Shown in pieces: positions 1-64,000 of a stretch of 64,000 bases of DNA. The notes under the pieces were generated by a model, which was not told where the DNA came from, did not search any database, and was given only the letters and a program-made list of their open reading frames with translations. Position 1 is the stretch's first letter, and the number at the start of each line of letters is the position of its first letter. Source of the stretch: Cardiobacteriaceae bacterium TAE3-ERU3 (GTDB taxonomy: Bacteria > Pseudomonadota > Gammaproteobacteria > Cardiobacteriales > Cardiobacteriaceae); contig JAHUUI010000002.1 in assembly GCA_019218315.1 (NCBI GenBank), positions 124,001 to 188,000 of the forward strand. Direction: 5' to 3'. Both the position numbers and the translations under genes were made by a program.

Positions 1-1
1 C

Positions 2-2956
2 CAAAGCGTTTACGGTGAAAAAGCTGCTACACGCAGCGATACACTGATGGATCTGGCTACTATTGATGCCAAATATCTGCGCCAAGTTGGGAAAATCGAT
101 GATGTTGAGTTTTCTGCTGAAGTGAATGCTTGCTCTGTTTTCATCAATGTCGATGAGGATGGAGAAAGCAAAAAATGGCTGTTGCAATTCAAAAATGAAA
201 CCCATAACCACCCAACTGAAATTGAGCCTTTTGGCGGCGCGGCAACCTGTATCGGTGGTGCGATTCGCGACCCCTTATCCGGCCGTGCTTTCGTCTATCA
301 AGCTATGCGTCTTTCAGGCTCAGCAGACCCTCGTGAAGCAGTAACTGATACCCTTGAAGGAAAATTGCCGCAAATCACTATTGCTGAAGGTGCAGCTGCC
401 GGCTCATCGTCTTACGGTAATCAAATTGGCTTGGCGACCGGGCAAATCGTCGAAGTTTATCACCCGGGTTACAAAGCGAAGCATATGGAAGTCGGGGCTG
501 TGGTTGCTGCGGTACCAGCCGAGCACGTCCGCCGTGAAGAACCAACAGCTGGTGATGTCGTATTATTACTCGGTGGAGCAACAGGTCGTGATGGTTGCGG
601 CGGTGCTACCGGTTCATCACGCGCGCAGCACGGCGAATCATTGACTGAAAGTGCTGCTGAAGTGCAAAAAGGTAACCCACCAGAGGAGCGTAAATTACAG
701 CGCTTATTCCGCCACCCTGATTTTGCCAAACGGATCAAACGTTGTAACGATTTTGGTGCAGGTGGTGTTGCTGTTGCCATTGGTGAACTCGCCGATGGTT
801 TACATATTAACTTGGACAATGTACCAGTTAAATACCAAGGCTTGTCAGGAACTGAGCTAGCCATTTCTGAGTCCCAAGAGCGCATGGCAGTAGTCGTTGA
901 TGCTGATGACGTTGCAGTCATGCAGCGTCTTGCAGCCGAGGAAAACCTCACAGCCAGCCACGTCGCGACTGTGACTGATGACAACACCCTGACGATCGTT
1001 TTCCAAGGTGAAACAATTGTCTCGCTTGACCGCGAGTTTCTCGATACAGCCGGCGCACCGAGCACACAGTCTGGTGTCAATTTACACAATCCAGATTTCT
1101 CAGCCAGCCCTCTCAACACCCCACAACCAACGGATGATTGGCGTACTGCACTTAATGAGCAGCTGGCTTCGCTCAAGTATGCTGATCAGCGAGGCCTTGG
1201 CGACCGCTTTGACCACAGCGTTGGTGCAGCTGGTGTGTTATTACCATATGGTGGAAAAACTCAGCGCGCCCCTGCAGAAGCATCCGTCTATGCTCTGCCC
1301 ACCGAAGGACATACAAATACAGCTTCAATTCTCGCCTACGGATTTGATCCCGACCTGAGCGCATGGAGCCCATATCATGGTGGCGTCTATGCAGTCGTTG
1401 AGGCAACGGCACGTTTGGTCGCGTGTGGTGGTAATGCTCAACGAGCACATTACTCCCTGCAAGAATATTTCCGTCGCCTTGGTGAGTGCCCTGATAACTG
1501 GGGCTTACCATACAGTGCCTTACTTGGCGCACATCATGCGCTCAATGCCTTGGAACGCGCTGCTATTGGCGGCAAGGACTCAATGAGTGGTAGCTTTAAC
1601 GAGCTGCATGTTCCACCAACATTGATCGCTTTCGCCGTCGGTACTGTCGATACGCACCACGTAGTCAGTCCTGAATTCAAGGATGCAGGACATCAGCTTT
1701 ACTGGCTGCGTTGCCCACAAAATGAACAGCAACTCCCGGACTTCGCAACTTTCTGCAAAAATAACGCTTTCTTGCATCAAGCGATTGCTGAGGGCAATGT
1801 GCAAAGTATCCGCAGTATTCGCCATGGTGGCATTATTCAGGCAATTTACGAAAGCAGCTTAGGCAATAACATTGGCGTTGAAATAGAGCAATTAAATGAT
1901 CTATTTACAGCAGAATACGGTGGTTACTTAATCAGTGCCAAAGGTGGCTTGGGTATTGCCGAGAACTTGCACAACATTGGCTATACCATTGCCGAACAAG
2001 AGCTGCGCATTAATGGCTACACTGCCGAGATTGATGCATTGCACCAGATTTCCGCCGATGTTCTTGCTGAGGTTTACCCACTTTATGAAGATACGCCAGA
2101 TGAAATGATTGATTTGGCGACCAATGCGCAACGTATTACCTTCAATCCAGCAAAAACTGCACAGCCACGCATCTGCATTCCCGTATTCCCGGGAACGAAT
2201 AGTGAGCTCGATACCGCACGAGCATTTCGCCGTGCCGGTGGCGTTATTCAGGAAACGGTAATCCGAAACCGCAACCACAGCGACATCAGCGCCTCTATAA
2301 AACAGCTGGTCGATAACATCAACAACAGCCAAATTCTCGCTTTAAGCGGTGGCTTTAGTGCAGGTGATGAGCCGGATGGTTCAGGCAAATTTATCGTTGC
2401 AGTATTATCCAACCCATCTGTTGCTGAGGCTGTAGAATCCTTGCTGGAGCGCGATGGGCTTATCCTTGGCATTTGCAACGGCTTCCAAGCACTGGTTAAG
2501 TCCGGATTACTGCCTTATGGAAAAATTGCCAGCCCACAAGCTGGTGACCCTACTTTGACCCACAACCGCATCGGCCGACATATAGCGCGTGTTGCAACCA
2601 CAGCCGTTGCCAATAATCACAGCCCTTGGCTTCAAGACTTTACCATTGGTGAACAGCACGACGTTGCCTTCTCACACGGTGAGGGGCGCTTTACTGCGAG
2701 TGATGAGTTATTGCAACAGCTTATTGATAATGGGCAAATCGCTACTCAGTATGTCGATTATAACGGCCAAGCCAGTATGTCGCCGTTATACAATCCCAAT
2801 GGCTCATCGCTAGCCATCGAGGGAATTACTAGTACTTGTGGGAAGATATTCGGTAAGATGGGGCACAGTGAACGCCACCAGCAGCACGGACAACAAAACT
2901 ACCCCAATTTCCGGGGGCAGGATATTTTCCTTGCGGGTGTACGCGCATTCACCTAA
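2..2956 (+). CDS. purL: Phosphoribosylformylglycinamidine synthase, single-chain, clostridial-type (5' end outside window)
   Basis: Fourth step of purine synthesis: ATP-dependent conversion of FGAR to FGAM with glutamine as nitrogen donor, in the cytoplasm. The frame is open to the left edge, so the N-terminus is missing; 984 residues are visible. Seen: the nucleotide-binding motif ETHNHPTEIEPFGGAAT near the start, a duplicated PurM-like synthetase core, and a C-terminal class I glutaminase with the nucleophile in LGICNGFQ (codon at 2474) and the HGEGRF His-Glu pair (codon at 2675). The THNHPTEIEPFGGAATCIGGAIRD signature and a GGATGRDGCGGATGSS loop fit the Firmicutes/Bacteroides large PurL subfamily better than the enterobacterial form, which has ETHNHPTAISP. 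A small gene follows 29 bases downstream. Function is very sure; subfamily assignment is from memory of motifs. Confidence 0.97.
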   Translation, partial: QSVYGEKAATRSDTLMDLATIDAKYLRQVGKIDDVEFSAEVNACSVFINVDEDGESKKWLLQFKNETHNHPTEIEPFGGAATCIGGAIRDPLSGRAFVYQAMRLSGSADPREAVTDTLEGKLPQITIAEGAAAGSSSYGNQIGLATGQIVEVYHPGYKAKHMEVGAVVAAVPAEHVRREEPTAGDVVLLLGGATGRDGCGGATGSSRAQHGESLTESAAEVQKGNPPEERKLQRLFRHPDFAKRIKRCNDFGAGGVAVAIGELADGLHINLDNVPVKYQGLSGTELAISESQERMAVVVDADDVAVMQRLAAEENLTASHVATVTDDNTLTIVFQGETIVSLDREFLDTAGAPSTQSGVNLHNPDFSASPLNTPQPTDDWRTALNEQLASLKYADQRGLGDRFDHSVGAAGVLLPYGGKTQRAPAEASVYALPTEGHTNTASILAYGFDPDLSAWSPYHGGVYAVVEATARLVACGGNAQRAHYSLQEYFRRLGECPDNWGLPYSALLGAHHALNALERAAIGGKDSMSGSFNELHVPPTLIAFAVGTVDTHHVVSPEFKDAGHQLYWLRCPQNEQQLPDFATFCKNNAFLHQAIAEGNVQSIRSIRHGGIIQAIYESSLGNNIGVEIEQLNDLFTAEYGGYLISAKGGLGIAENLHNIGYTIAEQELRINGYTAEIDALHQISADVLAEVYPLYEDTPDEMIDLATNAQRITFNPAKTAQPRICIPVFPGTNSELDTARAFRRAGGVIQETVIRNRNHSDISASIKQLVDNINNSQILALSGGFSAGDEPDGSGKFIVAVLSNPSVAEAVESLLERDGLILGICNGFQALVKSGLLPYGKIASPQAGDPTLTHNRIGRHIARVATTAVANNHSPWLQDFTIGEQHDVAFSHGEGRFTASDELLQQLIDNGQIATQYVDYNGQASMSPLYNPNGSSLAIEGITSTCGKIFGKMGHSERHQQHGQQNYPNFRGQDIFLAGVRAFT

Positions 2957-2985
2957 GGATAACCTTAAGATTTATGGAGAAATTT

Positions 2986-3234
2986 ATGAGTAATGAAGCA
3001 AAAGCACAGGAAGTACTTGATCAGCTCATCTCTGAGAATCAAGCAAACAACTTTGAAGGTATTGACCGCTCCGAAGCTGGCATTGCCGAACGTCGTAGCC
3101 GCATGAATATTGCTGGCGGGAAGGACAAAGGCAACTCTGAATTTGGCCGTAAACTCGAAGATCATGTGATCAATGGGGACATCACCAGCCAGCAATCTTC
3201 TAAAGTCTTAATGGCATTATATGGTCTTGGCTAA
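2986..3234 (+). CDS. Small conserved-looking protein, unknown function (weak antitoxin VbhA-like pattern)
   Basis: An 82-residue, charged, soluble protein. The start at 2986 is chosen over an ATG at 2974 because GGAGA (2976-2980) sits five bases before it. It has no signal peptide or membrane segment. The C-terminal half reads as two short helices around an EDHVINGDITSQQ stretch. The spacing of an NNFEGI element and this 'I-x-G-x-I' hinge recalls small VbhA-type Fic antitoxins, but no Fic gene is nearby and the resemblance is weak. It lies between purL and an antiporter gene that begins three bases after its stop, so all three are probably co-transcribed. I do not recognise its function. Confidence 0.7.
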   Translation: MSNEAKAQEVLDQLISENQANNFEGIDRSEAGIAERRSRMNIAGGKDKGNSEFGRKLEDHVINGDITSQQSSKVLMALYGLG

Positions 3235-3237
3235 AAT

Positions 3238-4206
3238 ATGATACTTCCGCTCATTGCGGTACTTGGCGGTCTGTGTTTTCTGATTTGGAGCGCAGACCGC
3301 TTTATTGATGGTGCCGCTACCATTGCAAAACACTACGGTATGCCGCCTTTATTGGTCGGTATCGTTATTATTGGCTTCGGTACGTCTGCACCGGAGATCG
3401 TCGTCTCTGCATTTTCTGCATGGCAAGGAACGCCAAACCTTGCTCTTGGGAATGCTTATGGTTCGAATATTGCCAACATTGGCCTAATTATAGGCATCGC
3501 GGCTTTAATTAGCCCTATCGCTATGCAGAGCAGCCTCATGCGTCGCGAATTTCCATTACTTTTACTGGTTACGGGCATTGCAGCCTGGCAGCTGCAAGAC
3601 CTGGTTATCACCCGAACAGAGTCTATCGTCTTGCTGGTTTTATTTGTCCTACTTATGGGATGGACAATTTACCAAGGCATGAAGCACCCGGAAGAACTCC
3701 CTATTGAGGAAGAAGATATACCTAATATGACCATCACAGCCGCATGGCTATGGACGCTTGTTGGGCTTATCGTATTAATGATTTCATCACGCATCATGGT
3801 TTGGGGTGCGGCTGAAATAGCGCGCCATTTTGGCGTAGATGAGCTGCTGATTGGGCTAACCATCTTCGCTGTCGGCACATCTCTACCCGAGCTTGCTTCA
3901 GCGATAGCAGCGATGCGCAAAAACCAACCAGATATCGTTATGGGAAACGTCATTGGCTCAAACTTGTTCAACACTCTCGCTGTAGTTGGTATCGCCGGTA
4001 CCATCAAACCGATGAGTGTATCTCCGGAAGTTTTATCGCGCGATATCCCGGTCATGGCTGGGATGACTATCGCACTCATGCTTATGGGTATCAAGCTCTA
4101 CCAACGCGGCGGACGCATTAACCGCTACGAAGGTGCCCTATTGCTTTTTGCCTTCATCGCCTACAATGGCTACCTGATTTATACCATCCTGCCCACCTCG
4201 ACCTGA
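3238..4206 (+). CDS. CaCA-family calcium/sodium antiporter (YrbG-like)
   Basis: A 322-residue inner-membrane cation exchanger of the K+-independent bacterial CaCA type. The two alpha repeats that line the ion path are visible: GFGTSAPEIVVSA with GNAYGSNIANIG in the first half, and AVGTSLPELASAI with GNVIGSNLFN in the second. The two halves are separated by an acidic cytoplasmic loop (PEELPIEEEDIPN). About ten hydrophobic segments are present, and the length matches E. coli YrbG (325). The gene starts three bases after the preceding small ORF and ends 21 bases before purC, so it is embedded in the purine transcription unit without an obvious metabolic link. The exact ion specificity cannot be read from sequence. 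Confidence 0.93.
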   Translation: MILPLIAVLGGLCFLIWSADRFIDGAATIAKHYGMPPLLVGIVIIGFGTSAPEIVVSAFSAWQGTPNLALGNAYGSNIANIGLIIGIAALISPIAMQSSLMRREFPLLLLVTGIAAWQLQDLVITRTESIVLLVLFVLLMGWTIYQGMKHPEELPIEEEDIPNMTITAAWLWTLVGLIVLMISSRIMVWGAAEIARHFGVDELLIGLTIFAVGTSLPELASAIAAMRKNQPDIVMGNVIGSNLFNTLAVVGIAGTIKPMSVSPEVLSRDIPVMAGMTIALMLMGIKLYQRGGRINRYEGALLLFAFIAYNGYLIYTILPTST

Positions 4207-4227
4207 TACACATTTTAGGAGTACGTC

Positions 4228-4953
4228 ATGGAAAAAAAAGACCTGCTATACACTGGCAAAGCCAAAGCAGTTTATGCAACAGATGACCCAAACCGCGTCA
4301 TCATCCACTACAACGACGATGCCACCGCTGGCAATGGCGAAAAGCACGACGTCATCGCTGACAAAGGCGTACTTAACAACCGTATCACTACGCTTATCTA
4401 TGGCGTACTGAACAAAGCAGGTGTACCGACTCATTACCACGAAACACTTAACGAACGAGAGCAGCTTTGCGAAAAAGTTGAGATTATTCCGCTTGAAGTG
4501 ATCGTGCGTAACCGTATTGCCGGCTCAATGGCCAAGCGCCTCGGCATTGAAGAAGGCTCTATTCCACCAAACGTTATTTATGAGCTGTGCTATAAAAAAG
4601 ATGAACTCGGCGACCCACTGATTAATGACGACCACGCCGTTGCTCTCGGTGCTGCGTCTTATGAAGATCTTGATCGCATTTATGAACTTACTGATGAGAT
4701 CAACCAAGCCCTCGATAATCTTTTTGTCGATTGTGGCATAACCCTTGTCGACTTTAAAATTGAGTTTGGCAAAGACAAAGATGGCAATATTATTCTCGCT
4801 GATGAGATCTCCCCTGATACTTGCCGCCTATGGGATGAAGAAACTCAAGAAAAGCTTGATAAAGACCGCTTCCGCCGAGATCTTGGAGGCCTGACAGATG
4901 CCTACCGTGACGTTCTCGCACGACTTGAAAAATGGAGCAAGGACAACGCATGA
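4228..4953 (+). CDS. purC: SAICAR synthase
   Basis: Joins aspartate to CAIR using ATP in purine synthesis. The protein is 241 residues, the usual short bacterial form. Visible family features are the N-terminal [16 protein letters not shown], the [17 protein letters not shown] strand and the [29 protein letters not shown] active-site region near the C-terminus. GGAG lies ahead of the ATG (TTTTAGGAGTACGTCATG). The stop overlaps the purM start as ATGA (4950-4953), so the two are translationally coupled. Confidence 0.98.
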
Positions 4954-5948
4954 GCCAAATTGACTACAAAGCCAGTGGTGTAGACAAAGAAGCTGGCTAC
5001 GACACGGTCAAGCGCATCAAAGGCTTTGCTCAAGCCACACACAATTCTCGTGTCCTTGGGCAAATTGGTGCATTTGGCGCGTTTTATGACCTTTCAGGCT
5101 ATACGCACCCAATACTCGTATCGGGTACTGATGGCGTTGGCACCAAGCTCAAAATCGCTTTTGCGCTGGAACGTTACGACACCATCGGCATCGACGCAGT
5201 TGCCATGTGCGTCAACGATATTCTCTGCCACGGCGCAGCACCACAATACTTCCTTGACTATCTCGCTTGTGGCAAGCTTGAGCCTGAAGTTGCGGCCGAT
5301 ATCGTCAAAGGTATCGCTGACGGCTGTCAGCAATCCAGCGCTGCACTCATTGGTGGTGAAACAGCGGAAATGCCGGGCTTCTACGATCCAGGCGAATACG
5401 ACATCGCCGGATTTGCAGTCGGTGTCGTTGAAAAAGCTGATCTGATTGACGGCAGTCGCGTTCAGGCCGGTGATGCTATCATCGGCTTGGCTTCAAGCGG
5501 CTATCACAGCAATGGTTACTCACTACTGCGTAAAATTTTCACTGACCTCAATGAACAAATTGACGGTAAAAGCGTCGGTAAGACTTTACTGACACCGACC
5601 CGTATTTATGTCAAATCCGTACTCGATGTGCTGGCCAAGCACCGTGTGCACGGTCTTGCTCATATTACAGGTGGTGGTTTGCCGGAAAACCTGCCACGAG
5701 CCTATGGCGAGAAGCTATGCGCTCATATCGATACTGCTACATTGCCGGAATTGCCACTAATGGGACGCATCCAGCAGCACGTCAGTAAAGACGAATGCTT
5801 TGGTACGTTCAATATGGGCATTGGTTTCGTTATTATCGCACCGGAAAATGAAGCTGAGAGCATCATCACTACACTGCAAGGACACGGTGAAGACGCGCGC
5901 ATCATTGGCAACATGCAAAATGGTGATACACCTTTGCAGCTCGACTAA
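4950..5948 (+). CDS. purM: Phosphoribosylformylglycinamidine cyclo-ligase (AIR synthetase)
   Basis: Closes the imidazole ring of FGAM to give AIR. It has 332 residues. It begins [20 protein letters not shown], where the glycine-rich SGVD..AGYD start is typical, and contains the [15 protein letters not shown] motif, [11 protein letters not shown] and [13 protein letters not shown]. The ATG at 4950 overlaps the purC stop (ATGA). A longer reading from 4932 adds six residues inside purC and is unlikely. A hairpin terminator follows at 6045. Confidence 0.98.
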
Positions 5949-6326
5949 GCGCAAAAACTATCTATCACATGCACCTTAGATGATGCATATGGTTTAGCCG
6001 CTTTTACTATGTGAGATGTAACTAACATAGGCAAAGCAAATATCAGGCTGCCAATCAGTTAATGATCGGCAGCCTATTTTATCTTCCCCTTAATTCTTAT
6101 CGCACACTCAATCCCCATAAATAACACATTGTCAGCACTTTATTTATTTACGCCTAGTGCTCCGTGTATGTACTTATGGAGCTAGAAACGGCCTTGATAA
6201 AGCCACCAAAAAGATTACCAAAAAACCAACGAAAAATTAAAATAACGATAATGTTAAATAGAAATGGTGCTTTATTCATTATACTTCGCTGTTTTTCACT
6301 CAACCTTAATATAAGAGAAACTCGCG
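5949..6326. other. Intergenic region between purM and the AbgT-family gene
   Basis: 378 bases with no credible gene. The first third holds the purM terminator (6045-6080). The rest is AT-rich leader before the AbgT gene, with a TATACT hexamer around 6282 that could be a -10 box but no good -35 partner. A 61-codon open frame (6164-6349) is lysine-rich from poly-A stretches, overlaps the downstream start, and is not accepted. Confidence 0.6.
6045..6080 (+). terminator. Rho-independent terminator after purCM
   Basis: Perfect 8-bp stem AGGCTGCC (6045-6052) / GGCAGCCT (6068-6075) with a 15-base loop that contains a further ATCA/TGAT pairing, followed by TATTTT. It ends the purL-purC-purM transcription unit. 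Confidence 0.85.
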
Positions 6327-7925
6327 ATGCAAAAACAACAATCGTCTAGCACCGTAAACAATACCCGGCCGGGGCGCATGACCCGTTTCCTCAACGGCGT
6401 CGAATGGCTCGGCAATCTTCTTCCCCATCCTGTTACCCTATTTGCTATCTTCTGTGCATTGATTATCGTCGTCTCAGGTATTTGCGCCTATTTTGACGTC
6501 AGCGTAGTCGATCCGCGTCCTGAGGGTGCTCGTGGCCGAGCTCCCGATGGCATGATAACCGTCGTCAGCCTGATGAGCGGCGAAGGGTTACGTCGTATAG
6601 TTGAAAATCTCGTCACTAATTTCACTAATTTTGTCCCCCTCGGCACGGTGCTCGTCGCCTTGCTTGGCGTCGGTATCGCTGAACGTGCCGGGCTGATTTC
6701 TGCAGCCTTACGCGGACTGGTACTTAGCGCACCACGCAAGATGGTCACTGCAGTTATCGTCTTTGCCGGCATTATGTCCAATACAGCATCTGAGCTTGGT
6801 TACGTTGTCCTGATTCCAATGTCAGCAATTATCTTCCATGCTTTAGGGCGTCATCCGCTTGCTGGTCTTGCTGCTGCATTTGCCGGTGTATCAGGTGGCT
6901 ATAGTGCAAACTTGTTACTCGGCACAGTTGACCCATTGCTCTCAGGTATCACTCAGGAAGCTGCGCGGTTAATTGATCCCGAATACGTCGTCGGTGCTGA
7001 AGCCAACTGGTATTTCATGATTGTCTCAACATTCCTCATCACCCTACTTGGCTACTTAATCACTGAAAAAATTGTCGAACCCAAACTGGGAAAATGGCAG
7101 GAAACAGACGCCTCTGACGACCTTGACGAAACCAACCCTTCCATGAACCCACTCACTGCCGAAGAAAAGCGGGGGTTAAAGCTTGCAGGAATTTCTATTC
7201 TTGTCTTTCTTGGCATACTCGCACTCACCATTATTCCCGAAAATGGCGTTCTGCGTAATCAGGAAACCGGCGAAATCGCTCGCTCACCATTCTTGCGTGG
7301 CATCGTCGTCTTTATCTTTATCTTCTTCGCGATACCGGGTTTCATTTATGGCAAAACCGTCGGTACGATGAAAAATGACCGTGATGTCGTTGATGCCATG
7401 GCCAATGCCATGAGTACACTTGGCCTTTATATTGTATTGGTCTTTTTTGCAGCGCAATTTGTCGCCTTCTTCGGCTGGACGAATCTTGGTTCAGTAGTTG
7501 CCGTCAAGGGAGCAACGTTCCTCAACGATATTGGACTCACTGGCCCGGTACTATTAATTGGCTTTATCCTGATTTGTGGCTTTATCAACCTCATGCTTGG
7601 TTCGGCATCCGCACAATGGGCGGTTACTGCGCCAATCTTTGTACCCATGTTGATGCTCACCGGCTACGCTCCGGAAGTCATTCAGGCTGCTTACCGTATA
7701 GGGGATTCCACAACCAACATCATCACCCCGATGATGAGCTACTTTGGCCTGATTATGGCTGTCGCCGTCAAATACAAGCGCGATACAGGGATTGGTACGC
7801 TGATGGCAATGATGCTGCCGTACTCAATTGCCTTTATCGTCGGCTGGAGTGCATTATTCTACCTTTGGGTATTCGTGTTCGGCTTGCCGGTTGGCCCTGG
7901 CTCTGCAACGTTCTATACCCCTTAG
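6327..7925 (+). CDS. AbgT-family transporter
   Basis: A 532-residue inner-membrane protein of the AbgT family, whose members include the p-aminobenzoyl-glutamate importer AbgT and the antimetabolite exporter MtrF. Seen: the N-terminal WLGNLLPHPVTLF helix, the long periplasmic stretch after TM1, VPLGTVLVALLGVGIAERAGLI, the NTASELGYVVLIPMSAIIF hairpin and the C-terminal IGDSTTNIITPMMSYF motif. About eleven to thirteen membrane segments are expected. The length is close to E. coli AbgT (508). It has its own terminator and stands alone between purM and a GNAT gene. Whether it imports folate breakdown products or exports sulfonamide-like drugs cannot be decided here. Confidence 0.93.
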   Translation: MQKQQSSSTVNNTRPGRMTRFLNGVEWLGNLLPHPVTLFAIFCALIIVVSGICAYFDVSVVDPRPEGARGRAPDGMITVVSLMSGEGLRRIVENLVTNFTNFVPLGTVLVALLGVGIAERAGLISAALRGLVLSAPRKMVTAVIVFAGIMSNTASELGYVVLIPMSAIIFHALGRHPLAGLAAAFAGVSGGYSANLLLGTVDPLLSGITQEAARLIDPEYVVGAEANWYFMIVSTFLITLLGYLITEKIVEPKLGKWQETDASDDLDETNPSMNPLTAEEKRGLKLAGISILVFLGILALTIIPENGVLRNQETGEIARSPFLRGIVVFIFIFFAIPGFIYGKTVGTMKNDRDVVDAMANAMSTLGLYIVLVFFAAQFVAFFGWTNLGSVVAVKGATFLNDIGLTGPVLLIGFILICGFINLMLGSASAQWAVTAPIFVPMLMLTGYAPEVIQAAYRIGDSTTNIITPMMSYFGLIMAVAVKYKRDTGIGTLMAMMLPYSIAFIVGWSALFYLWVFVFGLPVGPGSATFYTP

Positions 7926-7945
7926 AATTACGCTCAATCAATCAC

Positions 7946-7980
7946 AAGCCCCGCAAAAATCTGGCGGGGCTTTTCTTTTC
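7946..7980 (+). terminator. Rho-independent terminator after the AbgT-family gene
   Basis: Perfect 9-bp stem AAGCCCCGC (7946-7954) / GCGGGGCTT (7964-7972) with a 9-base loop and the T-rich tail TTTTCTTTTC. It lies 20 bases after the stop codon. Confidence 0.93.
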
Positions 7981-8139
7981 GTTAAAGAAAAAATTTCCGG
8001 CCATGCAAGTATGAATTTCCGCACAATTTATGCCGCATATAAAAAATAATGCAGTTTTGATTTTAATTATCTGATTAGCTATATGAACTTTGCGGTATGT
8101 TAGGCATAATCACACGCTTTTCCCACCTTCGGACAGCAC

Positions 8140-8691
8140 ATGTATCTGGAAGAAATCACCCTGCAAAACGAGCACGTGATCCTCTCGCCACTGCGCCATA
8201 AACACGCTAATGCGTTGCTTGACGCTGCCAGCGATGGTCAACTGTGGAACATCTGGTACACCAGCGTCCCAAGTCGGGAAACCATAGCCACCTATATCAA
8301 CCACGCACTAACCACACAGCAACACGGCACCGCACTACCATTTGTCGTCATCGATAAACGCAATGGTCAAATTGTTGGCACCACGCGCTTCTACGATTTT
8401 GACGACAAAAGCCAGCGCCTGCTACTCGGCTATACATGGTACGCACAATCCGTACAGCGCAGCGCAGTCAATACCTCTTGCAAATTGCTGCTACTGCAAC
8501 ACGCCTTCGAAACGCTACAATGCGTCGCGGTCGAATTTCGAACCCATTGGATCAATCAGCGTTCACGCAATGCAATTGCCCGTCTGGGTGCAAAACAGGA
8601 TGGTATCCTGCGCCGCCACATGAAAATGCCTGACGGCAGCTATCGCGATACCGTCGTCTTCTCCATTCTCGATAATGAATGCCAACCGTAA
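8140..8691 (+). CDS. GNAT-family N-acetyltransferase (RimJ/RimL type)
   Basis: A 183-residue acetyl-CoA-dependent acetyltransferase. The N-terminal LQNEHVILSPLRHKHANALLDAA and the core RLLLGYTWYAQSVQRSAVNTSCKLLLLQHAF, followed by the NQRSRNAIARLGAKQDGILRRH stretch, follow the RimJ/RimL pattern known from ribosomal-protein N-acetyltransferases and relatives. The substrate is unknown. It is monocistronic: an AbgT terminator lies upstream and the dauA leader downstream. Confidence 0.88.
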   Translation: MYLEEITLQNEHVILSPLRHKHANALLDAASDGQLWNIWYTSVPSRETIATYINHALTTQQHGTALPFVVIDKRNGQIVGTTRFYDFDDKSQRLLLGYTWYAQSVQRSAVNTSCKLLLLQHAFETLQCVAVEFRTHWINQRSRNAIARLGAKQDGILRRHMKMPDGSYRDTVVFSILDNECQP

Positions 8692-8788
8692 AAACCCAGC
8701 TCAATTATTTACTCGGCCGCCATGACAAAAGTAGTAAATAAGCTTTTAAACACACGATATAATAAACACTTTTGTACGGTGATGAACC

Positions 8789-10519
8789 ATGACCAGCCAG
8801 CACCCGCTTCGTTCTTTGCGCATCGGTTACGCACTGCGCCAAGCCTGCATAACTGAACGCTACAATGGTAAGCGTCTGCTCGCTGACTGCCTCGCTGGGA
8901 TTACCGTCGGCATCATCGCCATTCCCCTTTCCATGGCGCTGGCCATTGCCAGCGGTGTCGCACCGCAATACGGGCTTTATACTGCTGCCATTGCTGGCTT
9001 GATTATTGCCCTGACGGGCGGCAGCCGCTACAGCATTTCCGGCCCCACTGCTGCATTTGTCGTCATCCTCCTTCCTATTACCAATGAATATGGCTTATCC
9101 GGCTTACTTGTTGCAACCAGCATGGCCGGCATCATACTGATTCTGATGGCAATACTCCGCCTTGGTCGCTTGATTGAATATATACCACACTCAGTCACGC
9201 TCGGCTTTACTGGCGGTATTGCAATCGTTATTGCTGTACTGCAAATCAATGATTTCTTTGGCCTTGATATCACTGAGCTGCCCGAGCACTTTCTGCCTAA
9301 ACTCGGCACCCTGCTTGGTCACCTTGGGCAAACTCACTGGCCAAGTCTGTTAGTTGCCAGTGCCACACTGGCTACCATGTTGATCTGGCCACATGTTAAA
9401 GGTCGCCTGCCACTTACCGGGCATTTACCTGCCGTTTTGGTCGGCGTCATCGTTGCGATGCTGCTCAATCAAAGTGGGCATCCTGTTGATACCATTGGCA
9501 GTCGTTTCCATTATCTGCTCGCTGATGGAACCAGTGGCAATGGCATTCCACCAGTTTTACCGAATATTACCTGGCCATGGGCACATGGCGATGGCCTGAC
9601 TTTCTCATGGACAATGATCGGCAATCTGCTTCCTGCTGCATTCGCCATAGCCATGCTTGGTGCAATTGAGTCATTGCTCTGTGCGGTGGTACTCGATGGT
9701 ATGACCAATACCCGCCACAGCGCCAATAGCGAACTACTTGGTCAAGGCATCGGTAATCTGGTTGTGCCATTTTTTGGTGGTATTACCGCAACTGCTGCCA
9801 TTGCGCGCTCAGCGGCTAACGTGCGAGCCGGTGCAACCTCGCCCATTGCTGCTACCGTTCATGCGCTGTTGGTGTTTGCCGCGATTATGGTACTTGCCCC
9901 GGCTCTGGCGTGGTTACCGATGGCATCCATGGCAGCACTGCTGCTGATGGTTGCATGGGGCATGAGCGAAGCACCCAAAGCTCTGCACCTGCTCAAAACA
10001 GCGCCACTACCGGATATACTCGTCTTCTTTACTTGCCTAGGCTTAACTGTATTCGTCGATATGGTCGTAGCCATTACAGCAGGTGTATTACTTGCTGCAC
10101 TAATGTTTGTGCAACAAGTTGCTGCAATGACCAAAATCAGCGATATCAGTGAGCACCCCCGCTTGATTGAGCATCCATTACCGCAAGGCTGGGCCGTATA
10201 TAAAATCAATGGTCCTCTATTTTTTGCTGCTGCAGACCGCTTCCATGAAGCAATCACCACCGCATTCCAGCAGCATGAGGGGATCATTCTATATATGGAT
10301 GGCGTGAGTATTATTGACGAAGGTGGATTGATGGTACTCACGCGCCTGATCGACCATTGCCAACACCATGGTAAACAAGTCATCATTGCCGACCTGCAAT
10401 TTCAGCCACTCAAAACCCTTGCCCGTGCCGGCATCCAGCCTGTACCCGGCGTCAGCAGCTATACGCCAACCCTAGCCGCAGCGCTCGAACAAATTAGAAC
10501 ATATGGCAACCAACCTTAA
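8789..10519 (+). CDS. dauA: SulP-family C4-dicarboxylate/anion transporter with STAS domain (DauA-like)
   Basis: A 576-residue inner-membrane SulP protein. The match to E. coli DauA (YchM) runs along the whole protein: SRYSISGPTAAFVVIL in the core, LGRLIEYIPHSVTLGFTGGI, AMLGAIESLLCAVVLDGMT, GQGIGNLVVPFFGGITATAAI with ARSAANVRAGATSPI, and a C-terminal STAS domain from about residue 450 that contains GPLFFAAADRFHEAI and VSIIDEGGLMVLTRLI. DauA takes up succinate and other C4-dicarboxylates aerobically. GGTGATGAACC before the ATG serves as ribosome binding site. Family is certain; the substrate is by orthology. Confidence 0.94.
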   Translation: MTSQHPLRSLRIGYALRQACITERYNGKRLLADCLAGITVGIIAIPLSMALAIASGVAPQYGLYTAAIAGLIIALTGGSRYSISGPTAAFVVILLPITNEYGLSGLLVATSMAGIILILMAILRLGRLIEYIPHSVTLGFTGGIAIVIAVLQINDFFGLDITELPEHFLPKLGTLLGHLGQTHWPSLLVASATLATMLIWPHVKGRLPLTGHLPAVLVGVIVAMLLNQSGHPVDTIGSRFHYLLADGTSGNGIPPVLPNITWPWAHGDGLTFSWTMIGNLLPAAFAIAMLGAIESLLCAVVLDGMTNTRHSANSELLGQGIGNLVVPFFGGITATAAIARSAANVRAGATSPIAATVHALLVFAAIMVLAPALAWLPMASMAALLLMVAWGMSEAPKALHLLKTAPLPDILVFFTCLGLTVFVDMVVAITAGVLLAALMFVQQVAAMTKISDISEHPRLIEHPLPQGWAVYKINGPLFFAAADRFHEAITTAFQQHEGIILYMDGVSIIDEGGLMVLTRLIDHCQHHGKQVIIADLQFQPLKTLARAGIQPVPGVSSYTPTLAAALEQIRTYGNQP

Positions 10520-10902
10520 GTACACGCTTATGAAAAGGCAATTACAGTGGGCGCGCATTCTGTACTACGACTTTGATCTCGCCCGACCACATTACTACCC
10601 AGCAAGTGCTTTATTTTAGGTGATTAGACACCACCATGACTTTGATATAAAAACACCTCGTTTACATTAGAAAATAGCTGAATAAAGCATATAACTAAAA
10701 AATACTCATTAAGCATTTCCACTTAGTGGTATTTATATTGTGAGCAAGTAAATCACCCACCCTGCTTTTAAACCAATAATCAACTAATTCAAGTGCCAAT
10801 CAGTCAACTTATTCAAACAACCTTGATGATTATCTTTAAGCTACTGGTTTGATCTGCTAATTTGGTTATAATGCAGGTGCTATTAATTTCCTCAGGATGC
10901 TC
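10520..10902. other. Intergenic region before purN
   Basis: 383 bases, AT-rich from about 10600, with no ORF that looks coding. Near its left end GGGCG ... CGCCC (about 10551-10580) could form a loose stem after dauA but has no T run. The right end holds the purN promoter region. I see nothing else. Confidence 0.5.
10867..10872 (+). promoter_or_regulatory. Candidate -10 box of purN
   Basis: Perfect TATAAT 30 bases before the purN start. The best -35 at 17-bp spacing is CTGGTT (10844-10849), which is poor, so the promoter may rely on an activator or on the flanking sequence. The 11-mer TTGGTTATAAT here (10862-10872) recurs at 24367-24377 before a SulP gene. No PurR-like operator was recognised. 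Confidence 0.5.
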
Positions 10903-11511
10903 ATGAGCGCCAATATCACCGTAATGATTTCAGGCAGCGGCTCTAATCTCAAAGCACTGTTAGATGCTATAGACCAAAATAAAATAGACGGGCAGGTTTG
11001 CGCCGTCATAGCTGACCGCGAATGCAGCGGACAACAGCACGCTGTATCACGCCATATTCCTTTTATCAGAGTAGACCGCAAGCTTGATCAAGCCTCCTTC
11101 ACAGATACACTACTGCGCATGATTCCTTCAGAGACTGATTTGATTGTGCTCGCAGGCTTTTTAAGCGTCGTACCAACTGCGGTCATTGAGCAATGGCCAG
11201 GCCGCATCATAAATTTACACCCCTCACTGCTGCCTAAATTTGGTGGTGCTGGTATGTATGGATTGCACGTCCATAAAGCGGTACTCGATGCCGGTGAATC
11301 AATTAGCGGCTGTAGTGTGCATTACGTTGATAGTGGTATTGATACCGGCAAAGTTATCGCCCAAAGTGAAGTACCAGTGCATACGGATGACACCCCTGAA
11401 TCACTACAAAAGCGCATCCAAAAAGAAGAACACCCCCTGCTCTGCAAAGTCGTTGCAGAGCTTTGCCACGCCCTTCCCCAAAAAACTCAAATCAATAAGG
11501 ATTTCGCATGA
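10903..11511 (+). CDS. purN: Phosphoribosylglycinamide formyltransferase (GART)
   Basis: Transfers the formyl group of 10-formyl-THF to GAR. It is 202 residues from the ATG at 10903, preferred over the in-frame ATG at 10897 because AGGA (10894-10897) is then five bases upstream. Seen: VMISGSGSNLKALLDAI at the N-terminus, IINLHPSLLPKFGGAGMYG carrying the catalytic Asn-His pair, and SGCSVHYVDSGIDTGKVIAQ with the catalytic Asp. The stop overlaps purD as ATGA. Confidence 0.97.
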   Translation: MSANITVMISGSGSNLKALLDAIDQNKIDGQVCAVIADRECSGQQHAVSRHIPFIRVDRKLDQASFTDTLLRMIPSETDLIVLAGFLSVVPTAVIEQWPGRIINLHPSLLPKFGGAGMYGLHVHKAVLDAGESISGCSVHYVDSGIDTGKVIAQSEVPVHTDDTPESLQKRIQKEEHPLLCKVVAELCHALPQKTQINKDFA

Positions 11512-12761
11512 TCAACGTCCTCATCATTGGCAGTGGTGGCCGTGAACACGCCATCGCATGGAAACTTGCACAAGATACCCGCATCGGCATGATATACGTC
11601 GCACCGGGTAATGGCGGTATTGAAGAGCTCGAACATGCGCAAAACATCCCACAAACCGACGTTGACAGCCTATTGTCCTTCGCCAAAGATCGCGACATAG
11701 ACCTCACATTTGTCGGCTCAGAAGCCCTACTGGTCGAAGGCATTGTTGATCGTTTCAATGAAGCTGGGCTGACCATATTTGGGCCTAACAAGCAAGCTGC
11801 ACAGCTCGAAGGAAGCAAAGTATTCGCCAAAGACTTCATGCAGAAATATGGCGTCAAGACAGCTGCTTACCAACGCTTTGATGATCATCAACAAGCAAGC
11901 GCTTATTTAGACGAAATTACCTACCCGATCGTGATCAAAGCGAGTGGTCTGGCGGCAGGTAAAGGCGTCATTATTTGCCAAGATAAAGCAGAAGCCTCAG
12001 CTGCACTTAATGACATCATGCTCGATAAGCGCTTTGGCGACGCCGGCAATGAAGTCGTTATCGAAGAGTTTCTTGAAGGCTTTGAGGCGTCTATCCTCAG
12101 CTTTACCGACTGCAAAACCATCCTGACAATGAAATCAGCCAAGGATCACAAAACTATTGGTGAGAACAACACTGGCGAAAATACTGGTGGCATGGGGGTC
12201 GTTTGCCCTCATCCGGCAATGACTGATGCACATTGGCAAGCCTTTGAGCAGGATATCCTTGAACCAACTCTTAAAGGCATTCAAGCCGAAGGTATGGATT
12301 TTGCCGGCGTTATTTTCTTTGGTCTGATGATCAATGACCGCGGTGTATTCTTGCTCGAATACAATATGCGTATGGGGGACCCTGAAACACAAGCAGTACT
12401 CCCATTGCTCGAAACACCATTGGTTGATCCTGTTATGGCGGCAATTGAACGCAAGCTCGACCAGGTCGAATTACAATGGCAGGATAAGCACGCGGTATGC
12501 GTCGTCGCTGCGTCCGGCGGCTATCCGGGTGAATATAAAACAGGCTACACCATTGAGCATATCGAGCAAGCCCGTTTCTTCGCCCAAATCTTTATTGCCG
12601 GTGCCAAGCAACATTATCAGGAATACATTACCAGCGGCGGGCGCGTTCTCAACATTGTGGGTATAGATGACACTCTGGAAGGTGCGCGCAATGAAGCATA
12701 CAGTGCAATAAAACATATTCAGTTTAAGGACATGACCTATCGTAAGGACATTGGCGCTTGA
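11508..12761 (+). CDS. purD: Phosphoribosylamine--glycine ligase
   Basis: Second purine step, joining glycine to phosphoribosylamine with ATP. It has 417 residues. The N-terminal VLIIGSGGREHAIAWKLAQ, the ATP-grasp region PIVIKASGLAAGKGVII, GENTGGMGVVCPHP and LLEYNMRMGDPETQAVLPLL are all present. The ATG at 11508 overlaps the purN stop. It is the last gene of the purND unit; no clear terminator follows before tctC. Confidence 0.98.
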   Translation: MINVLIIGSGGREHAIAWKLAQDTRIGMIYVAPGNGGIEELEHAQNIPQTDVDSLLSFAKDRDIDLTFVGSEALLVEGIVDRFNEAGLTIFGPNKQAAQLEGSKVFAKDFMQKYGVKTAAYQRFDDHQQASAYLDEITYPIVIKASGLAAGKGVIICQDKAEASAALNDIMLDKRFGDAGNEVVIEEFLEGFEASILSFTDCKTILTMKSAKDHKTIGENNTGENTGGMGVVCPHPAMTDAHWQAFEQDILEPTLKGIQAEGMDFAGVIFFGLMINDRGVFLLEYNMRMGDPETQAVLPLLETPLVDPVMAAIERKLDQVELQWQDKHAVCVVAASGGYPGEYKTGYTIEHIEQARFFAQIFIAGAKQHYQEYITSGGRVLNIVGIDDTLEGARNEAYSAIKHIQFKDMTYRKDIGA

Positions 12762-12833
12762 CATAACAACACCCGACACTGAAAATAACGCTCCTTTAAT
12801 ATATATCCAATCTAAATAATAAGGAGCTTCGCA

Positions 12834-13811
12834 ATGAAGAATAAATGGATACTTGGCGTACTTGCAGCCACCAGCACTGCTTTTGCATTTGCGGCCGATA
12901 GCGCACCGGAAATCAAAGAATGTATTGCCCCAGCAGATCCAGGTGGCGGTTGGGATTTTACTTGCCGTAGCGTCAGCAAGCTTCTGCGCGAAGAAGGTTA
13001 TGTGAATAACAACATCCAAACCGTCAATATGGCCGGGGCCGGCGGTGGCGTTGCATTTGCGCATGTAATCTCAAAGCGTGATAGTGATAACTCACTGTTC
13101 GTTGCAGCTTCAACGGCTACCACTACTCGCCTTGCCCAAGGTCAGTTTCGCGGTATGAGTGCTGATGATGTTCGTTGGGCGGGTTCACTTGGCGCTGACT
13201 ACGGCATTATCGCCGTCGGCAAAGACTCGCAGTACAACACCCTTGAAGAGTTATTCAAAGCTGTTCAATCAAATACTGGCGCTGTTAAATTTGCCGGTGC
13301 AAGTAGTAATGGCGGTTGGGATCACCTTAAAGTACTTTTAGCTGCAAAAGCTGCAGGCATCAATGACTACAAGAGAATCCCATACCTGTCATTTAACAAT
13401 GGTGGAGACGCTTTGATTCAAGTCGTTGGTGGGCACGTTGATGCCTTTACTGGCGATGTATCAGAAGTAAAAGGCTTTATGGATTCAGGTGATATCAAAG
13501 TACTCGCAGTATTTTCAGAAGACCGCTTGCCTGAGCCATTTAACGAAATTTCTACAGCCAAAGAACAAGGCATCGACTTCATTGCACCTAACTGGCGCGG
13601 TTTTTACTTGCCTGGCAAAGTCGAGCAAAGCACTTACGACTGGTGGGTTAAGACGCTTGATGAATTGAGCGGCACAGATGCTTGGCACGAAGTCATGCAT
13701 CAAAATGGCTTAATGCCTTTCACCAAGACTGGTGCTGAATTCGAGCAATACGTCATGCAGCAAATCAATGATATTGAGACAATCTCAAAAGACCTCGGCA
13801 TCATCAAATAA
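12834..13811 (+). CDS. tctC: Tripartite tricarboxylate transporter, periplasmic substrate-binding protein
   Basis: A 325-residue binding protein of the Bug/TctC family that delivers citrate or a related carboxylate to the TctAB membrane complex. The Sec signal peptide covers about residues 1-20 (basic MKNK start, hydrophobic core, AFAFAA cleavage region). Mature protein motifs include CIAPADPGGGWDFTCR and the second-domain APNWRGFYLPGK. A GGAG ribosome binding site precedes the ATG (AAGGAGCTTCGCAATG). It is separated from tctB by a hairpin that may raise its relative expression. The specificity (citrate or other tri/dicarboxylate) is not readable. Confidence 0.93.
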   Translation: MKNKWILGVLAATSTAFAFAADSAPEIKECIAPADPGGGWDFTCRSVSKLLREEGYVNNNIQTVNMAGAGGGVAFAHVISKRDSDNSLFVAASTATTTRLAQGQFRGMSADDVRWAGSLGADYGIIAVGKDSQYNTLEELFKAVQSNTGAVKFAGASSNGGWDHLKVLLAAKAAGINDYKRIPYLSFNNGGDALIQVVGGHVDAFTGDVSEVKGFMDSGDIKVLAVFSEDRLPEPFNEISTAKEQGIDFIAPNWRGFYLPGKVEQSTYDWWVKTLDELSGTDAWHEVMHQNGLMPFTKTGAEFEQYVMQQINDIETISKDLGIIK

Positions 13812-13828
13812 GTAACACTTACCCAACG

Positions 13829-13869
13829 GGCGTACCCTTTTAGCATTGAGCTATGGGGGTGCGCCTTTT
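13829..13869 (+). terminator. Intra-operon terminator/attenuator between tctC and tctB
   Basis: GGCGTACCC (13829-13837) pairs with GGGTGCGCC (13857-13865), nine pairs with one G-U, followed by TTTT. It lies between the binding-protein gene and the two membrane genes. In binding-protein transport operons such a leaky hairpin is known to keep the binding protein in excess; that role is inferred here. Confidence 0.75.
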
Positions 13870-13901
13870 CCCGTATTGCCCTTACTAAAAAGAGAAGCAT
13901 A

Positions 13902-14369
13902 ATGAACACGCAAAGTAATCAGCATACCCTTGCCGACCGTTTGCTCGGGTTGGCTATGGTGCTGCTTGCTATAGCCTATGGCTATGGTGCGCAGCAATTT
14001 GAAGAACCCTTCGGCATGGCTGAAACTATCGGCCCTGAAGCATTCCCAACGATTTTAAGTGTCGTCCTCGGCCTTGCCGGGTTGGCATTATTGATCAAGC
14101 CACAAGCTGGGCAACGCTGGCCGGATGCTCGTACTTGGCTAGATATCGTTTTGGTACTCATTGCTTTGATTGCCTTCGCGCTACTTCTTGAAGTTGCTGG
14201 CTTTATTATCTCAGCTAGCTTATTTTCATTCTTCATCAGCTGGCGCATGGGAGCTAAGCCGATCAAAGCACTGATTATCGGATTTTGCTACAGCATCGGC
14301 TTATTCATGCTATTCAACTACGGACTTGACCTTTCTTTACCTGCTGGATGGCTAGGGGGTATCTTATGA
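13902..14369 (+). CDS. tctB: Tripartite tricarboxylate transporter, small membrane subunit
   Basis: A 155-residue inner-membrane protein with four hydrophobic segments. The family pattern GPEAFPTILSVVLGLAGLALL follows the first helix and loop, and the last helices end in NYGLDLSLPAGWLGG. It forms the small subunit with TctA. Its stop overlaps the tctA start (ATGA, 14366-14369), with GGGGGT ahead of that start inside tctB. Confidence 0.92.
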   Translation: MNTQSNQHTLADRLLGLAMVLLAIAYGYGAQQFEEPFGMAETIGPEAFPTILSVVLGLAGLALLIKPQAGQRWPDARTWLDIVLVLIALIAFALLLEVAGFIISASLFSFFISWRMGAKPIKALIIGFCYSIGLFMLFNYGLDLSLPAGWLGGIL

Positions 14370-15892
14370 ACAGCTTCAGCTTATTGATGGATGGTTTCGC
14401 CAATGCGCTTGGCTGGGAAACCCTGCTCTTTGCCTTACTAGGCTGCATACTCGGCACACTGATCGGTGCATTGCCCGGCTTAGGCCCGGCAAATGGCGTC
14501 GCAATACTAATTCCGCTGGTATTCAGCCTTGGCTTGAGTCCTCAAGAATCACTGATTCTACTCACCTCTGTGTACGCTGGCGCGATGTACGGCGGGCGCA
14601 TATCGAGCATATTGCTCAATATACCCGGTGATGAACCTGCATTGATGACCACGCTTGATGGCTACCCAATGGCCAAGCAAGGTAAGGCTGCAGAGGCACT
14701 AACTCTATCTGCAATAGCCTCATTCATCGGCAGCTTCCTCGCTACCATTGGCTTGGTGTTACTCGCGCCTCTGCTCGCCAAAGCGGCATTGAAATTCGGC
14801 CCCGCTGAATACGTCGGATTGTACGTACTGGCATTTGCCGCCCTAGGTGGCATCACCAGCCAAAACCCAATCAAGACATTAATTGCCACAGCACTCGGCT
14901 TGATGATTGCAACTGTTGGGATTGATGCCAACACAGGCATCCCACGCTACACTTTCGATATTCTGGAACTTTATGAAGGCATAGATTTCATTATCGTCTT
15001 GGTTGGTATGTTCGCCATCAGCGAACTGCTGATTTTTATTGAGTCGCACGACGTCAATAACAAGTCTATGGTTAAAATGAATAAAATGCGCTTTTCATGG
15101 CGTGATTTCACCAACATTTTGCCTACTTCCTTGCGTGGCTCTACACTTGGCTTTATCGCTGGTGTATTACCCGGCGCTGGTGCATCACTTGGTAGCTTCA
15201 TCAGCTATACGCTTGAGAAGCGCATCCTTGGCGACAAAGGCCGCTTTGGCACAGGTGACCCATGTGGTGTTGCCGCGCCCGAGGCCGGCAACAACGCCGC
15301 TGCAAATGGTGCCTTAGTACCAATGCTGACGCTTGGTATTCCTGGTAGCGGTACCACAGCCGTTCTACTTGCGATGCTCGTCTCGCTTAACATCACCCCC
15401 GGCCCAATGTTGTTCCAACAAAATGCCGAATTGGTATGGACGATCATTGCCGCCCTCTTTATCGGCAACATCATGCTACTGATCCTTAACGTGCCGATGA
15501 TCGGATTTTTCGTCAAAATTCTCAGCATTCCACCACGCTACTTAATGCCACTAGTCACACTGGTTGCCATACTCGGGATCTACTCAATCAGCCACAATTT
15601 GGTTGATATTTACCTGATGATCGGCTTTGGCGTATTTGGCTACATCATGCGCAAGCTCGATGTACCTGTCGTGCCTATCATCCTCGGCATGCTGCTCGGC
15701 CCTGAGTTAGAAACAGCATTACGCCACTCATTAGTGCTTTCTGATGGAAACTGGATGGTGTTGTGGCACAGCCCTCTGGCTATTGGCTTGTGGGTCGTTA
15801 CCATTGCTGTATTGATCTTGCCAGTCGTTGTTGGGCCACTGTTGCGTGGTAAAATGAAGCAAGCAACAGCGAACAAGGACTTCAGCGATTGA
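14366..15892 (+). CDS. tctA: Tripartite tricarboxylate transporter, large membrane subunit
   Basis: A 508-residue multi-spanning permease that uses the cation gradient to import the carboxylate bound by TctC. Seen: GCILGTLIGALPGLGPANGVAIL and the repeated GIPGSGTTAVLLAMLVSLNITPGP motif, both hallmarks of TctA, plus YGGRISSILLNIPGD. The start at 14366 is fixed by the ATGA overlap; the longer frame from 14348 lies in tctB. Its stop overlaps the TTG start of the carbonic anhydrase gene. Confidence 0.96.
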   Translation: MNSFSLLMDGFANALGWETLLFALLGCILGTLIGALPGLGPANGVAILIPLVFSLGLSPQESLILLTSVYAGAMYGGRISSILLNIPGDEPALMTTLDGYPMAKQGKAAEALTLSAIASFIGSFLATIGLVLLAPLLAKAALKFGPAEYVGLYVLAFAALGGITSQNPIKTLIATALGLMIATVGIDANTGIPRYTFDILELYEGIDFIIVLVGMFAISELLIFIESHDVNNKSMVKMNKMRFSWRDFTNILPTSLRGSTLGFIAGVLPGAGASLGSFISYTLEKRILGDKGRFGTGDPCGVAAPEAGNNAAANGALVPMLTLGIPGSGTTAVLLAMLVSLNITPGPMLFQQNAELVWTIIAALFIGNIMLLILNVPMIGFFVKILSIPPRYLMPLVTLVAILGIYSISHNLVDIYLMIGFGVFGYIMRKLDVPVVPIILGMLLGPELETALRHSLVLSDGNWMVLWHSPLAIGLWVVTIAVLILPVVVGPLLRGKMKQATANKDFSD

Positions 15893-16563
15893 GCATAAAA
15901 AAACAACACATTGAGGCACTGTTAAGCAGCAATGAAATCTGGGCGAAGAAATTCGCCCAGGATAACCCCGGTATCTTCGAAAAACTAAGCGCCCAGCAAG
16001 CACCACAATATTTGTGGATTGGCTGCTCGGATAGCCGCATCCCCGCCAACGAAGTGATGGGGTTATTACCCGGTGAAGTATTCGTTCACCGTAATATAGG
16101 CAACCTCGTTCATTCAATGGACATCAACTGCCAAAGCGTCATCCAATTTGCCGTCGAACAACTTGGCGTACAAGACATCATCGTCGGTGGGCACTACGAT
16201 TGCGGCGCAATCAAAGCAGCGCTCTCAATGCAAGATTTTGGCATGCTCAATAACTGGCTACGCGAAATCAAAGACACTTACACTGAGTATACTGGTGAAT
16301 TTCACCTCATGACTGCGCAGCAAGAAATCAACCGCCTCTGTGAGCTAAACGTCATCAAACAAGTGCGCAACGTATGCAAATCCAATGCCGTACAGCGCGC
16401 ATGGGCAAAAGGACAAAAGCTCTACGTGCATGGCCTAATTTACGGCGTGCACAATGGCCGCTTGGTTGATCTTGATGTGTCCGTCGACAGCAACAACAGC
16501 CTTGATCAGATTTACCGCCTCAAAGTAACCCAAGCAACAGAAGACGCAGAATCATCCGAATAA
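15889..16563 (+). CDS. can: Beta-class carbonic anhydrase
   Basis: Interconverts CO2 and bicarbonate in the cytoplasm. It has 224 residues. Zinc ligands are visible in WIGCSDSRIPANE (Cys, with the Asp-Arg dyad) and GGHYDCGAIKAAL (His and Cys), and the order matches Can/CynT-type beta enzymes. The start codon is TTG at 15889, overlapping the tctA stop as TTGA, so translation depends on tctA termination. Linking bicarbonate supply to carboxylate uptake is suggested by this coupling but not proved. The GTG/TTG start lowers expected output. Confidence 0.95.
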   Translation: MSIKKQHIEALLSSNEIWAKKFAQDNPGIFEKLSAQQAPQYLWIGCSDSRIPANEVMGLLPGEVFVHRNIGNLVHSMDINCQSVIQFAVEQLGVQDIIVGGHYDCGAIKAALSMQDFGMLNNWLREIKDTYTEYTGEFHLMTAQQEINRLCELNVIKQVRNVCKSNAVQRAWAKGQKLYVHGLIYGVHNGRLVDLDVSVDSNNSLDQIYRLKVTQATEDAESSE

Positions 16564-16593
16564 CTTATATGCATTGAATCCAAACACAATCCA

Positions 16594-17190
16594 ATGACCG
16601 ATCAATACTGTTACCGAATAACCGAACCAACAGAAGCTGAAATCACCATTAAGGGTAGCAAGTTTATTGCCTATGCCTATCCTGTATCTTCAATCGAAGA
16701 AATTGATGCACATGTTGATGCGCTTAAAGCCGAGCACCACAAAGCACGCCATCATTGCTACGCCTATCGCCTCGGCGCTGATGGTGAGGAATACCGCGCC
16801 AATGATGACGGCGAACCGTCCGGCACTGCAGGCTTGCCAATTTACAACCAACTGCAATCCTTTGAAGTGAGCAACACACTGGTCGTTGTCGTGCGTTATT
16901 TTGGAGGTACGTTACTCGGCGCGCCCGGCTTGGTACGCGCGTACAAGCAATCAACCGAAGAAGCCTTGAAGCTGGCAAAGCGGGTACGGATAGTGCCGAA
17001 AACGCAATTTACCGTTACCCTACCGTACCCGGAAGTAAATACCTTGATGCAAAGCGTCGATCAATGGGACATGCACATCGTTGAGCAGATTATGGACATG
17101 ACCTGCACATATACCCTTGAGTGCCGTAAAGACGACTACGAACAAATCATCACAGGCTTCGATCGCACAGAAATAAAGCTGAAAGATTGA
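16594..17190 (+). CDS. yigZ: YigZ/IMPACT-family protein
   Basis: A 198-residue member of the UPF0029 (IMPACT/YigZ) family, implicated in translation-related stress control, with an N-terminal ribosomal-S5-like fold and a C-terminal ferredoxin-like domain. Seen: ITIKGSKFIAYAYPVSS, the conserved HHCYAYRLG, NDDGEPSGTAGLPIYNQL and VVVVRYFGGTLLGAPGLVRAY. The length is that of E. coli YigZ (about 205). It follows the carbonic anhydrase gene by 30 bases and may be in the tct transcript. The molecular role is not established. Confidence 0.93.
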   Translation: MTDQYCYRITEPTEAEITIKGSKFIAYAYPVSSIEEIDAHVDALKAEHHKARHHCYAYRLGADGEEYRANDDGEPSGTAGLPIYNQLQSFEVSNTLVVVVRYFGGTLLGAPGLVRAYKQSTEEALKLAKRVRIVPKTQFTVTLPYPEVNTLMQSVDQWDMHIVEQIMDMTCTYTLECRKDDYEQIITGFDRTEIKLKD

Positions 17191-17344
17191 GCGACGAATA
17201 AGATGACAACCTCTAGTGAAATAGGCTTGATCATTTCATTATATATTCAGTATAGACATGAGTTCCACCAAGAAATTACATAAGTTTTCAGTGGACACAG
17301 CAAAATAAATCAACCCGAATAAAGCTCATAAAGTGTTTAGCTAC

Positions 17345-17659
17345 CTAAGAAGACGCTTTGCGCTTCCCAACTACAACGGCCGCACGGGTCAGCGAATAAC
17401 CAACGTCACCAAGGTATTCACCACGGCTTGCCACGCTTGGCTCTGCCGAACCCATCGCCACCGGAACCACGTTAATCACGTCGTAACCAGCGGCGTCCAT
17501 TTCCTCATATGCATCAGACAAGCATTGCGCGAACTCATCTAAATCAACTGATTTTGGGTCATGGTACTCAACTTCCTTTTTACTGAGCATACCGCCTTCT
17601 GTTTCCGTGTAGCGAAGCACATTGGCACAAAACCACGATGTTCTGAATTTTCCTGACAT
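17345..17659 (-). CDS. Hypothetical protein, 104 residues
   Basis: Soluble, mildly acidic protein of unknown function. The start at 17659 is chosen because GGAGAAATA lies directly upstream; the frame is open to 17680. Seen: MSGKFRTSWFCANVLRYTE, an acidic middle (DLDEFAQCLSDAYEEMDAAGYDVINVVPV) and a basic end (VVVGKRKASS). No signal peptide, membrane segment or known motif was recognised. Codon use is like the host genes, not like the AT-rich cassette to its right, so it is probably resident and marks the cassette's left border. It is convergent with yigZ. Confidence 0.7.
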   Translation of the reverse strand: MSGKFRTSWFCANVLRYTETEGGMLSKKEVEYHDPKSVDLDEFAQCLSDAYEEMDAAGYDVINVVPVAMGSAEPSVASRGEYLGDVGYSLTRAAVVVGKRKASS

Positions 17660-17899
17660 TATTTCTCCAATAGTTAACAAAGACTAAAAGTAATTTTCCA
17701 GATATTGGTTATCAGAAAAAATATTATATTTACCGCAAGACAATGGACAACATCAATTGTCCTTCACCTACGATTTAACTAACAATGCTGCATTTGTGCT
17801 AAGCAATGAGTCAAGTAGCCTACTCGTTCACGCTTGCTAGACTTTGCTAAGTAGCAGCTATGGATAGTCACAAGACAGAGATACTATTGCTCTGCTTGA

Positions 17900-18826
17900 C
17901 TATTTGATCCAATTACTACCAACTCCATCACATTTGTCACATCTTTCATCGCCAAAAGAACCATTACCTTTACAATTAGAGCAAGTAGAATCGATTTCAT
18001 TCAACCTAATCTTATTAAAATGATTATAAATTGCTTGATACATAGATCTTCGCCAAGAATTTATTGAAATCAGTTCATTGTCAGCTATGGGTTTTAATAT
18101 ATAATTACACAATACATTTAAATCTGGTGTACTTTTTGACTGCACACTTAAGATATTCACATATTCTTTTACTGCATTAACTGAATATCTTTTAGAAAGA
18201 TTAAAGAAATTAAAATGTTTTACTACTCTTTTTTTATCAGCTTGATCCCAATCATCTGGACAGTTAACGTAAAAATTAAAAATAGGATAGTCATCAGTCA
18301 AATTAAAAGAGCAGTATATCCATTTTTCTTCAAAATAATATGATTTATCTAAATACGGATGTATTAATTGATCTTCCTTAATATTGAAAAAATTATCTCT
18401 TTTTAGCTTGCTATTGCACTCTGTACAAGAAGGAACTAAGTTAATTGGCAATATAGAAAATTGTGGAAAAATACTTTTTGGCAAATAGTGATCTAATGAA
18501 TCTATACTACTTATTAGACAGTACAAACAACTTTCAGCATTAGATTTTATTTCATCGTATATACCAGATTTTTTTAGATATTGAGTATATAAATTATTAA
18601 AATCCTCTCTTTTTATTGCATACTTATTAGGATTAAAATTAATCTGAAAAAGTTCCATATTCTTACCTTTTTCTTCATAATCATCAAAATCAATTAGCAA
18701 ATTTTCTTTTGCAGCACTTAAATTATCAATAAGTATATTATTTGATTTTATCGTACTTAATAAAATTTCAATTAGATCATTATTACTCATTTCAAGTTTA
18801 CTTAAAAACTTCATCTCAAGAATCAC
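17900..18826 (-). CDS. HNH endonuclease, PtuB-like, partner of the adjacent ATPase
   Basis: A 308-residue putative DNA nuclease. The HNH/ββα-metal core spans residues 100-143: CLYC, then DHYLPKSIFPQFS with the catalytic-type Asp-His, NLVPSCTECNSK with the second Cys pair. The C-terminus adds two CxxCxGxG repeats (residues 282-303), a DnaJ-like zinc knuckle. GTG at 18826 is used here; ATG at 18814 is an alternative. Either way it overlaps or abuts the ATPase stop, indicating translational coupling. ATPase-HNH pairs of this layout are known as Septu (PtuA/PtuB) anti-phage systems and retron effectors; no reverse transcriptase is present. Defence function is inferred. Confidence 0.82.
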   Translation of the reverse strand: MILEMKFLSKLEMSNNDLIEILLSTIKSNNILIDNLSAAKENLLIDFDDYEEKGKNMELFQINFNPNKYAIKREDFNNLYTQYLKKSGIYDEIKSNAESCLYCLISSIDSLDHYLPKSIFPQFSILPINLVPSCTECNSKLKRDNFFNIKEDQLIHPYLDKSYYFEEKWIYCSFNLTDDYPIFNFYVNCPDDWDQADKKRVVKHFNFFNLSKRYSVNAVKEYVNILSVQSKSTPDLNVLCNYILKPIADNELISINSWRRSMYQAIYNHFNKIRLNEIDSTCSNCKGNGSFGDERCDKCDGVGSNWIK

Positions 18827-20345
18827 TATCTCTTTTTTGAATTAAAGTATTTAAAATAAATTTAGCTTCTAAACCAAGTTGGTCATTATATTTTCGTATA
18901 ATTTCATGAAAACTACTGCCATCTGTAACTGATTTTTCTAATAAATTATAAAATCCTGACTTTTCTACTTCTAATCCAAAAACATCCCTAGTTAAGACAC
19001 CGACATTTTCACCAAAAGTTTCTATTTCAGGTCGTGATGTTTTCATTACAGAACCAGATCTAGTTAATTTCCATACACAGGATTTTGGTACTTCTTGAAG
19101 GACAACAGGTGAATGAGTAGCTATGATAGCTATTCCGTTATAATCAAGTAACATGCTAGATAAAGTTCTAATAAAGGCTGACAATAGTGGTGGATGTAAA
19201 TGACTTTCAGGTTCATCTATCAAAACTAAAGTTTTTTCCTCTAAATTTGCTATAAGATGTGTAATGGTTAATAAGACTATTACATGACCTGAACTCATTC
19301 TATTTAATTTTCTAATAGCAATATCTTCTAAAAATTCTTTATTAATATATCCTAATTCAGAAATATTTATTTCCTTAAAATTAGAGTCAGATTCTAATAA
19401 ATTAACAGCCTTCAACCATTTGTCTTTTTTGCTATTTATACAAATATCTAGCGCTTTATAAAACTCTTCCCTTAATTCTTCAGTAGTCTTTAATTCACCA
19501 TTTTTTTTATTATCTTTTAATCCTATATAGAAATAACATGTACCTTTAGCTGGATCTGGTTGATTTTCTGGTGGAATAAAAGTATCAAAAGCACTAAATG
19601 ATACTGTAACTAATCTACTAAAATAGTCTGTACTTATCGGATATAAATCACGTCCCAAAATATTATAATAATTTTCATAGAAGCTTACATTATTATTATA
19701 TTCTTTATTAACAATAGATTTTACCATATTATTTAGAATACTGGTTTTGCCAATTCCATTTCTCCCAATAATTGCATGAATATTGGTACTTGGAATCGAA
19801 TTTGCCTTAACACTAAATTCAAGATCAATATCTGAAAAATCTTTTAATTCTCTTCTTAAAAAAGAAAAATTATAATCTGTTAATTCAGCTTTTCCATCAA
19901 TTATTCTTTTAAACTGTCCCTTGATCGTTGATAGACTAGTGAAGCGCAAAAGAGAAGTAGAAAAAACATTTTCATCAATTATTTCTTCTATTATATTTTC
20001 ACAGTAGACTATATCTCTAACCTTCATTAAAAAATAATTTTTTATAGGATTCGGTAATTTAACTATATTTTTATAGTAATCAGAATCCCCCCCTACTGAA
20101 AAAAAATCTCCATTCAACTTACTACTAATATCAGTATTTTTAATAAATTTTTCATGAGTATCAATTGCTTGCCCTTTAAATCCTATTTTTAAGCTCCCTA
20201 TATTGTGTACTTTTCCTTTTTCATCATAGATAACTAAGTAAAATTTTGTTTTAAAACCAAAATCATCCCAATTGTCTTTTATTAAGAATGCAATATTTTT
20301 TGGGTTTGTTTTTTCATCAAAATAGTCGACTATTCTTATCTCCAT
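18816..20345 (-). CDS. AAA/ABC-type ATPase, PtuA-like, with long N-terminal domain
   Basis: A 509-residue ATPase of the OLD/SMC-like group. Seen: Walker A GRNGIGKTS at residues 194-202, an ABC-signature-like NRMSSGHVIVLLT at about 348, Walker B LVLIDEPESHLHP at about 373 and a switch histidine in IATHSPVV at about 410. The first 190 residues before Walker A form a separate domain with no match I recognise, unlike typical PtuA where the P-loop is near the N-terminus. The ATG is four bases after the hrpA stop and its AAAGAG ribosome binding site lies inside the hrpA end. It is co-expressed with the HNH gene (11-base overlap). It probably acts as sensor or motor of a defence pair. Confidence 0.85.
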   Translation of the reverse strand: MEIRIVDYFDEKTNPKNIAFLIKDNWDDFGFKTKFYLVIYDEKGKVHNIGSLKIGFKGQAIDTHEKFIKNTDISSKLNGDFFSVGGDSDYYKNIVKLPNPIKNYFLMKVRDIVYCENIIEEIIDENVFSTSLLRFTSLSTIKGQFKRIIDGKAELTDYNFSFLRRELKDFSDIDLEFSVKANSIPSTNIHAIIGRNGIGKTSILNNMVKSIVNKEYNNNVSFYENYYNILGRDLYPISTDYFSRLVTVSFSAFDTFIPPENQPDPAKGTCYFYIGLKDNKKNGELKTTEELREEFYKALDICINSKKDKWLKAVNLLESDSNFKEINISELGYINKEFLEDIAIRKLNRMSSGHVIVLLTITHLIANLEEKTLVLIDEPESHLHPPLLSAFIRTLSSMLLDYNGIAIIATHSPVVLQEVPKSCVWKLTRSGSVMKTSRPEIETFGENVGVLTRDVFGLEVEKSGFYNLLEKSVTDGSSFHEIIRKYNDQLGLEAKFILNTLIQKRDSDS

Positions 20346-20349
20346 AAAT

Positions 20350-23300
20350 TCACTCTTTAATATAATAATTAGATAAATAGTTCATTGAAACCTTTCCCCT
20401 CACGCCAACCTCTTGCGCAAATACCTGCACGCGGTATTCTTCCAGCATATAGAAGTATTCAAGCAGTTGCATTTGTTTTTGTGCATCATTGGCACGCTCT
20501 AGTGGTTTACTGATGTTGAGATTTTTCAACCACTGTTCGAGTTTGTCGTCCCATTCGCTGATGTCTTTTTGTCGTTGCATGTCTTTGAGCGGTTCGCGGT
20601 CGAGTTTGTCGAGGCGTTTGTCGATGGCTTTGAGGTAGCGTGCGAGGTCGGGGATACGTTTGGCCGGTGTTTGGCGGATGAAGCCGGGGAAGATAAGGCG
20701 GCCGAGTTGACGGCTGATGTCGGCTTTGGCACTTTTGTGCTTGACGCTGCGTAGGCGCTCATTGATGCGGCTGTAGGTTTTGAGAATCTCGGCGAGTTGT
20801 TTGCCGAGTTCGTTGGCGCTGCTGACGAGGTGTTGTTCCCCTGCTGCGAGTGCGACATCAAAGGCTTTTTGGCTGCGCGGGGTTTCGCCGTGCAAGCAGA
20901 CGCGCTCAATCAGGGCGAGCATGATGTCCTCGAACAGATGGATATTGTTACTTACTTTGCGGTAATGCAGGCTCATTTCGGTGTAGCCGCTAAGGTTCTT
21001 TTTCAGGTACTTGATTTTGCCGTGCAGTTTTTCAGCGAGTAACTGAATAACACCTTCGCGGTGCAAGCGTGCGGCACGGTCGGCATCGTCGTGTAAACGC
21101 AAATAGATTTTTTCGTCTTCAACGGTCAGTGCAGGATAGCCGATGATACCGCCTTTCATGCGCTCTTGTTCGGGCAGCTTATCCCACGTCCAGTCGCTGA
21201 CGGGTTCATCGGTGCCGCTGAGTTTGCTGTTGCTGCGTTTCTGGAATTGCTCGGCGGCGTGTTCACCGTGCTCTGCTTGCAAAGCAGCGAGATCGCGCCC
21301 TTCGGCAACACCGCGCTTTTTTGCATCGATGATGCGGAAATTCATGCGCTGATGGTCGTCGATTTTATCGAGGTCAAAAGCATCTTCCGGGATGTTGAGC
21401 CCTTTCATTTGCGCGATGTGTTCACGAATAGCAGCGAGCAAGGGCTGGTCTTGGTCGCCGTCAAGCAGGCGCTCGTGGATAGCACGGGCAAAGTCAGGAA
21501 TCGGCACAAGCTGTCGCCGCCATACTTTGGGCAAACGGCGCAGAATTGCTTCGATTTTTTCTTCGAGCATGGCAGGAACGAGGCGCTCAAAGTCTTGCGC
21601 ATTAAAGGTGTTGAGTGCGGTCAGCGGTATCAGCGCGGTAACGCCATCGGCATGACCGCCAGGGTCAAAGGCGTATTCAAGTTTGAGGTTATGCCCACGG
21701 ATATGCAAGGTTTCGGGGTAGTCTTTGTGGTCGAGGTCGGCGTCTTCGAGTAGCAGGTCGCTTTCGCGCATGCGCAAGCGGTCTTCGCCGTGCTTTTTGA
21801 CCCATTGTTCTAGGGTAACAGCGGAATGGACGCTTTCCGGCAAGCGCTCAAAGTAGAATTCAGCCATGGTTTGTTCATCGACGAGGATGCCACGGCTGCG
21901 CGTTTTGTCTTCAAGAATTTCGAGTTCGGCGAGCAACTTACGGTTATCCGTGATGGCGCGGACTTTGCTGTTGATTTCGCCGCTAACCAGCGCTTCTTGT
22001 ACAAAGATTTCATGCGCGAGTGCCGCGTCTTGTTTAGCAAACGGGACTTTGCGCCCGGCGACAATCGGCAAGCCATAAAGCAGGACGCTTTGCGTCGCCA
22101 TGACGTTACCGGATTTTTTCGACCAATGCGGCTCGCTGTAGCTGTACTTGACCAGATGTTTGGTCAGTTGTTCGAGGTCAACGAGAACGATGGGCGCACA
22201 GGTACGGGCAAAGGTACGATTAATATCAACAATGCTCGCCGCCATCACCGCCTGCGGCTTTTTCTTATTGAGCACGGAACCGGGGAAAATGAGGAACTTG
22301 CGGTTGCGCGGGCCGGTGTAATCCTGATTTTGTTCGTCCCATAAGCCGACTTGGTCGAGGAAGCCAGCGAGCAAGGCGCGGTGAAGCGGTTCGCGGTTTT
22401 CGTCAAGCGGCGCATCTTTTTTGCTCGGCCACGGGTTGAGCTTCATACCCTGTTGCTTACATTCGCGTTCAAGCTGGCGCACCAATTCACGCCATTCGCG
22501 CATCCGTTGCGGATTGAGGAAATGCTGCTTCGCCCATTTACGCGCTTGGCTGTTCGAGGTGTCGCGGCGCTGTTGGTCGTAAGCGGCATAAAGGTTGAGC
22601 AAGCTTTGAAAGTCACTGTTTTTGTCGGCAAACTCACGCTGCATTTGGTCGGCGTGTTGTTCTTTGCCAAATGGGCGTTCGCGTGGGTCTTGGATGGACA
22701 AAGCGGCTAGGACGATTAAGGCTTCACGCAAGCAGCCGCTTTTGTCGGCGACAAAAGCGATACGGGCAAAGCGCGGATCAATCGGCATTTGCGCCATGTC
22801 TCTACCCAAGCGAGTTAAGCGGTTATTTTCATCGACGGCGGTTAATTCAAATAACAGGCGGTAGCCGTCGTTAATCTGGCGCTGGTCGGGGCTGTCGACA
22901 AAGGGAAAATCTGCGACTTCTCCGAGCTTGAGGGTGAGCATTTGCAGGATGACAGCAGCAAGGTTAGTGCGCAGGATTTCCGGTTCAGTAAATTCGGGGC
23001 GCTGCTTGAAGTCTTCTTCACTGTACAGGCGTACGCAGATGCCCGAGCTGGTACGGCCGCAACGTCCGGCGCGTTGGTTGGCGCTGGCTTGCGAGATGGC
23101 TTCAATCGGCAGGCGCTGGGTTTTAGTTCGCAGTGAATAGCGGCTAATGCGCGCAGTGCCTGTATCGATGACGTATTTGATGCGCGGTACAGTCAGCGAG
23201 GTTTCAGCGACGTTGGTCGCGAGCACAATGCGGCGCTTGGCTTTGGGATGGAATACTGCTTGTTGGTCTGCGAGTGACAGGCGGCCGAATAATGGCAACA

Positions 23301-24213
23301 CATCAGTATCGCGCAATTTGGCTTTGCTCAGGGTGTCGGCGGCTTCGCGGATGTCACGCTCGGTAGGCAGGAAGATGAGAATGTCGCCACGGCTTTCGTG
23401 GTCGAGGTCTTCAACCGCACGTACGATAGCGTCATTAATATCGTCGTCCTCTTCCGGCGGCTGATAGCGAATTTCAACCGGGTACGTACGCCCTGACACG
23501 TTAATTTGTGGTGCATTGCCAAAATGCTTGGCGAATTTTTCTGCGTCGATAGTCGCCGAAGTGATGATGAGCTTGAGGTCTGGACGCTTGGCGAGCAGCT
23601 GGTGCAGATAGCCGAGCAGGAAGTCGATATTGAGGCTGCGTTCGTGCGCTTCGTCGACAATGATGACTTCGTAGCGCGAGAGGAATTTGTCGGATAGGGT
23701 TTCGGCAAGCAGCATACCGTCGGTCATCAGTTTGATAACGGTATCATCGCTGTTTTTTTCGTCAAAGCGCACTTGATAGCCAACTGCGCCACCAATCGGC
23801 ACTTGCAGCTCTTCGGCGATACGGTCAGCAACACTGCGTGCGGCGATACGGCGCGGCTGGGTGTGCCCGATTAGACCACGCGCACCTAAACCCAAATCGA
23901 GACACAGCTGCGGCAACTGGGTCGTTTTACCAGAGCCAGTTTCACCACTGACAATCACAACCTGATTTTCAGCAATCGCTTTTTTCAGCTCTTTTTGCGC
24001 GTCAAGAACGGGCAAGTCGGCACTCAGTGCGGGCTTAGGCAAGCCAGCCAGGCGCTGTTCATAGGCTTGATGGGAAGCATCGTATAGGCGATCAAGCTTT
24101 TCCTGCATATGGTCAACGGGCTGCCCTCGCTTGCTGCGCTGGAGGATATTTTGTTGCAATCGGTAAAGACCAAAGCGGTCTTTACTCAGTACTTGGGTAA
24201 GGTCTTTTTTCAT
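20350..24213 (-). CDS. hrpA: ATP-dependent RNA helicase HrpA
   Basis: A DEAH-box helicase of about 1287 residues, close to E. coli HrpA (1300), linked to mRNA processing and ribosome rescue. Seen: motif I SGETGSGKTTQLPQ, Ia TQPRRIAA, II IVDEAHERSLN, III ITSATIDAEKF, V TNVAETSLTVP and VI QRAGRCGR, then the long HrpA-specific C-terminal domain. The start at 24213 (MKKDLTQVLSKD) is preferred to the frame start at 24282. A TATAAT at 24223-24228, ten bases upstream, would leave a near-leaderless message. The last about 18 residues after FAQEV, rich in Asn, Tyr and Ile, are coded by AT-rich DNA and do not look like the family's usual tail. Confidence 0.95.
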   Translation of the reverse strand: MKKDLTQVLSKDRFGLYRLQQNILQRSKRGQPVDHMQEKLDRLYDASHQAYEQRLAGLPKPALSADLPVLDAQKELKKAIAENQVVIVSGETGSGKTTQLPQLCLDLGLGARGLIGHTQPRRIAARSVADRIAEELQVPIGGAVGYQVRFDEKNSDDTVIKLMTDGMLLAETLSDKFLSRYEVIIVDEAHERSLNIDFLLGYLHQLLAKRPDLKLIITSATIDAEKFAKHFGNAPQINVSGRTYPVEIRYQPPEEDDDINDAIVRAVEDLDHESRGDILIFLPTERDIREAADTLSKAKLRDTDVLPLFGRLSLADQQAVFHPKAKRRIVLATNVAETSLTVPRIKYVIDTGTARISRYSLRTKTQRLPIEAISQASANQRAGRCGRTSSGICVRLYSEEDFKQRPEFTEPEILRTNLAAVILQMLTLKLGEVADFPFVDSPDQRQINDGYRLLFELTAVDENNRLTRLGRDMAQMPIDPRFARIAFVADKSGCLREALIVLAALSIQDPRERPFGKEQHADQMQREFADKNSDFQSLLNLYAAYDQQRRDTSNSQARKWAKQHFLNPQRMREWRELVRQLERECKQQGMKLNPWPSKKDAPLDENREPLHRALLAGFLDQVGLWDEQNQDYTGPRNRKFLIFPGSVLNKKKPQAVMAASIVDINRTFARTCAPIVLVDLEQLTKHLVKYSYSEPHWSKKSGNVMATQSVLLYGLPIVAGRKVPFAKQDAALAHEIFVQEALVSGEINSKVRAITDNRKLLAELEILEDKTRSRGILVDEQTMAEFYFERLPESVHSAVTLEQWVKKHGEDRLRMRESDLLLEDADLDHKDYPETLHIRGHNLKLEYAFDPGGHADGVTALIPLTALNTFNAQDFERLVPAMLEEKIEAILRRLPKVWRRQLVPIPDFARAIHERLLDGDQDQPLLAAIREHIAQMKGLNIPEDAFDLDKIDDHQRMNFRIIDAKKRGVAEGRDLAALQAEHGEHAAEQFQKRSNSKLSGTDEPVSDWTWDKLPEQERMKGGIIGYPALTVEDEKIYLRLHDDADRAARLHREGVIQLLAEKLHGKIKYLKKNLSGYTEMSLHYRKVSNNIHLFEDIMLALIERVCLHGETPRSQKAFDVALAAGEQHLVSSANELGKQLAEILKTYSRINERLRSVKHKSAKADISRQLGRLIFPGFIRQTPAKRIPDLARYLKAIDKRLDKLDREPLKDMQRQKDISEWDDKLEQWLKNLNISKPLERANDAQKQMQLLEYFYMLEEYRVQVFAQEVGVRGKVSMNYLSNYYIKE

Positions 24214-24416
24214 GGCGCGCATTATACAAGATGATTGAAGCCATAAAGATGGTGCACCCAGAATAACTATTCTGCGAACCAAAAGATGTGTTGTAGTGAA
24301 TACTCTTTACTGCTGCTAGATCTATAAATAATGAAAATAAGCAAAAAAAACGCAAACTATTTTCTCTTGGTTATAATATTTACATGATTACTTTCCTCAT
24401 ACAACGATAAGCAACT

Positions 24417-26186
24417 ATGCTCAAGACCATTCAACACGGATTGTTTACTTATTTTGGCAGGACAGCCAGTTCTTTGTTTCCTATGCGGACATGGATTAGA
24501 CGCGTTAACCCGACAAATTTACAAGCTGATTTTTGGGCTGGATTAACCGGCGCTGTTATGGTCTTGCCTCAAGGGATTGCCTTTGCCTTGATTGCAGGTT
24601 TACCGCCTGAATTTGGTTTATACAGTGCTATCGTTGTCCAGCTTATTGCTGGTTTTTTTGGCTCTTCCTGGCATATGGTTACAGGTCCAACTGTTGCATT
24701 ATCCATTGTTATCCCAAGTATTTTAGGAACTTATGCTGTAGTTGGCAGTCCGCAATATATAGGCCTTGCACTGACCTTGATGTTTATTGTTGGAATAATT
24801 CAGCTGGCATTTGGAATTTTCCGGCTTGGTGGATTGGTCAATTTTATTTCACATACTGTCATTATAGGCTTTACTGCAGGCGCAGGTACCTTGATCATGG
24901 CTAGCCAACTGCCTACGCTATTGGGAATAAATATTCCACGCGGACTCAGTTTTTTTGAAAAATTTCCGATAATTATTGAAAAAATATCAGTTTTTCACTA
25001 CCAAAGTATCATTATTGCTTTAATCACCATGGTCGTAGCAGTTTTGGTCAAGCGGATTAAGCGCACTTATCCTCATATGCTATTAGGTATTTTAGCTGGC
25101 GTGATAACTTGCTATCTAATGGGTGGCGAGAAAACAGGTGTGGCTATGCTTGGTGCACTCCCTTCAGCAATGCCGCAAATGGTTTTTCCGACGCTTAACT
25201 TTCACACCATCTCAGAGCTTTTACCCTCTGCTTTCGCCCTCGCCTTACTTGGGCTCATCGAGGCCGTATCAATAGCACGATCTATTGCAGTTCGTTCACA
25301 TCAACGCATTGATGGTAATCAGGAATTTTTTGGCCAAGGATTAGCCAATACGATTGGTAGCTGTTTTTCCTGTTACGTCGGGTCTGGGTCATTTAGCCGC
25401 AGTGCAATCAATTATGATAGCGGCGCTAAAACGCCGATAGCGCTATTGGTTACTGCGACGATAGTGGCTTTAGTCTTGATATTTATTCCTGAGGTAACAA
25501 GGTTTTTACCTTTGCCAGCCATGGCCGGAGCCATTATTTTGGCTGGCTATAACTTATTTGACTTTAAGCATATATTTTTAATCGCTAAAACCAGTAGAAA
25601 TGAGCTGAGCATCATTATTGTGACGTTTTTCTCTACCCTATTACTCAATCTTGAGTTTGCTATCTACGCTGGTGTCATTTTGTCGCTGATCTTGTACCTA
25701 CAAAAAACATCACACCCTTTGGTTACACAAGTTGATTTCTCTGCAGTTTATACACAAAAGGACACTGCTGACGAAGAGAATACTTATAAGTCTGCACCAA
25801 TTACTGTATTGCGAGTTAATGGTTCATTATTTTTTGGTGCTGTTGATCATGTGCAAAATCGTTTGGCTGAGCTCAATGAAGGGCAAAGATGGTTGCATGT
25901 CGTAATATTGGCTGAAGGCGTCAATATTATCGATATTGCCGGTATCGAAATGCTGGTTAATGAACGTAACAAGCTACGTAAACGTGGTGGAGATCTGTAC
26001 GTCATCGGCCTCAAGCCCCATGTGCGACGGAAATTGCGCAAAAGTCCTTATTGGCGCGCCCTTGGTGGTAAATATCACATTTATGAAAGTACCTATATTG
26101 CATTTCGTGAAATCTGTAAGTCACTGGAGATTGATAACTACCGCCAGTACATGAAGATACTATTTAAGGATTTCAATAAGCTCTGA
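24417..26186 (+). CDS. SulP-family anion transporter with STAS domain
   Basis: A 589-residue inner-membrane transporter, distinct from the DauA-like one at 8789. Seen: DFWAGLTGAVMVLPQGIAFALIAGLPPEFGLYSAI, GSSWHMVTGPTVALSIVI, ALLGLIEAVSIARSIAVRS and the QEFFGQGLANTIGS motif. A C-terminal STAS domain starts near residue 460, with VNGSLFFGAVDHVQ and VNIIDIAGIEMLVNER. Sulfate, bicarbonate and other anions are possible substrates. The ATG at 24417 has no strong ribosome binding site; ATG 24483 is an alternative. It is divergent from hrpA, with TATAAT at 24372-24377 upstream. No operon partner. Confidence 0.92.
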   Translation: MLKTIQHGLFTYFGRTASSLFPMRTWIRRVNPTNLQADFWAGLTGAVMVLPQGIAFALIAGLPPEFGLYSAIVVQLIAGFFGSSWHMVTGPTVALSIVIPSILGTYAVVGSPQYIGLALTLMFIVGIIQLAFGIFRLGGLVNFISHTVIIGFTAGAGTLIMASQLPTLLGINIPRGLSFFEKFPIIIEKISVFHYQSIIIALITMVVAVLVKRIKRTYPHMLLGILAGVITCYLMGGEKTGVAMLGALPSAMPQMVFPTLNFHTISELLPSAFALALLGLIEAVSIARSIAVRSHQRIDGNQEFFGQGLANTIGSCFSCYVGSGSFSRSAINYDSGAKTPIALLVTATIVALVLIFIPEVTRFLPLPAMAGAIILAGYNLFDFKHIFLIAKTSRNELSIIIVTFFSTLLLNLEFAIYAGVILSLILYLQKTSHPLVTQVDFSAVYTQKDTADEENTYKSAPITVLRVNGSLFFGAVDHVQNRLAELNEGQRWLHVVILAEGVNIIDIAGIEMLVNERNKLRKRGGDLYVIGLKPHVRRKLRKSPYWRALGGKYHIYESTYIAFREICKSLEIDNYRQYMKILFKDFNKL

Positions 26187-26385
26187 TTGGTATCCAGCGA
26201 TCGTCACACGACCATAAATCCAAAGATTATCGCAAAGTTATGAGATTTTAAATGTGCAGCCCAGACTTGCACTATTCGATGGTAAATTTTAACATGCCAC
26301 ATCTTTGCGACTGTAAAACCAGCACTGTACTTGTTATGTGCTGTCACAAATTCAATGAGAATGCTTTAAAGGCTTAGGTAAGAAC

Positions 26386-26874
26386 ATGAAATTACGAACA
26401 AATAAACATGCCCCTAAAATACTTGCTCTTGCAGCTATTATTACCTTGATAGCAGCTGGATGTTCTTCAACGGGTAACAAAGACCATACTGAAATCGAGC
26501 AATCATTGGTTGAGAATGCACGCGCAAATGTAAATTGGCCAGGTACATATCAGGGCATGTTACCTTGTGCTGGAGCCTGTGATGGCATAGCCACCATGAT
26601 TGTTCTTTACCCTGACAATCGCTTCACGCTGAGAACGAGAAAAATGGGCATTGATATTAAAGACAAAATCAATGAAGGTCGTGTTAGTTGGCATCAAGGT
26701 GGCAGTGAGCTGAGTCTTATAGCGGAAGAGCCCCTTCCAACAAGCATAAACCACATTAGGGTCAACCGTGACTCTCTTTCCCTTTATCAACAGCCAGCTA
26801 CCGCAGAAATGAAGCCAGCTCCTGTAGAGCTTGATAAAACTGGTGCTGTACCTATTCCACCACCGACGATCTAA
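26386..26874 (+). CDS. NlpE-like lipoprotein
   Basis: A 162-residue lipoprotein. The signal peptide has a basic start (MKLRTNKHAPK), a hydrophobic core and the lipobox AAGC, with Cys26 the lipidated residue and no Asp at +2, so outer-membrane sorting is likely. WPGTYQGMLPCAGACDGIATMIVLYPDNRFTLR is the NlpE N-domain signature; NlpE senses envelope stress and activates Cpx in E. coli. Here the usual CxxC is CxxxC (CAGAC). The protein is shorter than E. coli NlpE (236) and lacks its C-terminal domain. It ends in a Pro-rich tail. Confidence 0.85.
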   Translation: MKLRTNKHAPKILALAAIITLIAAGCSSTGNKDHTEIEQSLVENARANVNWPGTYQGMLPCAGACDGIATMIVLYPDNRFTLRTRKMGIDIKDKINEGRVSWHQGGSELSLIAEEPLPTSINHIRVNRDSLSLYQQPATAEMKPAPVELDKTGAVPIPPPTI

Positions 26875-26897
26875 TAAATTAACTACTCAGAAATTGT

Positions 26898-27354
26898 ATG
26901 GCGACAAACGGCGATAAGCCAAAGCAAGAAAATATACATTGGCAACATTATATGTTTGCTGCACTGGATAACATGCAGCTATATTCATTACTTCGTTTGC
27001 GTACAGACATCTTTGTAGTAGAGCAACAGTGTGCTTATCCAGAGCTTGATGGGAAAGACTACCTGGCAGAAACCCGACACCTTTTAGGATGCAAAGACAA
27101 TCAATTGATTGCGTATGCTCGAGTATTGGCACCCGGCGTTAGTTACCGCAATCCCAGTATTGGCCGGCCATCAATTGATTACGAAAGCCAAGCTTCTGTG
27201 TAATCAATTGTGGCCAGAGTATGACATTGATATTGGTGCTCAATATTATTTGCAAAATTTTTATACTCAGCATGGCTTCAAAAGGATATCTAAGCCATAT
27301 TTGGAGGATAATATTGAGCATGTTGATATGCGTTGGTCTCACAAAAGCGAGTAA
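26898..27354 (+). pseudogene. elaA: elaA, GNAT acetyltransferase, broken by internal deletion
   Basis: Two frames together give an ElaA-like protein. The first (26898-27203) covers LRLRTDIFVVEQQCAYPELDG to the SIGR that precedes the acetyl-CoA loop. The second resumes at LITKAKLLCNQLWPEYDI (from about 27175) and runs through IGAQYYLQNFYTQHGF to the stop at 27354. Against E. coli ElaA the stretch between them, about 15 codons, is reduced to seven bases, a loss of about 38 bases that shifts frame and removes the RGxxxG cofactor loop. ATCAATTGATT occurs at 27100 and again at 27170, next to the break. The product should be inactive. Confidence 0.8.
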
Positions 27355-27368
27355 GCCTACTTCTTGTA

Positions 27369-27392
27369 CTGAGTTAAGCTGAGGTAACTCAG
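27369..27392. terminator. Hairpin between convergent elaA and rlmB
   Basis: CTGAGTTA (27369-27376) / TAACTCAG (27385-27392), 8-bp perfect stem, 8-base loop. No T run on either side, so it is a weak or Rho-assisted bidirectional terminator at best. Confidence 0.4.
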
Positions 27393-27482
27393 CTACTGAT
27401 CAGTAAAATCTCTACAAATACAATATAATTGGGCAATTCCATCCAGATACCCAAATGAAATTTGCCTTCTAATTCTCAGATA

Positions 27483-28211
27483 CTACAAGCGCTGGCGCCT
27501 CGCCTCAAATAGCATGACACCGCAAGCCACCGATACATTGAGGCTTTCCATGCGCTCATCAATCGGAATCGCGGCTAAATAGTCGCACTGCTCACGGATG
27601 CCAAAGTGAATACCATCACCCTCATTACCAACGACAATAGCTAGTGGTAAATTGAGATCGATATCATACAGCGGCTGAGCAGCTTCACCAGCACCACCGA
27701 CAACCCAAATCCCTTGTGCTTGCATGGCTTCAATTTCACGGCGCAAATTAGCTACTTTGAATACAGGTACAATTTCGGCACCACCACAAGCCACTTTACT
27801 GACAGTAGCATTGACGTCGACGGCACGACTACTCGGAATAAGAACAGCATCAACACCTGCAGCTGCAGCACTGCGTAAGCAGGCGCCTAAATTGTGGGGA
27901 TCTTGAATACTATCGAGAACAAGAATCAATGGTTTATTGCTGCCAGCAATGGCATCTTGCCAACAGCTAGCCTCATGGCCTACATCACATAGTGCAGCAA
28001 CGCCTTGGTGGCGTACACCTGGAAGCAGCATATCAATCTCATAACCAGCAACTTGCTTAATCTGGGTGCCTTGTGCTTTAGCAACGTCGCATAATGCTGC
28101 AATACGCTTGGATTGCTTGTGCTCTGCAATCAACAATTCGTGCACACGCCCTTCTTCTATTGCTTGGCTGACGGCATTAATGCCACCCAGCCAGTGTTCA
28201 CGTTTACTCAT
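27483..28211 (-). CDS. rlmB: 23S rRNA (guanosine-2'-O)-methyltransferase RlmB
   Basis: A SPOUT-class methyltransferase that modifies G2251 in the ribosomal P-site loop. It has 242 residues. There is an N-terminal substrate-binding domain to about residue 80, then the knotted catalytic domain with LVLDSIQDPHNLGACLRSA, VVGNEGDGI and the C-terminal IPIDERMESLNVSVACGVMLFEARR, all family motifs. The start overlaps the rnr stop as ATGA, the usual rnr-rlmB pairing. Confidence 0.97.
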   Translation of the reverse strand: MSKREHWLGGINAVSQAIEEGRVHELLIAEHKQSKRIAALCDVAKAQGTQIKQVAGYEIDMLLPGVRHQGVAALCDVGHEASCWQDAIAGSNKPLILVLDSIQDPHNLGACLRSAAAAGVDAVLIPSSRAVDVNATVSKVACGGAEIVPVFKVANLRREIEAMQAQGIWVVGGAGEAAQPLYDIDLNLPLAIVVGNEGDGIHFGIREQCDYLAAIPIDERMESLNVSVACGVMLFEARRQRL

Positions 28212-30637
28212 GAGTCACATTTCTTACTACGCGACGAACGCTTGCGCCCTTTTGATTTAGTCGCTTTTGTTGCTTTTCCCGTACTGCTATCGGCATTACT
28301 TTTGCGTTTTGCAGCCGGTTTACGTCGGGTTTTGTCATTGGCTTTTACAGCAGGCTTTGCTTTTTTACTACCTGCTTTTACTTTGCCCTTAGCCACAGCT
28401 TTACCAGACCTCCCTTTTGCTGCATTAGCAGCAGCAGAGCGCCCTTCATGCTCAATCAATTCGAAGTCAATTTTCTTGTCTTCCATATCAACTTTAGCAA
28501 CTTGGATAACAACTTTATCCATCATATGGAACACACGACCACTGCGCTCGCCGGTCAAGGTGACTGTGTCGCTATCATAGTGATAATAATCGCTGGTCAA
28601 GGTTGAAATATGCACTAAACCATCGATGAAGAATTTTTCCAGCGTGACAAAGAAACCAAAGCTGGTGATATTGGCAATTTGTCCTTCAAAAGTTTCACCA
28701 ATATGATGGCTCATGAACTCGCACTTGAGGAAATCCATTGCATCGCGAGTCGCATCATCAGCGCGCCGCTCGGCCATCGAACAATGCTTACCCATTTCAG
28801 CCATCGCTTCAGGTGAATAGCGGTAATTTTTACGTTTCCCACCCCGCAAAATGTGGCGAATAGCACGGTGCACAAGCACATCAGGGTAGCGGCGAATCGG
28901 AGAAGTAAAGTGTGCGTAATTTTCCAGCGCCAAGCCAAAGTGACCACGGTTTTCTGGGCTATACACAGCCTGAGCCATCGAACGCAAAACCATTTTTTCC
29001 AGTAAGTGGCGGTCATCTCGTTCGCCAGCTTTATCAAGCAACCATGAGAAATGTTTTGGTTCAATTTTATCTGCTGCATCACCGCGCCAGACCAAGCCAA
29101 TCTTGCCGATAAACTCGAGCAGTTTAGCCAAGCGCTCTTCACTCGGATCGTCGTGTACACGATACAGCGCCGGCATATTGTGCTTTTGCAAGAATTTTGC
29201 AGCCGTGACGTTGGCGATAATCATGCACTCTTCAATCAACTTATGTGCTTCAAGTCGTTCACGCGCACTGATCGATTCGATCTTGCCTTCGCTATCATAG
29301 TGGAATTCTGCTTCTTTAAAGTTAAACTCGATAGTATGCCGTGCTTTGCGTGCTGCAAGTAGCAGATCATACACAGCTTTAAGATTTTCAAGAGGTTCGA
29401 GTAATTTGGCAAAGCTGCGCCGCAAGTCCTCATCTCGTTCAAAGAGTATTTTCTCAACCGTTTCATAGGTGAAGCGCTCATGAGAATGGATAACAGCTTC
29501 ATGAAATTTTGAACGACGGACGCTACCATCCGGGCCAATCGTCATCTCACAGACCATAACCAAGCGGTCGACGTTAGGATTGAGCGAACATAGGCCGTTA
29601 GATAGTTTCTCTGGCAACATCGGAATTACTCTGTCTGGAAAATAAACAGAGGTTGCGCGGTTATAGGCTTCCTTATCGAGTGGTGAATCCGGCTCAACGT
29701 AGTGTGATACGTCCGCAATAGCGACATATAAACGGTAGTTTTCGCCACGCTTTTCAGCGTAGACAGCATCGTCAAAATCACGTGCGGTAATGCCATCAAT
29801 AGTTACCATGGGCAAGTGGCGCAAATCCATCCGCCCTTCATAGTCACTCTCGGTCAACTGCTCAGGTAAGGCTTCACTCTGGGCAATCGCATCTTCGGGG
29901 AACTCACTCGGAATATTGTGGTTTTCAATTGCAATGGCAACTTCCAGACCTGCTGCTAATTCACTACCCAACACTTCAACTACTTCACCAACGGCACTTT
30001 GCTGCCCCCGGCTTGGGTATTCAAGAATATTAGCAACGACAATTTCACCTTCTTTAGCGCCACTCAGAGCATCAGGGGCGACAATCACTGTATTAGTCAG
30101 GCGGCGGTTTTCAGGTACGACAAACCACAATCCTTGACGACGTTGTAGCTTACCGACCACACGTTTTTGCGCACGTTGAAGAATTTCAACCGGCGCATAA
30201 TCCTTACGCCCTTTTTGATCAACAAACTTAACTCGCGCTACAATTTTGTCACCATGCATTAATTCCTGCATGTATTTTGGTGGAATAAAGCCATCCGGCT
30301 CATCACCTTCTGGGCTAAAGAAACCATAGCCTTCAGGGTGGGCAATAACATGTCCGGTCAATAGATCCATTTTTTTAGTAATACCAATGCGCCCTTGGCG
30401 GTTACGCGTCAGCTGACCTGATGAAATCATTGCTTTAAGCCGATGAGTCAGGTGTTCACCCTGCTCTTCATCTAAATCAAAAGCATCCACTATCTGAGTT
30501 GTGGTTAAAAGTTTGCCGTATTCTGACATCCATTGCAGGATGAATTCGCGGCTAGGCAAAGGGTATTTGCCATATTTCTGCTGTTCTCTGGCATGGTAAG
30601 GATCTTGCGCCTGCCAGTTGTTTATTTTTTTTATCAT
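28208..30637 (-). CDS. rnr: Exoribonuclease R
   Basis: A processive 3'-5' exoribonuclease able to digest structured RNA. It has 809 residues from ATG 30637, chosen because GGAG stands nine bases upstream (30670 is only the frame start). Domains: helix-turn-helix at about 20-90, two cold-shock domains, the RNB catalytic domain with TIDGITARDFDDAVYA carrying the metal-binding Asp cluster, an S1 domain (TFEGQIANITSFGFFVTLE) and a Lys/Arg/Ala-rich tail of about 75 residues. The size matches E. coli (813). The purA terminator sits just upstream, so a promoter of its own is expected, unless terminated transcripts read through. Confidence 0.97.
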   Translation of the reverse strand: MIKKINNWQAQDPYHAREQQKYGKYPLPSREFILQWMSEYGKLLTTTQIVDAFDLDEEQGEHLTHRLKAMISSGQLTRNRQGRIGITKKMDLLTGHVIAHPEGYGFFSPEGDEPDGFIPPKYMQELMHGDKIVARVKFVDQKGRKDYAPVEILQRAQKRVVGKLQRRQGLWFVVPENRRLTNTVIVAPDALSGAKEGEIVVANILEYPSRGQQSAVGEVVEVLGSELAAGLEVAIAIENHNIPSEFPEDAIAQSEALPEQLTESDYEGRMDLRHLPMVTIDGITARDFDDAVYAEKRGENYRLYVAIADVSHYVEPDSPLDKEAYNRATSVYFPDRVIPMLPEKLSNGLCSLNPNVDRLVMVCEMTIGPDGSVRRSKFHEAVIHSHERFTYETVEKILFERDEDLRRSFAKLLEPLENLKAVYDLLLAARKARHTIEFNFKEAEFHYDSEGKIESISARERLEAHKLIEECMIIANVTAAKFLQKHNMPALYRVHDDPSEERLAKLLEFIGKIGLVWRGDAADKIEPKHFSWLLDKAGERDDRHLLEKMVLRSMAQAVYSPENRGHFGLALENYAHFTSPIRRYPDVLVHRAIRHILRGGKRKNYRYSPEAMAEMGKHCSMAERRADDATRDAMDFLKCEFMSHHIGETFEGQIANITSFGFFVTLEKFFIDGLVHISTLTSDYYHYDSDTVTLTGERSGRVFHMMDKVVIQVAKVDMEDKKIDFELIEHEGRSAAANAAKGRSGKAVAKGKVKAGSKKAKPAVKANDKTRRKPAAKRKSNADSSTGKATKATKSKGRKRSSRSKKCDS

Positions 30638-30656
30638 ATATATTTCTCCATACAAT

Positions 30657-30681
30657 AAAAGGCCGCGCAAGGCGGCCTTTT
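30657..30681 (-). terminator. Terminator after purA
   Basis: Perfect 10-bp stem AAAAGGCCGC (30657-30666) / GCGGCCTTTT (30672-30681), 5-base loop. Read on the minus strand it ends in TTTTATTG, five bases after the purA stop. It overlaps the rnr leader. Confidence 0.9.
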
Positions 30682-30685
30682 ACGA

Positions 30686-33080
<2,395 letters not shown>

Positions 33081-33081
<1 letters not shown>

Positions 33082-33278
33082 CAACTTTGCCCCAACGTCA
33101 TACCGAATAACAATATAGCAACTGCTACTGCTGCCATGGTCAGACCAATTTTACGCAATGTCGCAGAAGGCATCTCGGTCAATTGTCTCATTGATCGCTT
33201 CCAGGTATCTGGAGCAATGCCGATCATCGCACCTTCAAAAAAAAGTACGATGACCATTGCCAGTAACCATGCACTCAT
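33081..33278 (-). CDS. yjeT: DUF2065 small inner-membrane protein
   Basis: A 65-residue protein with two hydrophobic helices (about 4-20 and 46-60) flanking WKRSMRQLTEMP. This is the YjeT/DUF2065 pattern in both sequence and place, between hflC and purA in gammaproteobacteria. Function unknown. The start is six bases after the hflC stop with no ribosome binding site, so it is probably coupled to hflC. Confidence 0.9.
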
Positions 33279-33283
33279 GACAA

Positions 33284-34471
33284 TTATTGGTCAAGAGTGG
33301 CGCGGTCGCCACCCTCAAGCGGTTCAGCAATCACTTCCTCAAGAGGACGATTTTCACTGCTGGCTGCCTGTGCAGGGGAATCACTATTGTCAGTAATACC
33401 ATGCGCCTCACCGATGCCTGCATCTTCAGGTGCTTCTGGTTGTGCAGCTGCAATGACTTCCTCTACAGATTGCCCTGCTTCGGCCGCTGCTTTTGCAAGC
33501 GAAACGCCATTGTTTTGCTTATTGCTACTTTCTTCAGCAGCATCATTTGATGCTGCTTCTGATTGCTTTTCTGTATTCCCACTGCTCTGCTCTTCCGAAC
33601 TAGCGGCTTCACCGCTGCCGTGGAAGTACTGCCAGAACTGACTGTCCGGACTGATCAGTAATGTAGCATTATCACCGGTCATACCAGCACGATAACCCTG
33701 CATACTACGCCACAGTTGGTAGAACTCAAGATCTTTACCATAGTGCTCAGCAAAGAGTTTGGCCGCAGTTGCATCTGCTTCACCACGCATGATTTGAGAC
33801 TGCTCACGCGCAACTGCAAGAATACCTTCGGCTTCACGCTCAGCTGCTGCACGAATAACTGCTGATTTTTCACGGCCTTGAGCACGAAGGCTCTTCGACA
33901 CGCGCTCACGTTCAGCGCGCATCCGGTCAAAGACGCGATCACGAATATCATCAGAAAAATCAACACGCTTGAGGCGTACGCCAATGATATCTACACCATA
34001 GCGCTTGGCGTCTTCCTGAAGAGATGCGGTAACGCTGTTCATGATTGAGCCACGATCCTCAGAGATTACTTCTTTGACCGAACGCAGAACAAATTCACTA
34101 CGTAATCCGTCTTTGACCAGCTGGTCAAGCAAATTCGAAGCACGATCCAGATTACCTTGTACGCTGGTATAGAATTGGCGCACATTGCCAATCCGCCAAA
34201 TAACAAAGTAATCAACGATCAGGTACTTCTTTTCATTGGTTAAAAACAACTCGGGGTCGACATCAAGACGCTGCATACGCGCATCAAAATATTCGACATC
34301 CTGAATGAAAGGAACTTTCATCTTCAGGCCCGCCGTCTCGTCTGTTTTGATCAGACGTTGGAACTGCGTCACTGCGGCAACTTGGCGTTCATTGACCACA
34401 TACAGTGAATTGATCAGGATGATCAGCGCCACGATTACCGCAGCGATGATGATTTTAACTTTCGTATTCAT
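33284..34471 (-). CDS. hflC: HflC, SPFH-family modulator of FtsH
   Basis: A membrane-anchored SPFH protein that with HflK forms a cage around FtsH. It has 395 residues: an N-terminal TM helix (about 5-25), the SPFH core (YVVNERQVAAVTQFQRLIKTD ... RMQRLDVDPELFLTNEKKYLIVDYFVIWRI), then the coiled-coil EREAEGILAVAREQSQIMRGEADATA. E. coli HflC has 334 residues. The extra length here is an acidic Ser/Glu/Ala-rich tail from about residue 290 that looks disordered, exposed on the periplasmic side if topology holds. Confidence 0.95.
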   Translation of the reverse strand: MNTKVKIIIAAVIVALIILINSLYVVNERQVAAVTQFQRLIKTDETAGLKMKVPFIQDVEYFDARMQRLDVDPELFLTNEKKYLIVDYFVIWRIGNVRQFYTSVQGNLDRASNLLDQLVKDGLRSEFVLRSVKEVISEDRGSIMNSVTASLQEDAKRYGVDIIGVRLKRVDFSDDIRDRVFDRMRAERERVSKSLRAQGREKSAVIRAAAEREAEGILAVAREQSQIMRGEADATAAKLFAEHYGKDLEFYQLWRSMQGYRAGMTGDNATLLISPDSQFWQYFHGSGEAASSEEQSSGNTEKQSEAASNDAAEESSNKQNNGVSLAKAAAEAGQSVEEVIAAAQPEAPEDAGIGEAHGITDNSDSPAQAASSENRPLEEVIAEPLEGGDRATLDQ

Positions 34472-34486
34472 CGTTTCGGCCTTTGT

Positions 34487-35827
34487 TTAATTGCGGGTCG
34501 GGCGAGCACGGCTACGCAGATCATTACTTGCATTACCGTTACTGCTGCTACGGGTAGACGAAGATGCTTCTGGTGCAGCACTTCTCATGCCAGAGTCAAA
34601 ATTACTGTCACTCTGGGTCTGCTGCTCAGAAGACCTGTCACTGGCCACTGCCTTAAGCGCAGGATCATTTCCGTTTTGCAAATTACCTAGATTAATGATC
34701 GGTTGGCTATCGCCCGCATCAAGCAAGACTTTAGGCGTATTGCTGTAGACATCAATCATCGTATCGAGATACAAGCGCTGACGCATAACTTCTCTATCGA
34801 GCTCATAAGCGCTGAGCAAGTTGTCAAAGCGTGATACAGCAGCATTCGCATCAGCCAGGATATTGACTTGATAAGCTTGCGCTTGTTCAACCATTTCAGC
34901 TGCGCGACCACGTGCGACCGGCAGACGTTCGCGAGCAAACGCTTCTGCTTGCAAGCGCAGACGCTCTTCATCTTCACGCGCTCTGACTGCATCTTCAAAT
35001 GCATCCTGTACTTCAGCCGGCGCACGCGCATCCTGAAGCTCAAACGCAATGATTTCAAAGCCAAGGTCATATTGCTTCAGCGTATCAATAATGATGTTTT
35101 TTGCCTGTTGTGGCCACTCATTACGTCGGTCACGCAAAATTTCATCTACAGAGTTGGCACCGACAACTTCACGGATCGCACTGATGACGATATCTTCCAA
35201 TATATCAACCGGCTGCTCAGCCTGGAATAGGAAATTTTTGGCATTGCCAATACGGTATTGTACCGCTGCACCGATTTCGACGATATTCTCATCGCTGGTC
35301 AGCATCTGTCCATTACGCTGGCTGGAAGTACTGATTGAACCCTTTTGGGTTTTAAACTCACCCACGCGCATGGTAGAGATAGAAGTGACGTCTACTTTCT
35401 CCACAGAGCCGATCGGCATAGGCCAATTCCAGTTCAAACCAGCTTTGGTGGTATCGGTATAACGGCCTAAAACCGTCTCAACGCCATTTTCACGTTCTTG
35501 TACCGTATAAATGCCAGTTGCAAGCCACGCAACAACAGCTGCGGCAATGATCAGGACGACCATTTTGGCCGAAACCGGAGGTAGGCTTGGCATACCGCCA
35601 TTACTATTACCGCCTTTATTGCCGCCCGAATTGGGCTTACGCTTAATCAGCTTGGCAAAGAGTTCATCGAGATCTGGAGGACCATCACTGCCACTAGCTT
35701 TGGGTTTATCGCTTGGTTTACCGTTTTCTGGCCGCTCACCCCAAGGATCTTGAGAGGCCATGGCCAGTGGTGATAACCGGCCTGATCGATTGGCGAGCCA
35801 TTGGCTCGCAAGTAACACATTAAACAT
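34487..35827 (-). CDS. hflK: HflK, SPFH-family modulator of FtsH
   Basis: Partner of HflC. It has 446 residues: a Gly/Pro/Ser-rich cytoplasmic N-terminus with PPDLDELFAKL, a TM helix (about 88-106), the SPFH core and a long helix, then a Ser/Asn-rich tail. The start is unsettled. TTTAATG at 35827 has AAAGG six bases upstream, formed at the end of hflX. But homologues begin at a point matching MASQDPWGERP (ATG 35761), which has no ribosome binding site. I follow the ribosome binding site. The gap to hflC is 15 bases. Confidence 0.95.
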   Translation of the reverse strand: MFNVLLASQWLANRSGRLSPLAMASQDPWGERPENGKPSDKPKASGSDGPPDLDELFAKLIKRKPNSGGNKGGNSNGGMPSLPPVSAKMVVLIIAAAVVAWLATGIYTVQERENGVETVLGRYTDTTKAGLNWNWPMPIGSVEKVDVTSISTMRVGEFKTQKGSISTSSQRNGQMLTSDENIVEIGAAVQYRIGNAKNFLFQAEQPVDILEDIVISAIREVVGANSVDEILRDRRNEWPQQAKNIIIDTLKQYDLGFEIIAFELQDARAPAEVQDAFEDAVRAREDEERLRLQAEAFARERLPVARGRAAEMVEQAQAYQVNILADANAAVSRFDNLLSAYELDREVMRQRLYLDTMIDVYSNTPKVLLDAGDSQPIINLGNLQNGNDPALKAVASDRSSEQQTQSDSNFDSGMRSAAPEASSSTRSSSNGNASNDLRSRARPTRN

Positions 35828-35836
35828 TGGTTGCCT

Positions 35837-37144
35837 TTAGGTTGCTTGATACGCTTCAGGTCGTTGTGGGCACAATGACAGCGCCCGATTATACTGAGAT
35901 TGCAGTTGATGAAAACGTTTTTCAGCCAAAATAATATTCAGCCACTGGCTTCCATCTTCTTCGATCAGCTCTTCGCTGACCGCTTGGGCGTCATAGAGTG
36001 CGGCACGTATGCCTCCATCTGCAGGGCCGAGATGCAGCCACCCACTGACTTGACTACTGCGGAAATGCGCGACAATCGCCTCGCGCAGCATGTCCAGCCC
36101 TTCTCCTGTACGCGCCGAACAAAATACAGCCTCCACAGCCCCCTGCTCATCTGTTTTGATTCGAGCTGAGATATCTTCACGGAGGTCAATTTTGTTATAC
36201 ACACGTACGACAGGAACATCTTTTGCACCGATATCCTCCAGCACAGATTCAACCACAGCTTCGCGGTCAATATGGTCCGCATCACTGACGTCAATCACGT
36301 GCAAGAGAAGATCCGCATAAGCTGTTTCTTCCAAAGTTGATTTAAATGCCTCAACCAACTCATGCGGCAAATCACTGATAAAACCAACCGTATCAGCCAA
36401 AAGAATCGTCTGTGGGCCATCGTGAGACAACTTTCTCCACGTCGGGTCGAGTGTCGCGAATAGTTGGTTTTTGGCATACACAGTGGCATCAGTCAGCGCA
36501 TTAAACAGCGTTGATTTTCCTGAGTTGGTATAGCCTGCCAAGGCTACGGTTGGAATATCTCGCCGGCTGCGGCCTTTGCGATTTTCCTCACGTTGTTTGT
36601 GTACACGATCAAGGCGGCGCTGCAGCTGCTTGATCCGAACGGCAAGTAACCGCCGGTCCGTTTCTAGCTGAGTTTCCCCTGGGCCACGCAAGCCAATACC
36701 GCCTTTTTGTCGCTCTAAGTGCGTCCAACCACGAACCAGTCTAGTTGATAAATGGCGCAATTGTGCAAGCTCAACTTGCAGCTTACCCTCATGACTGCGT
36801 GCACGTTGAGCAAAAATATCCAGAACCAATCCGCTACGGTCGAGCACACGTGCATTAAAGCGCTTTTCCAAATTACGCTCTTGTGAAGGAGATAATGGCG
36901 CGTTAAAAATGACCAACTGAATATCATTGGCTGCAACGGCCTCGGCAATTTCTTCAGCCTGACCACTACCAATATAGTAGCGTGGTTCAACTTCACCACG
37001 GACGTAGTCTTTGGTCCAAACTGCTTCAGCGCCAGCCGAATCAGCCAGTAGGTGAAATTCTTCACGCACAGCTGGATCTGTTGTACGCCCAATATCAACC
37101 TGAATCAGTGCTGCACGCTCACCACTCTGTGGACGCTCAAACAA
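35837..37144 (-). CDS. hflX: GTPase HflX
   Basis: A ribosome-binding GTPase that splits stalled 70S particles. It has 435 residues. The N-terminal HflX domain holds LVIFNAPLSPSQERNLE and RGPGETQLETDRR, then the G domain with GYTNSGKSTLFNALT (G1), LADTVGFISDLPHELVEAFKSTLEE (G3) and NKIDLR (G4). The start codon is TTG (37144), with GGAG seven bases upstream and no nearby ATG in frame. It lies between hfq and hflK as in E. coli. Confidence 0.97.
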   Translation of the reverse strand: MFERPQSGERAALIQVDIGRTTDPAVREEFHLLADSAGAEAVWTKDYVRGEVEPRYYIGSGQAEEIAEAVAANDIQLVIFNAPLSPSQERNLEKRFNARVLDRSGLVLDIFAQRARSHEGKLQVELAQLRHLSTRLVRGWTHLERQKGGIGLRGPGETQLETDRRLLAVRIKQLQRRLDRVHKQREENRKGRSRRDIPTVALAGYTNSGKSTLFNALTDATVYAKNQLFATLDPTWRKLSHDGPQTILLADTVGFISDLPHELVEAFKSTLEETAYADLLLHVIDVSDADHIDREAVVESVLEDIGAKDVPVVRVYNKIDLREDISARIKTDEQGAVEAVFCSARTGEGLDMLREAIVAHFRSSQVSGWLHLGPADGGIRAALYDAQAVSEELIEEDGSQWLNIILAEKRFHQLQSQYNRALSLCPQRPEAYQAT

Positions 37145-37204
37145 TGCTCAGCTCCAGTGCCCTACAGGGCTTGATCTGTAATAAAGTTATCAATGAGATA
37201 GAGA

Positions 37205-37501
37205 TCAATAAAATGGATCAGTCGAAGGTGCTGATTTATGGGTCACATTAGCTGGCTGCTCGCTATGATCTTCTTCCTCGCCCTCATCACCAATACGAAC
37301 ATTGCGTGAAGGAACGATTGTAGAAATCGCATGCTTGTATACCATTTGTGAAATATTATTGCGCAGCAGTACAACGAAAGCGTCAAAAGACTCAATTTGT
37401 CCCTGCAGCTTAATACCATTGACTAAGTATACTGACACCGGTACGCGTTCTTTGCGCAATGCATTTAGATACGGGTCTTGCAGCGACTGTGATTTACTCA
37501 T
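37205..37501 (-). CDS. hfq: RNA chaperone Hfq
   Basis: Hexameric Sm-like protein that pairs small RNAs with mRNAs. It has 98 residues. Sm1 is [42 protein letters not shown] and Sm2 contains the family mark [12 protein letters not shown]. The C-terminal tail is acidic ([11 protein letters not shown]). A GGAG ribosome binding site lies ten bases ahead. No miaA precedes it, so it heads its operon here. Confidence 0.98.
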
Positions 37502-38015
37502 TATTTTTCTACTCCAAGTTTTATTAATTGATGTAGAACCATTACTACATCAAAGCGGCTTATCCTAGCATGAAACGCTACTCAGCTAAACTTTTGTGTG
37601 AACTAATTAATACAAAAAACTTCGTTGCTTTATCCATTGTGATAATCAAGCAAAATCAACGAATAGATACCTTTATTTAGCAGAATTTAACCACCAAATT
37701 GTCAATGACAATTCGTTTACATTTTTTTAAATCTTCCCCTCGCTTATCAGGAGTCTGGCGCCTCTGCTAAGGATATAACGTCATTTAAATGAATGACTAA
37801 TCCATTGGCAAGTCTATTAATTGAACACATCTGTCAATGTCATCACAGGCAAAAATGGCTAGCAATTTGTCAGTTAACAAGAATTTCAGCCATGAAAAGA
37901 GATGCATTACAGATTAAAAAATAATAGAGCCTACGAAGATATAGATATATTTCGTAGGCTCATTTGGCAAGTTGTTTTCTCACTTATGAGGAGAAAGGTT
38001 ACTCACCACTACCGA
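37502..38015. other. Intergenic region between hfq and the ComA-like gene
   Basis: 514 bases, AT-rich, no credible ORF. The left end is the hfq leader and promoter zone (minus strand). The right end carries the terminator at 37911-37961 for the operon coming from the right. Between about 37600 and 37900 I see no recognisable element; a small RNA is possible but unsupported. Confidence 0.5.
37911..37961 (-). terminator. Terminator after the PrpD-like/ComA-like operon
   Basis: Perfect 11-bp stem GAGCCTACGAA (37927-37937) / TTCGTAGGCTC (37951-37961). On the minus strand it is followed by TATTATTTTTT. It lies 54 bases after the stop of the ComA-like gene. Confidence 0.92.
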
Positions 38016-38864
38016 TCAATCACGATATGAAGTAATACGGCCAAAGGTACTCTTCATACCCCAAATACCGCGGCGCAAGCATTCAAGCTGTACGATCTGG
38101 CTGTGGTCGATAAACATATTAACGTCGATACCATAGTTTTTGATATACCAGTCAAAAACCTGCGGGTCAGCAGCTTCAAACATTACGTTTTCCATACCGA
38201 CTTTGTTCATGATTTTTGCCGCAACGTCAGTACGCCAAGGATCAGCATTTTCTGTAATACCTTCGGATTCAATCATGATGATTGACGCACCCGCTTCCAG
38301 ACAGGCATTTGCAGTATCAATCAAAATCTGCGGGTCGCGCGTACCCTCAGCCTCAAGTTCTGCTTTTGACGAATCACCGCCAGCACCAAACTGGATACCA
38401 ATTTCTGGCTTAGCTTTCAATCCTGCTTTGTGTACTTTATCAATCAAACGGAGTAGATCTGGCACTGGGAGCTGAATAAACCCTGTCGAGAGTTCAATCA
38501 TGTCAAAGCCGAGCTTTTTGCACTCTGCAATGTAGTCATCAATATGGTGTGGTGCACGCACGAGCAGATTTTCGATCCAGCCACCGGTTGATACATACAC
38601 ATCATGGTCATGGCAAATATCATTGAGCTTCTTCACATAATCTGCCGGCATCAACGAGAATGAACCACCAGCAAATTTGAATCCATCAACATGCTCCCCC
38701 ATACCTTCGAGTAACTCTTTGGTATAAGTTGGGGTGACCATCGCATAATATGGACCACGGATTTCAGTAATCGACTTCTTGCGTGGTTTTGGATCACGGC
38801 CATTCATTGGTACATATAGGAAAGAACGTTCTTGCCATACCTTGGATTGCTCTTTTTTACTCAT
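38016..38864 (-). CDS. Phosphosulfolactate synthase family protein (ComA/HSA32-like)
   Basis: A 282-residue TIM-barrel protein of the ComA family, whose archaeal founder adds sulfite to phosphoenolpyruvate to start coenzyme M synthesis. Family motifs seen: VDGFKFAGGSFSL, YVSTGGWIENLL, GFDMIELSTGFIQLP, KPEIGIQFGAGGD and the end NMFIDHSQIVQLECLRRGIWG. Bacterial members have poorly known roles; no other coenzyme M genes are here. It follows the PrpD-family gene by ten bases in one operon that ends in a strong terminator. The enzyme activity is by family only. Confidence 0.88.
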   Translation of the reverse strand: MSKKEQSKVWQERSFLYVPMNGRDPKPRKKSITEIRGPYYAMVTPTYTKELLEGMGEHVDGFKFAGGSFSLMPADYVKKLNDICHDHDVYVSTGGWIENLLVRAPHHIDDYIAECKKLGFDMIELSTGFIQLPVPDLLRLIDKVHKAGLKAKPEIGIQFGAGGDSSKAELEAEGTRDPQILIDTANACLEAGASIIMIESEGITENADPWRTDVAAKIMNKVGMENVMFEAADPQVFDWYIKNYGIDVNMFIDHSQIVQLECLRRGIWGMKSTFGRITSYRD

Positions 38865-38874
38865 AAATTACTCC

Positions 38875-40260
38875 TCAACCTTTTAAGTTACTCAAAATAC
38901 CCATCAATTCGCGGACGCTTAGCGATTCCAGCTCACGAACAGCACTGATGATGCGCTCACGTACGCTATTGCTGGTAAACGGCTCAGCAAGGCCATTAAA
39001 CTTATTGATCACCGTTTCCCAACTCATCGGACGGGTGTTAAAACCTTCATAGTCGGTCTTAGTGATGCTGTAAGACTGGCCATTTTTCAGATGGATGGTG
39101 ATGTCTGTGCAGACTTCCTGCGGGAAGCGATCGGTATATTCTTGCTTTGGTTTAACGACAAAGCGCTTGAGCAAATCCTGAATATCATCACGCAGGATGC
39201 GATCTTGCTCGTATTGTGCGGGCAAAACGTTACCATCGATCAGCGCCACGCCAACCATGTACTGCAATGAGTGATCTGCTTCTTCTTTGGTACGAATAAT
39301 GGTCTTATCGCCTTCTTCGCCACCACCGATAATGTGGAAAGCAACATCAAAAATATCGATTTCAATTTTGTCGATGTCAGATGCTTTGAAGCCGTGCTCG
39401 GCTTGTAATTCCAATGCACCTTCAATAGAAGACTGAGAATGGATTTCAGCGTTGTATTTTTTTATGATCGACTTACGCACGTTTTCGAGGTCTTCTTTGC
39501 TCCAATCAATGCTGAAGTCGCCAGTGATGGCATCTTTGAGGCCTTTGTTACCTTCAAAGACAGCTTCAGGACCGGTAATGCCACGCATTGCGAGGAAGGC
39601 AGAATGCGTACCGATAAAACCGGTATTTGGATAAGCCAAACCTTTCCAATGTGAGAGAGCACCGGTTCTGGTTACACGTAATGCGTTGTTACACGTTCCT
39701 GAAATAGCAATAGCATTAGCAGTTTTATCTGCATCAAGCCCAAGTGCCTTGGCAACACCTGCGGCACTGGCATAAGCACCCTGCACAGTATGGTCAAAGC
39801 CTTTGGCACGAACCGGTGCTTCATCGCACAAGCGACCTTGCACCTGATAAGCGACAGCCATTGCAGTAAGCAAACCCTTGCCGTCTAAATCTGCATACTC
39901 ACCAGCTGCAAGTACTGCGCCGAGGTTATCGCTTTGGTGGCAAGTCTCACCTTTGGCCAAATAAGAATCCATAAAATCGAGATAACGCGTCAAAGCACCG
40001 TTATACAGCGCAGCACGATCAGGAGAAGTTTTGCCGCCTCCAATCATGGTTGCCAAAGGGTTTCCACCAAAATCTTCAATATGGGTGCGTAAATGGCGAA
40101 TTGGCTCTCCATCGAGTGCGCCAATACCGACGCCAATACTGTCTAAAATGCGCTTAAGTAATTCTTCACGCGCCTCAGCAGACATCGTGGCTGAATCTGA
40201 CTTGACGACGAACTCTGCGAGTTGCTGTACTTCAGTGAGATGGGCTGCTTGTTGTTGCAT
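38875..40260 (-). CDS. MmgE/PrpD family protein
   Basis: A 461-residue member of the family that includes 2-methylcitrate dehydratase and cis-aconitate decarboxylase. Seen: the N-terminal helical half with LLKRILDSIGVGIGAL, the active-site stretch YLAKGETCHQSDNLGAVLAAGEYA, ALSHWKGLAYPNTGFIG, and the second domain with IEIDIFDVAFHIIGG. ATG 40260 is chosen: GGAG lies five bases upstream, and the frame start 40293 lies in the promoter. No prpB/prpC neighbours exist, so methylcitrate breakdown is unlikely. The partner is a phosphosulfolactate synthase homologue, suggesting a C3/C4 organic or sulfonated acid as substrate. Activity unknown. Confidence 0.88.
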   Translation of the reverse strand: MQQQAAHLTEVQQLAEFVVKSDSATMSAEAREELLKRILDSIGVGIGALDGEPIRHLRTHIEDFGGNPLATMIGGGKTSPDRAALYNGALTRYLDFMDSYLAKGETCHQSDNLGAVLAAGEYADLDGKGLLTAMAVAYQVQGRLCDEAPVRAKGFDHTVQGAYASAAGVAKALGLDADKTANAIAISGTCNNALRVTRTGALSHWKGLAYPNTGFIGTHSAFLAMRGITGPEAVFEGNKGLKDAITGDFSIDWSKEDLENVRKSIIKKYNAEIHSQSSIEGALELQAEHGFKASDIDKIEIDIFDVAFHIIGGGEEGDKTIIRTKEEADHSLQYMVGVALIDGNVLPAQYEQDRILRDDIQDLLKRFVVKPKQEYTDRFPQEVCTDITIHLKNGQSYSITKTDYEGFNTRPMSWETVINKFNGLAEPFTSNSVRERIISAVRELESLSVRELMGILSNLKG

Positions 40261-40271
40261 ATTAGCTCCTG

Positions 40272-40300
40272 TTGACTGACTTCGGGATTGCAACTATAAT
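40272..40300 (+). promoter_or_regulatory. Sigma70-type promoter for the methyltransferase gene
   Basis: TTGACT (40272-40277), 17-bp spacer, perfect TATAAT (40295-40300); the predicted start is near 40307, inside the palindrome at 40306. It drives the gene at 40342. Confidence 0.82.
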
Positions 40301-40321
40301 CTAAATGATAATACTTATCAA
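40293..40321 (-). promoter_or_regulatory. Sigma70-type promoter for the PrpD-like/ComA-like operon
   Basis: On the minus strand TTGATA (40321-40316), 17-bp spacer, TATAGT (40298-40293). Its -10 box shares four bases with the -10 box of the opposing promoter, so only one polymerase can bind at a time. Confidence 0.75.
40306..40320. promoter_or_regulatory. Fur-box-like palindrome between divergent promoters
   Basis: TGATAATACTTATCA: arms TGATAA / TTATCA around TAC. It matches the 7-1-7 Fur consensus TGATAATNATTATCA at 13 of 14 defined positions. It covers the predicted start point of the plus promoter and the spacer/-35 of the minus promoter, so a bound repressor would block both. Confidence 0.65.
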
Positions 40322-40341
40322 TTAAATTATTGGAGCGCCCT

Positions 40342-41004
40342 ATGCCCCCGTTCAATACCTCATCCTTCACATCCGGTGATTACGCACGCCCAGAAGGCCA
40401 AATGGGACTGAAACTGGCTGTACTCATGCACCAAAGCAATGCCTCCATGACCTACAAATCCGCTAATACACTGAATTTACAAGAAGATGACCTAATTCTC
40501 GAGGTTGGGCAAGGTGGTGGCGACCATATCGCCGAGCTACACCGCCGCCACCCGGGAATTCGCTATACAGGCATCGACCATTCACATACCTTGCATGCGC
40601 ATTGTGCAGAAAACGAAACGTTAAAAGCGCTTGATTGCAAATTCGTCGAAGGGAAGGCACGGCAGCATACCCTTCCCTTTGCAGATAACACCTTTGATGC
40701 CTTGCTTGCCGTCAATCTGATTTACTTCTTTGATGATTTGGCTGCTATTACCGATGAATACGCACGAGTACTTAAACCCGGCGGCCGAATCGCCATTGCT
40801 TTTAAAGATAAAGCTACGCTGCAATCTGCTCCAATCGAACTCAATGGACTGAACCTCTATCAGCCACAAGAGTTACAGGCTGCGATGGAATCTTCTGGCT
40901 TTGATGATATAGCCGTTACATCACACAGTGAGGATGTTTTGCGTTTTGATGGTAGCTGGGCTGAAAGAACCTATCACATCGTTACCGCAATTTGCGCCGC
41001 CTAA
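40342..41004 (+). CDS. Class I SAM-dependent methyltransferase
   Basis: A 220-residue UbiE/type-11-like methyltransferase. Motif I is DLILEVGQGGGDHIAEL (note GxGxG as GQGGG), the acidic end of strand 2 is YTGIDHS, motif II is DNTFDALLAVNLIYFF, followed by ARVLKPGGRIAIAF. ATG 40342 has GGAG six bases upstream; the frame start at 40330 is a TTG within the leader. It is divergent from the PrpD-like operon and sits under a strong promoter with the Fur-like palindrome. The substrate is unknown; a small molecule is likely. Confidence 0.88.
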   Translation: MPPFNTSSFTSGDYARPEGQMGLKLAVLMHQSNASMTYKSANTLNLQEDDLILEVGQGGGDHIAELHRRHPGIRYTGIDHSHTLHAHCAENETLKALDCKFVEGKARQHTLPFADNTFDALLAVNLIYFFDDLAAITDEYARVLKPGGRIAIAFKDKATLQSAPIELNGLNLYQPQELQAAMESSGFDDIAVTSHSEDVLRFDGSWAERTYHIVTAICAA

Positions 41005-41011
41005 TCACAGC

Positions 41012-41033
41012 ACCCTGTTTTAATTAACAGGGT
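41012..41033. terminator. Hairpin between convergent methyltransferase and SLC13 genes
   Basis: ACCCTGTT (41012-41019) / AACAGGGT (41026-41033), 8-bp perfect stem with a 6-base loop; no T run on either side. Possible weak bidirectional terminator. Confidence 0.5.
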
Positions 41034-41041
41034 CTGTTGCA

Positions 41042-42862
41042 TCAAAACGGGAAGAATATCGGCACCAACCACAGCGCCAATAACATAATCACTACTTGCA
41101 ATGGTGCGCCAATTTTGACGAAATCGACAAAGCGGTATTGACCAGGTGCGACGATAAGGCTGTTAACTGGTGAGGCAATCGGTGTCGCGAATGCTGATGA
41201 TGCAGCAATGGCCACCGTCATCATCACAGGCTCAGGTGCGATTTCAAGCACCTGACACATCGACATCGCGACCGGCGCAAGCAATACCGTGGTTGCAGTG
41301 TTGGACATAAACTGGCTAAGCACAGCCGTCAGTACAAACAATAGCGTGCATAACCCAAGCGGTGAAATATCGCTAAATCCACTCAATAATGAATCAACCA
41401 AAAGCTGTAAAGCGCCGCTTTTTTCCATTGCAGTGGCGAGTGGCAACATTCCAGCCAATAAAACAAGGCTCGTTTCATTGAGCGACTGATAACTCTCCTT
41501 GACGGTGACGCAACCAGACATAATCATCAACATCGCAGCAACCAGCACCACAGTCACGTTTGGTAACAAACCAAACGCCATTACGCCGATCATACTCAGC
41601 AAAATGAGTACCGCCCGCCATGCCTTATCTGGATGTGGTGCAATATCGTCAAGCTCAACTGGTGTTTGCAGTACGACAATATCGCGCTCAGTGCCGAGGC
41701 GGCTGATATGCGTCCAAGCACCCGCAAGCAGCAATGTATCGCCAGTCTGTAACGTTGTTTCACTGTACTGCATTGTTACCAGCTCTTTATGGCGGCGCAT
41801 GGCGATCAGGTTCAGCCCGTAGCGCCGTCTAAAAGCAGCTTGTTCCAGCGTTGCACCGACCAATGCACTGTCTGGTGGAATCATAATCTCTGCATAGCCA
41901 AAAGCACGCTGAACGCGGCGTTCCTCATAAGCTGTAAATTGTGCACGATAAAGATGCATTGATGCGCACAGCTGCGCGACATCCTCACTGTGCCCATAAA
42001 TCCACAATGTATCATCTGGTGCAATTTCTGTATTAAGCATTACCGGCACCAGCGTATTGGGTGAATCACCTTTGCGGCGAATCGCAAACAGCGTCACATT
42101 AAATCCACGGCGCCATTGCAATGCAGTCACCGTTTTCCCAATCACCGGGCTATCAGCACCAATACGCAATTTATGTAAATATCCGTCTATCTCATAGCGT
42201 CGTGCGAAGTCTTCAAGTGATGCACGCTCTGAATCAGCCGCCACTGGCGCTCTCTTGGGCAACAGCATCCGCCCAACACTCAGCATTAAAATAAGGCACA
42301 CCAGTAAAATGATGCCGCCTACCGGCATAAACTCAAAGAAGGTAAAGCCAGCATGGCCAGCTTCTCGTAGCGCGCCACTCACGATGATGTTTGGTGGTGT
42401 CCCGATCAAAGTTGTCATACCCGCAACCAATGTAATCAGTGCTACTGGCAAGAGCAGACGTGAAGGGTGCAAGCTGGCTTTACGCGCCATGGTCATCACG
42501 ATCGGAATCAATAGCGCAACTGTACCGGTCGAGCTGATACTGGTCGAAAGCAGGGAAACCATCGGCAGCAAGACCATCAGCAAGCGCAACTCACTACGGC
42601 CACCAATTTTCAATAAGAACTGCCCGATAAACCCTGCAACACCGGTACGAAAAATCCCTTCACCGACGACGAATAGTGCAGCTATCATCACCACAATTGT
42701 ATTGCCAAAGCCAGCTACAGCCTCACCCGGTGTGATAATGCCCGATAGCGCCAATACAATCACCACCATCAACGCGACCATATCCATGCGCCAGCGATCA
42801 ATGATAAAAGCACCTATCGTCAGCGCCAATAAAACATAAACAAACACAATCTGCGCTGTCAT
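41042..42862 (-). CDS. SLC13/DASS-family permease with two RCK_C (TrkA-C) domains
   Basis: A 606-residue inner-membrane transporter. Two membrane halves flank a cytoplasmic insert (about 205-390) made of two TrkA-C-type domains (RYEIDGYLHKLRIGADSPVIGKTV and AEIMIPPDSALVGATLEQAAFRRRYGL). Transport-core marks are SISSTGTVALLIPIVM, TTLIGTPPNIIVSGAL in the first half and SNTATTVLLAPVAMSM, ATPIASPVNSLI in the second. Relatives carry sulfate, dicarboxylates or unknown anions (E. coli YfbS type). The start overlaps the stop of the upstream membrane gene (ATGA), so these two are a unit. Confidence 0.92.
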   Translation of the reverse strand: MTAQIVFVYVLLALTIGAFIIDRWRMDMVALMVVIVLALSGIITPGEAVAGFGNTIVVMIAALFVVGEGIFRTGVAGFIGQFLLKIGGRSELRLLMVLLPMVSLLSTSISSTGTVALLIPIVMTMARKASLHPSRLLLPVALITLVAGMTTLIGTPPNIIVSGALREAGHAGFTFFEFMPVGGIILLVCLILMLSVGRMLLPKRAPVAADSERASLEDFARRYEIDGYLHKLRIGADSPVIGKTVTALQWRRGFNVTLFAIRRKGDSPNTLVPVMLNTEIAPDDTLWIYGHSEDVAQLCASMHLYRAQFTAYEERRVQRAFGYAEIMIPPDSALVGATLEQAAFRRRYGLNLIAMRRHKELVTMQYSETTLQTGDTLLLAGAWTHISRLGTERDIVVLQTPVELDDIAPHPDKAWRAVLILLSMIGVMAFGLLPNVTVVLVAAMLMIMSGCVTVKESYQSLNETSLVLLAGMLPLATAMEKSGALQLLVDSLLSGFSDISPLGLCTLLFVLTAVLSQFMSNTATTVLLAPVAMSMCQVLEIAPEPVMMTVAIAASSAFATPIASPVNSLIVAPGQYRFVDFVKIGAPLQVVIMLLALWLVPIFFPF

Positions 42863-43521
42863 TGCATTCTCCGTTTACGCAACCAAAAAACCAATTCCAT
42901 AATTGCAGCCCACATGACCAACAGGGACAGCCACAACGGCCATAAAAACATCCAGCTCAGCCATTGATAATTTGGATCCATGCGACTTGATGAATATAAC
43001 CTCAGCGGTGGCAATATCTTCACTTTCGCTTCACCCTGCGCAATGCTTTCCTCAACATCGAGTAACGATAATTGCCACTGCGACCAACCGGCTGAATAAG
43101 GCATTTCTATCGTCAGTGCTTGCGCAGCACGTTCAGGCTGTAAATGAAACGTGACCATGCTATCATCGCTATAAGGGCTTAAATAAGGATACAGGATCTG
43201 CTGATGCCCATCCTCGCCAGACAGTGCAACAGTGAACGGAAAGCCATTCACCTCAACACAATCAATGCTGTAGCGCTTACAGGAGTTGGTATAAATCTGG
43301 TTTTGAGTTAACCAGCGTTGTAGTGAATCGGAATCTTCGACACTAACATCTATAGCCGTTGAATCCCCGGGGAGTGGCCGAAAGAAACCAATAGATTGGC
43401 TTGCTTGATCGACAAAAGGCATCACCACCGTTTTACTTTGAATACTGAAATAAAACAACACCATCAGCACTACAAGCAAAATCACACAGCTTGCCCATAT
43501 CCGCCATAAAATACGTCGCAT
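42859..43521 (-). CDS. Hypothetical membrane protein coupled to the SLC13 permease
   Basis: A 220-residue protein with an N-terminal TM helix (about 8-26), a central periplasmic-looking domain of about 150 residues with two cysteines (NSCKRYSIDCVEV) that could form a disulfide, and a C-terminal TM helix (about 190-212) followed by a basic RKRRMQ end. No family recognised. The ATGA overlap with the permease gene suggests an accessory subunit or a binding partner of that transporter. Confidence 0.75.
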   Translation of the reverse strand: MRRILWRIWASCVILLVVLMVLFYFSIQSKTVVMPFVDQASQSIGFFRPLPGDSTAIDVSVEDSDSLQRWLTQNQIYTNSCKRYSIDCVEVNGFPFTVALSGEDGHQQILYPYLSPYSDDSMVTFHLQPERAAQALTIEMPYSAGWSQWQLSLLDVEESIAQGEAKVKILPPLRLYSSSRMDPNYQWLSWMFLWPLWLSLLVMWAAIMELVFWLRKRRMQ

Positions 43522-43646
43522 AACGCTCTCTTTCTTTATCTGTATGTGGATACCACATGATCAGAGAATGATATTCAAAAGAGCAAATGCAAAGCAACCA
43601 TGACAAATACTTGGGCGCAAAAATAATCTTGCACATCACCTTAAAC

Positions 43647-43680
43647 AAAACGGATACCAGAAAAGCCTGATATCCGTTTT
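43647..43680 (-). terminator. Terminator after the DJ-1 family gene
   Basis: Perfect 10-bp stem AAAACGGATA (43647-43656) / TATCCGTTTT (43671-43680) with an inner CAG/CTG pairing. On the minus strand it ends TTTTGTTT. It closes the co-directional run that begins at 47758. Confidence 0.88.
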
Positions 43681-43705
43681 GTGGGAAGCATCGCCTAATT
43701 AGCAA

Positions 43706-44251
43706 TTAGTGGGCGAGTAACAGCCCTTTTGCAACTTCATTGCGCTTGACCTCACCCTCGATGCTTTCCAGTACTTGTAAGGCAAAATCAAGAGCCAAGC
43801 CGGGGCCGCGACCGGTAATGATATTGCCATCAACGACCACGGCTGCACCATCTTGCAGTTGCGCGCCTTTCAAGTATTTTTCAAAGCCCGGATAACAGGT
43901 TGCCTTTTTACCTTCAAGTAAACCCAAACCGCCCGGTACCATCGGTGCAGCACAAATTGCGGCAATCGTTTTACTTGCTTTATCAAACTCTAGTAGCTGT
44001 GCTTTCAAACCTTCATGCTTGTCAAAATCAGGTGTACCGCCCGGGATAATCACGACATTAGCAGCTGCAAAATCAGCCTCATCAAACAATACATCTGCAT
44101 GGACAACAATGTTGTGCGAACCGGTAACTTCACGCTTGCCAGTCAAAGACACCGTTTGCACATCCACTTCACCGCGACGCAGAATATCAACCGTCGCCAA
44201 TGCTTCAATTTCTTCAAAACCATCAATCAAACACAACAATACATTAGCCAT
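43706..44251 (-). CDS. DJ-1/PfpI family protein (YajL-like)
   Basis: A 181-residue DJ-1 family protein, linked in relatives to oxidative-stress protection, chaperone or glyoxalase activity. Seen: LLCLIDGFEEIEALATVDILRRG with the conserved Glu, VVIIPGGTPDF, the nucleophile-elbow AAICAAPMVPGGLGLLEGKKATCYPGFE with the reactive Cys, and ITGRGPGLALDFAL. AGAGGT precedes the ATG. It starts 17 bases after the YnbB-like gene and ends the operon, which fits a redox-controlled unit. Confidence 0.92.
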   Translation of the reverse strand: MANVLLCLIDGFEEIEALATVDILRRGEVDVQTVSLTGKREVTGSHNIVVHADVLFDEADFAAANVVIIPGGTPDFDKHEGLKAQLLEFDKASKTIAAICAAPMVPGGLGLLEGKKATCYPGFEKYLKGAQLQDGAAVVVDGNIITGRGPGLALDFALQVLESIEGEVKRNEVAKGLLLAH

Positions 44252-44268
44252 AATGTGTACCTCTTAAC

Positions 44269-45195
44269 TTAACCGGCACGCCAAAAATAACGCACCACAT
44301 GAAAAAAGACTGGCGCTGCGAAGCACAATGAGTCAATTCTATCAAGCATACCGCCATGGCCGGGAATCATGCTACCCCAGTCTTTCACGCCAATATCACG
44401 CTTGATTGACGACATCACCAACCCGCCAAGAAACCCCATGATGGCAATCAATAAGCCCAGCAATCCGGCCTCTACAGGAGAAAATGGCGTAATCCACCAC
44501 AGCGCTGCTGCCAATAAAGTTGCGGCGGCAATACCGCCGAAGGTACCGGCAACCGTTTTTGAAGGCGACAAGCGAGGTGCAATCTTGCGCTTACCCCACA
44601 GCTTACCAACGATATATTGCAATACGTCACTACCCTGCACCACAACCAACAAGAAAATCAGCAATCCAATCGTTGCGCGATAGCCTTCGAATTTCAAATC
44701 GAGCAACGCAGGAACGTGTGAAATGCAAAATACACTAATCATCAATGCCCACTGAATTTTGGCTGAGCGCATCAAAAACTGGCCAGTATCACCAGCCAAT
44801 GAAGCAACAATGGGCATCAGCAAAAATCCGTACACTGGGATAAAAATGGTGTACATACCGTACCACGCATCATAGATAAACCAGTATTGCAGCGGCAAGA
44901 TCAGGTAATATACCCCGACCAAAACGTAATAATCTGCTTTAGATCGGTAAATAAGGGTCAAAAACTCGCGTAATGCGACAAATGACACCAGCATAAACAA
45001 AATAACCGTACCCATTCGCCCAGACAGAAACGCCAATATCAGCACAGCAATCATCATCCACCACGCATTGACGCGCTGGACCAGATTATCCAGCGTCTGC
45101 GTACGACCGTGGCGCTGAATCAGTACATTACTGACCGTTGAAGCGACAATCAAGACAACCACTATCAGCGCAATTAAAATCCATTGTTTATTCAT
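44269..45195 (-). CDS. ynbB: CdsA-family phosphatidate cytidylyltransferase (YnbB-like)
   Basis: A 308-residue inner-membrane protein with about eight hydrophobic segments. The CDP-diglyceride synthase signature is complete at the end: RLSPSKTVAGTFGGI followed by IKRDIGVKDWGSMIPGHGGMLDRIDSL. It activates phosphatidic acid with CTP. Next to a YnbA-like enzyme and an acyltransferase it is the YnbB-type paralogue rather than the housekeeping CdsA. Its start overlaps the acyltransferase stop (ATGA). Confidence 0.93.
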   Translation of the reverse strand: MNKQWILIALIVVVLIVASTVSNVLIQRHGRTQTLDNLVQRVNAWWMMIAVLILAFLSGRMGTVILFMLVSFVALREFLTLIYRSKADYYVLVGVYYLILPLQYWFIYDAWYGMYTIFIPVYGFLLMPIVASLAGDTGQFLMRSAKIQWALMISVFCISHVPALLDLKFEGYRATIGLLIFLLVVVQGSDVLQYIVGKLWGKRKIAPRLSPSKTVAGTFGGIAAATLLAAALWWITPFSPVEAGLLGLLIAIMGFLGGLVMSSIKRDIGVKDWGSMIPGHGGMLDRIDSLCFAAPVFFHVVRYFWRAG

Positions 45196-45803
45196 TCTTC
45201 TTCTCCCGTTTCAATCAGTTTTTCTCGCGCCTGCTCAAGAAATACCGACTTACTCATATCATCCGGTTCATAAGGCGTGCCAAAATATACGCTACATAGC
45301 ATTGGGACCGGCAAATAACGCCCTTTGGGCAAAACGTCCTGAATATTTTCAATCCATACCGGAAGCAGATCCACATTTGGTTGCTCGCGGTATAAATAAA
45401 ACAACCCACTTTTAAATGGCAGCAGCTCATCACTACTATTGCGCGTCCCTTCGGGAAAGATAATCAGGCTATCACCCTGTTGTAGCGCTGTGGACATGAT
45501 AGAGAGAGCCTGCTTTGGATCATCACCGCGATTAATCAGCACCATGTTGAATACCTTCAAAGCCAAAAACCGCCGAATCAGTGTTTTTAACCAATAATCA
45601 CCGGCTGCAACCGGTCGAACGTGGTGGCGCATAAATACCGGCAACGCCGCCCAAATCAGCAGGAAATCGCCATGACTCTGATGATTGGCATAAAATACCG
45701 TTGGTCTGCGCCATATATTGGCTGATATTTTGCCCTGACTACGAACACCTGTCACCAATATCACCAGCAGATACAGCGCGGTACGCATTAATTGTGCCAT
45801 CAT
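45192..45803 (-). CDS. 1-acyl-glycerol-3-phosphate acyltransferase-like protein (PlsC family)
   Basis: A membrane-associated acyltransferase of about 203 residues. The catalytic box is NHQSHGDFLLIW (HxxxxD) and the substrate-binding box is IIFPEGTRNSSDELLPFKSG. An N-terminal TM helix is present. The start is set at ATG 45803 because it overlaps the stop of the small upstream ORF as ATGA; GTG 45809 and ATG 45800 are alternatives. It is followed with ATGA overlap by the cytidylyltransferase gene. It would supply phosphatidic acid to it. Confidence 0.9.
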   Translation of the reverse strand: MMAQLMRTALYLLVILVTGVRSQGKISANIWRRPTVFYANHQSHGDFLLIWAALPVFMRHHVRPVAAGDYWLKTLIRRFLALKVFNMVLINRGDDPKQALSIMSTALQQGDSLIIFPEGTRNSSDELLPFKSGLFYLYREQPNVDLLPVWIENIQDVLPKGRYLPVPMLCSVYFGTPYEPDDMSKSVFLEQAREKLIETGEEE

Positions 45804-45931
45804 AACCACACCGCCAGTGATATCGAGGCAGCACCATCATTCCTAATCTGCTGTTGATGCTTTTCAAGCCAATTACGATCATAAGCGCCAATCTTTTGGT
45901 CGATCTTATCCATCTCGTTTCTTATAGTCAT
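45800..45931 (-). CDS. Small ORF, 43 residues, between ynbA and the acyltransferase gene
   Basis: Reads from ATG 45931 to TGA 45802-45800: MTIRNEMDKIDQKIGAYDRN, then a Gln-rich turn and a short hydrophobic end (ISLAVWL). AGGA lies eight bases before the ATG, and the stop overlaps the acyltransferase ATG (ATGA), the same coupling seen at other junctions of this operon. It is 21 bases after the ynbA stop. This makes translation likely. It may act as a coupling leader or a small membrane-associated peptide; no family recognised. Confidence 0.5.
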   Translation of the reverse strand: MTIRNEMDKIDQKIGAYDRNWLEKHQQQIRNDGAASISLAVWL

Positions 45932-45952
45932 GTATCACATCCTTGTATATCT

Positions 45953-46543
45953 TTATATTGCGCGATGAATGCGGCGCACAATCGTCAAGAGCAGCAAAAC
46001 TATTACAACAGCCATAATCACATTCAGAGGCCATGCAATTTTTGGCCAAATGGCGTAAATCACAGCTGCGACGCCAAGCGCCACAGCACGATCACTTTTG
46101 CCCATTGGCCCATCATAGTGACGCCCGTTACCATAAACTTGACCCAAGATACCGGCCGCCTCACTGACCAAAGCCAGCATCACCACCAAGACCACCAACA
46201 TGCCACATATGTTTGGAATCAGAGCAAATGGCAAGAAGAGCGCAGCATCAGAAACCATATCACCAAGTTCGTTCAAATACGCACCCAATACTGACTGCTG
46301 ATCATGCTCACGCGCGAGCATACCGTCAATTGCATTCAAAGCCATGCGCACAAACATCCATAATGGTACAAGCCAAAACCATACTGGCTCTGTAACCTTC
46401 AATGCCAGTAGTGCACCTAGCAAGCAAGAGCCTATCATCGCAACCAATGTTACTTGGTTTGCGCGCACCCCAAGCCGGCATAGCTGTAGAACCATTGGCC
46501 GTAGTACAGCCTGAAAGCGTGGTTTTAATGCATAAATGCTCAT
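45953..46543 (-). CDS. ynbA: CDP-alcohol phosphatidyltransferase (YnbA-like)
   Basis: A 196-residue inner-membrane enzyme with about six helices that transfers a phosphatidyl group from CDP-diacylglycerol to an alcohol. The active-site stretch is NAIDGMLAREHDQQSVLGAYLNELGD. The general family motif is DxxDGxxAR(8x)GxxxDxxxD; here the first and third Asp are Asn. As I recall the E. coli YnbA sequence it has the same two replacements, so this is a subfamily trait. The C-terminal GPMGKSDRAVALG also fits YnbA. An AGGA ribosome binding site lies upstream. The head group is unknown. Confidence 0.9.
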   Translation of the reverse strand: MSIYALKPRFQAVLRPMVLQLCRLGVRANQVTLVAMIGSCLLGALLALKVTEPVWFWLVPLWMFVRMALNAIDGMLAREHDQQSVLGAYLNELGDMVSDAALFLPFALIPNICGMLVVLVVMLALVSEAAGILGQVYGNGRHYDGPMGKSDRAVALGVAAVIYAIWPKIAWPLNVIMAVVIVLLLLTIVRRIHRAI

Positions 46544-46612
46544 GGTGCATTCCTGAATAATTTATCCACTTTATATACTGCGCATATGGCCAAGGCAAGC
46601 GGCAATATGTCA

Positions 46613-47758
46613 TCACCCACGAACGCGACCACAGCCAAGTGCAAACACAGGCAAGAACAGAAACGACAGTGGATACAACCAAACAGAGAATTTAGCAGGC
46701 ATGATAAGCAACAAAAGAGTGAGCACTCCTAACGTCAAAAATTGAATAGACAATACAATACTTGAGCGCAAGCCGTAGTAACTACCAATATCGCAGTTTG
46801 CGATACAGGACATAACCAAGCTTCCATAAGCCACATGACTGGCGCTGTTATAAGCACCAAATAACCCCATCACGATAAAAAATGCCAAAGTAGATGGATA
46901 AATAGCCAATCCAATTGCGCCAATTAGCCCACCATATACACACCAAATAATCACTTTTTTGTTATTCCCATAAGCCAATGCCAATAGGCTGCCCACCATC
47001 GCACCTATACTGTGAATAATATTGATTTGCGCAAATACCTTGGGCGATTCTCCCAAGACGTCGTAGATCATGACTGGATTAATTGCGTAGGACTGCAGCA
47101 CCAAAATATTGGGTAGCATAGCGAGCAATACCATCCAGGTAACCTTTTTATCTAACCACCACCGAAAGCTAATGTAATCCGGCTTTTTGCGAGGCTTATG
47201 CTTGAGGTTTACCTCATGAATGGTCAAAAAGCAGATCAAAACTACCGACACCATCAGCAATACCAATGCCGTACAAAGTAAAAAAACCAATCCATAGGCT
47301 GAAAAGTACCATGTAATCAATGCAGCGGATAATAATGCAGCTACTTGATCTGTTATTTCTAGCGCTGCATTTATACGCTGAAAGCGCACATGAACCATGG
47401 TTTGGGCAACTGCACTACGCAAGTTAAAATACACCGTAAAGTAAAGCTTGCAAGCAAACATCAGTATTGCGGATAACCATACTTTGCTCACTACTATGGC
47501 CAAAGCAACCAGTAGCATCATCGCAATATTGAGCCAAATGATGATCTGTTTGCGATGATATCTATCGAGCAGATAACTGTATTTGGCTGCAATCAGCGTA
47601 TTCAGCAGCAAGCTGGCTAATGTAACTGTAGTAAAAGCCGAAGCAGAATATGCGCTGATAAATTGCCATACACTTAAAATCATGCACATGGATATAGCGA
47701 TGTGCCCTACCGAAAAGCTGATGATAAATAGCGGGATTTGCTGGGATCTTGTAAACAT
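46613..47758 (-). CDS. MFS transporter under SoxR-type promoter
   Basis: A 381-residue major facilitator protein with about twelve hydrophobic segments. The short loop between TM2 and TM3 has the family-type SYLLDRYHRKQII basic motif. The start at 47758 is chosen for GAGGA six bases upstream; the frame start 47791 falls in the promoter. It is the first gene behind the SoxR-box promoter and faces soxR, so export of redox-active compounds is the likeliest role. The gap of 69 bases to ynbA holds a TATATA but no terminator, so read-through into the phospholipid genes is expected. Confidence 0.88.
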   Translation of the reverse strand: MFTRSQQIPLFIISFSVGHIAISMCMILSVWQFISAYSASAFTTVTLASLLLNTLIAAKYSYLLDRYHRKQIIIWLNIAMMLLVALAIVVSKVWLSAILMFACKLYFTVYFNLRSAVAQTMVHVRFQRINAALEITDQVAALLSAALITWYFSAYGLVFLLCTALVLLMVSVVLICFLTIHEVNLKHKPRKKPDYISFRWWLDKKVTWMVLLAMLPNILVLQSYAINPVMIYDVLGESPKVFAQINIIHSIGAMVGSLLALAYGNNKKVIIWCVYGGLIGAIGLAIYPSTLAFFIVMGLFGAYNSASHVAYGSLVMSCIANCDIGSYYGLRSSIVLSIQFLTLGVLTLLLLIMPAKFSVWLYPLSFLFLPVFALGCGRVRG

Positions 47759-47790
47759 GACGCATCCTCGATAACGAAAAACCGTTACCA

Positions 47791-47821
47791 AGCATAAAAC
47801 CTTAACTTAACTTTAGGTCAA
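47791..47821 (-). promoter_or_regulatory. SoxR-type promoter with 19-bp spacer and sox-box-like operator
   Basis: Minus strand: -35 TTGACC (47821-47816), 19-bp spacer, -10 TATGCT (47796-47791). The spacer region holds CCTAAAGTTAAGTTAAGG (47817-47800), which agrees with CCTCAAGTTAACTTGAGG, the E. coli soxS operator, at 15 of 18 positions. The long 19-bp spacer is the hallmark of MerR-family activated promoters. It drives the MFS gene (ATG 26 bases beyond the expected start) and faces soxR. Confidence 0.88.
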
Positions 47822-47846
47822 GCGCTATTTCCACTATCATGCTCAT

Positions 47847-48281
47847 ATGGAACAATACTGGACACCAAAAAGCCTCGCCGAGCGCACCGGAGTCAGTGTG
47901 CCGACACTGCATTTTTACGAGAAGAAAGGATTGTTGTTTGCCTTGCGTACTGCCGGGAATCAACGCCGCTATCGACGTGATATGGCGCGTAGGATCGCAT
48001 TTATTCAAGCTGGGCAGCGCGTCGGCATCTCACTCGCTGAAATTAAAGCGACGCTAGATCAATTGCCGGAAGACCGCACCCCGACAAGTGCAGACTGGGC
48101 TGCCATTTCTCAAAGTTGGACCACCCTGCTCAACGAACGAATCAGAAGGCTAGAAGCCATGCGTGATAAGCTGACCAGTTGTATCCAATGCGGGTGCTTA
48201 TCGTTAGAAAAATGCCAAATATATAACCCTAATGATCGTGCAGCGCATAATAGCGCGCATCACAATATGCTAGAACCATAA
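47847..48281 (+). CDS. soxR: Redox-sensing transcriptional activator SoxR
   Basis: A 144-residue MerR-family dimer. The N-terminal winged HTH WTPKSLAERTGVSVPTLHFYEKKGLL and RRYRRDMARRIAFIQAGQRVGISL are followed by a dimerisation helix and the [2Fe-2S] cluster motif CIQCGCLSLEKC (C-x2-C-x-C-x5-C, residues about 112-123), then NPND as in E. coli SoxR. It senses superoxide or redox-cycling drugs. No soxS is present in the window; its target here is most likely the divergent MFS-ynbA operon directly, as in many non-enteric bacteria. Confidence 0.95.
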   Translation: MEQYWTPKSLAERTGVSVPTLHFYEKKGLLFALRTAGNQRRYRRDMARRIAFIQAGQRVGISLAEIKATLDQLPEDRTPTSADWAAISQSWTTLLNERIRRLEAMRDKLTSCIQCGCLSLEKCQIYNPNDRAAHNSAHHNMLEP

Positions 48282-48301
48282 TCCATTTGGCATATTCACG
48301 C

Positions 48302-50302
48302 TCATTGAATAAACGCCATTTCCTGTAGCTGGCGAATTTCATCACGCAGCGCAGCGGCTTGTTCGAACTCAAGATTTTGCGCGTGCTGGAGCATATCTTT
48401 TTCCAGCTGCTTGATACGCTTGTCTGCTTCGGCCGGTGTCAGCATAGCGTTTGCCCCACCCTGCTTTTCTTTGTGCGCTTTTTTCGCTTTGACAGCAACG
48501 TGTGCACCTTCCATCACATCATTGACTTTTTTGCGGATGGTTGCCGGGGTAATCCCACGCTCAAGGTTATAGGCAATCTGCTTTTCACGACGGCGTGCGG
48601 TTTCATCCATTGCTTTCTGCATCGATTTGGTGATTTTATCCGCGTAGAGAATTGCTTTACCATTGACGTTACGCGCAGCACGGCCAATAGTCTGGATCAG
48701 AGCCCGTTCACCGCGCAGGAAGCCTTCTTTATCGGCATCAAAAATAGCGACCAATGATACTTCCGGCATATCGAGCCCTTCGCGCAGCAGGTTAATGCCG
48801 ACCAACACATCGAACTCACCCAAGCGCAAGTCACGAATAATTTCCATACGCTCGACGGTATTGATGTCCGAGTGGATATAGCGTACGCGTACGCCGTGTT
48901 CCATTAGGTAATCGGTAAGGTCTTCGGACATTTTCTTGGTCAGCGTGGTAATCAGTACCCGTTCATCTTTTGCTGCGCGCAGATGAATTTCGCCAAGCAC
49001 GTCCTCAACCTGTCGCCCAACCGGCCGAATTTCTACTTCAGGATCGAGCAAGCCAGTTGGGCGCACCACTTGCTCGACAATTTGCCCCGACTGCTCGACT
49101 TCAAAATCCCCCGGTGTGGCGGAAATATAAATCGTCTGCGGTGCAATGGCTTCAAATTCCTCGAATTGCAACGGACGGTTATCCAGTGCGGACGGCAAAC
49201 GGAAACCGTAATCGACCAGTGTTTCCTTGCGCGAGCGGTCACCGCGATACATACCGTTGATTTGCGGCACGGTGACGTGGCTCTCGTCGAGCATCAGAAT
49301 GGTATCTGGCGGCAAGTAGTCGTGCAGGGTTGGTGGTGGCTCGCCCGGTGCGCGGCCTGATAAATAACGTGAGTAGTTCTCGATACCCGAGCAATAGCCG
49401 AGTTCAAGCATCATTTCGAGGTCGAACTGGGTGCGTTGTTGTAGGCGCTGTGCCTCGACCAGTTTATTTTGTGCATTGAGTGCCGCCAAGCGTTCACGCA
49501 GTTCATCTTTAATCGACTCCGCTGCTTCAACGATTGTGCCGCGTGGTGTCGCATAGTGCGTTTTCGGATAAATCGTCACGCGTGGAATCGGATCAAGCAA
49601 CTCGCCAGTCAGCGGATCAAAATAGCGGATAGATTCAACTTCGTCGTCAAATAATTCAACCCGCAGCGCATACCAGTCTGATTCAGCGGGCATGATGTCA
49701 ATCACGTCCCCGCGTACGCGGAATGTACCACGTAGCAGCTGATGATCGTTGCGTGTGTATTGCAATTCCGCGAGTCGGGCAAGCATTGCCCGCTGGTCAA
49801 TTTTCGTGCCGCGATTAATGTGCAGCACCATCTTCATATACAGCTTAGGGTCTCCGAGACCATAAATCGACGATACACTGGCGACGATAATCGTGTCGCG
49901 GCGTTCGAGAATGGCTTTGGTTGCTGAGAGGCGCATCTGCTCGATGTGCTCGTTAATTGAGGCATCTTTCTCGATGAAGGTATCGGATGCCGGCACATAC
50001 GCTTCCGGTTGGTAATAATCATAGTAGGAAACGAAGTATTCCACTGCGTTATGCGGGAAAAATTCACGCATTTCACCATAAAGCTGCGCCGCAAGCGTTT
50101 TGTTTGGCGCCATAATCAGCGCCGGACGTTGCGCTCGTGCGATGATGTTTGCCATGGTGTAGGTTTTCCCTGAGCCAGTCACTCCAAGCAAGGTTTGCTT
50201 GGCTAGCCCGTCCTCCAGACCTTCCAGCAAACTCTCTATCGCCTTCGGCTGATCACCTGACGGCTGATAATCTGACACCAGCTCAAAACGTCCTTCACTC
50301 AT
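48302..50302 (-). CDS. uvrB: Excinuclease ABC subunit B
   Basis: Damage-verification helicase of nucleotide excision repair. It has 666 residues from ATG 50302, which has AAGGTG six bases upstream (GTG 50311 is the frame start). Seen: Walker [13 protein letters not shown], the beta-hairpin [21 protein letters not shown], motif [11 protein letters not shown], motif [18 protein letters not shown], motif [11 protein letters not shown] and the C-terminal UvrC-binding helix pair [15 protein letters not shown]. Confidence 0.98.
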
Positions 50303-50375
50303 CGCATTCACCTTATTGCACTCACGTACCCGATATTGGGGCGGGTGCTATCATTATCAAGTACGAAGTACCGGA

Positions 50376-50411
50376 TATAAAAAAGCCGCCACAGAAGTAT
50401 GTGGCGGCTTT
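50376..50411 (-). terminator. Terminator after ggt
   Basis: Perfect 11-bp stem AAAGCCGCCAC (50382-50392) / GTGGCGGCTTT (50401-50411), 8-base loop; minus strand tail TTTTTTAT. It lies 19 bases after the ggt stop. Confidence 0.93.
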
Positions 50412-50430
50412 ATGCTTGATTGGCGATAAA

Positions 50431-52188
50431 TTAATAACCAACCACGGCAGAGTCGACACGGCGAGGATCAGACGAGCCGTATAACCCCTCTGGCGTAACC
50501 ATGATTGACTGGGTAGAACCCATTGCCGGTTTACGCGACACGGTATGTCCTTTTTCTTCGAGCAAACGTACAGTGTCAGGGTTAAGTGAACTTTCTACGC
50601 GGATTTCATCAGGCGTCCACTGATCATGAACACGCGGCGCATGCGTTGCTTCGGCAATATTCATGTCGTGATCAATCACGTTAGAGATAATCTGCAGAAC
50701 TGTGGTAATGATACGGCTACCACCCGGGCTACCGGTAACGATAAATGGCTGGCCATCTTTGAGCACAATGGTCGGGCTCATTGAAGAAAGTGGGCGCTTT
50801 TCCGGCTCAATGGCATTGGCATCACCACCGATCAAGCCATAGGCATTAGGCACACCGGCTTTGGCCGAAAAATCATCCATCTCGTTGTTGAGCAAAATAC
50901 CGGTGCCATCGGCAACCAGCCCTGTTCCATAAGAGAAGTTCAGCGTATAGGTATTGGAAACTGCATTGCCGTCTTTGTCCACAATTGAGTAATGCGTAGT
51001 TTCATTGCTTTCATATGGCACCGGATTACCTGCTTTGATTTCACTAGCTGGGCGTGCCTTGTCCGGATCTATCGTCTTGCGTAACTCATCAGCGTAATCC
51101 TTGCTGATGATACCTTTGACCGGCACATCAACGAAGTCCGCATCGCCAAGGTACTCGGCACGATCAGCGTAAGCAAGCTGCATCGCCTCAGCCATCAAGT
51201 GAATTGTTTGTGCGCTATTTGCGCCGTACTCTTTGAGCGGAAATCCTTCCATAATATTGAGGATCTGGATAATGTGCGCACCTCCAGATGATGGTGGTGG
51301 CATGGATACGACTTCATAACCACGATAATCACCAGTTACCGGCTCACGTACCTTTGCTTCATAGCCCTTGAGGTCTTCGAGCGACATCGCCCCATCAGCA
51401 GCATTGACTGCTGCGACAATTTTTTCAGCTGTTTCGCCCTCGTAAAAACCTTTTGCACCCTGCTCGGCAATCAGTTTTAGCGAGTGCGCCAATTCCGGCT
51501 GCTTAAACACCTCACCGACTTCATACAGCGAGCCATCGGGCTTAAAGAAAACGGCCTCTGTACTCGGCCACTGCTTCAGGCGGTCTTGCAGCCCTTCCAG
51601 CGAGTTATACAAGCCTGGGGTAACCTCTATGCCCTCTTCAGCCAGCTTAATAGCCGGAGCCATCACTTCCGGCAACGACATCGTGCCGTAATCTTCAAGT
51701 GCCTTGGTCAGGCCGGCAACTGTGCCTGGAACACCAACCGCCAGTCCATGAAAGCGCGAACGCTCTTTAACCGCATCACCATTCTCATCAAGGTACATAT
51801 CACGAAATGCTTTCAATGGTGCTTTTTCGCGGTAATCCAAGGCAATATTTTTACCCGTCTTTGCATCATGGATGACCATAAATCCACCACCGCCAATATT
51901 ACCTGCGCGTGGTAGCGTAACGGCCAAGGCAAAACCAACCGCGACACCGGCATCAACCGCATTACCACCTTGTTTAAGAATATCCAGGCCAACCTGCGAA
52001 GCAATCGCTTCTTGTGTCGCGACCATACCATTTTTTGCCCACAAAGGATGGTGTACTGCATCCTCTGAAAAAATAGCCGCAGTTTCATGAGCAGGTTGCT
52101 GCGCTGTCTGTTGCGTTTGCACCAGCGCCTGAGTAGAAGTTGCATAGGCAATACTCGCGCCCAGTAGTGTAATGTGGAATAACTTCAT
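50431..52188 (-). CDS. ggt: Gamma-glutamyltranspeptidase
   Basis: Periplasmic Ntn hydrolase that cleaves or transfers the gamma-glutamyl group of glutathione. It is a 585-residue proenzyme with a Sec signal peptide (about 1-21, ending TSTQA). The autocleavage site with catalytic Thr is NETTHYSIVDKDGNAVSNTYT, which splits it into large and small subunits. Substrate-site motifs DYREKAPLKAF, LPYGTGLV-like FSYGTGLVADGTGILLNNEMDDFS and VTGSPGGSRIITTVL are present. It is monocistronic with its own terminator. A TATAAT on the minus strand upstream (about 52239-52244) is a possible -10 without a clear -35. Confidence 0.97.
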   Translation of the reverse strand: MKLFHITLLGASIAYATSTQALVQTQQTAQQPAHETAAIFSEDAVHHPLWAKNGMVATQEAIASQVGLDILKQGGNAVDAGVAVGFALAVTLPRAGNIGGGGFMVIHDAKTGKNIALDYREKAPLKAFRDMYLDENGDAVKERSRFHGLAVGVPGTVAGLTKALEDYGTMSLPEVMAPAIKLAEEGIEVTPGLYNSLEGLQDRLKQWPSTEAVFFKPDGSLYEVGEVFKQPELAHSLKLIAEQGAKGFYEGETAEKIVAAVNAADGAMSLEDLKGYEAKVREPVTGDYRGYEVVSMPPPSSGGAHIIQILNIMEGFPLKEYGANSAQTIHLMAEAMQLAYADRAEYLGDADFVDVPVKGIISKDYADELRKTIDPDKARPASEIKAGNPVPYESNETTHYSIVDKDGNAVSNTYTLNFSYGTGLVADGTGILLNNEMDDFSAKAGVPNAYGLIGGDANAIEPEKRPLSSMSPTIVLKDGQPFIVTGSPGGSRIITTVLQIISNVIDHDMNIAEATHAPRVHDQWTPDEIRVESSLNPDTVRLLEEKGHTVSRKPAMGSTQSIMVTPEGLYGSSDPRRVDSAVVGY

Positions 52189-52271
52189 CTGGTCTCCATT
52201 TCGTCATAGATAAAAGGATTAAATATATTACACGTCTATTATAGCTATCACATAATTACAAATAGCCTATA

Positions 52272-52308
52272 TTTCTCTATTGACAGAAAAAACAAAAAAC
52301 CATACCCT
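52272..52308 (+). promoter_or_regulatory. Promoter/operator A of the GbsR-like regulator gene
   Basis: 18-bp repeat TTTCTCTATTGACAGAAA (52272-52289) that contains the -35 box TTGACA (52280-52285). After a 17-bp spacer comes TACCCT (52303-52308). The expected transcription start is at or next to the ATG at 52315, so the mRNA is probably leaderless. Confidence 0.72.
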
Positions 52309-52314
52309 GCGCTG

Positions 52315-52833
52315 ATGAAACTCAATACCGTTAGCGAACAATTCGTCCTGCACTGGGGTGAGATGGGCTCACGCTGGGGTGTAAACCGCAGTGTGGCGCA
52401 AATCCACGCTCTGCTCTATATCGTTGCGCGCCCCATGCACGCCGAGGAAATCACCGAAACACTTGGCATTGCGCGCTCGAACGTCAGCAACAGCCTCAAG
52501 GAGCTACGCGAAATGCGCCTAGTGCAAGTTGTGCATCAAATCGGCGACCGCCGAGATTATTTCACCACATCAGGCGACGTGTGGGCGCTGTTCCGCGTCA
52601 TCGTGGAAGAACGCCAGCGCCGCGAAATCGAGCCGACCGAGCGCTTTTTGCGCGAGCTGATGGCAAGCCCCGAGTTCGAGCTTGAAAACGATACCGCGCG
52701 CAAGCGCATCCGCGAAACCCACGACCTTCTCGCAACCCTCACCGCATGGACAGAACAAATGCTCAAGTTATCGAACAGCACCATGCAAAAGCTGCTTAAA
52801 CTCGGCAGTAGCATCAAAAAATTATTGAAGTAA
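52315..52833 (+). CDS. GbsR/MarR-family transcriptional regulator
   Basis: A 172-residue winged-helix regulator. WGVNRSVAQIHALLYIVARPMHAEEITETLGIARSNVSNSLKELREMRLVQVVHQIGDRRDYFTT is the GbsR-type HTH and wing. The C-terminal half is helical with many charged residues and a Lys-rich end. It probably represses its own gene and the downstream operon through the 18-bp repeat found before each (52272, 52876, 53014). There is no ribosome binding site because the promoter abuts the start codon. The ligand is unknown. Confidence 0.88.
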   Translation: MKLNTVSEQFVLHWGEMGSRWGVNRSVAQIHALLYIVARPMHAEEITETLGIARSNVSNSLKELREMRLVQVVHQIGDRRDYFTTSGDVWALFRVIVEERQRREIEPTERFLRELMASPEFELENDTARKRIRETHDLLATLTAWTEQMLKLSNSTMQKLLKLGSSIKKLLK

Positions 52834-52875
52834 CTATTGCGGCTAATGTCATTAGTCTTATGCATCATCCTTTAA

Positions 52876-52912
52876 TTTCTCTATTGACAGAAATAAAAGA
52901 AAATCATAATCT
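52876..52912 (+). promoter_or_regulatory. Promoter/operator B for the 53053-55098 operon
   Basis: Second copy of TTTCTCTATTGACAGAAA (52876-52893, identical in 18 of 18) with TTGACA (52884-52889), 17-bp spacer and TAATCT (52907-52912). It gives a leader of about 130 bases before 53053. Confidence 0.75.
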
Positions 52913-53013
52913 AGTCTCATCCGCTGATTAGTTTGTTCTCTTCATCATATTTAACACAACTAAAACCAACCAGCGGTAAATGTGGTCAATGGACCTTTTC
53001 TTTTAACTATTAA

Positions 53014-53031
53014 TTTCACTCTTTACAGAAA
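53014..53031 (+). promoter_or_regulatory. Operator C, third copy of the 18-bp repeat
   Basis: TTTCACTCTTTACAGAAA, 15 of 18 identical to copies A and B. It lies 21 bases before the ATG at 53053 with no -10 box at the right distance, so it looks like an operator, or a decayed promoter, between promoter B and the operon. Confidence 0.6.
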
Positions 53032-53052
53032 TAAAAAAATAGGTGGTGATTT

Positions 53053-53448
53053 ATGATGATGACACTCTCTACCCTTGCCGTTGTGGTTACCGTGCCACTG
53101 TTGCTCAGCTTCGCGTGCTGGACGCTGTTTGCCGGTGCGTTGCGCCGTGTAATTGCCCTGCTTTGCCATGAGCAGAATGAGGAAGCCAAGTCGGTTGCCA
53201 GTTTGTTTTGGGAACGGATTTATCTAGCGTTGACGCTATTCATTCCGCTGTTTGTGGTGCTGTTTCTCACCCCGACCCTAAGCGACGTCTATTTTGCTAG
53301 CAGTCTGCTTTTTGCCCTGCGCTGGTCACTATTCGGCGGTATCGCGCTGATTTTGACCCTCGCTTTTATGGTACGCCGGCAAATTGTCCTCAATCAGCAA
53401 CAAATGATGCCGGTCATTGACAATAAACCTACAGAGGAACAATCATGA
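53053..53448 (+). CDS. Hypothetical membrane protein, 131 residues
   Basis: Three or four hydrophobic segments (about 5-27, 53-73, 80-105) separated by a short charged loop with CHEQNEEAKS. AGGTGGTG serves as ribosome binding site; ATG 53056 and 53059 are possible alternatives. No family recognised. It is the first gene of a four-gene run with ATGA overlaps (SDR, DoxX-like, DUF2269). Confidence 0.78.
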   Translation: MMMTLSTLAVVVTVPLLLSFACWTLFAGALRRVIALLCHEQNEEAKSVASLFWERIYLALTLFIPLFVVLFLTPTLSDVYFASSLLFALRWSLFGGIALILTLAFMVRRQIVLNQQQMMPVIDNKPTEEQS

Positions 53449-53451
53449 ATA
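53432..53451 (+). repeat. 20-bp junction repeat, copy 1
   Basis: CAGAGGAACAATCATGAATA at the stop/start overlap into the SDR gene, identical to 54621-54640. It encodes the shared C-terminal EEQS of the upstream proteins and the ribosome binding site plus ATG of the next. Confidence 0.85.
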
Positions 53452-54284
53452 TTTTACTACTCGGCGGCAGTGGCTTTATCGGCCATGCCGTAAAAGCCAG
53501 ATTATTGGCAGACGGCCATCAGGTCACCGCACCACGCCATGGTGAACTCGATTTTATTCACCCTGATCTCGCAAAACTAAAAGCCCTGATGCAAGGTCAG
53601 GACGCGGTAGTCAATACCGTCGGCATCATGCACCATCGTACGGATTTGCTCGAAACGATTCACCATCACGCTCCGCTGCAATTTGCTGGACACGCCAAAG
53701 AAGCCGGTGTGGCACAGTGGATTCAGTTATCGGCACTGGGCGCGGACAGTGATTCACCGGTCGCATTTGTCGGCTGCAAGGGGCACGGTGATGCAGCGCT
53801 GCTGCGTTTGGCCGATGATGGCTTCAAGGTAAAAATAGCGCGCCCATCAGTCGTGTTTGGTCGCGGCGGCAACAGTACCCGTGCTTTTTTACGCCTTGCA
53901 CGACTGCCCCGCCTGTGCTTACCCGAACGCGGCAACTTTACCCTACAGCCGGTTCACGTTGATGATGTTGCCGAAGGACTATGCCGATTGTTACAAAATG
54001 ACGGTAGCGACAATGTGGTGAATATGGTCGGCAAAACCCGCCACAGCCTTGCCGAATACCTCAATATCCTGCGCGAACAAATTCACGGCAAACCGCCGTT
54101 GCGTGTCCATCAAGCGCCTGACTTGCTGGTCAAGATAGCAGCACGTGGATTGCGCGTACCGAGCAAGGGCTTTATCAGCCCCGACAGCATGACTTTGTTG
54201 CGCCAAGGTTCGAGTGCAGACGTGCAGCCGTTCACGCAACTACTTGGTAAAGCACCACTCGCTGCACCCGATTTTCGCTTATGA
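53445..54284 (+). CDS. NAD(P)-binding atypical short-chain dehydrogenase (NDUFA9/epimerase-like)
   Basis: A 279-residue Rossmann protein. GGSGFIGHAVKARLL is the dinucleotide motif, NTVGIMHHRTDLLETIHHHAP and WIQLSALGADSDSP follow the atypical SDR pattern with no Tyr-x3-Lys, and HVDDVAEGLCRLL comes later. Related proteins act on quinone-linked or redox processes; the substrate is unknown. Overlaps ATGA on both sides. Confidence 0.87.
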   Translation: MNILLLGGSGFIGHAVKARLLADGHQVTAPRHGELDFIHPDLAKLKALMQGQDAVVNTVGIMHHRTDLLETIHHHAPLQFAGHAKEAGVAQWIQLSALGADSDSPVAFVGCKGHGDAALLRLADDGFKVKIARPSVVFGRGGNSTRAFLRLARLPRLCLPERGNFTLQPVHVDDVAEGLCRLLQNDGSDNVVNMVGKTRHSLAEYLNILREQIHGKPPLRVHQAPDLLVKIAARGLRVPSKGFISPDSMTLLRQGSSADVQPFTQLLGKAPLAAPDFRL

Positions 54285-54637
54285 AACTGCTCAATATCAG
54301 CATTGCCGTGATGTGGCTGTACAGCGGTTTGCAACCGTTGCTCACTGCCACAGCCGCATCATTGCAATTGCTGGCCACAGTCGGTATCAGCGAAGCATGG
54401 CGCTTGCCGCTGTTAGTCACCGCTTCGGCAATCGATTGCATCTTTGCGCTGTGGACGCTGCTCAAGCCAAGCCGCTTAATGTGGTATGCACAGGCGGGCA
54501 CCGTCATCGCCTATACCGCCATCATCACCCTGTTTTTACCACAGGCGTGGCTCGATCCGCTTGGTGCAGCGATCAAGAACCTGCCACTGATTGCACTGAT
54601 GCTTTATTTAGCCAATCATTCAGAGGAACAATCATGA
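54281..54637 (+). CDS. DoxX-like membrane protein
   Basis: A 118-residue protein with four hydrophobic segments. WLYSGLQPL in TM1, ASAIDCIFALWTLL and the C-terminal KNLPLIALMLYLA follow the DoxX-like family pattern. SDR plus DoxX-like plus DUF2269 is a recurring gene set. Stop and start overlap its neighbours (ATGA on both sides). Role unknown. Confidence 0.82.
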   Translation: MKLLNISIAVMWLYSGLQPLLTATAASLQLLATVGISEAWRLPLLVTASAIDCIFALWTLLKPSRLMWYAQAGTVIAYTAIITLFLPQAWLDPLGAAIKNLPLIALMLYLANHSEEQS

Positions 54638-54640
54638 ATA
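54621..54640 (+). repeat. 20-bp junction repeat, copy 2
   Basis: CAGAGGAACAATCATGAATA, identical to 53432-53451, at the overlap between the DoxX-like and DUF2269 genes. Confidence 0.85.
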
Positions 54641-55098
54641 CCTATCTCGTCGTCAAATCCCTGCACATCATTTCCGCCAGCGTGCTGGTCGGTACCGGCT
54701 TTGGCTCGGCGTTTTATTTGTTCTGGATTAACCGTAGCGGTAGCGTGCCCACGCAGGCAATGGTTGCCAAATGGGTCGTCAAAGCCGATTTGTGGCTGAC
54801 CACACCGGCGGGGATTTTCCAGCCACTATCCGGCTTATGGCTAATGCACCTTGCCGGTTGGCGTTGGGACAGCACATGGTTGCTTGCCACATTCGCGCTT
54901 TACGCCTTTGCCGGACTGTGTTGGCTGCCGGTGCTGTGGCTACAAGTGCGGATGCGCGACCTTGCCACAGACGCCAGCGCGCACAATACCCCGCTACCCT
55001 CCAATTACCGCCTTTACCAACGCTATTGGGAATGGCTCGGCTATCCGGCATTTATTGCGATGATTGTGGTCTATTTTCTGATGGTGACAAAGCCATAG
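54634..55098 (+). CDS. DUF2269 integral membrane protein
   Basis: A 154-residue protein with four hydrophobic segments. The N-terminal VVKSLHIISASVLVGTGFGSAFYLFW and middle TTPAGIFQPLSGLWLM fit DUF2269. ATG 54634 overlaps the previous stop; a longer frame from 54214 runs through the two preceding genes and is not real. Its last 47 bases overlap the end of the convergent MFS gene. Confidence 0.87.
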   Translation: MNTYLVVKSLHIISASVLVGTGFGSAFYLFWINRSGSVPTQAMVAKWVVKADLWLTTPAGIFQPLSGLWLMHLAGWRWDSTWLLATFALYAFAGLCWLPVLWLQVRMRDLATDASAHNTPLPSNYRLYQRYWEWLGYPAFIAMIVVYFLMVTKP

Positions 55099-56248
55099 CG
55101 ACCAACCAAACCAGTAAACCACAGCCCGCCAATGCCGCACCGACATAGCCGATCGACGGAAAACCGAATCCGGCATCAATCGCCAGACCGGCAAGAAAAG
55201 GACCAAGCGCATTAGCCATATTGAATGCACTGTGATTGAGTGCCGCGGCCATGGTTTGTGCTTCACCAGCAACATCCATCAGGCGCACTTGCAGCGCTGT
55301 ACCAAAACCGCCGCCAATGCCAATCATCAGCACCCACAACGCAACCAGCCACGCATTGGCACTGATCAGAGGAAAACTCGCCAGCCAGCAGATGCTCCAA
55401 ATCAGCACACCGGTCACACTTTTCGGTACGCTTTTGTCGGCAAAATAGCCAAGAATCAGATTGCCCAGCGTCATACCAATACCCATACAGCAGAACACCA
55501 GCGGCAAGTATTCTGCGTCCAGCCCGCTAACCGTTTCGAGCAGCGACGCAAGATAGGTATATACCGCGAACATACCGCCAAAGCCAATCGCCCCGCAGGC
55601 AAGCGTCAGCCAAATATGGATATTTTTTAGCGCACCGAGTTCATGCCGTGCCTCGCTACGCGCTTGGCGGTACGTTGACGGCACACTGGTCAACAAGCCA
55701 ATCATCGCCAAAAATGCAACCAACGCCGCCACGCCAAGGCATACCCGCCAATTCAATGCCTGCCCCAGCCAATTAGTCAGTGGCGCACCAATCACCGTGG
55801 CAATCGTCAAACCCATCATCACTCGCGCCACAGCCTTGCCACGGTTTGCCTTGCCCATCAGCCCGCCAGCAAACAACGCACCGATACCGAGAAATGCGCC
55901 ATGCGGCAAACCGGACAGAAAACGCAGTACCAACAAACTTTGATAACTACCGGCAAACAGACAGCCAACATGGGTGAGGACAAAAACGCACAGCATCACA
56001 ACCAGCGCCCTGCGCCGCGCCCAGTTAGACGCACACAACGCCAACACCGGTGCACCGAACACCACACCAAGCGCATAGGCACTGATCAAATGTCCGGCTG
56101 TCGGCTCGTCGATATTGAAATCATTGGCAATTTGCGGCAAAAGCGTCATCGTCGCAAACTCGGTCACGCCGATGGCAAATGCACCGAGCGCCAAAAATAA
56201 AATCACCCATGATGGGTGACGAATCGTAGCGGGTGAAGCAGCGTTCAA
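55052..56248 (-). CDS. MFS transporter, DHA1 family (AraJ/NepI-like)
   Basis: A transporter of about 398 residues with twelve hydrophobic segments. Seen: FAIGVTEFATMTLLPQIANDF in TM1, GVVFGAPVLAL, the DHA1 motif FLSGLPHGAFLGIGALFAGGL and VIGAPLTNWLGQALNWR (motif C antiporter signature). No ATG is available near the N-terminus. TTG 56248 has GGAG six bases upstream and is taken; TTG 56278 is the outer limit. It likely exports sugars or drugs. Convergent with the DUF2269 gene. Confidence 0.88.
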   Translation of the reverse strand: MNAASPATIRHPSWVILFLALGAFAIGVTEFATMTLLPQIANDFNIDEPTAGHLISAYALGVVFGAPVLALCASNWARRRALVVMLCVFVLTHVGCLFAGSYQSLLVLRFLSGLPHGAFLGIGALFAGGLMGKANRGKAVARVMMGLTIATVIGAPLTNWLGQALNWRVCLGVAALVAFLAMIGLLTSVPSTYRQARSEARHELGALKNIHIWLTLACGAIGFGGMFAVYTYLASLLETVSGLDAEYLPLVFCCMGIGMTLGNLILGYFADKSVPKSVTGVLIWSICWLASFPLISANAWLVALWVLMIGIGGGFGTALQVRLMDVAGEAQTMAAALNHSAFNMANALGPFLAGLAIDAGFGFPSIGYVGAALAGCGLLVWLVAMALSPSENRPQSSQ

Positions 56249-56321
56249 TCTGTTCTCCGAATTCTGCAAAGCAGGCAATTCTACCGCGCGAATGTTACCA
56301 ATAAAAGTCTTGCACAGAAAT

Positions 56322-56407
56322 TATGGATAGCTGTGTGGATAACATTTGGATAACTTTCTGACGCTATGATTGAGCTTAAATTTTCACCACTGCTCAAAAT
56401 TTGAGCA
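56322..56407. repeat. DnaA-box-containing repeat, copy 1
   Basis: Three spaced 9-mers TATGGATAG (56322), TGTGGATAA (56334, exact complement of the DnaA box TTATCCACA) and TTTGGATAA (56345), followed by the palindrome TGCTCAAAATTTGAGCA (56391-56407). The whole block recurs 169 bases downstream. Nothing coding overlaps it. Confidence 0.75.
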
Positions 56408-56490
56408 GCTATCAAATTTCCTTTTACAAAGGCTTAAAAATCATTTTTTGCGGTAAAAAACTGCCGACAAACTGCACTTTCCACTACAGC
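56408..56490. other. AT-rich spacer between the two DnaA-box repeats
   Basis: 83 bases with runs such as CAAATTTCCTTTTAC and AAAAATCATTTTTTGCGGTAAAAAA. It could serve as an easily melted stretch if the repeats bind DnaA. No ORF. Confidence 0.4.
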
Positions 56491-56576
56491 TATGGATAGT
56501 TGTGTGGATAACCTTTGGATAACTGCCTGAAGCCATGATTACACTAATTTTTTCATTACTGCTCAAAAGTTGAGCA
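56491..56576. repeat. DnaA-box-containing repeat, copy 2
   Basis: TATGGATAG (56491), TGTGGATAA (56503), TTTGGATAA (56514) at the same spacings as copy 1, then the palindrome TGCTCAAAAGTTGAGCA (56560-56576). The parts between the 9-mers and palindrome have diverged more than the motifs, as expected if the motifs are under selection. Confidence 0.75.
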
Positions 56577-56790
56577 ATAAAATATCGCAAAAGCTTAGTT
56601 CCCACGGGAGTGCTCTGATGTAGTTTATATTTTCATAATAAACAGTTGTGCATCCATTTCTAGGGTCGCCAACATACAAGTTAATTCCAAAAAAACAGCC
56701 ACAGGGTAACCAAAAAGAATAATCGCTTATTTTTATGTGCGTGACTGTTTTTTCTGGGGCTCTCTATAACAGAGCGGACAAACACTCTGT
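56577..56790. other. Intergenic region after pmbA
   Basis: 214 bases, no gene. A short ACAGAG / CTCTGT hairpin (about 56770-56792) lies at the pmbA end without a T run. I see nothing else. Confidence 0.4.
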
Positions 56791-58140
56791 CTACTGCGCA
56801 ACAGTCATACTGTCGAGCAAGATACTCGGTGCGTGGATTCTGCCGTTATGGTCAATGTCGTCGCCGATGGCGCGGACGTTACCCAACATATCACGCAGGT
56901 TGGCTGCTATGGTGATGCCTTCAACTGCATGGGCAATTTTACCGTTTTCAATCCACAACCCACTTGCGCCACGCGAGTAATCTCCGGTGAGCTGGTTGAC
57001 ACCCTGCCCCATCAGGCTGGTAATAAGCACACCACGCTCAATGCCAGCAATCAGTTCGGGGAAACTGCGGACGTTGTCACCCTCGGCAAGCAAACGTACG
57101 TTACGCGCTCCGCCGCCATTCCCGGTTGGTGGCAAATTAAGACGGCGTGCGCTGTACAGCGAGAGCAGGTAGCGTGCGATACGCCCGTCTTCAATGATGG
57201 CACTGTTCGCTGCGGGTAAGCCGTCGCTATCACACGGACTACTGCTCATCGCTCGCGGCAAATACGGCTGTTCGTCAATGCTTAACCATTCGGGCAAAAC
57301 TTGTTCACCAAGCGCTTGATGCAGATAACTCAAGCCGCGATATTGCGCACGGCCGCCAAGTGCGCCGAGCAAATGCCCAATCAGCGAGGCTGCTACGTCA
57401 TGACGGAACAAAACAGGATAACTGCCGCTGCTAATACTTTGCGGATCAAGCGCAGCGATAGCGCGTTCAGCAGCGCGTTTGCCAATACTACTTGCATCTT
57501 CAAGGTCAGTGGCATGGCGTGCGCTGGCGTGTGCGTAATCGCTTTGCTGGCCGTTGTCGTTACCGGCAATGACGCTGACCGATACACCACAACGGCTGCC
57601 GCGATGATCAAGGCTGAAACCATTACTGGTCAGGTAAACGGTTTGCGCAATACTGTGCCCCGCCGATGCGCCGTTGCTGTTGACGATGCGCGCGTCTTCC
57701 CGCGCAGCGGCTTCGCAAGTGGCTGCGTGTTCGCACAAGATGTCGCTGTGCCACTGCTCAAGCTGCGGGTCGTAGCGCTCAAGGGCGGCGAGTTCGTCAT
57801 CACTGATAGTGGCGTATTGTTCACATTCGGGCAGGCGCAGGTCGGGATCAGCTTCTGTGTAGTGTGCAATGTCGAGTGCGGCACTGACCGCCGCGGCAAT
57901 CGCTTGCGGACTGCGGTCGCTGATGTGTATCGAGCCTTCGCTACCGTTACGCATCACACTCAGCGAGAGATTGAGGTCGCGTTCGCGAGTCAGGGTTTCA
58001 AGTTTACCGTCGCGCCAATCGACTTCAAGGCCGCTGCTTTCGCTGATGACGACTTTAGCTTCATCTGCACCACCTGAGCGTGCTTGCTCAAGGGCGTAAG
58101 CGGCGCTGTCGTAGAGTGCTTGGGTGTCGGTGAGTTTCAT
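56791..58140 (-). CDS. pmbA: Metalloprotease accessory subunit PmbA (TldE)
   Basis: Partner of TldD in the heterodimeric TldD/TldE protease, which degrades unfolded peptides and matures some peptide antibiotics. It has 449 residues, the same as E. coli PmbA (450). Seen: VDWRDGKLETLTRERDLNLSLSVM, GSYPVLFRHDVAASLIGHLLGALGG and the C-terminal GVNQLTGDYSRGASGLWIENGKIAHAVEGITIAANL. There is no HExxxH, as expected for the inactive subunit. The start overlaps the tldD stop (ATGA). Confidence 0.96.
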   Translation of the reverse strand: MKLTDTQALYDSAAYALEQARSGGADEAKVVISESSGLEVDWRDGKLETLTRERDLNLSLSVMRNGSEGSIHISDRSPQAIAAAVSAALDIAHYTEADPDLRLPECEQYATISDDELAALERYDPQLEQWHSDILCEHAATCEAAAREDARIVNSNGASAGHSIAQTVYLTSNGFSLDHRGSRCGVSVSVIAGNDNGQQSDYAHASARHATDLEDASSIGKRAAERAIAALDPQSISSGSYPVLFRHDVAASLIGHLLGALGGRAQYRGLSYLHQALGEQVLPEWLSIDEQPYLPRAMSSSPCDSDGLPAANSAIIEDGRIARYLLSLYSARRLNLPPTGNGGGARNVRLLAEGDNVRSFPELIAGIERGVLITSLMGQGVNQLTGDYSRGASGLWIENGKIAHAVEGITIAANLRDMLGNVRAIGDDIDHNGRIHAPSILLDSMTVAQ

Positions 58141-59561
58141 AGTGCAGTACCTCCGACGGTGAGTTCTTCAATTTTGACGCTGGGCTGGCCGACGCCGACC
58201 GGTACGCTTTGCCCCTGTTTGCCACACACGCCGACGCCACTGTCAAACTCAAGGTCGTTGCCGACCATCGAAATTGCCTGCATCGCAGCGAGTCCGTTGC
58301 CAATCAGGGTTGCGCCTTTGATTGGCACAGTTACTTTGCCGTTTTCGATGAGATACGCTTGTGTCGCGGCAAAGACGAATTGTCCATTGGTGATGTCAAC
58401 CTGTCCGCCGCCAAATTGTTCGGCGTAGATGCCGCGTTTGACGCTGGCAATCATTTCCTCTCGGCTGTGCTGACCTGCTGCAAGGTAAGTATTGGTCATG
58501 CGCGGCATCGGCAGATAAGCATAATTTTCACGGCGACCATTGCCGGTTGGCGCAGTACGCATCAAGCGTGCGTTGAGGCGGTCTTGCATATAGCCACGCA
58601 GGATGCCGTTCTCAATCAGCACATTGTGACCACTCGGTGTTCCTTCGTCGTCAACCGACAGCGAACCGCGCCGCCCTTGCAAGGTGCCGTCGTCGATGAC
58701 GGTACACAGTGGTGAGCAGACTTGTTCGCCGATTTTACCGCTGAATACGGATGTGCCTTTGCGGTTGAAATCGCCCTCTAGCCCGTGCCCGACTGCTTCA
58801 TGCAGCAGGATGCCCGGCCAACCGTTGCCGAGTACGACCGGCATTTGCCCTGCCGGTGCGGCAATCGCTTCGTGGTTGATTTGTGCCTGGCGCACCGCGT
58901 CTTCAACGTAGGCACGAATTGCTGCTTCATCAAATAATGCGCCGTAGCTATTGCGCCCACCGCCGCCACTGTAACCACTTTCGCGCTGACCGTTGCGCTC
59001 AATAACCACGCTGACGTTAAAGCGTACCAGTGGACGGATGTCGGTCGCAAAATGCCCATCAAGGCGCATAACCAGCATTTCTTCAAAACTACCCGAAAGA
59101 GAAGTGCTAACGTCAACCACGCCAGCATCAAGACTGCGTGCGTACTGATCTGCATATTGCAGCAGGTGCACTTTTTCATCCGCTGCCAATCCAGCAAGTG
59201 GGTCAACATCTGCATAACGGGCGTTGACGGCAAGTGGCTGTGGCGTGACTGAAACACCGCTATCCTGACCGTGGCGGGCAATCGCTCGCGCTGCACGACA
59301 AGCATCGTCGAGCAAGGCACTGCCCAAGCCGTCAGCGTAGGCAAAGCCGGTTTGTTCACCACAAATAGCGCGCACGCCCAATCCTGACGAGGCACTATAA
59401 TCGGCGTGCTTAACCTTCCCCTCGCTCAGCGCCCACGATTCGCTACGCTCGCGTTGGATGAAAATATCGCCATCATCAATACCGCGAAAATGCAGCGCAC
59501 GCAGTCCAGCCACAACATCATCTAACGACAATGCCGTGTCTTCAAGCCATGTTTTGCTCAT
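58137..59561 (-). CDS. tldD: Metalloprotease TldD
   Basis: Catalytic subunit of TldD/TldE. It has 474 residues. The zinc-binding HEAVGHGLEGD is in the middle, the GYSGGGGR loop precedes it, and QFGGGQVDITNGQFVFAATQAYLIENGKV with a conserved Cys in GVGVCGKQGQ lies near the end. AAAGGAC lies eight bases before the ATG. tldD and pmbA are directly coupled here, unlike in E. coli where they are unlinked. No small peptide substrate gene was found beside them. Confidence 0.97.
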   Translation of the reverse strand: MSKTWLEDTALSLDDVVAGLRALHFRGIDDGDIFIQRERSESWALSEGKVKHADYSASSGLGVRAICGEQTGFAYADGLGSALLDDACRAARAIARHGQDSGVSVTPQPLAVNARYADVDPLAGLAADEKVHLLQYADQYARSLDAGVVDVSTSLSGSFEEMLVMRLDGHFATDIRPLVRFNVSVVIERNGQRESGYSGGGGRNSYGALFDEAAIRAYVEDAVRQAQINHEAIAAPAGQMPVVLGNGWPGILLHEAVGHGLEGDFNRKGTSVFSGKIGEQVCSPLCTVIDDGTLQGRRGSLSVDDEGTPSGHNVLIENGILRGYMQDRLNARLMRTAPTGNGRRENYAYLPMPRMTNTYLAAGQHSREEMIASVKRGIYAEQFGGGQVDITNGQFVFAATQAYLIENGKVTVPIKGATLIGNGLAAMQAISMVGNDLEFDSGVGVCGKQGQSVPVGVGQPSVKIEELTVGGTAL

Positions 59562-60032
59562 TCAGTACGTCCTTTGGTGTATTGCCTATATTATTTTTTT
59601 AAGATGACTTCTACTAAAACCATTTACAACTTACGTTAGGTAATCAGAAAGCCCGTTGTAAAGCAAAATTCATACCGATTAATTTAAAGTTTAAAGCAAC
59701 AATAAGATAAGAATATAAGGTATTCCTATGATCATTATGGATTGTATGAGACTTAGGCCGTAGCATAGGGAGAAAAACCTAAATGACAAAAATAGGCATT
59801 TGCAAAATCAGCAAGTAATAGACAGCTTAATAGAGCTGTCTAATATGGAAATTATCACTTATTCAATATATATTCCACGGCTTATTTACACGGCAACCGA
59901 GCAATTTTAAATTTCACACAAGAAAGCGTATTCACGTTGAAAATAATTATAATTTCAGTGATATAAGTAAGGTTAAATAACGATCCCAGCTTACGAAAGT
60001 TAGATAACACACACCAGCATCTGACGTTTTCC
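59562..60032. other. Intergenic region between tldD and the GTPase gene
   Basis: 471 bases, AT-rich, no credible ORF on either strand. It contains a perfect inverted repeat TAGACAGCT / AGCTGTCTA (59819-59827 / 59834-59842) with a 6-base loop and no T run. The left end should hold the tldD promoter. A small RNA or a Rho-dependent 3' end is possible but not shown. Confidence 0.5.
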
Positions 60033-61364
60033 TCAGCTTTTTTTACGGAAATAATCCTTAACCGAGGATTTGGCTTCTTCCATCAGTTCTTCTTTATCAA
60101 GATCAGCCATGATGTTTTTAATTACCTGCTTAGCACCAGCATCACCCCACGATGCACCTTGTGCAAAGTAACGCTCTGCGGCTTTACCAACCACATAACT
60201 ACCGTAAAATGCGATACCAGCTTGAGCGCCTGCGGTGAGGATGGTTGATAATCCGCCGGTCAGTCCTTTGAGTACTGATGACAAGGCATGCACGCCGTAC
60301 ACCGTGCCCATCAATAAGCCCATTTGCACGCTGATGGTACGAATGAGTTCGCCCGCTTCGTGGCGGGTCATCGGGATGCCGTAGATTTTCGACAAATGCA
60401 CGACCATCGACGCATCGGCCGCTATGGCGAGCAAATCAACCAGTGGTATTGGGTTGACCGCAACACCCAGCGCCTTGCCAAGTGCGTACTGACGAATGAT
60501 ACGCTCTGCAACTGCCTGCTTGGCGGCAATGATTTCACGCCCAACTTTTGCTGATAGATTATCAGCAAAGACGCTGGCATTAAGCGCGGCATAACTTTTG
60601 CCGTCAGCTTCGAGCAATTTCCACAGCGCCGCACGCACCACATCAACATCCGGTTCGGGACGCACGCGTACTTCCTTGAGGCTGCCGTCTTCCTGCTCGA
60701 CGAGTTCAAGTACCGCGTCGGGTTCGGCACTCGCAGGGAGAACGAGATTAGCAGGAATCAATCCGTCAACGCGGCGACGCAAATGCTCAAGCAGGCGTTC
60801 GGTTTCGGCTTCGCCAATGCGATCGGCCTTGTTGAGCACCAGAAGCATCGGTTGCGACGGGGTGTTGAGTTCAAACAATGCCTGATATTCAATATTGGTC
60901 ATATCACCATCAACGACAAAGACAATCACATCTGCCTGCTGCGCGACATGACGGGCGATTTCGGCGCGTTCAACGCCATCCACTTCGTCAATACCGGGCG
61001 TGTCAAGCAGATAAACGCCGCCACTGTCGTATTCCTGCCATAAAGTTTGCGCACTGTGCTTGGTTTCGCCGTGCAAGACGCTAGTAGCAAATACTTCGCG
61101 CCCAGCCAGTGCATTGAGCAGCGCCGATTTACCGACGCTAACCCGCCCGAAGGCGGCAACGTAAACGTGCCCCTGCTCGATTTTGTCGAGCAGGCGCTGC
61201 AACTGGCGATAATCTTCGTTCAGTCGTGCTTTGGCTTCGTTCGGCAGACGCTTATCGTTGAGCAGCGCGGTAAGCGAATCACGCGCCTGATCAAGGTGCG
61301 TCGTTGCCTTGTTTTCCTGCGATGGCGATGCGGACGAGTTTTTTCGCCCTTTGTTCCAGATCAT
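60033..61364 (-). CDS. GTPase with C-terminal DUF697-like domain (downstream member of pair)
   Basis: An Era/dynamin-like GTPase of about 443 residues. G1 is FGRVSVGKSALLNAL, G3 is LLDTPGIDEVDG, G4 is LVLNKADR. The C-terminal half has hydrophobic helices (VNPIPLVDLLAIAADASMVVHL and the Gly/Ala-rich stretch near 350-400) typical of DUF697 membrane-associated GTPases. ATG 61364 is taken, with AGGAG ten bases upstream; the frame continues to TTG 61382. It overlaps the upstream GTPase gene by 74 bases. Function unknown; envelope or membrane remodelling is plausible. Confidence 0.88.
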   Translation of the reverse strand: MIWNKGRKNSSASPSQENKATTHLDQARDSLTALLNDKRLPNEAKARLNEDYRQLQRLLDKIEQGHVYVAAFGRVSVGKSALLNALAGREVFATSVLHGETKHSAQTLWQEYDSGGVYLLDTPGIDEVDGVERAEIARHVAQQADVIVFVVDGDMTNIEYQALFELNTPSQPMLLVLNKADRIGEAETERLLEHLRRRVDGLIPANLVLPASAEPDAVLELVEQEDGSLKEVRVRPEPDVDVVRAALWKLLEADGKSYAALNASVFADNLSAKVGREIIAAKQAVAERIIRQYALGKALGVAVNPIPLVDLLAIAADASMVVHLSKIYGIPMTRHEAGELIRTISVQMGLLMGTVYGVHALSSVLKGLTGGLSTILTAGAQAGIAFYGSYVVGKAAERYFAQGASWGDAGAKQVIKNIMADLDKEELMEEAKSSVKDYFRKKS

Positions 61365-62805
61365 GGTGTAGCTGCTCCTCAAAATGCTGCATGATGGCGC
61401 CGGTACTGAATTGTTCGCTGTTCGATTCCAGCGTGGTCAGCGCGGCGCGGCCGAGACTTTCAAATATCAGGCCGTAGGCAACGGCGTGCGATGCGCCGCC
61501 AAGTACGGTGCCGAGCCCGGGGAAGGCTTTACAGACGTTGCCCGCTAGCGCGAGTATGACGGTGAGTTGTGATTTGACTTTGCCGCTCGCCGATTCGACC
61601 AGCATTTGCAAGTCGACGTCCTTAACCGGTACGTCATAGAGTTTGGTCAGGGATTTCATCATGTCGACGCCGAGGTAGCCCTGAATCAGGATGTCAGTAC
61701 CGGGACCGACCGCAGCCACACCGCCGAGCATCGCCTTGCGCGCATAAGCCTTGACCATCGCTTCACCGCGTTCGCGACGATACACGCTAACCCGCTTGCC
61801 AAGTGATTCGTCGGCGAGGTGCAATAACGCCCCGCGCTGGCGTTCGGCGAGTTCTGCACGGCGGCTGCCGAGGCGGTCAAACGCTTCGAGCAAGGCGTGA
61901 ATGTCGCCGCCGACCATACGCGGCTCAATGCTGCTCGTGCCATCTTTGCGGCGGATGGTGACATGCTGTTCGTGCGCGCTATCGGTGGTGACGAAGGTCA
62001 CCCCCTCGGGCAGACGCTCTTTGATACGGCTGGTCAGTTTATCGATTTCGTGCGGCTCGTAGCGGCCGGTTTTGTTCAGTGCGACAATCAAGGGTTTGCC
62101 AAATTCGTCGAGCCGGGCAATCGCTTGATTGTCCGAGGCGGTGACGTCCTGATCGAGAACATAAACAACGAGATGGACGCGACGCGTGGCGTTTAAGACG
62201 TCTTCCTCAAGGCTTGGCAGTACTTCCGCTTGATTGGTGCCGGGCATGTCGTAGAGGGTTAACCCGAGACCGTCGCCAGCGTCATAGTGGTAACGCTCGA
62301 TACGCGTGGTAGAACCACCAATAATCGAGGTATCGATACGCGCGTCAGGCAGGATGGTCTGAATCAACGAGCTTTTGCCGGTGCTGATTTTGCCGAAGAG
62401 TGCCACTTCAAGCGTTGCGGGTGGGTCGTCACTGGCGGCTTGTGTAAGATCGGCTTGTACTGCAGAAACATCAACGCCCTGCGCCTGCGCTTTGTCGAGC
62501 TTTGCTTGTACATCTTCAATGCGTAGCGGTTCGCGCTTGGCTTTTTTCTCAAGCGGCTTACGCCTGCCGACCGTCCAGATGCGGTATACCAACCCAACAC
62601 CGAGCGCTGCAATCACTATGACGCCGATACCATATACAGCAAGGAAGCCACTCGGTGTATTTTGCAGACGATCCCAAACGCGGAACGCAACGTCGGTAAA
62701 CTGGAAAATCAGCAATAAGACGGCAAGAACTATCAGTACCGTGAGCAGAATAAAGACTTTACGCAACAGCCCTACCGCGTCTGTTGCCGATTTATTATCC
62801 GCCAT
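61291..62805 (-). CDS. Membrane-anchored GTPase with DUF697-like domain (upstream member of pair)
   Basis: A 504-residue protein with two N-terminal TM helices (about 18-40 and 55-77), then a G domain: G1 FGKISTGKSSLIQTI, G3 LYDMPGTNQ, G4 VALNKTGR. The C-terminal part is helical with AAVGPGTDILIQGYLGVDMMKSL and a Gly-rich membrane stretch. Start 62805 is chosen for AGGAG seven bases upstream. It overlaps both neighbours (11 bases with the thioesterase gene, 74 with the second GTPase). A probable hetero-pair with the next GTPase. Confidence 0.88.
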   Translation of the reverse strand: MADNKSATDAVGLLRKVFILLTVLIVLAVLLLIFQFTDVAFRVWDRLQNTPSGFLAVYGIGVIVIAALGVGLVYRIWTVGRRKPLEKKAKREPLRIEDVQAKLDKAQAQGVDVSAVQADLTQAASDDPPATLEVALFGKISTGKSSLIQTILPDARIDTSIIGGSTTRIERYHYDAGDGLGLTLYDMPGTNQAEVLPSLEEDVLNATRRVHLVVYVLDQDVTASDNQAIARLDEFGKPLIVALNKTGRYEPHEIDKLTSRIKERLPEGVTFVTTDSAHEQHVTIRRKDGTSSIEPRMVGGDIHALLEAFDRLGSRRAELAERQRGALLHLADESLGKRVSVYRRERGEAMVKAYARKAMLGGVAAVGPGTDILIQGYLGVDMMKSLTKLYDVPVKDVDLQMLVESASGKVKSQLTVILALAGNVCKAFPGLGTVLGGASHAVAYGLIFESLGRAALTTLESNSEQFSTGAIMQHFEEQLHHDLEQRAKKLVRIAIAGKQGNDAP

Positions 62806-63199
62806 GTTGCTGCTCCTTGAGTTTGGCCACTGTCGCGTCCGGTACCGCACAGACCTTGCGTTCCTGATAGTCAAAGCAGACCATCAAGGTACCGGCTGTA
62901 GCAACAGTTTTCTCGCCTTTGCTGACGCGGTAATGCAAGGTAAAGCGTGTGCCTTTCAGCGCTCCTACCCAGACGTTAAAGGTCAGTTCGTCACCAAGAA
63001 AGGCTTCGGCAAGGTAATCAACTTCGAGATGGCGCATAATCAATGCTGCGCCACCGCAGTCGAGTTCGCTAAAGCCGAGCGCACAAAGGAAGTCGCAGCG
63101 CGCCTGATGCAATAAGGTGATTAGGCGATCGTGGCCGAGGTGGCCACCGTAGTTGATGTCGCCGACTCGGACGGCAAGCGTGGTAGCAAAAGTATTCAT
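62795..63199 (-). CDS. Acyl-CoA thioesterase, 4HBT hotdog fold
   Basis: A 134-residue hotdog-fold protein. VRVGDINYGGHLGHDRLITLLHQARCDFL is the 4HBT active-site helix region (the usual RYxDxDxxGHV form is replaced by GDINYGGHLGHD), with LEVDYLAEAFLGDELTFNVWVG after it. It probably hydrolyses acyl-CoA. The start overlaps the tsaB stop (ATGA), so it is in the tsaB transcription unit. Confidence 0.87.
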   Translation of the reverse strand: MNTFATTLAVRVGDINYGGHLGHDRLITLLHQARCDFLCALGFSELDCGGAALIMRHLEVDYLAEAFLGDELTFNVWVGALKGTRFTLHYRVSKGEKTVATAGTLMVCFDYQERKVCAVPDATVAKLKEQQHGG

Positions 63200-63870
63200 G
63201 ATTGTACGACCTCATCGCGTAAGTAACGCAGGGTAACGCCATCCCAAGCTGGTTGCCAGGTTCCGTGGTCAAGCAGGTCAAATGCATCGACTGCTTCGGG
63301 CAAAGCGTCTGGCTGCAAGGGTTTGCCTAATTGCTGTATAAACGGATAAACGCAACCCGGCCCGGCGAGATAGTCCGCACTACTAAGCCAGTCAGCGGGG
63401 ATGTCTTCCGGCGCACAGAGGCAATCATCACCGAGTGCGCTAATTTTGCCGTCAATACAGTGGTAAAAACCAGCATAAACCTGATTCATTCGTGCGTCGA
63501 GCAAGGCGAGTACGCGGCCGTTGCCGTGCTGGCGGGCTGCACTGGCGGCAAGCAAGGCAAGGCTCGATATGCCAAGCAAGGGTATGTCCTGCGCACAGCC
63601 CATACCCATCGCCACAGCTGCGCCAACGCGCAAACCGGTGAAGGCACCAGGACCAGCACTGACGACAATTCCACTAATATCGTTCATGGTCAGGTCGGCA
63701 GCCTTGAGCAAAGTGTCAGTAAGCGGCAAAACCACTTGGGTATGCTTGCGCTCATCATGCTCAATCTGCTGCTCGCGCACGCCTTTATGGCGCAGAGCAA
63801 TCGAGCAAGATGGGGTCGCTGTGTCTATGGCGAGCAAAGTCGCATTTTCATCGGGCATCATGGCGTTCAT
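63196..63870 (-). CDS. tsaB: tRNA threonylcarbamoyladenosine synthesis protein TsaB
   Basis: Scaffold partner of TsaD and TsaE in t6A37 synthesis. It has 224 residues. Seen: LLAIDTATPSCSIAL, HDERKHTQVVLPLTDTLL, VVSAGPGAFTGLRVGAAVAMGMG, VLALLDARMNQVYAGFY. The start is unsettled among ATG 63870, 63861 and 63858; none has a clear ribosome binding site. All choices overlap or abut the end of the upstream helicase gene (stop at 63848). Confidence 0.95.
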   Translation of the reverse strand: MNAMMPDENATLLAIDTATPSCSIALRHKGVREQQIEHDERKHTQVVLPLTDTLLKAADLTMNDISGIVVSAGPGAFTGLRVGAAVAMGMGCAQDIPLLGISSLALLAASAARQHGNGRVLALLDARMNQVYAGFYHCIDGKISALGDDCLCAPEDIPADWLSSADYLAGPGCVYPFIQQLGKPLQPDALPEAVDAFDLLDHGTWQPAWDGVTLRYLRDEVVQS

Positions 63871-64000
63871 GGTAATTAAAAAAGCGTTCTACAATAGCAA
63901 ATTGGCTGGTTCGTGTCATGCGTGGCAGGCTGTCAAGAAATACTTTACCGTAACCTTTGCTGCTTAAGCGTGGATCAGCAATCATCAGCACGCCATAATC
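63848..64000 (-). CDS. DinG/YoaA-family ATP-dependent helicase, C-terminal fragment
   Basis: An open frame without a start in the window. It enters from the right edge and stops at TGA 63850-63848, giving 50 residues. DYGVLMIADPRLSSKGYGKVFLDSLP is the conserved C-terminal motif VI-adjacent stretch of DinG/YoaA helicases (compare RGVLVICDRR..YG..FL.SLP). yoaA lies next to tsaB in E. coli too, which supports the call. The stop lies inside the start region of tsaB, so the two are coupled. Confidence 0.85.
   Translation of the reverse strand, partial: DYGVLMIADPRLSSKGYGKVFLDSLPRMTRTSQFAIVERFFNYHERHDAR

Follow-up and report, generated by a model that had tools for sequence, protein, structure and literature searches.

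A probable tandem pair of DARS-type DnaA regulatory sites with predicted Fis sites in a Cardiobacteriaceae genome

The locus and its two modules

The window, the whole 64,000-nucleotide stretch that was analysed, is G000:C2:124001-188000 of a 2.41-Mb genome, and the locus lies at C2:180.3 kb between a gene for an MFS transporter and pmbA, both on the minus strand. One direct-repeat family is present, with two copies of 86 nt at 56322-56407 and 56491-56576 that share 83% identity at a spacing of 169. Each carries three 9-mers in the same direction, TATGGATAG (56322 and 56491), TGTGGATAA (56334 and 56503) and TTTGGATAA (56345 and 56514), at steps of 12 then 11. TGTGGATAA is an exact DnaA box on the minus strand, one per copy. 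The triplets are followed by the palindromes TGCTCAA-AAT-TTGAGCA (56391-56407) and TGCTCAA-AAG-TTGAGCA (56560-56576). Copies 1 and 2 differ at 0 of 27 DnaA-box letters, at 1 of 17 palindrome positions and at 14 of the remaining 42, and the GC content of 56408-56490 is 36% as against 48% for the whole window. An earlier note on this DNA had described twin 86-base repeats with this period, 9-mer triplets in steps of 11-12 bases with an exact DnaA box in the middle, a TGCTCAA(N)TTGAGCA palindrome after each triplet, motifs kept while the intervening sequence drifts and an AT-rich stretch between the copies; this description is borne out in full.

The box pair TGTGGATAACNTTTGGATAAC, with up to three mismatches allowed, matches the genome only at these two places. 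In rankings over 2.31 Mb of the genome the window copies are the best two triple boxes and hold ranks 2 and 3 among double boxes. The repeat pair therefore exceeds chance expectation. A perfect double DnaA box, TGTGGATAActtTGTGGATAA, occurs at C1:403683-403703, possibly inside a coding region and with no Fis site.

Overlooked in the earlier note is an inverted and diverged 9-mer resembling a DnaA box, which precedes each triplet by 5 bp and falls outside the 86-bp repeat. With it, each module reads as an inverted box I followed at 5 bp by box II, at 3 bp more by box III and at 2 bp more by an extra box, with a palindromic, predicted Fis site beyond. Box I is 84 bp from the Fis-consensus site in both copies. 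The features are as follows.

48302..50311, minus strand: uvrB, 6 kb from the locus; the congener G001 has a module directly upstream of its uvrB
55052..56278, minus strand: flanking MFS transporter gene (PF07690, E=8.6e-44), context only
56308..56316, plus strand: copy 1 box I, TCTTGCACA, 8/9 to TTWTNCACA, inverted with respect to the triplet, separated by 5 bp from the box that follows and lining up with the TTATCCACA box I of relatives
56322..56330, minus strand: copy 1 box II, TATGGATAG on the plus strand, 7/9 to the box consensus
56334..56342, minus strand: copy 1 box III, TGTGGATAA on the plus strand, exact DnaA box
56345..56353, minus strand: copy 1 extra box, TTTGGATAA on the plus strand, 2 bp from box III
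56392..56406, no strand: copy 1 Fis-consensus site, GCTCAAAATTTGAGC, fitting GNNYANNNNNTRNNC and the strict AT-rich form, inside the palindrome 56391-56407
56408..56476, no strand: AT-rich linker between the modules (36% GC over 56408-56490)
56477..56485, plus strand: copy 2 box I, CTTTCCACT, 7/9 to TTWTNCACA, inverted and 5 bp from the next box
56491..56499, minus strand: copy 2 box II, TATGGATAG on the plus strand, the same 9-mer as in copy 1
56503..56511, minus strand: copy 2 box III, TGTGGATAA on the plus strand, exact DnaA box
56514..56522, minus strand: copy 2 extra box, TTTGGATAA on the plus strand, third 9-mer of the triplet
56561..56575, no strand: copy 2 Fis-consensus site, GCTCAAAAGTTGAGC, fitting GNNYANNNNNTRNNC, inside the palindrome 56560-56576
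56791..58140, minus strand: flanking pmbA (PF19289, E=8.6e-64), context only

Downstream of the modules there is an inverted repeat, AAAAAACAGCCAC/GTGACTGTTTTTT, at 56690-56702 and 56741-56753.

Comparison with DARS1 and DARS2, and rarity of the core

In the literature consulted, DARS sites are known from E. coli and its relatives. Their core consists of an inverted box I, box II and box III (PMC8682772, PMC4245941, PMC4585315), and the head-to-head boxes I and II are the defining feature (PMC8682772). The DARS1 and DARS2 stretches served as the E. coli side of the comparison. The DARS1 core reads TTATCCACT-attcc-TGTGGATAA-cca-TGTGTATTA, the DARS2 core TTATTCACC-ttttc-TGTGGATAG-agt-TGTGAAGAA. 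Head-to-head boxes I and II and a box III at the DARS spacings of 5 and 3 bp are present in the window, boxes I and II being degenerate here, and the cores lie in the intergenic interval 56279-56790.

The locus resembles DARS1 in its intergenic core, with box I inverted 5 bp ahead of box II and box III 3 bp beyond. It differs in comprising two tandem modules, and in its fourth box, its weaker boxes I and II and its Fis consensus, which is 84 bp away from box I. E. coli DARS1 sits between bioD and uvrB. A likeness in position is seen in the congener G001, where the module is upstream of uvrB, and in a core-only match at uvrB in G003; the window locus, 6 kb from uvrB, has the opposite orientation relative to that gene. 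With DARS2, from the rppH-mutH intergenic region, the locus shares the core geometry, Fis sites in cis and more than one core-like group of boxes. Both window palindromes match the Fis consensus GNNYANNNNNTRNNC, giving predicted sites at 56392-56406 and 56561-56575 that lie much closer to the core than in DARS2. The window locus differs further in that mutH is not beside the module and in that the IHF consensus WATCAANNNNTTR has no match on either strand of 56200-56800, leaving no counterpart there of the DARS2 IHF sites IBS1-2. Genes for IHF alpha and, at C3:124.8 kb, a small Fis homologue are present in the genome.

The core geometry was scanned with 273 spacer combinations over 2.31 Mb of the genome, allowing up to four mismatches; script scans took in contigs C1-C6 and left out C7-C11 (about 105 kb). 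The spacer pair (5,3) tops the 273 combinations with five matches. Four matches are reached by other pairs such as (17,2), in part through the elements already counted. A Fis consensus lies 72-84 bp from box I in 4/5 of the (5,3) cores, namely both window copies, C2:499438 and C6:124142. Sixty first-order Markov genomes gave a mean of 0.28 (5,3) matches and a maximum of 3; matches accompanied by a Fis site occurred in 0/60. The earlier note held that many similar clusters genome-wide would speak against its proposal; what is seen is four cores with Fis sites at three loci. The cores at C2:499438 (L157) and C6:124142 (L168) are single and of DARS type with Fis sites, and their neighbours, named by eye from open reading frames, are tadA/gcvP-like and ampD/cysK-like, respectively.

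Conservation in relatives and chromosomal position

Twelve Cardiobacteriaceae modules align across boxes I, II and III and the palindrome (alignment A2), and MAFFT, unprompted, put the box I columns of the window on the clear boxes of the relatives. The 12 modules fall into two classes by the distance from box I to the Fis site, 72-73 bp and 83-84 bp, which differ by 11 bp, about one helical turn. Read by eye, 11 of the 12 palindromes fit GNNYANNNNNTRNNC, G007b being off at one position; several of these relatives were found with model R1, whose training included the palindrome, and for them the palindrome is only partly independent evidence. The explicit inverted pair TTATCCACA-5 bp-TGTGGATAA is present with at most one mismatch in G001, G004, G018 and G020.

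A small Fis orthologue and a full module occur together in G000, G001, G004, G006 and G007. No small Fis orthologue was seen in G002, G003, G005 and G008, where the module matches are core-only or ambiguous. Such co-occurrence, in nine genomes that are related to each other and some of them incomplete, lends support to Fis coupling, though not proof. In none of 14 cores outside Cardiobacteriaceae is there a Fis site at this spacing. The result rules out Fis coupling as a feature of gammaproteobacteria in general, and it also weighs against reading the window locus as a Fis-coupled DARS.

Modules also come in pairs in G006 (193 bp apart) and in G007 and G010 (209/210 bp). Core pairs 227-260 bp apart, with no Fis site, are found in another family of the order (L131, L134 and L137, in G016, G012 and G017, respectively), and a typA-like gene is near the tandem cores in G012 and G017. 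Integer helical phasing between tandem copies was considered as a rule and dropped, as the periods of 169, 193, 209-210, 227 and 260 do not all fit it.

The neighbours of the module differ among relatives and include uvrB/dinB, pgm/gloA, rnt/guaB and others, several of them named by eye. The earlier note held that absence of the repeats from the same place in sister strains would speak against its proposal. G001, the only congener available, has the module, not beside pmbA but between dinB and uvrB, about 90 bp upstream of the latter. The core-only match of G003 is at the uvrB start (E=3e-4). Linkage to uvrB as a general rule was rejected, being seen in G001, G003 and E. coli but not in most relatives, and since the listed matches of most other relatives are not near that gene the link to DARS1 through uvrB is suggestive only. 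A DNA search with the whole locus against 57 relatives returned nothing but the locus itself because the spacer drifts. An exact-pattern scan of public genomes gave 46 stretches, of which only L042, a contig of a Cardiobacteriaceae MAG, was informative; at the locus it has the same sequence as contig C17 of G007.

The dnaA gene occupies C1:581-582 kb, close to where the cumulative GC skew is lowest (C1:591 kb). The same curve peaks at C2:87.8 kb, and C2:85.8 kb holds a dif-like 28-mer that matches at 22/28 positions and has an intact XerD arm. This dif-like site, TCTTCGTAGAATATATATTATGTTAAAT at G000:C2:85811, is 2 kb from the skew maximum. The locus is about 95 kb from both on C2, and we infer that it is copied late, at about that distance from the terminus. 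In G001 the antipode of dnaA, calculated with a rounded genome size, is about 83 kb from the module.

Searches by tblastn with E. coli Hda, SeqA and DiaA, covering 96% of the genome (contigs C1-C6), found no clear homologue of any of them. The Hda query was answered by dnaA itself only, and a DnaA-family search of the whole genome likewise returned dnaA alone. Since none of the three was found, the E. coli-type cycle that produces ADP-DnaA may be absent here. We found no paper in a literature search combining Cardiobacteri-, replication origin and DnaA.

Possible functions of the locus

What might such a locus do? We favour, as probable, the reading that two DARS-type DnaA regulatory sites stand here in tandem, each of them coupled to a Fis site; the locus is probably a site for control of replication timing rather than an origin. 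The sequence establishes how the boxes are laid out, that this layout is rare in the genome and that relatives keep it next to unrelated genes. The earlier note had listed a DnaA-reactivating sequence among its options; the layout agrees with this, the head-to-head core and the 5/3-bp gaps being those of DARS1 and DARS2, and the function would follow from E. coli. Several observations count against a DARS: 56200-56800 has no IHF consensus, whereas DARS2 needs IHF; boxes I (8/9, 7/9) and II (7/9) are weak; and Hda, SeqA and DiaA were not found in contigs C1-C6. The locus would best be described as a variant of DARS-type elements, being neither DARS2, as it has no IHF site, nor a proven DARS.

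E. coli DnaA favours paired boxes 2-3 bp apart, those of DARS1 and DARS2 included (PMC11317965). Head-to-head DnaA on boxes I and II leads to ADP release (PMC8682772), and DARS2 is activated by Fis with IHF (PMC4245941). By analogy, DnaA would bind the head-to-tail boxes with 2-3 bp gaps cooperatively, and a box-bound molecule would meet another head-to-head across the 5-bp gap. That contact would loosen ADP from DnaA, and the released protein would rebind ATP, so that nucleotide exchange might be expected at the locus. Fis nearby would couple activity to growth phase, and would presumably act at a module with no visible IHF site. A fuller scheme is put forward only tentatively: in a lineage seemingly lacking Hda, SeqA and DiaA, the tandem module might reactivate DnaA through head-to-head contacts with Fis alone, free of IHF and close to the terminus, and recharging would thereby be tied to growth phase and late replication. 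A DARS core geometry in Cardiobacteriaceae, tandem and fused to a Fis site, would imply that recharging of DnaA by non-coding DNA has a longer history and a more modular build than has been supposed, and the locus would offer a minimal natural DARS-Fis module for probing how Fis helps. With Hda apparently absent, what recharging would achieve in this genome is a question that can be tested.

The main rival is a pure titration role, in which the boxes would only bind DnaA and shrink the free pool, with no nucleotide exchange. No triple boxes in the genome score better than the window copies, paired boxes with gaps of 2-3 bp are bound well by E. coli DnaA (PMC11317965), and nucleotide switching may be of less consequence, as no Hda came up in 96% of the genome. 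We nevertheless consider a mere sink unlikely, as a conserved inverted box I, a 5-bp gap and a fixed distance to Fis would be superfluous for it, and a late-replicating position near the terminus is a poor placing for a titration site, which should double soon after initiation. Binding or titration of DnaA may still be a side effect of the locus.

That the locus serves the neighbouring MFS gene as a DnaA- and Fis-controlled promoter or operator is a weaker proposal. It does fall within the upstream region of that gene, and DnaA is known to control promoters in E. coli (PMC11317965), but the modules of relatives stand beside unrelated genes and no promoter-like sites rise above chance, and we think the proposal improbable.

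Clustered same-direction boxes in non-coding DNA also recall datA, and the earlier note had suggested a datA-like titration locus. The datA site requires IHF, with its DnaA boxes around the IHF site. No IHF consensus was found in 56200-56800, and the head-to-head core and box layout belong to DARS (PMC8682772); membership of the datA class is unsupported, and a site that stimulates ATP hydrolysis on DnaA is very improbable here.

A chromosomal or secondary replication origin, another option of the earlier note and one suggested by the DnaA-box cluster and AT-rich stretch, has a negligible chance of being correct and is ruled out because dnaA and the skew minimum lie on another contig, C1, and only about 95 kb separates the locus from the terminus as marked by the skew maximum and dif-like site.

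The DARS-type pair can also be set beside an evident oriC. In the relative G005 a large array of exact DnaA boxes at 11-bp steps, on both strands, lies between dnaA and dnaN (C12:47704-47801, L059). The window locus shares 11-bp steps between DnaA boxes with this array and differs in lying far from dnaA.
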